Shown in pieces: positions 1 through 39,615 of a stretch of DNA of 39,615 nucleotides (positions are counted from its first letter, which is position 1; each line of letters begins with the position of its first letter). The translations under genes and the position numbers were made by a program. The DNA is taken from NCBI GenBank assembly GCA_016195245.1, contig JACQAC010000041.1, positions 1-39,615 of the forward strand, written 5' to 3'. This DNA comes from Pseudomonadota bacterium. GTDB lineage: Bacteria; Pseudomonadota; Alphaproteobacteria; Caulobacterales; Aquidulcibacteraceae. Below the pieces are notes generated by a model. It was not told the DNA's origin, ran no database searches, and worked only from the letters and a program-made list of their open reading frames with translations.

Positions 1-1179
1 GGCCGCGACCGCGCGTTTGCACGGGCGATGGCGACAACCGTACTGCGCCGATTGGGCGGTCTCGACGCGATCATTGCACAATTCCTAGAGCGACCCCTCC
101 CCGAAACCGCCGCGCACGGACGCGCCATGTTGCGTGTTGGCGCGGCGCAATTGCTGCTCATGGATACGCCGCCGCATGCGGCGGTCGGCGAGACGGTTGA
201 AGCGGCGAGCATGCTGCGGAAATCGGCAGGCTTCGCGAAGCTGATCAACGCTGTGCTGCGCAAAGTGGCGCGCGACGGCGTCACTCTACTTGCGGCGCAA
301 TCGCCAGGAACGGATTTGCCGGCCTGGCTATACACGCGCTGGCGCGCGACCTACGGCGAGGCAACGGCAGCAGCGATCGCTCGCGCATTGCAGCATGAAG
401 CGCCGCTCGATGTGAGCGTCAGAGGCGACGCCAGAGATTGGCCGCAAAGCCTGGGTGGAGCGCTTACGCCAACCGGCTCAATACGCTTGGCAGAAGGCGG
501 CGGCATCGACGCTCTGCCAGGCTTCGCCGAGGGCGAATGGTGGGTGCAGGATGCGGCGGCGGCGTTGCCGGCCCGATTGCTCGGCGATGTGCAGGGCAAG
601 GCGGTGCTGGATTTGTGCGCGGCGCCCGGCGGCAAGACACTTCAGCTCGCGGCGGCGGGCGCGCGCATGACAGCCGTGGACCGGTCGGCGGAGCGATTGG
701 AGCGCTTGCGCGAAAATCTCGCTCGGACACGGCTCGAAGCAACCGTCGTCACGCGCGATGCGCTTAGCCTAAAGATCAAAGAGCCCTTCGATGCCGTGCT
801 GCTCGATGCGCCGTGTTCATCGACGGGGACGCTGCGCCGTCATCCAGATGTCGCGTGGCTGCGGCGGCCGAGCGACATTCAAAGCTTGGCCGACCTGCAG
901 AGGCGGTTGTTGGCGCACGCCGCGACAATGGTGAAGCCGGGCGGAATATTGGTTTACGCCGTCTGCTCGCTCGAGCCGGAAGAAGGCCCGGCGATCGCGG
1001 AGCAGGCGCTGAAGAGCGGCGCCTGGACACACGCGCCGGTTTCGTGCGGCGAAATCCCGGGTGCAGACGCGTTCGTCACAGCCGAGGGCGATCTTCGCAC
1101 TCTGCCTTCATACTGGCCAGAGATCGGTGGACTTGACGGATTCTATGTGGCCCGGCTTCGCCGCTCCTCCGCCACTTGA
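1..1179 (+). CDS. rsmB: RsmB/Sun-family 16S rRNA cytosine-C5 methyltransferase (5' end outside window)
   Basis: Predicted SAM-dependent methyltransferase that forms m5C in 16S rRNA. The ORF track starts at an ATG at 28, but the same frame is open back to base 1 and encodes GRDRAFARA, which matches the usual start of the NusB-like RNA-binding domain, so the gene is cut by the window edge. The N-terminal NusB-like part is followed by the methyltransferase domain: SAM-binding DLCAAPGGKT, then DAPCSSTG with the first conserved Cys, then VYAVCSLEPEEG with the second Cys, the two signature cysteines of RNA m5C methyltransferases. The C-terminus looks complete. It is followed after 75 nt by rpe on the same strand. 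The alternative Rsm/NOP subfamilies lack the NusB-like N-terminus, so RsmB is the best fit. Confidence 0.93.
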   Translation, partial: GRDRAFARAMATTVLRRLGGLDAIIAQFLERPLPETAAHGRAMLRVGAAQLLLMDTPPHAAVGETVEAASMLRKSAGFAKLINAVLRKVARDGVTLLAAQSPGTDLPAWLYTRWRATYGEATAAAIARALQHEAPLDVSVRGDARDWPQSLGGALTPTGSIRLAEGGGIDALPGFAEGEWWVQDAAAALPARLLGDVQGKAVLDLCAAPGGKTLQLAAAGARMTAVDRSAERLERLRENLARTRLEATVVTRDALSLKIKEPFDAVLLDAPCSSTGTLRRHPDVAWLRRPSDIQSLADLQRRLLAHAATMVKPGGILVYAVCSLEPEEGPAIAEQALKSGAWTHAPVSCGEIPGADAFVTAEGDLRTLPSYWPEIGGLDGFYVARLRRSSAT

Positions 1180-1254
1180 TGATGCGCCGACCCCGGTGGC
1201 GGTAGGACCATTCAAGCCATTGCTTCGCCGCGCCCCGACCGCTAGCTAAGCCCC

Positions 1255-1917
1255 ATGGGCCGAACGCTGATTGCTCCTTCGATCCTGGCGGCCGATTTCG
1301 CAAAGCTGGGTGAGGAAGTTCGCGCTGCGGAAGCGGCGGGCGCCGACATGATCCATGTCGACGTGATGGATGGCCATTTCGTGCCTAACATCTCGATCGG
1401 GCCGGCCGTCGTGAAGGCGATCCGCCCGCACACCAAGCTGCCCCTCGACGTGCATTTGATGATCTCGCCGGTCGATCCCTACATCGACGATTTCCGCAAG
1501 GCGGGCGCCGACATCATCACTGTGCATCCTGAAGCGGGGCCACACGTGCATCGCACGTTGCAAGCGGTGAAAGCGTCTGGCGCGAAGGCCGGCCTGTCGC
1601 TCAATCCAGGTACGCCGGTTGATGCGCTGGATCATGTCATCGATCTCCTCGACCTGGTGCTGATCATGAGCGTCAATCCCGGCTTCGGTGGGCAAAGCTT
1701 CATTGAAGGCGTGCTGCCGAAGATCGAAGCGGTGCGGAAACGGATAGATGCGACCGGGCGCGACATCATTCTGGAAGTCGATGGCGGCGTGAACGCCAAG
1801 ACGGCGCCGCGCGTGATCGCGGCGGGCGCGACGGCTCTGGTGGCGGGCACCGCCGTGTTCGCGGGCGATCCGTCCGCTTACGCGGACAATATCCGAAAGC
1901 TTAGAAGTCCGGCCTGA
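1255..1917 (+). CDS. rpe: Ribulose-phosphate 3-epimerase
   Basis: Interconverts D-ribulose 5-phosphate and D-xylulose 5-phosphate in the pentose phosphate pathway. The 220-residue length is typical for the family. The start APSILAADF, the metal and catalytic segment [12 protein letters not shown], the mobile loop [10 protein letters not shown] and the C-terminal phosphate-binding VDGGV are all present and in order for this TIM barrel. The ATG at 1255 gives the normal N-terminus ([15 protein letters not shown]), although no strong Shine-Dalgarno is visible upstream. The stop TGA shares one base with the ATG of the next gene (TGATG at 1915-1919), so the two are probably translationally coupled. 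No oddities in key residues. Confidence 0.96.
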
Positions 1918-3602
1918 TGTCTAACGCGGCGCCGGTCTCCCCTCCCCGCCGTCCGCAACGGCCAGCCTCAGCCAACGACAGCTGGCGCGCCAACCCGTTT
2001 CATCGCATGCGCCTGGGTGAAGCGTCTTTCGAACGCATCGAGCGCTACGGCAATGATCCGCGCGTCGGCGATCGTGAGCGTGGGCGCGAGATCGGGCGCG
2101 GCGTCTGGCGCATCGCAGCGGAGCGGTTGCCCAGCGAACAAGCCAATCCGTGGACGGCAACGCAGCCGTCTCGCCATTTTACAGCGCGGTTGCATGCGTT
2201 CTCATGGTTGATCGATTTGGCGGCGGTCGGACCATCAGCGGATCTGCGCATCGCCGATCTCGTCGACATGTGGGTCGAGGTGTTCGGCGAGTGGGACGAT
2301 CTTGCTTGGGATCCCGAACTCACAGCGGAGCGCCTGTTTGCGTGGCTAACTTGGGGACGCGCGGCGTTCGAGCGTGGCGACCCGGCGCAGCGCGATGCCT
2401 TGATGCGTTCCGCGGCGCGGCAAGCACGCTTGCTGATGCTAGCCCACAGCGAGTTGAGCGAGCGTCATTTGGGCTCGATCAAAGCCGGGGCTGCGCTGGT
2501 GCTTGCAGCAGCCGCCGGATTCCCGGAAGCCGAGCGCTTGATAGAGCAAGGCGAGGAATTGCTGATCGAGGCCTGCGCCAAGCAATTTCTGCCGGATGGC
2601 GGCCACCTCTCGCGCTCACCCGAGGCATTGGCGGAGACGCTCTACGACTTGGTGGCGGTGCATGATGCCTACGCCGAACCGCCGCAACCCATTTCCGACG
2701 CCATCGGCAAACTCTCGAACATGCTGCGCATGCTGCGGCTCGGCGATGGCGGGGTGGCATGTTTTCACGGCGGCTCGGAAGGGTCGGCGGCTTCCATTGA
2801 GTCCGTGCTCTCGCGCGCTGGCGGCGAGGTTCGCAGCTTCCAGTTCGGCAATCACTCGGCGTTTCAACGTTTGGAAGCCGGGCCGCTACGGGCGGTGTTC
2901 GATGTTGGCGGCGCGCCGCCGCTCGCTTATTCCGAGCGCGCGCACGCGAGCGCTCTATCGTTCGAACTTTCGAGTGAAAGCGAACGGCTAATTGTCAATG
3001 TGGGCGCGGCGCGCGAACTGGAGCCCGCCGGCCGCATGGCGGCACGCGCCACCAATGCGCACTCGACGTTGGTGTTGGATGATGCGCTCTCCGCGACGTT
3101 CGAGGAATCGCGGCGCAAAGGCCCGGCGCGTTTGGTTGGTCCGACACTCGACGACGTGCGCCGCTCCTCGGATGAAAACGGTATCACCGTGCAGGGCCGC
3201 CATGACGGCTATCGTGAGCGCTTCGGGCTGTTGCACCGGCGCTATTTATTTGTGGATCACGAAGGCAAGAACTTGCGCGGCATCGACGAACTGATCCGCC
3301 CTACTCGTGAGAAGCGAACGCTCTCCAAGACGCCCATCCCCTACGTGGCGCGCTTCCATCTGCATCCGAGCGTGCGCGCCCGCATTGTCGAACACCAAAT
3401 GGCGCTGCTTGAAACGCCAGGCGGACAGCGTTGGCGATTACGCACCGACGCGCCGGCCATTAATATCGAGCCTTCGATCTATTGGGGCGGCGCCATTGTC
3501 CCGCAGGAAAGCCTACAAATCGTCCTCAGCGGAGAGGCAGATCCGATGGGGCACGGCCTCGCGCCGCCCAATCGCATCCGCTGGGCGCTGGCGCGGACCT
3601 GA
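1917..3602 (+). CDS. Heparinase II/III family protein
   Basis: The 561-residue protein resembles the heparinase II/III-like proteins that sit beside rpe and purH in many alphaproteobacteria. It has an alpha-helical toroid-like N-terminal half (about residues 25-270, with [11 protein letters not shown] and [18 protein letters not shown]) and a beta-sheet-rich C-terminal half (about 300-560). Families of this fold are polysaccharide lyases, but the substrate here is unknown; a cell-envelope or exopolysaccharide role is only inference. No signal peptide is evident at the N-terminus, which is basic and proline-rich ([19 protein letters not shown]). The start ATG overlaps the rpe stop by one base, which argues for co-expression. 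The chromosomal order rsmB-rpe-this gene-purH supports the assignment more than any single motif. Confidence 0.85.
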
Positions 3603-3652
3603 ATCCAGCGCGCCGCATTGACCGGGGCGCGACTCATCCCCAAGCAATGCCC

Positions 3653-5239
3653 ATGACAGACATCCTCCCTATCAAGCGCGCTCTTATTTCGGTCTCGGAC
3701 AAAACTGGCCTGATTGATCATGTGAAGACGCTGGCGGGGCTCGGCGCGAAGCTGGTTTCCACTGGCGGTACTCATAAGGCCATCGCCGAGGCGGGCTTCA
3801 CAGTCGAGGACGTCTCCAGCGTCACCGGCTTTCCGGAAATGATGGATGGGCGCGTGAAAACGCTGCACCCGAAGGTGCATGGCGGCTTGCTGGCGTTGCG
3901 CGACGACAAGGAACACGCGAAAGCGCTGAAGGACCACAACATCGGCACCTTCGATGTGCTCTACGTAAATCTTTATCCGTTCGAAGCTACCGTGGCGCGC
4001 GGCGCGGATTTCGACACCTGCATTGAAAACATCGACATCGGCGGCCCCGCGATGATCCGCGCCGCAGCGAAAAATTACGGCTTCGTCGCCGTCGCCACCG
4101 ACGCGGACGACATGGCGGCAATCCTCGAAGAAGCAAAGACGCACGGCGGCACCACGCTGGCGCTGCGCAAACGCCTTTCGGCAAAGGCCTTCGCCCGTAC
4201 CGGCGCCTACGATGCAGCCATCTCGACGTGGTTCGCCGATCAGCTCGAAGACAGAACGCCGACTTGGCGCGCCGTCGGCGGCAATCTGAAGCAGAGCCTG
4301 CGCTACGGCGAAAACCCGCACCAGCACGCGGCCTTCTACACCAATGCCGAAAAGCGTTTCGGCATTTCGACAGCGCGACAGCTGCAAGGCAAAGAGCTGA
4401 GCTACAACAATCTGAATGATACCGACGCCGCTTATGAATTGGTGGCGGAATTCGATCCGAAGGACTCCGCTGCGGTCGCGATCATCAAGCACGCCAATCC
4501 GTGCGGTGTTGCGCTCGGTGGCAGCCTGATCGAGGCATACACGCGTGCGCTGGCCTGCGACCCGACCTCGGCGTTCGGCGGTGTCGTCGCCGTCAACCAG
4601 AAACTCGACAGAGCCGCCGCGCAAGCGATCACCGACATCTTCACCGAAGTCGTCATCGCACCCGACGCCGATGAAGACGCCATCGCGGTGTTTGCAAAGA
4701 AGAAGAATCTGCGCCTGCTGCTTGTGGGCGGCTTACCCGATCCCGGCGCGCCAAGCCTCTACGTGAAGACAGTCGCCGGCGGCTTCCTGGCGCAAAGCCG
4801 CGACAATGGCCGCATTGCGGCGGCGGACTTGAAAATCGTCACCAAGAAAAAGCCGACAGAAGCGCAAATTCGCGACATGCTGTTTGCGTTCCGTGTGGCT
4901 AAGCATGTGAAGTCCAACGCCATAGTTTACGCGAAGAATGGCGCAACGGCGGGCATCGGCGCAGGACAAATGAGCCGCGTGGACTCTGCGCGGCTGGCGC
5001 GCCTCAAGGCCGAAGATGCGGCGCACGCGGCGGGTTGGAGTGATCCGATGACAGTGGGTTCGGTGTGCGCGTCTGACGCCTTCTTCCCCTTCCCCGACGG
5101 CCTCTTGCAAGCCGCGCAAGCGGGCTCGACGGCGGTGATCCAACCGGGCGGCTCAATCCGCGACGACGAAGTGATCAAAGCCGCAGACGACGCGGAACTC
5201 GCCATGGTGTTCACTGGCATGCGCCACTTCCGGCATTGA
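3653..5239 (+). CDS. purH: Bifunctional AICAR formyltransferase / IMP cyclohydrolase
   Basis: Catalyses the last two steps of de novo IMP synthesis. The N-terminal cyclohydrolase domain (about 1-195) begins [15 protein letters not shown] and carries [10 protein letters not shown]. The C-terminal AICAR transformylase domain has [13 protein letters not shown], the KHANPCG segment with the catalytic Lys-His, and TSAFGG. From the ATG at 3653 the protein is 528 residues, the normal family length; the ORF-track start at 3482 lies inside the heparinase-like gene and is an artefact. An ATG two codons upstream (3647) is an equally possible start, and neither has a clear Shine-Dalgarno. It lies 50 nt after the heparinase-like gene and 2 nt before the next ORF, so it is probably in an operon with both. 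Confidence 0.97.
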
Positions 5240-5241
5240 TC

Positions 5242-6036
5242 ATGGACGCGCCGCAGCGCTTCGATTTCCGTCTGTCGTCAGATCCGCGCACGCTTGAGGC
5301 TCGCGCGGATTGGCTCGCGCCGCACCTGCATGTCACCAGGCCCGAGGGTTCAGGTCCGTTTCCGGTCCTCCTCATGCTGCATGGCTGCGGCGGACCACGC
5401 CCCTTCCAGCGCGAGATCGCGACTTTGATGGCGGACGCCGGCGCCGCTGCGGTGGAAATAGATTCCTTTGCGCCCCGCGGCATCGATCGCGCGGCGGCCT
5501 ACGCCACCGTCTGCACCGGCGCGCGGTTGCGCGGGCGCGAGCGCGCGGGAGACTTGTACGCGGCAATCGCCTGGGTGCGCCGACAAGAATGGGCTGATCC
5601 AAGCCGCATAATCGGCGCCGGTTGGAGCCATGGCGCCTGGACGATCATGGACGCTCTCTCGTTGCGTGCCGGCGACGAGATGCGCCGAGCCACCGGACTT
5701 CACGACTTGAACCGCGAACCACTCGAGGGCTTGGCGGGCACATTTCTGGTGTATCCCTACGCCGGTCCGACCAGCTTCGCTGGTCGCCGCGCGTGGCGAA
5801 TTACGCCTCGGAGTTTGGCCATCACTGCTGGGCGCGATGTGGTGGTGGGCTATACCCGCCCACGCGCCGCGCTGAACCGGCTCTGTGACAACGGCGCGCT
5901 CATTGAGCTTGTGCATTTCGAAAATGCAACCCACGCCTTCGAAGACAGAGAGACCGGCGATCTCTTAGTGCGCTACGACGCGGAAGCCACCGCGCGCGAA
6001 CACGCATTGTTGCGCGAATTTATCAACGGCTGCTAA
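5242..6036 (+). CDS. Dienelactone hydrolase-like alpha/beta hydrolase
   Basis: A 264-residue cytosolic alpha/beta hydrolase. The oxyanion-hole region is LMLHGCGG (about 44-51), the nucleophile elbow is GWSHG (127-131, Ser129), a plausible acid is Asp199 in TAGRD, and the catalytic His is 231 in NATHAFED. This order and spacing match the dienelactone hydrolase-type group. The substrate cannot be told from sequence; the alternative is a general carboxylesterase. The ATG at 5242 lies 2 nt after the purH stop and is preferred over the ORF-track TTG at 5236, which overlaps purH. The 3' end overlaps the korB stop codon on the other strand by 4 nt (CTAA at 6033-6036), leaving no room for a terminator between the two convergent genes. 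Confidence 0.85.
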
Positions 6037-7088
6037 CGCAGCGAGGCGTTGATCTTGTCGAGCGCGCTAACGGGTGGAATGAGTTCGACGTCCTGTAGCT
6101 TGTTGAGTGGCGTGGCCACTGTGTTCAGGCTGTCGTGCAAGTCGCTCGCACCAGGATCAACGAACAGAAGGCCGGTGACGATTTCACCTTCCGCCGCCTT
6201 GCGGCTGAGATAGCCCATGGCGGCGTGACGGTCGGTTGAGTCGTAATCGTCCTCTAGCTTGCGCAGACGAAGGACCGAGCCGTCGTGTTGGCGCACTTCT
6301 TTCAGCTCGCCCGGCGCGTAATCGGCATGGATCGGCGCGCGTGGGCTAATCACGTCGAGACGGTTCACGGCGTCGTTGTGCTCACGCACATAGTCGAAGC
6401 TCTTGGTCGAGCCGACGTGATTGTTGAACGCCACGCAGGGGCTGATCACGTCGAGGATCGCCGTGCCCTTGTGGCTGAGCGCCCCTTTGATCAGCGGCAC
6501 CAATTGCGTCTTATCGCCGGAGAACGAGCGGCCGACATAAGTCGCGCCGAGTTGCAGCGCCAACATCACGAGATCGATCGGGCTGTCTTTGTTCTCCGCG
6601 CCCTTCTTGGCTTTTGAGCCCTTATCGGACGTGGCAGAGAACTGGCCTTTGGTGAGGCCGTACACGCCGTTGTTCTCAACGATGTACGTCATGTTCACGC
6701 CGCGCCGCACCGAGTGCGCGAATTGACCGAGGCCGATCGAGGCGCTGTCGCCGTCGCCCGATACGCCGAGATAGATCAAGTCTTTGGCGGCGATGTTTGC
6801 GCCGGTGAGAACCGATGGCATGCGGCCATGCACGGCGTTGAAGCCGTGCGCCGGGCTCACGAAATAATCCGGCGTCTTTGACGAACAGCCGATGCCCGAG
6901 AATTTTGCAAGCCGATGCGGCGCAAGATCGATCTCGAAGCACGCCTGAATGATCGAGGCGCTGATCGAGTCGTGTCCGCAGCCGGCGCAGAGGGTCGAGA
7001 TGCGGCCTTCGTAGTCGCGGCGGGTAAAGCCGAGCGCGTTCTTCTCAAGGGACGGGTGATGCAGCGAAGGTTTGGCGATGTAGGTCAT
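6033..7088 (-). CDS. korB: 2-oxoacid:ferredoxin oxidoreductase beta subunit (KorB-like)
   Basis: Thiamine-diphosphate-binding subunit of a 2-oxoacid:acceptor oxidoreductase, most likely acting on 2-oxoglutarate to give succinyl-CoA and reduced ferredoxin. The 351 residues include LCAGCGHD (33-40) and GIGCSS, conserved in beta subunits, and the ThDP/Mg motif GDGDSASIG (111-119) followed by NNGVYGLTKGQ (139-149). It lacks its own ferredoxin domain, as in the two-subunit KOR type of aerobes such as mycobacteria. Its ATG overlaps the korA stop by 4 nt (ATGA at 7088-7085), so alpha and beta are translationally coupled. A pyruvate or branched-chain substrate cannot be excluded, but the domain layout favours 2-oxoglutarate. 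Confidence 0.93.
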   Translation of the reverse strand: MTYIAKPSLHHPSLEKNALGFTRRDYEGRISTLCAGCGHDSISASIIQACFEIDLAPHRLAKFSGIGCSSKTPDYFVSPAHGFNAVHGRMPSVLTGANIAAKDLIYLGVSGDGDSASIGLGQFAHSVRRGVNMTYIVENNGVYGLTKGQFSATSDKGSKAKKGAENKDSPIDLVMLALQLGATYVGRSFSGDKTQLVPLIKGALSHKGTAILDVISPCVAFNNHVGSTKSFDYVREHNDAVNRLDVISPRAPIHADYAPGELKEVRQHDGSVLRLRKLEDDYDSTDRHAAMGYLSRKAAEGEIVTGLLFVDPGASDLHDSLNTVATPLNKLQDVELIPPVSALDKINASLR

Positions 7089-8920
7089 TTTGCTTTTTCC
7101 GGCATCGCGGAGGCTTGGCCGCTCTTGAGTTTGTCCGCGATGGCGCGGGTGATGAAGCGCGCCGTGATCGGGGTGCCATCGAAGTGCAGGATCGAGACAA
7201 GCCGCGCTGGGTGGACGCCGCCTTCGTTGACCAGAAGCGACTTCAGTTGCCCGTCACGGTTCTGCTCGACGACGAACACTTGTTCGTGCGCGCGGATGAA
7301 CTCGAACACCTCATCCGCAAACGGGAAGGCGCGGACGCGCAGCGCGTTGAGATGGACGCCGTCCTTCTCCAACGCAGCCAACGCCTCGGCCATCGCCGGA
7401 TCGGTGGAACCCATATAGATCACGCCGTCTGGCGTGCGGCGCTTGGCGTCGCGGCGGATTGGCGCCGGCACATGGGATTTCATGGTCTCCCATTTGCGCA
7501 AGAGGCGGTTCATGCCGTCCGTGTAGTCGTCGCCCTTCTCGCTGTAGCGCGCATAGCGATCATGGCTGGAGCCACGCGTGAAGTAGCTGCCCTTGGTCGG
7601 GTGCGTGCCGGGATAAGTCCGATATGGCACGGCGTCGCCATCAACATCGAGGTAACGGCCGAATTCCTTGCCGGCTTCCAGCTCGTCGTAGGTGATCACC
7701 TTGCCGCGATTGAGCTTACGGCCATCTTCCCACCTGAACGGCTCGGTCAGCCATTCTTGCATGCCGATATCGAGCTCGAGCATGACGAAGATGGTGGTCT
7801 GGAAGAAGTCCGCCAGATCGAAAGCCTGCGCCCCGAACTCGAAGGCTTCGGTCGGGTTGGCGGGAAAGAGCATCGGATGCTTGGTGTCGCCGTGTGACGC
7901 GTAGGCGGCGGAGAGCAAGTCCGATTGCTGCGTGCGGGTGGGCATACCGGTCGATGGGCCGCCGCGCTGCACATCGAAGATCACAGCGGGAATCTCGGCA
8001 TAGTAGGAGAAACCCACGAATTCCTGCATCAACGAGACACCAGGACCGGAGGTGCAGGTGAACGAGCGCGCGCCCGCCCAGCCCGCGCCCATCACCATGC
8101 CAATCGAGGCGATCTCGTCTTCCGCCTGCACGATGCCATAGCGGGCTTTTCCGTCGGCTTCGGTGCGCAGCTGGCGGCAATACTTCTGGAAAGACTCCGC
8201 CAGCGAGGTGGATGGCGTGATTGGATACCAAGCGCAGAACGTCGCGCCGCCGAATACGGCGCCGAGCGCCGCAGCGTCATTGCCTTCGACAAAAATGCGG
8301 TCGCCGACCTTATCGGACTTCTTCACCTGCAAGCCAATCGGCGCCAGGTGCTTCTCGGCATAAGAACGGCCAAGCTCGAAAGCCTTGAAGTTGGCGCTAA
8401 TCAGCTTCTCCTTGCCCTTGAAATCCTCGGTCAAGAGTTGTTTCACCAACTCCGGGTCGATACCCAAGAGCTGCGCCAGCACGCCGACATAACAGATGTT
8501 CTTGAACAACTGCCTTTCGCGCGGAACCGCGAAATCGGCGGCGATGAGGTCCGTCAGCGGCGCGCCTATGAGAGTTATGTCGCTCCGAAATTTGTTGGCA
8601 GGCAGCGGTTTCGAGGAATCGTAAAGCAGGTAGCCGCCGGATGCGATTTCCTTGACGTCGCCGTCCCAGGTCTGCGGGTTCATCGCCACGGCCAGATCGA
8701 CGCCGCCGCGGCGGCCGAGCCAGCCCTCCCCCGAGACGCGCACCTCGTACCAGGTCGGGAGGCCTTGGATGTTGGACGGGAAGATATTCTTGGCGGCCAC
8801 CGGCACGCCCATCCGCAAAATGACCTTAGCGAACAAACCGTTGGCGCTCGCCGACCCCGAGCCATTCACATTGGCGAATTTGACGACGAAATCGTTCGTG
8901 GCGGTTAGCGGCTTCGACAT
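7085..8920 (-). CDS. korA: 2-oxoacid:acceptor oxidoreductase alpha subunit with fused gamma domain (KorA-like)
   Basis: A 611-residue fusion. The N-terminal gamma-type domain (about 1-190) contains ANVNGSGSASANGLFAKV and the WLGRRGGVDLAV segment. The alpha domain starts near residue 210 with GNDAAALGAVFGG and carries YPITPST, SGPGVSLMQEF and GGPSTGMPTRTQQSDL, typical for binding of the 2-oxoacid and CoA parts of the reaction. It pairs with KorB immediately downstream (ATGA overlap). Upstream, an AGGAAGG purine tract lies about 13 nt before the ATG, a rather long spacing. The 95-nt gap to the C39-like gene leaves it open whether korAB is transcribed with the genes upstream or from its own promoter. 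Confidence 0.94.
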   Translation of the reverse strand: MSKPLTATNDFVVKFANVNGSGSASANGLFAKVILRMGVPVAAKNIFPSNIQGLPTWYEVRVSGEGWLGRRGGVDLAVAMNPQTWDGDVKEIASGGYLLYDSSKPLPANKFRSDITLIGAPLTDLIAADFAVPRERQLFKNICYVGVLAQLLGIDPELVKQLLTEDFKGKEKLISANFKAFELGRSYAEKHLAPIGLQVKKSDKVGDRIFVEGNDAAALGAVFGGATFCAWYPITPSTSLAESFQKYCRQLRTEADGKARYGIVQAEDEIASIGMVMGAGWAGARSFTCTSGPGVSLMQEFVGFSYYAEIPAVIFDVQRGGPSTGMPTRTQQSDLLSAAYASHGDTKHPMLFPANPTEAFEFGAQAFDLADFFQTTIFVMLELDIGMQEWLTEPFRWEDGRKLNRGKVITYDELEAGKEFGRYLDVDGDAVPYRTYPGTHPTKGSYFTRGSSHDRYARYSEKGDDYTDGMNRLLRKWETMKSHVPAPIRRDAKRRTPDGVIYMGSTDPAMAEALAALEKDGVHLNALRVRAFPFADEVFEFIRAHEQVFVVEQNRDGQLKSLLVNEGGVHPARLVSILHFDGTPITARFITRAIADKLKSGQASAMPEKAK

Positions 8921-9015
8921 CAGCGGTTTTTGGCCTTCCTGCGGCCGGCGGCTTTACTGCCCCGGGGCCTGCCCTCTTACCGGCTTCGTTGCTGCAAATG
9001 AAGCCTGACATGGGG

Positions 9016-9759
9016 CTAGAGCTCACGGTGGGGCGCAGGGCGCTTCTGGCGCGTGGCCGGTGGCGGGTGCGGGCCGCTCAAGACCAGCGCCGCATTGTCG
9101 TACGGCCGGCGGTAACGGTCTAAGCGGTCGAAGCTGATGGTGCGATAGCCTCGAACGGGCTCCACCACGACGAAGCGATGTGCGTCGTAGCCGGCGACGA
9201 CGACATAATGACTCACCATCCCGAGATGGGTCTGCTCAAGCGTCCAGCCAACGCGGCCGACCAGAGTGCGTGAGACCAAGCCAACGACGGGCGCATCTTC
9301 TGCCGGCGCACGCCGGTCAGCCACGAAAATGGCCGGCACGAGCACAGGCGCCAAGACGGGGCGCCCGTGCTCCAGTTCTTGGATGATGCCGGCACGATCT
9401 AAACGCACGGCGTTTCCCGCCAACCCATGAGCTCGCGCGAGCGTCAGCAATTCATTCAGATTGTAGCCGCGTGGATCGGCAGGCGGCGTGGCGGCGTAGA
9501 TCGCCTGCCCGTTTACGGCGCCAGCGCTTCGCCAGTAGTTGACGATACTGGCGAGCGCGTTGGCGCCGCACGATTGCTGTTCCCGCTGCTGATCATGCAC
9601 CACCGGCAGAACGAGACCGTTCTCCCGGAACGAGCGGTGCGAGGATTCGAAGCTGTTGTTGGCGCTGTTCTGAGCGAATGCATCGATGGTCGGCGTAGGC
9701 TGAGTCGCGCACCCGCCAAGACAAAGCGCCAACAACAGAAACCGCAGCGTCCGTGGCAT
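9016..9759 (-). CDS. C39-like cysteine peptidase lipoprotein (PA2778-like)
   Basis: A 247-residue predicted exported lipoprotein. The signal peptide MPRTLRFLLLALCLGGC ends in a lipobox with Cys17. The papain-fold C39-like domain has Gln and Cys in EQQSCGANALASIVNYW (Cys64), a catalytic-type His184 in SHYVVVAGYD and an acidic residue in VVVEP (Glu200, where Asp is more usual). The start at 9759 was chosen because it gives the signal peptide directly and because its ATG shares one base with the stop of the upstream small gene (TGATG); the longer ORF-track start adds 20 residues unlike a signal. From memory, this matches the PA2778-type cysteine peptidases that occur paired with PA2779-type small membrane proteins, as here. 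The tail after residue 228 is Pro/Arg-rich. The substrate is not known to me. Confidence 0.8.
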   Translation of the reverse strand: MPRTLRFLLLALCLGGCATQPTPTIDAFAQNSANNSFESSHRSFRENGLVLPVVHDQQREQQSCGANALASIVNYWRSAGAVNGQAIYAATPPADPRGYNLNELLTLARAHGLAGNAVRLDRAGIIQELEHGRPVLAPVLVPAIFVADRRAPAEDAPVVGLVSRTLVGRVGWTLEQTHLGMVSHYVVVAGYDAHRFVVVEPVRGYRTISFDRLDRYRRPYDNAALVLSGPHPPPATRQKRPAPHREL

Positions 9760-10082
9760 CAATTGGACGACACGGCGACAGCGATCACGACTAGCGCCAC
9801 CACACCGATGATCATCCAAGTGCGTGTGGACATATGGCCGCCATAGACGCGTTGCGCTTCCTCCTGCGTCATGACCTGCACATGGTAGCCCTGACGTTGC
9901 AGCTCCATGCCGCGAGCGGCTTGTTCGCTGCTCAGACCATAGCGCTGCAAGTCAGCTTGGCTGAAAGTTTGGGCTGGCGCCGAGCGAAAATGCGTTGCCG
10001 CGGTTTCCGCCGACGCCGTGGAGATGGCGACCTGGCTCAAGGCGAGCGACGCTGCCAATGCGAAATAGAATGGAGCTTTCAT
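9759..10082 (-). CDS. Small exported membrane protein, PA2779-like partner of the C39-like peptidase
   Basis: A 107-residue protein with a Sec-type signal peptide (about 1-26, ending ASA-ET), a short polar helical region (35-80) and one C-terminal transmembrane segment (about 90-104, MIIGVVALVVIAVAV). The polar part ends in MTQEEAQRVYGG just before the membrane segment. That stretch resembles a double-glycine leader of the kind cut by C39 peptidases (Glu at -8, Val at -4, Gly-Gly at -2/-1). The stop overlaps the ATG of the C39-like gene by one base, so the two are coupled. The architecture fits PA2779-type proteins from memory. The ATG at 10082 is chosen for the signal peptide and the purine-rich AGGGAAAG just upstream; the 59 residues added by the ORF-track start are not credible. 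Confidence 0.72.
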   Translation of the reverse strand: MKAPFYFALAASLALSQVAISTASAETAATHFRSAPAQTFSQADLQRYGLSSEQAARGMELQRQGYHVQVMTQEEAQRVYGGHMSTRTWMIIGVVALVVIAVAVSSN

Positions 10083-10259
10083 GGTCTTTCCCTTTGCAAA
10101 GGAATGCGAATGAGCGGCAGGATCACGTTCGGTGCGAGTGCGCGTCAGCCGTCCTATTGACGAAGCGCCGAGTCGACGCCCCGCAGATCGTTCCAACGCA
10201 ACCCGGCGCAACGGACCGCAATCCCAGTTCGTGGGCGGCAGAGCGTAAAGTACCCAACT

Positions 10260-10275
10260 CCCGGAAGGTTCCGGG
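10260..10275 (-). terminator. Candidate weak terminator hairpin after the GltD-like gene
   Basis: A perfect 7-bp GC-rich inverted repeat, CCCGGAA/TTCCGGG with a 2-nt centre, lies 25 nt after the stop of the minus-strand GltD-like gene. On that strand it is followed only by a poorly T-rich stretch (AGTTGGGTACTTT), so intrinsic termination would be weak. It could also be a chance palindrome. Little else is recognisable in the 218-nt gap 10083-10300, which must also hold any promoter for the small membrane protein gene. Confidence 0.3.
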
Positions 10276-10300
10276 TTACCACCGCGCAACAATGCGCTTT

Positions 10301-12142
10301 TCAGGCCGACTGTGGGATTTTGGCCTTAGGCGCCGCGCCGCAACCGGCGTGCGTAATGTCGAGATAGAATTGCTGCATGTCCCATGCCCCGGTTGGGCAG
10401 CGTTCCGCGCAGAGACCGCAGTGCAAACAAACGTCCTCGTCTTTCGCCATGATGCGGCCGGTATTGAGCCCGTCAGCGACGTAGAGGTCCTGCATTGGAT
10501 TCTTTGCCGGCGCGTTGAGTCTTTCGCGAAGCTCCGTCTCTTCGCCATTCGGCGTAAACGTGATGCAATCCATCGGGCAGATGTCCACGCACGCGTCGCA
10601 CTCAATGCAAAGGCTCGCGGTGAACACCGTCTCGACATCGCAGTTGAGGCAGCGCTGCGCTTCCTTGTAGCCCGTCGGCAGATCGAAGCCCTTCTCGACT
10701 TCGAGCTTCACGTTCTTGAGTGTCAGCGCTGGCTCGACTTGCGGAACCTTGTAGCGGTTGTCGTTGGTGATGTCGTTGTCATAGCTCCACTCGTGAATGC
10801 CCATCTTGGTGGACATCATGGAGACGCCCGGGGGCGGACGCTGCTTCACGTCCTGACCTGAGAGCATGAGATCGATCGACACCGCCGCATCGTGGCCATG
10901 CGCGACGGCCCAGATGATGTTCTTCGGGCCGAAGGCGGCGTCGCCGCCGAAGAACACGTTCTTGATGTCGGACTGCATGGTGATCGGATCGACAACCGGC
11001 ATGTCCCATTTGTCGAAACTCATCCCGATGTCGCGCTCAATCCACGGAAACGCGTTCTCCTGGCCTACGGCCATCAGCACATCATCGCACTCATAATGCA
11101 CGTCCGGCTCGCCGGTCGGCACGAGCTTTCGCTTCCCGCCCTCGTTCGCCCGATGCGTCTTCGTAAACAACACGCCGGTGAGCTTGCCGTTTTTGTGGGT
11201 GATTTCCTTCGGGTTGAGGAAGTTGATGATCGGGATACCTTCGTGCTGGGCGTCTTCCTTTTCCCAGGGCGAGGCCTTCATCTCATCAAAGCCGGAGCGG
11301 ACGATCACCTTCACGTCCTCGCCGCCCAAACGGCGCGAGGTGCGGCAGCAATCCATGGCGGTGTTGCCGCCGCCGAGCACGATGACGCGCCTGCCGATCT
11401 TATGGATGTGATCGAACGAAACGTTCGAGAGCCAATCGATGCCGATATGGACGTTGGCGCCCGCTTCTTTCTGGCCTAGCAGCTGCAGATCGCGCCCGCG
11501 GGGCGCGCCGGACCCGACGAACACAGCGTCCCAGCCTTCCGCCAAGAACGACTTCAGTGAATCCACGCGCTGGCCGAAATGCGTCACCGGCTCGTAGCGC
11601 AGAATATAGCCAACCTCTTCGTCGATCACGCTCTCCGGCAGACGGAAGCGCGGGATCTGCGTGCGGATCATGCCGCCGGCTTTCGGGTCGCCGTCGAAAA
11701 TGTGAACCTCATAGCCCAGCGGCAGCAGATCGCGCGCCACCGTCAGCGATGCCGGTCCCGCGCCGATGCAGGCGACGCGCTTGCCGTTCTTCTTCGCAGC
11801 CAACGGCGGCAGCCGCTCGGTGATGTCGGAGTCCTTATTGTCCGCCGCGACGCGTTTCAGGCGGCAGATCGCCACCGGTTCCGGCTTTTCGCGCCCCTCT
11901 TCGACGCGCCCGCGGCGGCAGGCGGGCTCGCAAGGCCGGTCACAGGTGCGCCCGAGGATGCCGGGAAACACGTTCGACTTCCAATTGATCATGAAAGCGT
12001 CGGTGTAACGCTGCGCCGCAATCAGCCGGATGTATTCCGGCACCGGCGTATGCGCTGGGCACGCCCACTGGCAGTCGACCACCTTGTGAAAGTAGTCCGG
12101 GTTCTTGATGTCAGTCGGCTTCAAGCGCGCGCTCCCAAGCAT
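10301..12142 (-). CDS. GltD-like FAD/NAD(P) oxidoreductase with N- and C-terminal Fe-S clusters
   Basis: A 613-residue flavoprotein of the glutamate synthase small-subunit (GltD)/NfnB-like group. The N-terminal cysteine-rich region (CQWACPAHTPVPEYI, then CDRPCEPACRRG) fits the helical 4Fe-4S domain. The FAD-binding motif is CIGAGPASLTVARDL, and a second nucleotide-binding site is VIVLGGGNTAMDCCR. The C-terminus carries a two-cluster ferredoxin domain: CIECDACVDICP and CLHCGLCAERCP. No GltB partner is nearby, but KorAB lies downstream on the same strand, so a role as the NAD(P)H-linked electron acceptor of KorAB is plausible (inference). The ATG at 12142 is preferred; the longer ORF-track start would overlap the divergent hydantoinase-type gene and adds a non-conserved extension. 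Confidence 0.88.
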   Translation of the reverse strand: MLGSARLKPTDIKNPDYFHKVVDCQWACPAHTPVPEYIRLIAAQRYTDAFMINWKSNVFPGILGRTCDRPCEPACRRGRVEEGREKPEPVAICRLKRVAADNKDSDITERLPPLAAKKNGKRVACIGAGPASLTVARDLLPLGYEVHIFDGDPKAGGMIRTQIPRFRLPESVIDEEVGYILRYEPVTHFGQRVDSLKSFLAEGWDAVFVGSGAPRGRDLQLLGQKEAGANVHIGIDWLSNVSFDHIHKIGRRVIVLGGGNTAMDCCRTSRRLGGEDVKVIVRSGFDEMKASPWEKEDAQHEGIPIINFLNPKEITHKNGKLTGVLFTKTHRANEGGKRKLVPTGEPDVHYECDDVLMAVGQENAFPWIERDIGMSFDKWDMPVVDPITMQSDIKNVFFGGDAAFGPKNIIWAVAHGHDAAVSIDLMLSGQDVKQRPPPGVSMMSTKMGIHEWSYDNDITNDNRYKVPQVEPALTLKNVKLEVEKGFDLPTGYKEAQRCLNCDVETVFTASLCIECDACVDICPMDCITFTPNGEETELRERLNAPAKNPMQDLYVADGLNTGRIMAKDEDVCLHCGLCAERCPTGAWDMQQFYLDITHAGCGAAPKAKIPQSA

Positions 12143-12178
12143 CGGGGGCGGCAACCTACCCTTCCGCGCGAACGGCGC

Positions 12179-12205
12179 AAGCGCTGTGGTTTGTGATAAG
12201 CGCTT
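12179..12205. promoter_or_regulatory. Inverted repeat in the divergent GltD-like/oxoprolinase promoter region
   Basis: The arms AAGCGCT (12179-12185) and AGCGCTT (12199-12205) form a perfect 7-bp inverted repeat with a 13-nt spacer. It lies in the middle of the 99-nt divergent region between the GltD-like gene and the oxoprolinase A gene, where a regulator could affect both. No regulator gene is adjacent, so the binding protein is unknown and the repeat may be chance. Confidence 0.35.
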
Positions 12206-12241
12206 GATTGCACCGTTGGCGCTGGCAATGGTCTGGGCCAC

Positions 12242-14014
12242 ATGCAGGATGGCTGGCACTTCTGGATCGACCGCGGGGGCACCTTCACGGATGTGGTCGC
12301 GCGCGCCCCTGATGGCGCCGAAGTCGTGCGCAAGCTTCTATCGGTCAATCCGGAGCGTTATCAGGATGCTGCGCTAGAAGCGATCCGCGCCATTTTGGCC
12401 GAGCATGGCGCCGCAGCGGAAGACATCACCGCAGTGCGTCTCGGTACAACCGTCGCCACCAATGCATTGCTGGAGCGTAAGGGCGCGGATGTGCTGCTGG
12501 CGGTGACACAGGGCTTCGCTGACGCCCTTGAGATCGGCACGCAGGCGCGGCCGGACATTTTTGCGCTCAATATCGTCAAGCCGGATCTCCTCCAGAAGCG
12601 CGTGATCGAGGTGCGCGAACGCGTCACTGCACAAGGCGAAGTCCTTACTCCGCTCGATGCGGCGCGGGCGCGAACCGAACTTCAGTGCGCGTACGACGAC
12701 GGCTTCCGCGCTATCGCCATCGCCTGCCTGCACGGCTGGGCATTTCCGGCTCACGAGCGCAAGCTCGCAGCCATCGCTCGGGACATTGGCTTCACGCAGA
12801 TCAGCGTGAGCCACGAAATCAGCGGCCTAATCAAATTCGTGCCGCGCACCGATACGACGGTTGCCGACGCTTACCTCTCGCCCGTCCTACGCGCCTACGT
12901 CGATGGCTTCGCCGGAAGCCTGCACGCTAAGGGCGACATCCACTTCATGCAATCCAATGGCGGCTTGGCGCACGCCGACCACTTCCGCGGCCGCGATGCA
13001 GTGCTTTCCGGCCCCGCAGGCGGCGTCGTCGGCATGGCGGCCGCGGCTAAACGCGCTGGCTTCGAGAATGCGCTCGGCTTCGATATGGGCGGCACATCGA
13101 CAGATGTCTCGCACTATGCCGGCGCGTTCGAGCGCACCAACGAAACCGTCGTCGCCGGCGTGCGTCTGTCAGCGCCGATGCTACAGGTCCACACTGTCGC
13201 CGCTGGCGGCGGCTCGATTTGCTTCTTCGACGGGGTGCGTTTGCGGGTCGGACCGCACAGCGCCGGCGCCGATCCCGGCCCCGCTTGCTATCGCCGCGGC
13301 GGCCCACTGACGATCACCGACTGCAACGTGCTGCTCGGCCGCGTGCGGCCGGAATTCTTTCCCGCGATCTTTGGCCCAAACGGCGACCAGCCGCTTGACC
13401 GCGGCGCAGTCACGAAACGTTTCGCCGATCTCAGCGCCGAGGTGGAACGCGGGACTGGCCACGCCATCACGCCGGAAGATGCAGCGGAGGGCTTTCTGCG
13501 CATCGCCAACGAGCACATGGCTGCCGCGATCAAGAAGATCTCCATCGAGCGCGGTTATGATCCCACACGCTACGCGCTCGTGGCGTTCGGCGGCGCAGGT
13601 GGTCAACATGCCTGCGCGGTGGCGGACGCCGTGGGCGTTGAGACCATTTTGCTCCATCCCCTCGCCGGGCTCCTGAGCGCGTGGGGGATGGGATTGGCGG
13701 ATGTGCGATCCGTGGAGGAGGAGACCGTCGAACAGCGGCTCAGCGACGCCACCGCCTTGATATCGCGCGGACGCCAGCTGGTTGCGAAAGCCGCTCAAGC
13801 CTTGGCCCTAAGCAGCGACGATCAATTTCAGGCAGCGATCACCGCGAACCTGAAATACGAAGGTGCGGATTCGTCGCTGCCGATTCCGCTCACCTCGCCT
13901 GATCTCGCGCAAGACTTCGAAATTGAGCACCGCAAACGGTTCGGCTTTGTCGATCCGGCGCGCGCGATCGTGGTCGCGTCACTCTCCGCCGAAGCCATAG
14001 CGCAGAACCAGTAG
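12242..14014 (+). CDS. Oxoprolinase/hydantoinase A part, ended early by an in-frame TAG
   Basis: The 590-residue product matches the ATP-binding A half of 5-oxoprolinase/N-methylhydantoinase enzymes, which hydrolyse a cyclic amide with ATP. Visible are [11 protein letters not shown] (actin-like phosphate loop), [35 protein letters not shown] and [14 protein letters not shown]. The reading frame continues past the TAG at 14012-14014: the next codons in the same frame encode [12 protein letters not shown] and GPALI, the normal end of the A half, and then the B half. A stretch of roughly 30-45 residues usually found between [12 protein letters not shown] and the PVF strand also seems to be missing (estimated from family memory). 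So this looks like a fused enzyme interrupted by deletion and a stop. Downstream DUF969/DUF979 genes favour 5-oxoproline as substrate. No strong Shine-Dalgarno is visible before the ATG. Confidence 0.85.
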
Positions 14015-14017
14015 CCG

Positions 14018-15721
14018 GTGTTCGAACGGACTAGTCTTTTCCCGGGCTTCGCCACAGAAGGTCCAGCTCTCATTCTCGAACAGGGCGCCACGACGTTCGT
14101 CGATGTCGGCTGGCGCGCGCGTATGAGCGAGCACGGCGACATCATCCTAACACGCACCGCGCCGGTCGAACGCAAAGCCATAGGCACACACGCCGATCCG
14201 ATTCTGCTCGAGGTCTTCAACAACCGCTTCATGGGCGTGGCGGAGGAAATGGGGCTGGCCCTTCAAACCACTGCCTCCTCCGTCAATATCAAGGAGCGCC
14301 TCGACTTCTCCTGCGCTGTTTTCGACACCAGTGGAGGTCTCGTCGCCAACGCGCCGCATATTCCGGTGCATCTTGGCTCGATGAGCGACAGCGTTCGTGA
14401 AATCATCCGCCAACGCGGGGACACCATCCGCGCCGGCGACATCTACATGCTGAACGCACCCCACGCCGGCGGCACGCACTTGCCAGACATCACTGTCATA
14501 GCACCGGTCATACTTGATGGCGAAACCAAACCCGCGTTCTTCACCGCAGCACGCGGCCACCACGCCGACATCGGCGGCGCCACGCCGGGCTCAATGCCGC
14601 CGGATTCGCATACAATCGAAGACGAAGGCGTGCTGATTGAGAATTTCCTGCTCGTACAGGACGGCCGCCTGCTTGAGTCCGAAACGCGCGCCCTCTTCGC
14701 TTCCGCCCAGCATCCCGCCCGCGACATCGATCGCAACATCGCCGACCTCAAAGCTCAAATTGCCGCGTGCGTGCGCGGCGCGGGGGAATTGAAGCGGCTG
14801 GTCGCGCATTACGGCGCCGAAGGCGTCGCAGCCTACATGAACCATGTTCAGGATAACGCCGAAGAGCAGATCAAGCGGGCCATCGCGAAGCTTGAGCCCT
14901 GCGCGTTCGAAGCGCCGATGGACAACGGCGCCACGGTCCGCGTCGCAATCACGCCAGATCGCGATCGACGCACCGTCCGCGTGGACTTCAGCGGAACCAG
15001 CCCACAGAGCGAAACCAATTTCAACGCGCCGCTGGCCATCACCCGCGCAGCAACACTTTATGTCTTCCGCACTTTGCTGGACGACCACATTCCCCTGAAC
15101 GAGGGTTGCCTGAAGCCGATCGAGATCGTTGTGCCAGAAGGGTGTCTGCTCAATCCCCGGCGTGGCGCGGCGGTGGTAGCCGGCAATGTAGAAACCAGCC
15201 AGATCGTCGTTGATGCACTCTACGGCGCGCTTGGCGTGCTTGCGGCAAGCCAAGGCACAATGAACAACCTCACCTTCGGTGACGACCGGCGGCAATATTA
15301 CGAAACCATCTGCGGCGGCGCAGGCGCAGGCGCTTCTTTCGATGGGGCCTCGGCTGTGCAAACGCACATGACCAACTCGCGGATGACAGACCCCGAGGTT
15401 CTGGAAACTCGCTTCCCGGTTCTGGTCGAGCAGTTCGCCATGCGCCGCGGTTCAGGCGGCGCGGGCATCCATCGCGGCGGCGACGGCACAATACGCCGCG
15501 TTCGCTTCCGCGAGCCCATGAACGCCGCCATTCTCTCCAACCGACGCGACACCCGGCCGTTCGGCTTGCGGGGCGGATCCGGCGGCGCGGCAGGCGCAAA
15601 TCGCGTTGAGCGAAGCGACGGCGGGATCGAAGTTCTGAGCGCCACGGCGCAGGCGGAGCTTGCACCGGGCGACGTCTTCGTGATCGAAACGCCAGGCGGC
15701 GGCGGTTACGGCAAGCAATAG
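14018..15721 (+). CDS. Oxoprolinase/hydantoinase B part, carrying the displaced C-terminal piece of the A half
   Basis: A 567-residue hydantoinase B-type product. Residues 1-45 ([28 protein letters not shown]) belong to the C-terminal subdomain of the A half in single-chain oxoprolinases. The linker ending in [20 protein letters not shown] is the usual junction into the B half. The B half then has [44 protein letters not shown] and a normal end, [11 protein letters not shown]. The start given is a GTG one codon after the TAG of the A part and in the same frame, with no good Shine-Dalgarno; reinitiation or readthrough would be needed. It works, if at all, with the A part to open 5-oxoproline or a related lactam. 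The DUF969 gene follows after 10 nt. Confidence 0.83.
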
Positions 15722-15731
15722 GGGCGGCGGC

Positions 15732-16442
15732 ATGCTGGTGCTTTTGGGGATTGCCGTTGTCGTCTTCGGATTTGTCGTCCGCGCCAATCCGCTTCTGGTG
15801 GTGATGGCGGCGGCGCTAACGACTGGGCTCGCTGCAGCATGGACGCCAGGCGTTTCGCCAGAACTGATGTGGGCAGCGGCGCTTCACACGCTCGCGCAAT
15901 TCGGCAAGGCCTTTAACGACAGCCGCTTCATTTCCATCGTCTGGCTCGTGCTCGCCGCCATTGGCTTGCTGGAGCGCGGCGGGCTCCAGGAACGCGCGCG
16001 CATCGTCATCGGCCGCATCAAGGCCGCGACCGCGGGCCGCCTGCTGTGGGTGTATCTCATCATCCGGCAACTCACGGCCATGCTGGGGCTTACCTCGCTG
16101 GGTGGACAAGCGCAGATGGTGCGCCCGCTCGTTGCGCCCATGGCTGAAAGTGCGGTGGAAGCGCGCTACGGCGCCCTGCCCGATAAAGAGCGCTATCTCG
16201 TGCGCTCGCACGCCGCCGCCGTCGACAATATCGGCGTCTTCTTCGGCGAGGACGTATTCATCGCCATGTCGTCGGTGCTTTTGATCCAGGGTTTCATGGC
16301 CAGCAATGGCGTCCCCGCCGCGCCCCTCGATATTTCACGCTGGGCGATCCCGACGGCGATCGCCGCGCTCGCCATCCATTCGGTGCGGCTTTGGCTGCTC
16401 GACCGGCGCCTGAAACGCGCGCTGAGGAAAACTGCGCCATGA
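15732..16442 (+). CDS. DUF969 family membrane protein, probable 5-oxoproline permease component
   Basis: A 236-residue inner-membrane protein with about five to six hydrophobic segments, starting MLVLLGIAVVVFGFVVRANP. It carries features I associate with DUF969: NDSRFISIVWLVLAAIGLLER, LGGQAQMVRPLVAPMAE and DNIGVFFGEDVF. DUF969 and DUF979 genes occur as neighbours and, from memory, next to pyroglutamyl peptidase or oxoprolinase genes; a role in 5-oxoproline transport has been proposed on that basis but is not proved here. It is preceded by GGGGCGG close to the ATG and ends with an ATGA overlap with the DUF979 gene, so the two subunits are probably made together. Confidence 0.85.
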   Translation: MLVLLGIAVVVFGFVVRANPLLVVMAAALTTGLAAAWTPGVSPELMWAAALHTLAQFGKAFNDSRFISIVWLVLAAIGLLERGGLQERARIVIGRIKAATAGRLLWVYLIIRQLTAMLGLTSLGGQAQMVRPLVAPMAESAVEARYGALPDKERYLVRSHAAAVDNIGVFFGEDVFIAMSSVLLIQGFMASNGVPAAPLDISRWAIPTAIAALAIHSVRLWLLDRRLKRALRKTAP

Positions 16443-17407
16443 TCACGCGCGAACACGCCTATCTCGTCGTTGGACTTTTCTTTGCGGCGGTTTCGCTGCT
16501 GTCCATCTTCGATCGCGTCAATCGGCGCCGAATTATCAATTTCCTGTTTTGGGGTTTGCTGGCGGCAAGCTTCCTCGCAGGCTCGCACATCGGCGACCTT
16601 GGCAACGGCGTGCTGGTGTTGGGCCTCGTCATTGTTGGCTCGATTGGCCTCGGCCAGGGCAAGCCAGCGACAACCACGCCGGATGAGCGGCGCGAAAGCG
16701 CGGTGCGGCGTGGCGACATGCTCTTTCTTCCCGCGCTTGTCATTCCCGCCGTCGCGCTCGCGGGCACGCTGGTTGTGAACTACACCAGTTGGGGGCCGCA
16801 GCTGATCGAAAAAAGTCCGGCGAGCACCACACTCATTGCGCTCGCCATCGGCGCCATCGTCGCCGTCATCATTCTGATGCTCTGGCTCAAGCCGCCGGCG
16901 CTCGCATCCTTGCAGGAAGGCCGACGGTTGCTTGATTCGGTAGGCTGGGCGACGATCCTTCCGCAGATGTTGGCGGCGCTCGGCGCTGTGTTTCTTGCCA
17001 ACGGCGTCGGTGATCAGGTCGGCCATCTTGTGAGCCAGTACATCCCGCTGAACACGCCCATGCTGGCGGTGACAGCTTATTGCGTCGGCATGGCGCTCTT
17101 CACCATTATCATGGGCAACGCATTCGCCGCCTTCCCGGTTATGACAGCCGGCGTCGGCTTGCCGATCCTGGTGCATCATTTCGGCGGCAACGCAGTCGTC
17201 ATCTGCGCCATCGGCATGGTGGCTGGTTATTGCGGCACGCTGATGACTCCGATGGCCGCGAACTTTAACGTCGTGCCCGCCAACCTACTCGAACTGCCCG
17301 ATCGAAAAGCCGCGCTTAATGGCGTCATCCGCGCCCAAATTCCGACGGCGATCCCGCTGCTGATCGCCAACATCATCTTGATGCGCATATTGGCGTTTCC
17401 GTCATGA
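16439..17407 (+). CDS. DUF979 family membrane protein, partner of DUF969
   Basis: A 322-residue polytopic membrane protein with about nine hydrophobic segments. The N-terminus MITREHAYLVVGLFF, the loop VGWATILPQMLAALGAVF, the GVGDQVGHL segment and YCGTLMTPMAANFNVVPA are consistent with DUF979. The ATG at 16439 overlaps the DUF969 stop (ATGA); the ORF-track start 16 codons upstream lies inside DUF969 and is rejected. It ends with another ATGA overlap with the DUF2891 gene at 17404. The polar, conserved GTLMTPMAANFN segment inside a membrane region looks like a substrate or ion pathway. I infer that DUF969 and DUF979 form a two-protein secondary transporter feeding the oxoprolinase. Confidence 0.85.
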   Translation: MITREHAYLVVGLFFAAVSLLSIFDRVNRRRIINFLFWGLLAASFLAGSHIGDLGNGVLVLGLVIVGSIGLGQGKPATTTPDERRESAVRRGDMLFLPALVIPAVALAGTLVVNYTSWGPQLIEKSPASTTLIALAIGAIVAVIILMLWLKPPALASLQEGRRLLDSVGWATILPQMLAALGAVFLANGVGDQVGHLVSQYIPLNTPMLAVTAYCVGMALFTIIMGNAFAAFPVMTAGVGLPILVHHFGGNAVVICAIGMVAGYCGTLMTPMAANFNVVPANLLELPDRKAALNGVIRAQIPTAIPLLIANIILMRILAFPS

Positions 17408-18408
17408 CCGCTCTCACACTCGATCTCGCCGAGAAATTTGCCTCGCTCGCGCTCGCGCACGTGGGCCGCGAATATCCCAACATTCTGCAGCACGCCATGG
17501 CTGGCCCTGAAGATATTGTGGGCCCGCGCGAAGCACACCCCATCTTCTTCGGTAGCTACGATTGGCACTCATGTGTGCATGGCTACTGGTTACTCGCGCG
17601 ATTGCTCCGGCGTCATCCAGATTTGAGGGCTGCAAACGCCATCAACGCCTTGTTCAACGAAAACATCACCGAGACCAATGTCGCTGGAGAACTGACCTAC
17701 CTCGCCCGCCCAACGGCACGCGGATTTGAGCGGCCCTACGGTTGGGCATGGTTACTTGCGTTGCAGGGTGAGCTGAACGAGCACAAGACCAGCGCCGGCA
17801 AGGACGCCGCCAAGACGATGCGGCCGCTGGCTGACGCTTTCGCCAAACGGTTCATGAGCTATCTGCCGCTCGCTGATTATCCGACGCGCACCGGCGCTCA
17901 CCCGTCCACTGCGTTCGCTTTGCGCCTAGCCGCGGAGTACGCCGAGCCGCACGACCCCGAACTGTTCACTCTCATGCGTGATAAGGCGCTCGCCTGGTAC
18001 ACTGCCGATGCACGTGCGCAGGCCTGGGAACCGAGCCAGGATGATTTCCTTTCTCCAACGTTGATGGAGGCAGAATGCATGCGCCGCTTTTTGACACCGG
18101 AGCAATTCCGCGCATGGTTCGCGCTTTTCTTGCCAGACGCGGCGCAACAGCAACCCGCGACGTTGTTTGCCCCGCCCCGCGTCAGTGATCGAACCGACGG
18201 CAAGATCGCCCATCTCGATGGACTGAACTTTTCACGCGCCTGGTGCTGGCGCTCAATCGCCCGAGCACTCGGTGAGGACGATCCGCTCGCCCCGATCGCC
18301 CGCGAAGCGGCGGAACGGCACTTAGCGGCGAGCCTTCCCTACGTTACTGGCGACTATATGGGCGAACATTGGCTCGCGACCTTTGCCGTGCTGGCGCTTG
18401 AGACCTAG
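17404..18408 (+). CDS. DUF2891 family protein encoded with oxoprolinase and DUF969/DUF979
   Basis: A 334-residue soluble protein without signal peptide. It is alpha-helical in character, with conserved-looking polar aromatic motifs: GSYDWHSCVHGYWLLARLL, ITETNVAGELTYL, FERPYGWAWLLAL, GAHPSTAFALRLA, WEPSQDDFLSPTLMEAECM and LDGLNFSRAWCW. The spread of His, Glu, Asp and Trp over helices resembles an alpha/alpha-toroid enzyme, but this is inference and no activity is known to me. Its ATG overlaps the DUF979 stop, so it is the last gene of the oxoprolinase operon, and a step in 5-oxoproline or related lactam metabolism is the natural hypothesis. Its stop shares CTAG (18405-18408) with the stop of the pseudogene on the other strand. 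Confidence 0.83.
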   Translation: MTALTLDLAEKFASLALAHVGREYPNILQHAMAGPEDIVGPREAHPIFFGSYDWHSCVHGYWLLARLLRRHPDLRAANAINALFNENITETNVAGELTYLARPTARGFERPYGWAWLLALQGELNEHKTSAGKDAAKTMRPLADAFAKRFMSYLPLADYPTRTGAHPSTAFALRLAAEYAEPHDPELFTLMRDKALAWYTADARAQAWEPSQDDFLSPTLMEAECMRRFLTPEQFRAWFALFLPDAAQQQPATLFAPPRVSDRTDGKIAHLDGLNFSRAWCWRSIARALGEDDPLAPIAREAAERHLAASLPYVTGDYMGEHWLATFAVLALET

Positions 18409-18964
18409 GGGGCGATGCTGAAGGTCAGAGGCGCTAATCCGCCGATCTCGGCGCGGATGGCGTCGCCCTTCTGAAGCGCACTGACGCCGGACGGAGTGCC
18501 GGTGAAAATCAGATCGCCCGCTTCAAGCGTCCACGTGCGCGAGAGCGCTGCTATGATTTCCGGGACGCTCCAAATCATATCAATCAATGGCGCGTCCTGC
18601 TTGGCAATACCATTCACACTCAGACGGATGCGCGCTGTCGCAATATTGCACACGTGCGCCGGCATGAGTGCGCCAACAGGCGCCGAATGATCAAACCCCT
18701 TCGCCGCATCCCAGGGCTGCCCGGATTTCTTCGCGTCGTTTTGGAGGTGAGAGTGGGGTACGGAATTACAGCGCCGCTCTCAACCAACGCGTCCGCCGGT
18801 TTGGTAAAGAAGATCGGCGGTTCGCTCTTGGGATCGTTGCCCATCTCGCGCACGTGATCGGCGTAGTTGCGCCCCACACAAAAGATACGCCGGACAGGGA
18901 AACGCGCACGTTCTCCTGCGACTGCGACACTGGGCTGGCTCGGCGGCTCGATGACGAAAGGCAT
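18405..18964 (-). pseudogene. Fumarylacetoacetate hydrolase-family (FAHD1-like) pseudogene with internal deletion
   Basis: The 5' part (ATG at 18964) encodes a normal family start: FPVRRIFCVGRNYADHVREM and PPIFFTKPADALV. At about 18740-18745 the frame changes and the sequence jumps to QNDAKKSGQPWDAAKGFDH, which leads into a normal C-terminus including TLEAGDLIFTGTPSGV, up to the TAG at 18405. The missing middle normally contains the HHEIELVVA segment with metal-binding glutamates and the LTRRDL segment, about 40-45 residues. The deletion length must be 3n+1, so the downstream part is out of frame. The product cannot be an active hydrolase or acylpyruvase. It is adjacent to, but opposite in strand from, the oxoprolinase operon. 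A sequencing artefact is possible but would need loss of over 100 bases. Confidence 0.85.
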
Positions 18965-19107
18965 GGTTGTGCTTTGAGCATGGCTTGGAAAGTTGCGCAA
19001 ACTCTCCCGGGTGGGGAAGCAGGCGCCCCGCTCAGGCATGCAAAGCCTTGCAACGGCGCGCGTCCTGCTCGAATTTCTCGACGTTTTCGCCGAGGGGCAA
19101 CCTGATC

Positions 19108-22100
19108 ATGGAATGGGTGATCATTCTCATCCTGTTGCTGGCTGGCTGGATATGGCGGCAGTCGGTGCGCATTGGCGCGCTGGAGCGTCAAATTGCGGCG
19201 CTAGAGGCGCACACGAAGACCGAGCATCACGAGGCGAAACCCACACTGCCCCAAACTCAGCCTGCAAGAGCGAGCAAGCCGCAGCCACAAGATACACGCG
19301 AACCGCTCTTGCTCGACACGCCCCTGCCCCCGCTCTACTTCGCGCAGCGCGAGCAGCAAGCAGCAGGCGATCGCGAACCGCTGCTGCTCGACACACCGCT
19401 TCCCGACCCATCAAACGACCACGGCAACGCAGCGCCCTCCGCAGCGCGCGCCACGGATCCGAAGATCGTCGCGCAATTGGCCTCACCGGCTGGGCCCGCC
19501 GACATCCAGCGCCCACCAGGCTTCGCGCAATGGCTTTCAGAAAATGGTCTCGCCTGGCTCGGTGGCGGCGCGCTGGCGCTCGGGATCATCTTCTTTCTGT
19601 CGTTCGCGGCGGCGCAGGATTGGTTTACGCCAACCGTGCAACTCATTTGCGCGCTCCTGGGTGGCGCCGCGCTTCTAGGCGTCAGCGAAGTCATACGCCG
19701 TCGAGACAACAATTTGGTTGCAGCACTGCTTGCCGGCAGCGGCGTGCTTGCTTTCTACGCCACAGCATGGGCGGCATACGGCGGCTACCACTTCATCACT
19801 TGGCCGATGGCCGCCTTTGCTCTCACCATCTGCGCAGCAATTCTATTGGGCCTTGCCTTTCTCCACGGTGAGGCGCTCGGCGTGCTGGCGATCATCGCCG
19901 CGCTGCTGACGCCCGCGATTGCCGACGCGCGCGCGTGGCCCGACGCAGCGCTCACCCTTTACACCGCGGGGGTCGCGGCGGCGGGATTAGCGGTGTCGTG
20001 GTTTAGACGCTGGAGTTGGACAGTCACTGTCACGCTGACGGGTTTGTATTTCTGGTTTGCCGGCGCCATTGCCGTCGATGATCTTAACCGCGCAATGGCG
20101 CTGGTGAGCATCTCCAGCCTTGGCGCCGTCGGCCTCGCCGCCAGCCCCTCTGGGCTTCTGAGCGAAGACGCGGTGCTGCCCTGGTCGCGCACCGTTGCAC
20201 TTGGCCCCACCATCGCAGTCTGTATCAGCAGCGTCTTGCTCCTATGGGTGTGGGCGTCGATCGCGCTGTGGCCTTCGGGTGCAATCCTTGGCCCGACAAT
20301 GATTGGCGTCCTGCACGTCATGCTCGCGAGTTATGCCGTGCGCTTGCGGACGCTTTCACCAGCCGCTTTCGCTGTCGCGGTCGGCGCCTTGGTTGGCGGT
20401 GTTGCGCTTTATCTTGCAACGCGCGTCTCGCGGGCGCCGCTCGGCGCAGATGCCTACGCGTCGATGCTCAGCGCTTCTGTGGCGATAGCTTCGCTCGCAC
20501 TTGCTGCGCGCGCGCGCGGCGTGGCACGGAGGTGGGTCTCCGGCGCCGGCGCGGCGGGCGCCGCCCTCCTGACCTTGCTTGCGGCAACTACGCGCGAGAG
20601 TTGGCACAGCGTCGCGGCATGGGCGCCGCTGTTCATCGGCGCCGCCATACTGTTTGCATGCGCGTTGCACGCCGCGCGCCGCGTGGCTCAGGAGATACCC
20701 GATTTTGGAGTGGACGCGTGGACTGCGGGCAGCGCCGCGCTGCTGTTGATTGGAGTGGAGTCGGCTTGGGCCAGTGAAGTGCGCGCTATTGGCGATGGCG
20801 CCGCCGCGCTGCTCATCGCGACAGTCTTCTGGTGGCGTGGCTGGCGCATGACGCGCTTCGCCGCGCTATCCGCGGCTGCGTTGTCCGTGGCGCACGCCCT
20901 TTCGCCGGACCTGATAGCCGCTTCGCTTGCCGGCGCGATCCCGCTCAGTGAAGCGCTGCTCACTCTCAGCGCCGCAGCGGCCGCTTTGTTCGCCGCGTCG
21001 TTGATCTCGCGAAAGCGAGAGCGGTACGGTGCTGTGCAAGAGGCGCTGAGTTCGGCCGGCGTCATCGTCGTGGTGTCCGCCGTTTTGTTGGCGCTACGGT
21101 GGCTGGCAAGTCAAGGACCGGGCGCGTCTCTCGACACGCTGTCGGAAGAATCCCTGCGCGCACTGACACTCATTGCCGCTGGCTATCTGGTGTTGCCGCA
21201 GCCCAGCGCGCAGGCAGGCTTCATCGCACGCTGGCGCGGTCATGTGTTGATAGGACTGGGCCTCCTCTATGCGCTGATCCAACCCGGCCTCTATGCGAAC
21301 CCATGGTGGGGCATGTCGCCGACCATGGTCGTTGGTCCACCCATTCTTGACACTCTGCTCATCGCCTTCGCCGCACCTGCGGCCTTGGCCTTCGGTGCGG
21401 CCGAGCGGCTCTACAACCACCAGGACAACGCCGCTCGCATCTATACCGCCGCGGGCGGATTGCTTGTCATGATCTGGGCGGCGCTGTCATTGCGTCGCGC
21501 CTTTCATGCTGCATTGATGGCCACCAGCGAAGTTGGCCTGTTTGAGGGCGCTTGCTACGGGCTGCTCTTCATAACATTTGCGCTGCTCGTGGCGCTCGTC
21601 GCTCGTTTGCGCGAAGGCCCTCAGCGTCCGTTCACCGCGGATTTGCGGCGAAGCACCAATGCTCTGACCTGGGCATGTCTTGGAGTCGCGGTTTGGATCA
21701 TAGTGGTGGTCCGTCACCCATTGTGGGGAGAGAATGCGCCGAGTAGTTCGCTCTCACGCCTATTTGCGGTGATCGCACAAGCGTGGGCGGCAACGCTTTC
21801 GATTGGACTGGGACGCGCCTTATCGCGTACGCGTGATGTCGACCCGACGCGGTTCGCGGCAGCAGCCGCAGCCGCATTGTTCGCCTGGAGTTTCGGCCAC
21901 GCGGCCCTTCATGTGGCGCGGTTCGACGGGCTCAGCGCATATGCGCACGCGCTCTGGCCGCTGAGTTTCACAATCGGCGCCTCCGCGATCACCACGCGCG
22001 TTCCAGGCCGCAACACGGTGCGTGCTTATCTGAACGACTTGGAGGCGATTTGGGCGACGGCTGTTTGGCCGGCGTTAGCGTTCGCGGCGCTGGGCCTGTG

Positions 22101-22614
22101 GATTCTCTTCAATCCATGGTGGGGATTGTTGCCGCCGCACCCTGACACTCCAGCAACCATGCTGCTCGGGCTCACTTCTTACGGTATCGCAGCGTGGCTA
22201 AGCCTGTTGGCGCCAAGAGTACGCGCTACGCGATGGAAGGTCGCGTTGGAGCAAGCGGGAATTGTCTCCTGCTTGCTGCACGTCCTCGTCGCGATGACGT
22301 TGCTCGCGCGCTTCGCCTATCACGGCGTGGCGATGGCAAAGGCGAGCGCTGAACCGCTTGAGCTTTGGACCTATTCCGCCCTGTGGGCTATCTACGGCGG
22401 CGCGCTGGTAGCCGCCGGCACGTTCGCGCGCCGGCAGACGCTCGTGTGGAGCGGGCTCGCACTCCTCGCGATTGCCGCCGGCAAGGTCTTTGTCGTCGAC
22501 ACTGCACAACTCTCAGGTCTCATCCGCGCTGGATCAGCGATAGGCCTGGGCATCGTCGCGCTCACTGTTGCGTGGGCCACGCAACGCATAAACCGGGGCC
22601 CGCAACCCAAGTGA
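19108..22614 (+). CDS. DUF2339 family giant polytopic membrane protein
   Basis: A 1168-residue inner-membrane protein. The start at ATG 19108 has GAGGGG about 10 nt upstream and gives an N-terminal membrane segment, MEWVIILILLLAGWIW; the ORF-track start 47 codons earlier overlaps the divergent region. A short coiled-coil-like piece follows (RIGALERQIAALEAH), then a Pro/Gln-rich hydrophilic linker (about 35-180) with a repeated REPLLLDTPLP, then the DUF2339 core starting at ENGLAWLGGGALALGIIFFL, with roughly thirty hydrophobic segments to the C-terminus. Repeats of NPWWG-type motifs occur (NPWWGMSPTM, NPWWGLLPPH). Proteins of this family are conserved in proteobacteria but, to my knowledge, of unknown function; envelope biogenesis is speculation. 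Confidence 0.85.
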   Translation: MEWVIILILLLAGWIWRQSVRIGALERQIAALEAHTKTEHHEAKPTLPQTQPARASKPQPQDTREPLLLDTPLPPLYFAQREQQAAGDREPLLLDTPLPDPSNDHGNAAPSAARATDPKIVAQLASPAGPADIQRPPGFAQWLSENGLAWLGGGALALGIIFFLSFAAAQDWFTPTVQLICALLGGAALLGVSEVIRRRDNNLVAALLAGSGVLAFYATAWAAYGGYHFITWPMAAFALTICAAILLGLAFLHGEALGVLAIIAALLTPAIADARAWPDAALTLYTAGVAAAGLAVSWFRRWSWTVTVTLTGLYFWFAGAIAVDDLNRAMALVSISSLGAVGLAASPSGLLSEDAVLPWSRTVALGPTIAVCISSVLLLWVWASIALWPSGAILGPTMIGVLHVMLASYAVRLRTLSPAAFAVAVGALVGGVALYLATRVSRAPLGADAYASMLSASVAIASLALAARARGVARRWVSGAGAAGAALLTLLAATTRESWHSVAAWAPLFIGAAILFACALHAARRVAQEIPDFGVDAWTAGSAALLLIGVESAWASEVRAIGDGAAALLIATVFWWRGWRMTRFAALSAAALSVAHALSPDLIAASLAGAIPLSEALLTLSAAAAALFAASLISRKRERYGAVQEALSSAGVIVVVSAVLLALRWLASQGPGASLDTLSEESLRALTLIAAGYLVLPQPSAQAGFIARWRGHVLIGLGLLYALIQPGLYANPWWGMSPTMVVGPPILDTLLIAFAAPAALAFGAAERLYNHQDNAARIYTAAGGLLVMIWAALSLRRAFHAALMATSEVGLFEGACYGLLFITFALLVALVARLREGPQRPFTADLRRSTNALTWACLGVAVWIIVVVRHPLWGENAPSSSLSRLFAVIAQAWAATLSIGLGRALSRTRDVDPTRFAAAAAAALFAWSFGHAALHVARFDGLSAYAHALWPLSFTIGASAITTRVPGRNTVRAYLNDLEAIWATAVWPALAFAALGLWILFNPWWGLLPPHPDTPATMLLGLTSYGIAAWLSLLAPRVRATRWKVALEQAGIVSCLLHVLVAMTLLARFAYHGVAMAKASAEPLELWTYSALWAIYGGALVAAGTFARRQTLVWSGLALLAIAAGKVFVVDTAQLSGLIRAGSAIGLGIVALTVAWATQRINRGPQPK

Positions 22615-22723
22615 GTCCGCTCACGGTCCCGCCGCGCCTCCAAGGTGCGTGCGCGGACCGCTAGCTGCCTCCGGCAGTGCAAGCACGGCTGCACAGCTCT
22701 CGTCTGTTACCTGAGTGGGACGG

Positions 22724-23833
22724 TCAATAAACCACGACGCTACGGATGCTTTCGCCGGCATGCATGAGATCGAACGCCTCGTTGATGCGTTCCAGCGGGA
22801 GCTTGTGAGTGATCATCGGGTCGATTTGAATTTTTTTGTCCATGTACCAATCGACGATTCTAGGCACGTCTGTGCGCCCACGCGCGCCGCCGAACGCGGT
22901 GCCCTTCCAAACGCGCCCGGTGACCAGTTGGAACGGCCGTGTGGCAATCTCCGTGCCGGCTTCGGCGACGCCGATGATGATGCTTTCGCCCCAGCCACGA
23001 TGGCAGGCTTCAAGCGCCGTGCGCATGACTTGCGTGTTACCGGTGCAGTCGAATGTGTAGTCAGCACCGCCGACGGTAAGTTCAACCAAATGAGCAACCA
23101 GATCGCCCTTCACGTCCTTCGGGTTTACGAAATGCGTCATGCCGAACTTGCGACCCCAGTCTTGGCGCTTAGGATTGATGTCGACCCCGACGATCTGATT
23201 GGCGCCGACAAGCCTGGCGCCCTGGATCACATTCAAGCCGATCCCACCGAGGCCGAACACGATCACATTCGCGCCAGGCTCGACCTTTGCGGTATTGACG
23301 ACCGCGCCAACACCCGTGGTCACGCCACAGCCAATATAGCAGCTTGCTTCAAACGGCGCGTCCTTACGGATTTTCGCGACCGCGATTTCCGGCAGCACCG
23401 TAAAGTTCGAAAACGTCGAACAACCCATATAGTGCGCGACAGGTTTGCCTTTGTAGGAAAACCGAGACGTGCCATCCGGCATTAGGCCCTTGCCTTGCGT
23501 GGCGCGGATCGCCGTACAGAGATTGGTTTTCCGCGAGAGGCAGCTTTTGCACTGACGACATTCAGGCGTGTAAAGCGGTATAACGTGATCGTCCGCTGCG
23601 ACGCTCGTCACGCCGACGCCGACTTCGCGCACAATCCCTGCTCCTTCATGGCCGAGCACCGAAGGAAAGATGCCTTCGCTATCCAATCCATCGAGCGTGT
23701 AGGCGTCGGTATGACAGATGCCGGTGGCCTTGATCTCGACCAAGACCTCGCCCGCCTTCGGGCCATCGAGGTCAAGTTCAACAACTTCCAGAGGCTGCTT
23801 GGCCGCAAACGCCACCGCCGCTTTGGTCTTCAT
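22724..23833 (-). CDS. frmA: S-(hydroxymethyl)glutathione dehydrogenase / class III alcohol dehydrogenase
   Basis: Oxidises S-hydroxymethylglutathione in glutathione-dependent formaldehyde detoxification and can also reduce S-nitrosoglutathione. The 369-residue medium-chain dehydrogenase has the catalytic zinc ligands Cys40 (GICHTD) and His62-Glu63 (GHEGAG), structural zinc cysteines at 92, 95, 98 and 106 ([16 protein letters not shown]), and the NAD-binding GLGGIG motif. The class III signature [19 protein letters not shown] is clear. The ATG at 23833 gives the standard start MKTKAAVAF; the ORF-track start adds 13 residues and is rejected. No S-formylglutathione hydrolase or FrmR-type regulator is adjacent. 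It converges with the DUF2339 gene across a 109-nt gap in which I see no convincing terminator. Confidence 0.95.
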
Positions 23834-23881
23834 GATGCGCTGCTCCTCAGAGCGGCGCTTATAGCGCGGCAATAGCCGCGC

Positions 23882-24298
23882 TCAAATTTTCCGTGAAATC
23901 TTGCGCGGCCGCTTCCCGCGCGCCGCCTTGGCGCTCTTCTTCTTGTCGCGCTTGTCCTTTCGTCGCTTGCGCCCGGTCCTTGCCGCCGCAAACGTCGCGC
24001 GCTCTTCTTTCGCGGCAGACGGATGTCGCATCGTCGCCTGCGCGGTCAAGAATATGCGCGACATTCGCTCAATTTTGCCGCGAACCGCGGGCTCGACTTC
24101 CTCGCCGCGTCCAGCCAGCATGCGCACGGCGTCAATCGGCACCAGAGCAGCCACCAGTTTCCCATAGCGATCGAAGCCAATCACCGTGCTTTCTTCCTGA
24201 GCCAGGTCCAGCGCCTCAGCGAAATTGGCGCGCGCCTCGGACGTCGAAATCGTCTGCTTCTTGGCGGCGTTCTTCTTGAGCGCTGTACCGGATGTCAT
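23882..24298 (-). CDS. Phd/YefM antitoxin-like protein with long basic tail
   Basis: A 138-residue protein. Residues 13-62 (KQTISTSEARANFAEALDLAQ, then STVIGFDRYGKLVAALVPIDAVRML) match the fold pattern of the Phd/YefM antitoxin DNA-binding domain. Residues 98-138 are extremely basic (for example KRRKDKRDKKKSAKAARGKR) and would bind nucleic acid non-specifically or be disordered. Its ATG overlaps the stop of the upstream 300-residue gene by 4 nt (ATGA), so they form a coupled pair; the longer ORF-track start lies inside that gene. In known modules a Phd-type protein is paired with a Doc, YoeB or VapC-like toxin of about 80-150 residues, but none is present. Whether this is a toxin-antitoxin module, or a Phd-like regulator used otherwise, is open. 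Confidence 0.72.
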   Translation of the reverse strand: MTSGTALKKNAAKKQTISTSEARANFAEALDLAQEESTVIGFDRYGKLVAALVPIDAVRMLAGRGEEVEPAVRGKIERMSRIFLTAQATMRHPSAAKEERATFAAARTGRKRRKDKRDKKKSAKAARGKRPRKISRKI

Positions 24299-25197
24299 GA
24301 GACGCACTGGACTTCTGAGAAGGGTTCGCCAAACAGCGAGCGGCCGTCGCGCACAAACATCGACTCGATCGGTGCGATGGTGTCGAGCCACATCGGCAGA
24401 AAGTCTCCACAGAACAATCGACGCTCCCGTTGTGCGCCGCGCGGCAGTGGATCGTGCTTCCACGCTGCGATGTTGGCGGTCCTGCAATCTTCCGCGGACG
24501 GCACGATCCAACGCGAAAGCTGTTGACGAACAGTCAATGGGCGGGCGCCGGTCACAGATCCAATTTGATCGCTAAATGCAACGAGTTTGCGGCGGACCTG
24601 CGCAAGGTTCTCACGAAATGCCACCACAATGTTGTACAACATTGATATCATTGGCTGAAGCGACAACGCAAAGACTGCGGTAACCCGCGAGGCGGTGTCT
24701 TCACCCCCTCCCTTCTTGTCCTTTTTCTTCTTGGTCGCTGCCTTGGCGGCCTTCCCAAGCTTCCTCGTCCTTTTCGCTTCGACCTTTGCGGCGCGTCCGG
24801 CGGCTCTGGCTTCTGCGCGCGCACGACGTTGGGCGGCGCGTTCGGCCGCTTGCTTAGCGTGCTCAGCCGCCGCGTCGCGCCGATGCTGCTCGCGCTGTTC
24901 CCGACGCTCGCGGATTCGACGGGCGTGGCGAATGCGCTCCCCTGGTGCGGCATGTGGCGGATATTGCGCGATTTCCAAGGTCCAGAGGTCTCCGTTCAAC
25001 ACCAGAACAAGGCCGTAATTGTACATCTCGAACGGAATGATCGACGCGCGAATCTGCGCTGCCGCTTCGAGATCATCGTCGTGTGGGCGCCGCCGAAACA
25101 ACCGGGCAGCATGCTTGCGAATGCGCGTGATCTGCGCTGGCCAAAACTCATTGAAGCTAGCGAGAAAGGATTCGCCCCAACAAAAGAAGTAATGCAT
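24295..25197 (-). CDS. Unrecognised 300-residue protein with Lys/Arg/Ala-rich central region
   Basis: I do not recognise this family. Residues 1-85 form a mixed domain (MHYFFCWGESFLASFNEFWP, IPFEMYNYGLVLVLNGDLWTLE). Residues 87-165 are a highly charged Arg/Glu/Ala then Lys-rich helix, ending in KKKKDKKGGG and probably an extended coiled coil. Residues 172-195 (VTAVFALSLQPMISMLYNIVVAF) are weakly hydrophobic and could touch the membrane. The last 100 residues hold WIVPSAEDCRTANIAAW and FLPMWLDTIAPIESMF. The start has a good GAGGAG Shine-Dalgarno 9 nt upstream. The stop overlaps the ATG of the Phd-like gene, so the two are co-translated. It is much longer than usual type II toxins. Function unknown; a phage or plasmid origin is not evident. 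Confidence 0.65.
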   Translation of the reverse strand: MHYFFCWGESFLASFNEFWPAQITRIRKHAARLFRRRPHDDDLEAAAQIRASIIPFEMYNYGLVLVLNGDLWTLEIAQYPPHAAPGERIRHARRIRERREQREQHRRDAAAEHAKQAAERAAQRRARAEARAAGRAAKVEAKRTRKLGKAAKAATKKKKDKKGGGEDTASRVTAVFALSLQPMISMLYNIVVAFRENLAQVRRKLVAFSDQIGSVTGARPLTVRQQLSRWIVPSAEDCRTANIAAWKHDPLPRGAQRERRLFCGDFLPMWLDTIAPIESMFVRDGRSLFGEPFSEVQCVS

Positions 25198-25579
25198 CAG
25201 CCCGGACTCCTCGCGACTTTGCGTTGCGCACTTAAGCGTCAGATTGTCGGGCTAACCTAGCGAAGCATGCTTTTGACAAACGCGTCAACGCTGCCAACGT
25301 CGAATGCAAAAACAAGCGCGGCTCAGCTGCGAGAACGTGACGTTTCAGACACTGCCCCGACCCAATGTCCGGGTACGGACGATGCGAACTTGACCCTGCC
25401 GCAGCGTGGCGTCTTGTGGCGCGCGTCGGCGGGGGCCGGATGATGTCGGGGTTTGCTGGCGCGGCGCTGGAGGGAGATCGGGCCTTCCTCCAGCGCCAAA
25501 TCCGGCACCACTCGCTCGTTGCGAACAGATACGCCGGCGAATCGATGCTTTTGGGACGGCAGTCGCCAAAGGCGGCTTC
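25198..25579. other. 382-nt gap without a recognisable gene, with palindromes and a stem-loop
   Basis: No convincing coding region is seen on either strand; the ORFs here are GC-bias shadows. Near the left end, upstream of the 300-residue protein gene, are two neighbouring dyads: a perfect 10-bp palindrome AAGCATGCTT (25263-25272) and TTGAC/GTCAA (25273-25288), suitable as an operator about 65-90 nt before the start. In the middle, GGCGCTGGAGG (25463-25473) and CCTCCAGCGCC (25487-25497) form a perfect 11-bp stem with a 13-nt loop. No T-run follows on either strand, so it is not a classic terminator. It lies about 80 nt after the stop of the CpdA-like gene and may be a 3'-end or small-RNA structure. 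Confidence 0.5.
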
Positions 25580-26338
25580 TCACAAGCCCATGAAGTGGCT
25601 GGCGAAGCCGCCGTTCTTTGTCCAAACGTGCAGCATCCAACCCGGTTCTTCGGCGGTCTTCGGCGCGATCTGCTGGCCTTGGTGCGCGGCCAAACCATAA
25701 ACCCACGATGTCGATGGCGCCACGATAACCGGCGCGTGCGCGACTTGGCCGATCACAACGCGATGATGGTGCCCGCAAATGATCCGCTGCACCTGTTTGT
25801 GTCGCTTAATCACCGACGCGAAGCGCTCGCCGTGATGCAGACCGATCTTGTCGAAGAGCAAGTCATGGGTCGCAAATGGGGGGTGATGCAACGCCACAAT
25901 GGTCGGCTTGCGGCGCACCTTCCTCAGCGTGTGATCGAGCCAACGCGCCGCGTCCTGAGTGAATTCGCCATACGTCTGGCCTGGCACGATCTGGTCGAGG
26001 CAAACCACGCGGACCGGAAACTGCTCGATCGCATAAGAAAGCGCCCCTTCGAGCGGCAAGTAGGTGTGGCGCGGAAAAGCGACGCGCAAACTCATGCGAT
26101 CGTCGTGATTCCCGGGCATTAGAAACAGTGGTGCCGGTGGATTGGCAATGATTTCGGCGATCGCTTGATATTCTTCGCGACGTTCGTCGTTAGCCAGATC
26201 GCCCGTCAAGAGGATGGCATCAGCGTGGTACTCGCGGGCTTGGGCCAACGCGCGCGACAATTGTGCGGCGGCGGCGCCGGCGTCGTCAGCTCTGACATGC
26301 GTGTCGGATATTTGCGCAAGAACGAAGCGTCCGTTCAC
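25580..26338 (-). CDS. CpdA-like metallophosphoesterase (cyclic nucleotide phosphodiesterase candidate)
   Basis: A 252-residue calcineurin-like phosphoesterase. All metal-binding motifs are present in order: SDTHV, LLTGDLAND, MPGNHDD, ALHHPP and CGHHH. This set and the length fit the CpdA/GpdQ-like class that hydrolyses 3',5'-cyclic nucleotides or glycerophosphodiesters. The start is taken as GTG at 26338, which has AGGGG about 7 nt upstream and puts the first beta strand (RFVLAQISDTHV) right after the N-terminus. The ORF-track start (GTG at 26383) adds 15 unconserved residues. Upstream on the same strand is a class III nucleotide cyclase fusion, so synthesis and breakdown of a cyclic nucleotide may be encoded side by side (inference). 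No signal peptide is seen. Confidence 0.85.
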   Translation of the reverse strand: MNGRFVLAQISDTHVRADDAGAAAAQLSRALAQAREYHADAILLTGDLANDERREEYQAIAEIIANPPAPLFLMPGNHDDRMSLRVAFPRHTYLPLEGALSYAIEQFPVRVVCLDQIVPGQTYGEFTQDAARWLDHTLRKVRRKPTIVALHHPPFATHDLLFDKIGLHHGERFASVIKRHKQVQRIICGHHHRVVIGQVAHAPVIVAPSTSWVYGLAAHQGQQIAPKTAEEPGWMLHVWTKNGGFASHFMGL

Positions 26339-26447
26339 GCGATGCCCCCTGCCGAACCCCGCGCGCACCGTGACCACCGGCACAAGCTTTGTCTGTGCCC
26401 TAGGTCACACCATTTTTCGCAGAAGCGTGTGGACGAATGGCAAATAT

Positions 26448-26534
26448 TCAGAAATGCGCGCCGAGCGTGACGAGGCACATGGCCAAGCAAATCGCGATCC
26501 CTAAGGCAAAACTAGCAGGAACGATGTGGGTCAT
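26448..26534 (-). CDS. Possible 28-residue single-span membrane peptide
   Basis: A short ORF missed by the ORF track, in the 292-nt gap between the cyclase fusion and the CpdA-like gene. It encodes MTHIVPASFALGIAICLAMC and then LVTLGAHF, almost entirely hydrophobic with polar ends, as in small membrane proteins. An AAGG purine tract lies about 7 nt before the ATG. The orientation is the same as both neighbours. Length and composition alone are weak evidence, and no homology is claimed. Confidence 0.3.
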   Translation of the reverse strand: MTHIVPASFALGIAICLAMCLVTLGAHF

Positions 26535-26630
26535 TGTGGTGCCTTTGCCAAACTCCGGTGATCAGTTGGCGTGCAAACGCTATGCCCGCGTCACTCGTTC
26601 GACGCAGAAGGTCCTCGGCAGCAAGTAGTG

Positions 26631-28109
26631 TTAATTGCTCAGTTGACGCGCAACGCGGAAGCCGACACCCGGCAGCCGCGCAGCTGGCGCCGCCGAACGC
26701 CGCGCGGTAGCGCGCAACCCTGCCACTTGGTCGGAATAGCTGCCGCCCCGGTAAGACCGGCGTGCGCACCGCGCCGCTTCAACCGGCGCGCCATCGACCG
26801 GCGCCAGATTGTAGCTTGCCGAGTAACAATCTTCGACCCACTCGCCGACGTTTCCGTACATGTCGAAGAGGCCATAGGTGTTGGCGCCGTGCGAGCCGAC
26901 TTCCGTCGTACGTTGCATGAGGAACGTCGCCTGGTGCGTCGTCAGTCTGCCGTTAAAGGCGTAGACGCCAGCCGTGCCCGCACGCGCGGCGTATTCCCAC
27001 TCGGCTTCGCTCGCGAGCCTATAATGCGTGTTTGGGTTCTGCGCGTTGAGCCAATCCAGATACGCCTTAGCGTCGTTGTACGATACGCCGGTCACTGGAT
27101 GAGACCCGCGGCCCCAGCCGTGATCTGGCGGTGAAAAGCCGTTGCAGCCGCCGCCCGCCAGGCACGCATCCCACTGTTGGAAGGTCACTTCGTACTTGCC
27201 GATCGCGAACGGCGAAATCGACACTTCACGTTGCGGACCTTCATCGCGGCCACGCCCCGTCTCGTTGCTGGGCGATCCCATCATGAACAAGCCGCCGGGA
27301 ACGACGACCAATTCTGGACAATTTTGGCAGTCGTGCAGCGCCTGGCCCGGCGTCAAGGTCGGCGCTGCCGGCGCTGTCACAACGGCGGAGGCGAGTGAGG
27401 TTTCCGGCAGCGCCGAAGCTGGCGCGGGCGTGGCTGGTGCGTGGGTTGCGTTGGCTTCGACTTGCGGATGCTCGGCCGTGTATTGCTGGTAGAAGCGATA
27501 ACCCGCCGGTGCGAAGTAAGCCACGGCGCCAAGCACAGCGGCCGTCATCGCCCAGCCGCCGATGCGGCGCGAACTACGCGCGAAGCGCTGGCGCTTCGAC
27601 AGAATCTCGAACGTTTGGACGCGTTGCTCGATGTTTTCGAGCGGCTGACGTCCTTTGGCTTGGAAGGCCGCCGTCGGGCTCGAGCGCGCCATGGAGCGGA
27701 ATTCGGCCGAAACCAGAGCAGTCCCCGGCGCAGCCAACGCTTGCAACCGCGCGGCGACATTGACGCCGTGGCCGAGGAGATCGTTGGTCGCGGTAACGAC
27801 CACGTCGCCCACATGCGCACCGACGCGGATCGGCGGCTCACCCTTGGCGCGACGATCGAGAATGTCCTGAATAGCGCCGAGCGCCGCGCCAGCCGACGCG
27901 AACTCAAGCATGAACCCATCGCCCGCGGTGTTGAACAATCGGCCGCCATTGACGCGCGCCGCATCTTCGATGCGCGTGCGCAGCGCTTCGATCTTGCGCG
28001 CCGAATTGCGCTGATCGCGCTCCGTCATGGTTGAAAAGCCGACAACGTCGATCGCCACGATTGAGGCCAATCGAATGGTTCTATCGTCGGTCTGACCCGG
28101 GTCGCTCAC
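26631..28109 (-). CDS. Class III nucleotide cyclase - TM - SUMF1/FGE-like fusion protein
   Basis: A 492-residue two-domain membrane protein. Residues 12-170 form a class III cyclase homology domain with metal-binding Asp21 (AIDVVGFS) and Asp64 (NTAGDGFMLEF) and the GVNVAARL segment. The usual purine-specifying Lys is Asn60, and the Asp of the common GDGVN motif is His114 (GHGVN), so activity and base specificity are uncertain. One transmembrane helix follows (about 187-205), then an Ala/Pro/Thr linker and a C-terminal SUMF1-type domain (262-490): VVVPGGLFMMGSP, GKYEVTFQQW, LASEAEWEYAAR, MYGNVGEWVED, RGGSYSD. The Cys of the formylglycine-enzyme motif that follows RGGSW is replaced by Leu465, so the domain probably binds a ligand outside the cytoplasm rather than oxidising Cys. 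The downstream CpdA-like gene strengthens a cyclic nucleotide role. Confidence 0.88.
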   Translation of the reverse strand: MSDPGQTDDRTIRLASIVAIDVVGFSTMTERDQRNSARKIEALRTRIEDAARVNGGRLFNTAGDGFMLEFASAGAALGAIQDILDRRAKGEPPIRVGAHVGDVVVTATNDLLGHGVNVAARLQALAAPGTALVSAEFRSMARSSPTAAFQAKGRQPLENIEQRVQTFEILSKRQRFARSSRRIGGWAMTAAVLGAVAYFAPAGYRFYQQYTAEHPQVEANATHAPATPAPASALPETSLASAVVTAPAAPTLTPGQALHDCQNCPELVVVPGGLFMMGSPSNETGRGRDEGPQREVSISPFAIGKYEVTFQQWDACLAGGGCNGFSPPDHGWGRGSHPVTGVSYNDAKAYLDWLNAQNPNTHYRLASEAEWEYAARAGTAGVYAFNGRLTTHQATFLMQRTTEVGSHGANTYGLFDMYGNVGEWVEDCYSASYNLAPVDGAPVEAARCARRSYRGGSYSDQVAGLRATARRSAAPAARLPGVGFRVARQLSN

Positions 28110-28297
28110 AGCTCAACATCCCCACGTAAGCCGGCGGCACGTTAGAAGTGTCACCGCTGTAATGCCACTCTCCCCTCTTGCCTCCGATCCGGCAATCAGC
28201 AGAAGCGCGCGCAGCTAATTGACGAACGCCGCGTTGAAAGTCGCGTGGCGGAGGTCACCGTTCACCATCTTGAATCGCGGACGGGACGAACCAGTGC

Positions 28298-28326
28298 TTG
28301 CAAATGACTGACCAGTCAGTTATATA
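28298..28326 (+). promoter_or_regulatory. Promoter with TetR operator in the spacer, upstream of the tetR-ABC operon
   Basis: A -35-like TTGCAA (28298-28303) and a -10-like TATATA (28321-28326) are separated by exactly 17 nt. That spacer contains the palindrome ACTGACCAGTCAGT (28307-28320; 6-bp arms, CA centre), the type of site bound by TetR-family regulators. The tetR ATG at 28334 is only 8 nt after the -10 box, so the transcript would be leaderless or nearly so. Binding at the palindrome would block RNA polymerase, giving autorepression of the whole operon. Confidence 0.7.
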
Positions 28327-28333
28327 AGGTGAC

Positions 28334-28990
28334 ATGGGACGAAAGCCTTCTGCCGTAGGGGAAATTTCCGAGCCAGTTGCCCGGTGGAAGCGGCGCGCCG
28401 AGGCGCGACCGGAGGAAATCTTGGATGCGGCCCTGGCTGAGTTCACGGAACGCGGCTTCGAGGCGGCGCGGATGGAGGACATCGCCAAGCGCGCCGGCAT
28501 CTCCAAAGGCGGCGTCTATCTCTACTTCCCTAGCAAAACAGCGCTGCTCGAAGCACTGATCGAGGCAAAGGTCACGCCGCTGGCGCGGCTGGCGCAAACA
28601 ATTGCCGCGAACGGCGCCAACGATCCAATGGCGGCGCTGCGCATGATCGCCGCCGCCGCCGCTCACCGCCTTGGCGATGGCAAAGTTTTCGCGGTGCCGC
28701 GTCTGGTGATCTCTGTGTCCGGCCGCTTTCCTGAGATCGCTGAATACTATCGTGTGCATGTCGTTGAGCTGGCGCGCGGCGCCCTTGAAAGTCTGATCCA
28801 AGCAGCAATGGCAAAAGGCGCGCTCCGTCGCGTCGATCCGCAGGCGGCCGCGCGCGCCTTCATCGGCCCCATTCTTTTTGAAGCGCTATGGACGCACGTG
28901 CTGCGAGGCAAAAGCGTTCTCAGCGATCCGGAAAAATTAGTTCAACACCATTTCGATGTCTGGCTGAACGGGGTGGAGCACCGCGCATGA
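28334..28990 (+). CDS. TetR-family repressor of the downstream HlyD/ABC exporter (CecR-like context)
   Basis: A 218-residue regulator. The N-terminal helix-turn-helix domain is clear at about 26-75 (EEILDAALAEFTERGFEAARM, then IAKRAGISKGGVYLYFPSK); the C-terminal ligand-binding domain is helical and ends at residue 218. It is the first gene of an operon with a membrane-fusion protein, an ABC ATPase and a permease, the same order as E. coli cecR(ybiH)-ybhG-ybhF-ybhSR. The ligand is therefore probably a toxic small molecule exported by the system (inference). The ATG at 28334 lies directly after the promoter; AGGT is the only nearby purine tract. The stop overlaps the ATG of the HlyD-like gene (ATGA at 28987). 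Confidence 0.9.
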   Translation: MGRKPSAVGEISEPVARWKRRAEARPEEILDAALAEFTERGFEAARMEDIAKRAGISKGGVYLYFPSKTALLEALIEAKVTPLARLAQTIAANGANDPMAALRMIAAAAAHRLGDGKVFAVPRLVISVSGRFPEIAEYYRVHVVELARGALESLIQAAMAKGALRRVDPQAAARAFIGPILFEALWTHVLRGKSVLSDPEKLVQHHFDVWLNGVEHRA

Positions 28991-29814
28991 GGCGCCTTTT
29001 GGTTCTTTGCCTAGCGATGTTCACCGTAGCTTGCACGCAGCACCCAAGTGAAACGCTGCAAGGCTACGGCGAAGCCGACTACGTTTATCTTTCCAGCCAA
29101 GACCCCGGCATTATCGGTGAACTCTTCGTGCGCGAAGGCGACACCGTCGCCGCCGGCGCGCCAGTATTTCGCCTGGACCCACAACGCCTCGGCTACGAAG
29201 CGCACAGCGCAGCCTCGCAACAAGCCGCCTCCGACAACGCTATTCACACCGCACAAGCCAATGCCGTGTTGGCGGAGCGCAATTACGCGCGCGGCACGGA
29301 ACTTGCGGCGCAGGGTTTCTACCCGCGTGCGCGCCTCGATGCCGATCGCGCCGCCCGCGATGTCGCCAATGCTCAACTCGCGCAAGCGCGCCGCCAAGCC
29401 GCCGCCGCCGGCGCGCAGACCGGCCTCGCGCGCGAGCGCGTTCACGATACCAGTACGCGCGCGCCCGCGGCGGGCACGATCGAGCAGATCTTCCATCGGC
29501 CCGGCGAAGTGGTCGCCGCCGGCGCCCCAATTGTAGCGCTGCTGCCGCCGCAAAATATGAAAGTTCGATTCTTCGCGCCGCAAGCGATGCTGGCGCGCCT
29601 GCCGGTCGGTACGCACGTCGCCGTTTCCTGCGACGGCTGCGCGCATCCCTTCGCCGGCCGCGTCAGCTTCGTCGCGCAAGAACCTCAATTCACGCCGCCG
29701 GTGATCTACTCGCTCGATCAGCGCGAGAAACTAGTGTTTCTCATCGAAGCACGCTTCGACGCACCGACCACTATCCGTCCGGGTGTGCCGGTTGATGTGC
29801 GGCTGGCGCAATGA
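28987..29814 (+). CDS. HlyD-family periplasmic adaptor lipoprotein (YbhG-like)
   Basis: A 275-residue membrane-fusion protein that links an inner-membrane ABC exporter to an outer-membrane channel. It begins with a lipoprotein signal MRRLLVLCLAMFTVAC (Cys16). It then has a biotinyl-lipoyl-like half motif (GIIGELFVREGDTVAAGAPVF), a long alpha hairpin rich in Ala, Gln and Arg (about 75-155, SQQAASDNAIHTAQANAV), the second lipoyl half (GTIEQIFHRPGEVVAAGAPI) and a beta-barrel domain. The ATG at 28987 overlaps the tetR stop, and the ORF-track start 33 codons earlier lies inside tetR. The 3' end overlaps the ABC ATPase start (ATGA at 29811). A TolC-family gene lies 8.5 kb away on the other strand but need not be its partner. 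Confidence 0.88.
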   Translation: MRRLLVLCLAMFTVACTQHPSETLQGYGEADYVYLSSQDPGIIGELFVREGDTVAAGAPVFRLDPQRLGYEAHSAASQQAASDNAIHTAQANAVLAERNYARGTELAAQGFYPRARLDADRAARDVANAQLAQARRQAAAAGAQTGLARERVHDTSTRAPAAGTIEQIFHRPGEVVAAGAPIVALLPPQNMKVRFFAPQAMLARLPVGTHVAVSCDGCAHPFAGRVSFVAQEPQFTPPVIYSLDQREKLVFLIEARFDAPTTIRPGVPVDVRLAQ

Positions 29815-30740
29815 GCGATGACATTGTCATCGACGTGAATGGGCTCACCAAGAGCTATGGCGGGCGCATGGTGGTCGACCATTTCGACCTGCAAGTGCCG
29901 CGCGGAGCGATCTATGGGTTTCTCGGTCCGAACGGCTCCGGCAAGACCACCACCATCCGCATGGTGTGCGGCCTGCTGAAGCCGGAAAGCGGTGAAGGCC
30001 GCGTGCTCGGTTTCGATGTCTTGAACGACAGCCTCAGCATCAAAGAACGCGTCGGGTATATGACGCAGAAGTTTTCGCTCTACGAAGATCTGTCGATCCG
30101 CGAAAATCTGGACTTCATCGCGCGTCTCTATGGCCTCGATAACCGCCACGCGCGCGTCGACAAGGCGTTGGAGGACCTGGGCCTCGTCGAACGCCAAAGC
30201 CAAGTCGCCGGCAAACTATCAGGCGGCTGGAAACAGCGCCTCGCCCTCGCCGCGTGCATGATCCACGAACCACAATTGCTGCTGCTCGACGAACCTACGG
30301 CCGGCGTCGATCCCAAGGCACGGCGCGACTTCTGGGATCAGATCCGGCGCTATTCTGCGCAAGGCGTCACGACGCTGGTCTCCACCCACTACATGGATGA
30401 AGCCGTGCAGTGCGATTCCATCGCCTATATTGCGTACGGCAAGAAGCTCCTCGACGCGCCCACCGCCGACATCCCCAAGCAGATCAATCTTGCCTGTTGG
30501 AGGCTGGAAGGCCGACCACTGCAGCAAGCGCAAGACATGCTCGAAGGAGCAGCGGGCGTCGATCTCGTCGCGCGCTTCGGCGCCGCCATCCATGTCTGCG
30601 GCCGTGATCCAGCGCTGTTGGAGAGAACCGTTCTCAACGTGAGGGAGGCACAGCCGCACATCAACATCCAGCGCATCGATGCGGGCTTCGAGGAAATCTT
30701 CATCTACCTCATGGCCGAGAGCCGCGACAATTTCCAATGA
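29811..30740 (+). CDS. ABC transporter ATP-binding protein (YbhF-like, single domain)
   Basis: A 309-residue ATPase that would power the exporter. Walker A GPNGSGKTT (39-47), Q-loop MTQKFSLYEDLS, signature LSGGWKQR (136-143), Walker B LLLLDEPTAGVDP (156-168) and switch His193 (STHYMDEA) are intact. The layout matches ABC-2 type drug exporters. E. coli YbhF has two ATPase domains, whereas this protein has one, so it would act as a homodimer. The C-terminal ~90 residues form the usual regulatory extension. It overlaps both neighbours by ATGA junctions, indicating stoichiometric co-translation. Confidence 0.94.
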   Translation: MSDDIVIDVNGLTKSYGGRMVVDHFDLQVPRGAIYGFLGPNGSGKTTTIRMVCGLLKPESGEGRVLGFDVLNDSLSIKERVGYMTQKFSLYEDLSIRENLDFIARLYGLDNRHARVDKALEDLGLVERQSQVAGKLSGGWKQRLALAACMIHEPQLLLLDEPTAGVDPKARRDFWDQIRRYSAQGVTTLVSTHYMDEAVQCDSIAYIAYGKKLLDAPTADIPKQINLACWRLEGRPLQQAQDMLEGAAGVDLVARFGAAIHVCGRDPALLERTVLNVREAQPHINIQRIDAGFEEIFIYLMAESRDNFQ

Positions 30741-31909
30741 ACGCCGCCTCTCCCCGAGCCCTCCGGCTGCCGAAGCTGTTCGACATTTCGTGGGCGCGCG
30801 TCTTCGCAGTGTTCCTCAAAGAACTCGTGCAGATGCGCCGCGACCGGCCGACGTTCGCGATCATGATCGCCATGCCGGTGATGCAATTGGTGCTGTTCGG
30901 CTACGCCATCAACAATGATCCGCGCCATCTCCCTGCTGTCGTCGAAATGCGCGAAGACGGCCCGCTCACGCGTGCCTTCCTCGCCAGCCTGCGCGCGTCC
31001 TCCTTCGTCGACATCGTCGCCGTCACGCCGCGCGCCGATGCAGCGGACGCGATGCTGCGTTCCGGCCGCGCGACCTTTCTGATCTCTATCCCTGAAGGCT
31101 TCGAGCGGCGCATGGTGCGCGGCGAACGTCCGCAAATCTTGGTGGCCGCCGACGCAAGCGACCCAGTCGCGGCCGGCGGGGCGCTCGGCGCCATTCAGTC
31201 AATCGCCGATCAGGCCTTCGCGCCAGAATTACAAGGCTCACTCCGGTTTATGGCGCGTGCGCCCCCGCCCTACGAGCTTGTGATTCATCGCCGCTACAAT
31301 CCCGCCGGCGTCACCGCCTTTAACATCGTCCCCGCATTGCTCGGCGTCATTCTCACCATGACCATGGTGATGATCACGTCGATTGCGCTCACGCGTGAAA
31401 CCGAGCGCGGCACGATGGAAAATCTGCTGGCGACGCCGGTGCGGCCTGTCGAAGTGATGATCGGCAAAACCACGCCGTATATCGGCGTCGGCGCCGTACA
31501 GGTCGTTATCGTGCTGATGGTGGCGACCTTCCTGTTCCAGATTCCGTTCACCGGATCATTCCCAGCCTTCCTCGTCGCGGTCACACTCTTCATCTTCGCA
31601 AACCTGATGCTCGGCTATCTCATCTCCACCCTCGCGCGCACACAGATGCAGGCGATGCAGATGACGTTCTTCGTGTTTCTGCCCTCGATCCTGTTGTCCG
31701 GCTTCATGTTTCCGTTCCGCGCCATGCCGGGCTGGGCGCAGGCCATCGGCGAAAGCATTCCGATCACGCACTTCCTGCGCATTGTCCGCGAGATCGTGCT
31801 AAAAGGCGCGGGCTTCTCTGATATCGCCACTGACCTCTGGCAGCTGGCGCTCATCTTGGTTGTCCTCGCCGCACTCGCACTGATGCGCTTCCGCCGCACG
31901 CTGGATTAG
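30737..31909 (+). CDS. ABC-2 type permease (YbhS/YbhR-like)
   Basis: A 390-residue inner-membrane permease. One N-terminal transmembrane helix (about 37-60, TFAIMIAMPVMQLVLFGYA) is followed by a large periplasmic domain (about 65-195) and five C-terminal membrane segments (about 200-390), including LIRETERGTMENLL-type cytoplasmic helix sequence (ALTRETERGTMENLLATPVR) and PSILLSGFMFPFRAMPGWAQ. This is the ABC-2 fold. Only one permease gene is present, whereas the E. coli operon has ybhS and ybhR, so a homodimer is expected. It is the last gene of the tetR operon; its TAG overlaps the stop of the convergent phosphatase gene (TTAG, 31906-31909). Confidence 0.92.
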   Translation: MNAASPRALRLPKLFDISWARVFAVFLKELVQMRRDRPTFAIMIAMPVMQLVLFGYAINNDPRHLPAVVEMREDGPLTRAFLASLRASSFVDIVAVTPRADAADAMLRSGRATFLISIPEGFERRMVRGERPQILVAADASDPVAAGGALGAIQSIADQAFAPELQGSLRFMARAPPPYELVIHRRYNPAGVTAFNIVPALLGVILTMTMVMITSIALTRETERGTMENLLATPVRPVEVMIGKTTPYIGVGAVQVVIVLMVATFLFQIPFTGSFPAFLVAVTLFIFANLMLGYLISTLARTQMQAMQMTFFVFLPSILLSGFMFPFRAMPGWAQAIGESIPITHFLRIVREIVLKGAGFSDIATDLWQLALILVVLAALALMRFRRTLD

Positions 31910-32655
31910 TCTGGGAGCGCCACCGCGCCATTGCCAGCCGCCACCTCAAGGGGCTGGTCAAGGCCGCCTTGGATCGAGAACTGGCCGCCTGCCGCTTTCA
32001 CCAGCGCACAACCGGCCGCTACGTCCCAAATCATTGAACCGGACTCGCGGTAGGCTTCGGCGCGACCCGCCGCGACATAGGCCAGCGCACTGGCGGCCGA
32101 TCCGATCATCCGAATTTTGCGCCACGCCCGAAGCCGCGTCTCGAACAGCCTCATTGACTCGGCGCTCGCGCGAGACGGCACACCCGTTTGCAAGATACCG
32201 CCGGCCGGATCGGCGATCGCTGAGACCCGCATCGGAACGCCATTCAGCCACGCGCCCTCGCCCGCTGCGCCGACGAAGCGTTCGCCCAGCGCGAAGCAAT
32301 CGACCACGCCGAGCACCGGCAAGCCACGATCCAGGAGCGCAATCGAAACCGCGCAATGTGGGTAGTCCCGAAGGTAGTTGACGCTGCCATCAAGCGGATC
32401 GACCGCCCACACGTATCCGTCGCGCCCGGCGCCCGCGCGCACCCAACCGGCCTCTTCCGAGATCACCGGATAAGGCGCTTCCCTTTCCAGCGCCGCCAAG
32501 ATCAAAGCCTCCGCGCGCTTGTCGGCATCGATCTTGACCTCGCGCCCCTCTTCCGCAGCGATCACGCTCCATTCCGCGCGATGCGCCATCAGCGCCACGC
32601 CCGCATCCTTTGCGACGCGTTCGGCAATCGCCAGCAAGTCCTTGAGTTCGCTCAC
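31906..32655 (-). CDS. Inositol monophosphatase family protein (SuhB/CysQ-like)
   Basis: A 249-residue Mg-dependent phosphatase. Metal-binding motifs are ISEEAGW (Glu67-Glu68), WAVDPLDGSVNYL (Asp86, Asp89) and IWDVAAGCALVKAAGG (Asp211), all in canonical order. Family members hydrolyse myo-inositol 1-phosphate, 3'-phosphoadenosine 5'-phosphate, fructose 1,6-bisphosphate or histidinol phosphate, and the sequence does not let me decide. The short insert after SEEAGW (VRAGAGRDGYV) resembles CysQ-like proteins. The ATG at 32655 gives a normal N-terminal helix. It diverges from the membrane protein gene at 32732 across a 76-nt region. Confidence 0.88.
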   Translation of the reverse strand: MSELKDLLAIAERVAKDAGVALMAHRAEWSVIAAEEGREVKIDADKRAEALILAALEREAPYPVISEEAGWVRAGAGRDGYVWAVDPLDGSVNYLRDYPHCAVSIALLDRGLPVLGVVDCFALGERFVGAAGEGAWLNGVPMRVSAIADPAGGILQTGVPSRASAESMRLFETRLRAWRKIRMIGSAASALAYVAAGRAEAYRESGSMIWDVAAGCALVKAAGGQFSIQGGLDQPLEVAAGNGAVALPD

Positions 32656-32731
32656 GTGTGCGTCTTAGCGCTCCACTTTCGCTTGGAGAAGAGACGCTTT
32701 CGCGCTTTAAGGTTTCCACAGGAGCTGAGGG

Positions 32732-34114
32732 ATGGACGGGGGGCAACGCCAAGCACCCACATTTCGGGCGTCGGTCAAACCGCCGCCGGGTCTTGGCGCA
32801 TCCGCTCTCGACAAGATATTGAACCTCCGCAAACGTGCGCGCGAGGACGCCGCGCGTAACATGCCGCGCCAAGACGCCGCCGATCTTTCCGCGGCGGAGG
32901 TTTCAGTGATTGAGCTTGTCGCCGCCGAACGCACCCGCGTCGACCAGATGCGAAACTTGGCGAAGGCAGAAGCAGAACGTCGCTTGCGCGCGTTGGCGCC
33001 CACACCTCAAGATTTCGCGGGTCCCGCGCTCGATGCGGGCTTGGCGCTCAAGCAAGGCGCGGGCCGCATGGCGCAGGATTGGACCGAGATGGCGCGCGCC
33101 GCGGCGCAAACGCGCGCTGAGCTCGTCGCTTTCAAGGACGCCAATCGCCTGCGGCGCGCCGCCCACTATCCGCGTTCGACCGTCTTGCAAGCGGGATTGC
33201 TGCTTGTCGCCGCGGTTTTCGAATCTCTGTTCAGCGCCGCCCTCTTCGCGGAGGATGACGCGCGCGGTTTGCTCGGCGGCGCCATCACCGCGATCGGTCT
33301 ATCCGGCGCCAACGTGACTCTCGGCTTTCTCGCGGGCTTCTTGGGCCTGCGCTATCTGCAGCACACGCGCTTCGCGCCTAAAGCGCTGGGTGCGCTGGCG
33401 TTTGCGTTCATCACCTTTCTCGGCTTGATGCTGAACCTGTTCGCCGCCGACTGGCGCGATCAGCTGGCCGCGCTCTCCGGGCAACAGATCCGCGGCGGCG
33501 ATGATGCAAGCTTTCACCTCTGGTCGCTGCTGCAGCTCTCGTCGCCGCAAGCCATCATTCTGTTGATGCTTGGCGCCGGTGTTTGGGTGTTCGCCGCACT
33601 CAAAGGCTATTCCGGGTTCGACGACCCCTATCCCGACTTTGGCAAGATGGATCGCGCCGCTGGAACCACCAGCGCTGCTCTTTCCGATTTCCGCGCCGAA
33701 GCGCGGGAAGACTTGGAGAAGCCGATCGACGCAGCCAAGAAGGCGCTCGCTATTCGCCTTGAAAAAATGCGCGCTGAATTCGCGGCTATGAACAAGGCCT
33801 TCGACGAAGCATCGGTGAAAATGGAAGCGCTCGACGCGCAGGCGCGCGCGCTCGATGATGCGGCGGCGGCTGGCGTGCATCTCTACCGGCAGGAAAACGT
33901 CTTGACGCGCACGACGCCGGCCCCGGCCTATTTCAGCGCCGCCCCGCCCGCCGCTGGACCGGCCCTCGACCCCATGCAGGGATGCGCGCAGATGATCGAC
34001 GAGGCCCGCGCACGGCTCGACGATGCGCAAGCACAGTCGGCCCAAGCGTTGGTTGATCTGGTGGCGGAACTCGAAGCAGCGACGGCGCGGCTCGATGCGG
34101 CAGATCACGCATGA
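32732..34114 (+). CDS. Unrecognised four-TM membrane protein with flanking coiled coils
   Basis: No known family recognised. The 460-residue protein has a cytoplasmic-type N-terminal part (1-148) rich in Ala, Arg and Glu with helical heptad character (about 55-90 and 115-142). Four hydrophobic segments follow (about 150-172, 179-206, 216-238, 270-290). The long C-terminal region is helical (316-382, SDFRAEAREDLEKPIDAAKK) with a Pro/Ala linker and a last coiled coil (420-456). This resembles mechanical or scaffold-type membrane proteins more than transporters. The ATG has GGAG 7 nt upstream. The stop overlaps the ATG of the vWA-like gene (ATGA at 34111), so the two are coupled and may interact. 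Confidence 0.75.
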   Translation: MDGGQRQAPTFRASVKPPPGLGASALDKILNLRKRAREDAARNMPRQDAADLSAAEVSVIELVAAERTRVDQMRNLAKAEAERRLRALAPTPQDFAGPALDAGLALKQGAGRMAQDWTEMARAAAQTRAELVAFKDANRLRRAAHYPRSTVLQAGLLLVAAVFESLFSAALFAEDDARGLLGGAITAIGLSGANVTLGFLAGFLGLRYLQHTRFAPKALGALAFAFITFLGLMLNLFAADWRDQLAALSGQQIRGGDDASFHLWSLLQLSSPQAIILLMLGAGVWVFAALKGYSGFDDPYPDFGKMDRAAGTTSAALSDFRAEAREDLEKPIDAAKKALAIRLEKMRAEFAAMNKAFDEASVKMEALDAQARALDDAAAAGVHLYRQENVLTRTTPAPAYFSAAPPAAGPALDPMQGCAQMIDEARARLDDAQAQSAQALVDLVAELEAATARLDAADHA

Positions 34115-34902
34115 GACGCGGCCGCGGCGCGGCGGGCCGCAACGTGCTCGGTTTTGTGCTGATCGTCGTCGCGCTCGCCGTTTTGGGCGGCTTGGCATCG
34201 GCGGCGTTCCTGCTCCGCCCACCGCCGACCGATCCCCAGACGCTCTGCCGCACCGATCAGCCGCTGAGCGCACACACCATTGTCCTGGTGGACTCCACTG
34301 ATCGCCTCGAGCCGCGGCATCGTCGCAAGCTGCGCGCGGTGTTGGCTCAGGAACGCCAGCATCTTTCCGAATATGACCGGCTCACCGTGATGCGTCTCAA
34401 CGCGCGCCGCCCACAAGAACCATCCGTGCTGTTCTCGAAGTGCCTACCGCTGCCGCCCGAGCGCACCAATCCGTTCTTCCAAAACGCACGCATGACACAG
34501 CAGCAATGGGACGAAGAGTTTCAGCACGCGCTCGACACCGCTTTGCGCAGCGCTCAAGCTGGCGGACGCGGCAATGCATCCCCCATTCTCGCGGCGCTGC
34601 GTGACGTCGCCGCCGATCCCGACTATGACGCCTCAATCGCCCATCGCCGCCTCGTGCTCGTTTCCGACATGCTCGAGCACGATCCCAACGGCTTCTCCCT
34701 TTATGTCTCGGGCGCGACCTATGCGGCTTGGCGCCAACAGGCGCAGGCACAGCCCGCCGAACTTAGCGGTGTCGACTTACGCATCGTTCCGCTCGACCGG
34801 CCCGACGATGCGCAGCACCAAGCAGAGGCGCTCGCCAATTTCTGGCCGGCTTATTTCGATGCCGCAAACGTCGCCAGTGTGAGCATTGATCCGCAGCCTT
34901 GA
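34111..34902 (+). CDS. Membrane-anchored vWA-like protein coupled to the coiled-coil membrane protein
   Basis: A 263-residue protein with a basic N-terminus and one membrane anchor (about 12-34, VLGFVLIVVALAVLGGLASA), placing the remainder outside the cytoplasm. The soluble part has a vWA/Rossmann-like pattern: a first strand HTIVLVDSTDRL (56-66) with a partial metal-site motif D-S-T-D in place of DxSxS, and a later strand RRLVLVSDMLEHDP (179-192). It also has Cys46 and Cys111, a possible disulfide. The resemblance to von Willebrand A domains is structural inference from the motif pattern, and metal binding is uncertain. The ATG overlaps the upstream stop. The GIY-YIG-like gene follows after 54 nt. 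Confidence 0.72.
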   Translation: MRRGRGAAGRNVLGFVLIVVALAVLGGLASAAFLLRPPPTDPQTLCRTDQPLSAHTIVLVDSTDRLEPRHRRKLRAVLAQERQHLSEYDRLTVMRLNARRPQEPSVLFSKCLPLPPERTNPFFQNARMTQQQWDEEFQHALDTALRSAQAGGRGNASPILAALRDVAADPDYDASIAHRRLVLVSDMLEHDPNGFSLYVSGATYAAWRQQAQAQPAELSGVDLRIVPLDRPDDAQHQAEALANFWPAYFDAANVASVSIDPQP

Positions 34903-34956
34903 AAGCCAGACTCCGACTCAGCTTAGAATCGCGCCGGGCTGAGATGGAGCGGGCTG

Positions 34957-35310
34957 GTGAGCAGCAACACCTACAATTGGCAAAGCGCGTGCGGACGCTG
35001 GCTAGAGTTTGAAGTCGTGCGCGCGCAGCGCGACTGGGAACCAGTCGGTGGCATCTATATGTTCGTTAAGCCACATGATCCCCAAGCCGGCCCGTACGGC
35101 GGGCCAATTTGCCTGTTCATCGGCAAGACCGAAGATTTCTCGCAAGCCCTGGCGCGCCACGACATGTGGCAGGCTGCGGAAAATCTGGGCGCACGCGAGA
35201 TCCACTTGATCACCATCAAGCATGAGGAGACGCGCGCGCGCGTCATGAGGGAACTCATCGAGGCGCAGTGCCCGATCCTCAACAAGTCAATGTTGCGCCG
35301 CGTCGCCTAG
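34957..35310 (+). CDS. Small GIY-YIG-like domain protein
   Basis: A 117-residue protein starting at GTG 34957, with GGAG 7 nt upstream. The order of motifs resembles a minimal GIY-YIG nuclease domain: GGIYMFV (31-37), then CLFIGKTEDF (52-61) in place of YxG/YIG, a helix with Arg, and RELIEAQCPILN (98-109) where the family has its catalytic Glu and terminal Asn. The second Tyr is Phe54, so catalysis may be weakened or lost. It has no other domain. It follows the two membrane genes on the same strand. The stop shares CTAG (35307-35310) with the convergent GDPD gene. A nuclease role is plausible but not shown. Confidence 0.68.
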   Translation: MSSNTYNWQSACGRWLEFEVVRAQRDWEPVGGIYMFVKPHDPQAGPYGGPICLFIGKTEDFSQALARHDMWQAAENLGAREIHLITIKHEETRARVMRELIEAQCPILNKSMLRRVA

Positions 35311-36359
35311 GCGCGGGCCGCAACCGCGATCGCCGGGAAATCCGAAAACACGCCGTCGACGCCAAGTGCGTAGAATTCACGCAACTCGGCCTTGAGGTCG
35401 CCATGCTGCCCTCTGTGGTCGGGAGCGCTCGGATCGCCGCGCCGCAGACGCGGCGGCAAGAAGAGGTTTTCGGCGCGAAAGGTCCATACAATGACTTGCA
35501 ACCCCGCCGCATGCGCACGCCCGACGAGATCGGTCGGCGGCAGCACATTGTTTTGATTATCGCGCGGAAAAATCATCGCCTTCTCAACTCCAATGCCGAC
35601 AGCGTATTCGCGAACTGCGCGCAGGCCATCGTCTGTAATCATCTGCTCATAGCTGAACCCCGGCTGATCGATCGGACCGTGGCCCGGCGCCATGAGCTGC
35701 ACACACTGCCATCGGATCGACGGCATCGATGCAAGCTGCACCAACGGCGCCTTCTCGAAACACTCGACGATGGAAATGTCCGCCGCACGCTGCCCGCCAG
35801 CGGCGCGCACCGCCTCCACGAACGCTGGAATCGGATCGAGGCCAATGCTCTTTAGGTACGAGACATGCTTCAGTTCCGGCACAAGTTTGAGCCCGTGTTG
35901 CTGCACCAAGTCGTAGGCCTCAGCGAGCGTCAGGATTGGCTCTTGTCCGTTGAACGCGGTGTTCGCGGGCCGCAGCGCCGGCAAGCGTTCCTTGCAGCGC
36001 AATGTCTTCAACTCCGCCAGTGTGAAATCTTCCACCCACCAGCCTGTGGCCGTAGTCCCGTCGACTGTTCTTTCCGCGCGCCGATCCGTGAATTCAGGAT
36101 GCTCGGCAACGTCCGTGGTGCCGGAGATTTCGTTCTCGTGGCGGCACACCAGCACGCCGTCCCGCGTGATCACCAAGTCCGGCTCAATCGCATCGGCGCC
36201 CTGCTCGATGGCTCGCAGATAGGCTGACATCGTGTGCTCAGGCCGCTCGCCGGAGCAGCCGCGGTGTCCGATCACCAGCGGGCGTGGATTACTCGATCCG
36301 CTCATGCTCACACAACCTGCCAGCGTCGCCGCACCCAAGAGCACATCACGCCGCCTCAG
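35307..36359 (-). CDS. Exported glycerophosphodiester phosphodiesterase lipoprotein, probable CTG start
   Basis: Hydrolyses glycerophosphodiesters to glycerol 3-phosphate and an alcohol, probably at the cell envelope. Motifs: VIGHRGCSGERPEHT (HR and PEHT, where PENT is more usual), EPDLVITRDGVLVCRHE and LVPELKH. The best N-terminus is (M)RRRDVLLGAATLAGC, a twin-arginine-like signal ending in a lipobox. It has no ATG, GTG or TTG at its start; it begins at CTG (36359), which overlaps the upstream TGA as CTGA, just as ATGA overlaps do elsewhere in this window, with AGGA 10 nt upstream. A GTG five codons in would remove the charged end of the signal; the ORF-track start lies inside the DUF5367-like gene. 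From the CTG the product has 350 residues. Confidence 0.85.
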   Translation of the reverse strand: MRRRDVLLGAATLAGCVSMSGSSNPRPLVIGHRGCSGERPEHTMSAYLRAIEQGADAIEPDLVITRDGVLVCRHENEISGTTDVAEHPEFTDRRAERTVDGTTATGWWVEDFTLAELKTLRCKERLPALRPANTAFNGQEPILTLAEAYDLVQQHGLKLVPELKHVSYLKSIGLDPIPAFVEAVRAAGGQRAADISIVECFEKAPLVQLASMPSIRWQCVQLMAPGHGPIDQPGFSYEQMITDDGLRAVREYAVGIGVEKAMIFPRDNQNNVLPPTDLVGRAHAAGLQVIVWTFRAENLFLPPRLRRGDPSAPDHRGQHGDLKAELREFYALGVDGVFSDFPAIAVAARA

Positions 36360-36745
36360 ATACGCTCGTCCTGGGGCGCCAGCTTTGTCATCGACAGACC
36401 CATGAACAGGATCGACGCGGCAAACAACAAGCACCAAGCGCCGAAGGTGGCGTCGAGCGTTGGATCGATGTTCGGAAATGCGCGCGGAAATTCATGCGTG
36501 AGGAAACCATTCAACAACAAGCCCGGCAGTGCAACGCCGATCGCCGCTTCGCCTTCGTCGCCGCGCGCCTCCTTCAGCAGCTTCAGGCAGATGAAAGCAG
36601 CGGCCACACCCACCACCGGCGCGGAGAGGAAGGTCCAGAGCCGCATCGATTCATCCGGCAGGAAGAAATAGCCTCCCGCGAAGCGAAAGAGCGCAGCTAC
36701 GACCAGCCAGAGCACAAACCCCAAGCCCATGGCGCGCAAGATCAT
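36356..36745 (-). CDS. DUF5367-like small membrane protein
   Basis: A 129-residue inner-membrane protein with four hydrophobic segments: MGLGFVLWLVVAALFRFAG (6-24), LSAPVVGVAAAFICLKLL (40-57), IGVALPGLLLNGFL (69-82) and FGAWCLLFAASILFMGLSM (101-119). The pattern and the FRFAGGYFFLP segment agree with DUF5367 as I remember it; no function is known to me. An AGGGGAA tract lies 4 nt before the ATG. It follows the acyl-CoA dehydrogenase by 18 nt and overlaps the GDPD start, so all three are probably one operon. Confidence 0.7.
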   Translation of the reverse strand: MILRAMGLGFVLWLVVAALFRFAGGYFFLPDESMRLWTFLSAPVVGVAAAFICLKLLKEARGDEGEAAIGVALPGLLLNGFLTHEFPRAFPNIDPTLDATFGAWCLLFAASILFMGLSMTKLAPQDERI

Positions 36746-36763
36746 GTTGTTCCCCTAAGCTGG

Positions 36764-37903
36764 TTATTGCTTCAGCATTTCGCGCGAAACGATAACGCGC
36801 ATGATTTCGTTGGTGCCTTCAAGAATGCGGTGCACGCGCAGATCGCGGACGATGCGCTCCACTTCGTAGTCCGCCAGATAGCCGTAGCCGCCGTGCAGCT
36901 GTAGCGCCTGGTCAGCGACCTTGAATGCGGTATCGGTCACAAAGCGCTTGGCCATCGCACAATACTTCGTCGCATCCGGCGCCTTGGCGTCGAGCTTGCG
37001 CGCGGCCGCATGCAGCAATGCACGTGACGCGGCAAGATCTGTCTCCATGTCCGCCAACACAAATTGCGTATTCTGAAAATCGACGATGCGTTTGCCGAAT
37101 TGTTTGCGCTCTTGAACATACGCAAGCGCCCGGTCCAACGCATCTTGCGCGCCACCAAGCGCGCAGGCGGCTATGTTCAGCCGCCCGCCATCCAAGCCGC
37201 GCATCGCATACTTGAAGCCCTCGCCTTCCGGCCCAATGCGGTTTTCGGCGGGCACCCGGCAATTGTCGAAACTGACAATCGCCGTCGGCTGCGCGCGCCA
37301 GCCCATCTTGTCTTCGGCTTTGCCGAACGACAGCCCGGGCGTCTTGTTCTCGACCATCACTGTGGACACGCCTTTCGGCCCATCCTCGCCGGTGCGGCAC
37401 ATCACGACATAAAGGTCGGAGAATCCCGCGCCGGAGATGAAGGCTTTTGAGCCGTTCAGCACGTAATGCGAATTGCCGTCCGGCTTTGCTGTCGTGCGCA
37501 GCGCGCCGGCGTCCGAGCCCGATCCCGGTTCGGTCAAACAATAAGAAGCAATGGTTTCCATCGTCGTCAGCTTCGGCAGCAGCTTCTGGCGCTGCTCTTC
37601 ATCACCGAACGAGTCGATCATCCAGGCGCACATGTTGTGGATCGACAGAAACGCCGCCGTCGACACGCAGCCACGCGACAATTCTTCAAAGATCAAAGCT
37701 GCATCGAACCGGGACAAAGCCGAGCCGCCGACGTCCTCGCGCACATAGATCCCGCCAAACCCCAGACCGGCCAACTCCTGCAACACGCCGCGATCCAGCC
37801 CCTCCTCTTCCCAGCGGGCCGCATTGGGGCGGAGCTTCTCGCGCGCGAAGCCGCGCGCCGTGTCGACGATGAGCTGTCGGTCTTCGTTCAAGTCGGCAGA
37901 CAT
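36764..37903 (-). CDS. Acyl-CoA dehydrogenase, isobutyryl-CoA dehydrogenase-like
   Basis: A 379-residue FAD enzyme that introduces a 2,3-double bond into short or branched acyl-CoA. Visible are YCLTEPGSGSDAGAL and FISGAGFSDLYVVMCRTG in the beta domain, MRGLDGGRLNIAACALGGAQ in the third domain, QLHGGYGYLADYEVERIVRDLRV split over two conserved blocks, and the C-terminal HRILEGTNEIMRVIVSREML. The length and the DGGRLNIAAC block fit the isobutyryl-CoA type of valine degradation, but short-chain acyl-CoA dehydrogenases are close. The start at 37903 is supported by an AGAGGAA-type purine tract (GAACAAGAGGAAC) about 7 nt upstream. No other valine-degradation gene lies in the window. Confidence 0.92.
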   Translation of the reverse strand: MSADLNEDRQLIVDTARGFAREKLRPNAARWEEEGLDRGVLQELAGLGFGGIYVREDVGGSALSRFDAALIFEELSRGCVSTAAFLSIHNMCAWMIDSFGDEEQRQKLLPKLTTMETIASYCLTEPGSGSDAGALRTTAKPDGNSHYVLNGSKAFISGAGFSDLYVVMCRTGEDGPKGVSTVMVENKTPGLSFGKAEDKMGWRAQPTAIVSFDNCRVPAENRIGPEGEGFKYAMRGLDGGRLNIAACALGGAQDALDRALAYVQERKQFGKRIVDFQNTQFVLADMETDLAASRALLHAAARKLDAKAPDATKYCAMAKRFVTDTAFKVADQALQLHGGYGYLADYEVERIVRDLRVHRILEGTNEIMRVIVSREMLKQ

Positions 37904-38087
37904 ATGTTCCTCTTGTTCCCGCTTATAGCCTGCTGTCCGTCGTCGACCAGGGGTGCGCGGGGCGCCCGGCGCAATTGCACAAACCTGAACGGGAACCGGG
38001 TGGTTGCGGCGACGTTGTGGCGAGAGCGGTAATCATGCCGCATCCGGTGCGCCGACTATCCTCAGGGCGCTCTCTCAGGAGAAACGC

Positions 38088-38297
38088 ATGTTGAAATCGA
38101 TCCTGGCCGCGTCAGCCGTGGCCTGTTTCGTTGGGCTCGCTGCTTGCGGCCAAAGCACGACGACGACGGAAACGACAACAGAAGCAACGACGTCCGACAC
38201 CGGCATGGCGCCGTCGACCGATACAGCCACGACGACCTCGACTGACACGAGCACGTCAACGAGCACCGGCACGTCAAGCGCGACCACCTCGCCATAG
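38088..38297 (+). CDS. Small Thr/Ser-rich lipoprotein
   Basis: A 69-residue predicted lipoprotein. The signal MLKSILAASAVACFVGLAAC ends in a LAAC lipobox (Cys20). The mature part is almost only Thr, Ser, Ala and acidic residues (TTTTETTTEATTSDTG and TSTSTSTGTSS), a low-complexity, probably disordered envelope tether. The ATG at 38088 has AGGAG 6 nt upstream; the ORF-track start at 38004 adds unrelated residues. A strong terminator follows 19 nt after the stop, so it is a monocistronic gene. Such short Thr-rich lipoproteins are common in related bacteria, but I know of no proven function. Confidence 0.8.
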   Translation: MLKSILAASAVACFVGLAACGQSTTTTETTTEATTSDTGMAPSTDTATTTSTDTSTSTSTGTSSATTSP

Positions 38298-38316
38298 GCC
38301 GATTTGGACGCGCGCG

Positions 38317-38349
38317 AAGGCCCCTCGAGGCCTCGCCTCGAGGGGTCTT
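38317..38349. terminator. Bidirectional intrinsic terminator
   Basis: A perfect 11-bp GC-rich stem, CCCCTCGAGGC (38321-38331) and GCCTCGAGGGG (38335-38345), with a 3-nt loop, is extended by A-A-G-G on the left pairing with T-C-T-T on the right (one G-T wobble). A T-rich tail follows on the plus strand (TCTTGCTTT). It lies between the convergent lipoprotein and TolC-family genes and would stop transcription from both sides. Confidence 0.85.
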
Positions 38350-38356
38350 GCTTTGC

Positions 38357-39615
38357 CTAGTGCCGCGTCGTGGTGAGGTTCGGACCGCCGCCAAAGGCGC
38401 GATAGGTCGCGATTGCGGCGCTGGCCTGCGCCTGCTCGGCGCCAATCCTCGCAAGCCGCGCATCGATCAGCTGCTGGTCGGCGGTCAAGCGGTCGGCCAA
38501 GCTTTGCAGACCGGCGCTATAAGCGGCGCGCGCGCCACCGTCGCTCGTTGTGGCGGCGCGCTCAGCAGCGCGCGACGCGTCAAGACGCATGCGGCCTTGA
38601 TCAAGCGAAACCAGCGCGTTCGAAGCCTCTCCGACGGCCTGCGTCACGGTTTGCCGATACTGGATCAACGATTCCTGAAATTGCGCACTGCGCTGGCGCG
38701 ATTGCGCGCGCACTGCTCCCCAATCGAACAGCGGAAGCGTTATTAGAGGCTGCGCCGTGGCCACGGTTGAAGTGCCCACAAGAGGCGAGCCAATGACGTT
38801 TTGCGACGTGGTGATCGCCCCAATCAGATTGATCTGAGGCAGCATATTGGCCCGCGCATCCGCCAGCGCGGCCGCAGCAAGCAAAGTCTGCGCCTCGGCG
38901 CGCGCTACATCCGGGCGCAGACGGATGAGATCCGCTGGCGCCGCTGGCGCGCCGGCCAACGGCAGTGTTGGCGTGTCGTGCTGCGCTTCGAGCGCGGACC
39001 GGACCGCATCGTTCTCCGCGCCCGGCGTCACACCGCGCAGCACCGCCAGCCTATTCTCGGCCACGCGCTGAGCGATCACCGCGTCCGCGATGCGGGCATG
39101 TGTGCTTTCGGCCAGGCGATGCGCATTCGCAGCATCAGCTGGCGACGCAATGCCGGCATTGGCGCTGGTGTCGAGAATGCCGGCGAGCTGGTTTGCGGAT
39201 TGATAGAGTTCTTCAAGCGCCGCGCGTGTGTTCTGCGCCGCACGCAGATCGACATAGGCCTGCGCCACATCGGCCACGAGCGCGACTTGCGCGCCCCTTT
39301 CGTCAGCCCGTGCGCTGAGCGAGTTGGCGCGCGCGCCCGCGATCGCCGCCGCGAAACGCCCGAACAGCGGAACCTCCCACGAAACCCGCGGGCCATAGCT
39401 GCCGATCATCTCTTCATTGTGCGAGGGCGAGTCGACGTTACGCGAATAGGCGCCCGAGGCTACCGCTGAAAGGCTCGGCAACGTGGTTCCGATCGTCGCC
39501 TGATTTTGCGCTCGCGCCTCCCGCACGCGCAGCGCCGCCAGCTGAACCGTGGGACCGTTTTGGAGCGCTTCCGAAACTAATTGATTCAGGGTGGGGTCGT
39601 TGAACTGGGTCCACC
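38357..39615 (-). CDS. TolC/NodT-family outer membrane efflux protein (5' end outside window)
   Basis: Outer-membrane channel of an RND- or ABC-type efflux system. The ORF-track start at 39526 is internal: the same frame is open to the window edge and encodes WTQFNDPTLNQLVSEALQN, the typical beginning of the mature NodT domain, so about 50 residues with the signal peptide are missing. About 419 residues are present. Two outer-membrane-efflux repeats are visible, one around ARANSLSARADERGAQVALV and AQAYVDLRAAQNT, the second around DLIRLRPDVARAEAQTLLAA and SLIQYRQTVTQAVGEASNAL. The RLRPDVARAE segment is characteristic of NodT. The adaptor and pump genes presumably lie outside the window, upstream of this gene. 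The terminator at 38317-38349 ends its transcript. Confidence 0.92.
   Translation of the reverse strand, partial: WTQFNDPTLNQLVSEALQNGPTVQLAALRVREARAQNQATIGTTLPSLSAVASGAYSRNVDSPSHNEEMIGSYGPRVSWEVPLFGRFAAAIAGARANSLSARADERGAQVALVADVAQAYVDLRAAQNTRAALEELYQSANQLAGILDTSANAGIASPADAANAHRLAESTHARIADAVIAQRVAENRLAVLRGVTPGAENDAVRSALEAQHDTPTLPLAGAPAAPADLIRLRPDVARAEAQTLLAAAALADARANMLPQINLIGAITTSQNVIGSPLVGTSTVATAQPLITLPLFDWGAVRAQSRQRSAQFQESLIQYRQTVTQAVGEASNALVSLDQGRMRLDASRAAERAATTSDGGARAAYSAGLQSLADRLTADQQLIDARLARIGAEQAQASAAIATYRAFGGGPNLTTTRH

Follow-up and report, generated by a model that had tools for sequence, protein, structure and literature searches.

C39 peptidases are known as the leader-cutting domains of ABC transporters that export peptides, and free-standing exported examples also exist. 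The locus described here codes for a C39-type enzyme that is predicted to be a free-standing lipoprotein, next to a small and probably membrane-anchored protein, and raises the question of whether the second protein is what the first one cuts. We refer to the whole stretch of DNA analyzed as the window; it is 39,615 nucleotides long and corresponds to positions 1 to 39,615 of contig JACQAC010000041.1 (assembly GCA_016195245.1; Alphaproteobacteria, Caulobacterales, Aquidulcibacteraceae). Both genes of the pair, and all of their features given below, lie on its minus strand. The first-pass annotation, made from the sequence alone, had proposed that the small protein is a substrate cleaved outside the cytoplasm at a double-glycine-like site. 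With a probability of roughly 70%, we favor a closely related reading, namely a two-gene protease-substrate module that acts after export and cuts after [A/G]Gly.

The gene pair and its distribution

The small exported protein, the probable substrate (107 amino acids, 9759..10082; translation, with 20 homologues at the order level), is encoded directly ahead of the C39-type lipoprotein peptidase (247 amino acids, 9016..9759). The two genes overlap by one base (9759..9759), the TGA stop codon of the former and the ATG start codon of the latter sharing position 9759 in the sequence TGATG, exactly as the first-pass annotation had read it; the coordinates that it gave, and its placement of Glu at −8, Val at −4 and GG, also agree with the sequence. 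In the loci that were measured, the two genes overlap by 1 or 4 bases or are separated by a gap of a few bases. The small gene lies directly upstream of the peptidase gene in 53 of 54 loci, the exception (L066) beginning at a contig end.

Co-occurrence of the two genes is exact. At the order level, the peptidase was found in 20 of 200 genomes; searching with a small-protein profile recovers precisely those 20. At the genus level, both genes are present in 22 of 30 genomes and neither is present in the other 8 (G097, G058, G033, G152, G167, G615, G617 and G620), five of which are nearly complete. That both genes are missing together from these genomes suggests that the module is dispensable. 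A class-wide profile search covering 289 genomes recovered the peptidase in the window's genome only, from which the family looks, on sequence evidence, confined to its order.

No flanking gene besides the pair itself is conserved. Since the flanks vary from clade to clade, the pair seems to travel as a unit. In the window, it is bordered at 6033-8920 and 10301-12259 by genes resembling 2-oxoacid:ferredoxin oxidoreductase subunits and by one for an NADPH-glutamate-synthase-like protein with ferredoxin domains. This neighborhood is common to the Terricaulis-like clade and was not found in Hyphomonas or Aquisalinus. We considered the flanking oxidoreductase genes as members of the system and dropped them because the neighbors change between clades.

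Three genomes of the order-level sample carry a second small protein, in tandem in G182 and G117 and unlinked in G132, and these extra copies, tandem and unlinked alike, retain the candidate site. The unlinked copy (L107:6280-6724, minus-strand frame; G132:C1:3442283-3442591) lies beside a cytochrome-P450-like gene, and its closest look-alike is an Aquisalinus copy (AYQAGAF.QTEW); the 13-kb stretch around it showed no peptidase within about 6 kb. Two further loci depart from the common pattern in the enzyme. In L076, from a metagenome-assembled genome of Hyphomonas sp. RI_47, the peptidase reads ASGAHAL at 5163-5171, with the catalytic Cys replaced by Ser (codon TCC), which is either a real variant or an assembly error; its small partner retains YNAG. 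In L081 (4894-5683), a frameshift splits the peptidase homologue over two reading frames, and the adjoining small protein is intact.

The peptidase and its small partner

Assignment of the larger protein to C39-like lipoprotein peptidases, already made by the first-pass annotation, is borne out by a score of 34 bits against Pfam Peptidase_C39 (PF03412), for which the cut-off is 22 bits, by an alignment of 20 order-level peptidases (A2) and by a fold match. The lipobox LGGC occupies residues 14-17 (9709..9720), with Cys17 invariant in A2 and followed by Ala in the window protein. By the usual rule, the lack of an Asp after the lipid Cys predicts outer-membrane sorting, so that the enzyme would become an outer-membrane lipoprotein facing the periplasm.

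Four residues expected of a C39 active site are invariant in all 20 aligned peptidases, and Gln, Cys and His follow one another in the C39 order. Gln58 (9586..9588), six residues before the catalytic Cys, would by analogy with C39 peptidases be the oxyanion glutamine; Cys64 (9568..9570), placed by the C39 motif, is the predicted nucleophile; and His184 (9208..9210) is the predicted catalytic histidine. Glu200 (9160..9162), 16 residues after the histidine, is the predicted third catalytic position and is also conserved in at least 90% of a wider set of 35 sequences (A6). In most C39 peptidases, this third residue is Asp or Asn. The window peptidase ends after the C39 domain, the transporter part being absent. 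Searching solved structures by sequence with the peptidase profile gave no match. A fold search with the modeled peptidase domain retrieved the C39 domains of PCAT1, of the LahT protease-leader complex and of ComA, with E-values from 2e-5 to 1e-3.

The small protein begins with a signal-peptide-like segment, continues with a soluble part and the motif MTQEEAQRVYGG, and ends in a hydrophobic helix. Sequence and column table place the first of these, MKAPFYFALAASLALSQVAISTASA, at residues 1-25 (10008..10082), ending in ASA with Ala25 invariant, and the membrane helix at about residues 89-104 (9771..9818), with Gly93 invariant. From these elements and the lipobox, we infer that both proteins would leave the cytoplasm by means of their own signal peptides, and that the smaller one would cross the membrane once, its soluble part lying outside the cytoplasm. 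Compared with Pfam and NCBIfam, the window protein gave no significant match, only noise. Within its family, PepSY_2, LPXTG anchor and holin were rejected as assignments, as each was a weak match of a few members that fell below the cut-off.

The candidate cleavage site and how it would be used

The motif MTQEEAQRVYGG spans residues 71-82 (9837..9872), that is, positions −12 to −1 of the alignment when compared with the consensus for double-glycine leaders (PMC6363468), and carries Met at −12, Thr at −11, Glu at −8, Ala at −7, Val at −4, Gly at −2 and Gly at −1. Gly81-Gly82 (9837..9842; alignment columns of 40 homologues) would be P2-P1, with a predicted cut after the invariant Gly82. In C39 leaders, the residues recognized are −12, −8 and −7 for ComA and −12, −7 and −4 for LahT150; residues −11 to −4 make up two helical turns, and the stretch −3 to −1 lies extended in the groove (PMC6363468).

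We counted residues in the alignment columns of 40 non-redundant small-protein homologues. Gly occupies −1 in all 40, Glu occupies −8 and Ala −7 also in all 40, and −12 is always hydrophobic; −11 is Ser or Thr in 39 and −4 is Tyr in 35. The hydrophobic register −12, −7, −4 is present in 39 of the 40. Leader-type patterns occur in 39 to 40 of the 40 proteins, whereas 0.02 to 0.44 proteins would be expected from shuffled soluble parts; the widest of these patterns was composed after the family had been viewed, and because homologues share ancestry, the comparison tests the register and not independence. By sequence, the residues ahead of the site thus keep the register of a double-glycine leader.

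The dipeptide itself is less strict than a literal double glycine. The first-pass annotation asked whether the GG before the membrane segment is invariant and named a lack of conservation as grounds for giving up its reading; taken literally, that outcome was observed, since −2 (residue 81) is Ala in 31 of the 40 proteins and Gly in 9, which makes strict GG the minority form. What survives of the double-glycine-like site is an invariant Gly at −1, a choice of Ala or Gly at −2 and the register, which is kept even where −2 is Ala. Since a canonical site carries Gly at −2 and any of Gly, Ala and Ser at −1, the preference of this family appears to be shifted.

Docking of the site could be modeled on a natural reading-frame accident. 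In some Hyphomonas loci, the stop codon of the small gene and the start of the peptidase gene are in frame, so that reading the stop as Gly gives one continuous chain. An AlphaFold2 fusion model was computed from nine such stop-read-through chains plus separate rows for the small protein and for the peptidase, only the nine rows being paired, and the enzyme folded alone served as control. The small protein's residues −10 to −5 are helical in the fusion model, and its residues −3 and −2 take part in beta bridges. When the modeled enzyme, a homologue, is compared with its control, bridges are gained at Tyr85 and Ser86 and nowhere else in it. These adjoin Gly84, immediately before the helix that follows the active-site turn, and are equivalent to Tyr99 and Asn100 of the window peptidase, in which Gly98-Tyr99-Asn100 (9460..9468) is the expected substrate-binding segment. 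The equivalent segment of papain-like proteases pairs with P2-P3. Two bridged residues on one side and two gained on the other account for each other, the partners being deduced from differences in secondary structure. Confidence at the site is moderate: the block has a pLDDT of about 72 (66-79 across five models), compared with 42-62 for neighboring blocks of the small protein. Within these limits, the modeled site docks as a C39 leader does. Confidence in the fusion model is also raised for the conserved N-terminal FR..F..YGL of the small protein, and the segment FR..F..YGL..Q..GY may be where the enzyme docks.

The dedicated coupling of a protease to its substrate outside the cytoplasm, as claimed at the outset by the first-pass annotation, is therefore supported by exact co-occurrence, by a motif found in 40 of 40 homologues and by a leader-like docking model, evidence drawn from sequence and modeling. 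The helix from −11 to −4 and the extended [A/G]Gly segment would be presented to the C39 groove as in double-glycine leaders, and the Cys-His-Glu peptidase would cut after the invariant Gly, splitting off a hydrophobic peptide of about 25 residues from a soluble part of about 57.

The main rival to this substrate reading is an inhibitor-like partner: a substrate-like inhibitor or membrane-bound regulator that runs through the cleft and stays uncut, comparable to staphostatin in staphopain. The docking model suits it as well as it suits a substrate, the raised confidence of FR..F..YGL is what a stable complex would be expected to give, staphopain-staphostatin entries figure among the weaker fold matches of the modeled peptidase, and a dedicated adjacent gene whose product is made just before the enzyme is also in its favor. 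Against it, the motif displays the full register of a C39 substrate leader, tandem and unlinked extra copies are better suited to several substrates, and a membrane helix right after the site is better suited to release of a peptide. While none of these points is decisive, we consider an uncut partner unlikely.

Less probable again is the absence of any proteolytic relation, with the two proteins as partners in an envelope complex and [A/G]Gly as a structural hinge ahead of the membrane helix. Gene coupling does not in itself imply proteolysis, the conservation ahead of the helix could serve folding or binding, and the two loci with Ser for Cys (L076) or a frameshifted peptidase (L081) still keep the small protein, which counts against the substrate reading. 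A hinge, however, would hardly require a leader register across −12 to −1, nor would it explain the invariance of Gln, Cys, His and Glu in the 20 aligned peptidases or the gain of bridges that the model places at the predicted substrate segment. Least probable, by a narrow step, is a sortase-like transfer in which the protein is cut at [A/G]Gly and its soluble part handed on to another molecule, the helix serving, as it does in GlyGly-CTERM proteins, as the sorting signal at the C-terminus: the layout (a signal peptide, then a soluble part, a Gly motif and, at the very C-terminus, a membrane helix) fits, but in the window protein no basic residue follows the helix, the tails of the family are short and either uncharged or acidic, each genome has one or two targets, the enzyme resembles C39 peptidases and is neither a rhombosortase nor a sortase, and the invariant Gly93 within the helix suggests that the C-terminal piece matters.

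Relation to PA2778/PA2779 and other C39 systems

The window pair is, by sequence comparison, a divergent variant resembling PA2778/PA2779. Like PA2779 (NF033919), the small protein bears a signal peptide and has a Gly motif before a C-terminal membrane helix, and its gene lies beside that of a C39 lipoprotein. All 26 PA2779 loci examined combine an adjacent C39 gene with a Gly before the membrane helix, the site typically being PAG ([LAEM]PAG). Two PA2779-type proteins (L028 and L031) have PVG or PTG at this site, which keeps the Gly at −1. In the locus L024, the PA2779 and PA2778 genes share one reading frame. Profile-profile comparison gave P 96.5 for the window-family peptidases against PA2778 and a weak P 77.5 over 30 columns for the small proteins against PA2779, both with E-values that are pairwise, not database-wide.

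Calling the small protein PA2779-like, as the first-pass annotation did, correctly captured this resemblance and overstated membership. NF033919 (cut-off 40 bits) does not match the window protein and matches 4 of 20 family members weakly (best E-value 0.015). The window peptidase scores 18.4 bits against NF033920 (PA2778), whose cut-off is 150, with a best member E-value of 7.5e-7. The tail TD.LG.TD.F.F that follows the membrane helix of PA2779 is absent from all window-family members, and the window peptidase (247 amino acids) is without the C-terminal helical-repeat-like extension of PA2778-type proteins, which have about 310-350. Falling below both cut-offs and having neither tail nor extension, the two proteins are not filed as members of PA2778/PA2779. 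A literature search on PA2778/PA2779 found no functional study; the BswR paper describes a transposon between PA2779 and PA2780 and attributes its effect to PA2780, and a PA2779 gene appears in a list of promoters, as a candidate for a strong constitutive one.

Resemblance to the C39 domains of ABC transporters (ComA, PCAT1 and LahT) extends to fold, catalytic layout and, in the model, a leader register in which −11 to −4 form a helix and −3 to −1 are extended. In contrast with those systems, the window enzyme has no ABC part, enzyme and target would each use their own signal peptide, and the third catalytic position is a Glu. Unlike in double-glycine leaders, the Gly at −1 is strict with Ala or Gly at −2, and the piece that follows the site is a membrane helix.

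The precedent that has been studied by experiment is FapD, which works in the periplasm as part of the functional-amyloid system of Pseudomonas and whose active-site Cys is required for secretion of FapC (PMC5557850). Both are exported C39 peptidases, FapD acting outside the cytoplasm and the window enzyme predicted to do so. The FapD authors described the exported C39 class as uncharacterized and the target of FapD as unclear (PMC5557850). Whereas FapD has a Sec signal peptide and belongs to a six-gene amyloid operon, the window system consists of two genes and offers a clear candidate site. Similarity between the FapD model and the window-family peptidases is negligible, with a match in 1 of 20 members at an E-value of 0.083.

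The first-pass annotation suggested that the released fragment may be a signal or a structural piece. Under the substrate reading, the hydrophobic peptide from the C-terminus would be a functional product and more than an anchor, since the invariant Gly93 and the conserved tail of PA2779 both point to the C-terminal piece. A more specific proposal, to which we give slightly less than even odds, is double-glycine processing after export: in the periplasm, the peptidase, a lipoprotein not built into a transporter, would cut its dedicated membrane partner after [A/G]Gly and thereby free a membrane-active hydrophobic peptide of about 25 residues, and the widespread PA2778/PA2779 pair would do likewise.

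The candidate pair would give the exported C39 class, the targets of which have so far been unclear, a probable substrate. Because the two genes co-occur exactly and the candidate site is defined, the identity of this substrate can be tested directly in vitro on a short peptide; the same substrate logic is suggested for PA2778/PA2779. A strict Gly at −1 combined with Ala or Gly at −2 in both families, L028 and L031 being exceptions at −2, amounts to a specific prediction that the site preference of these enzymes would be shifted.
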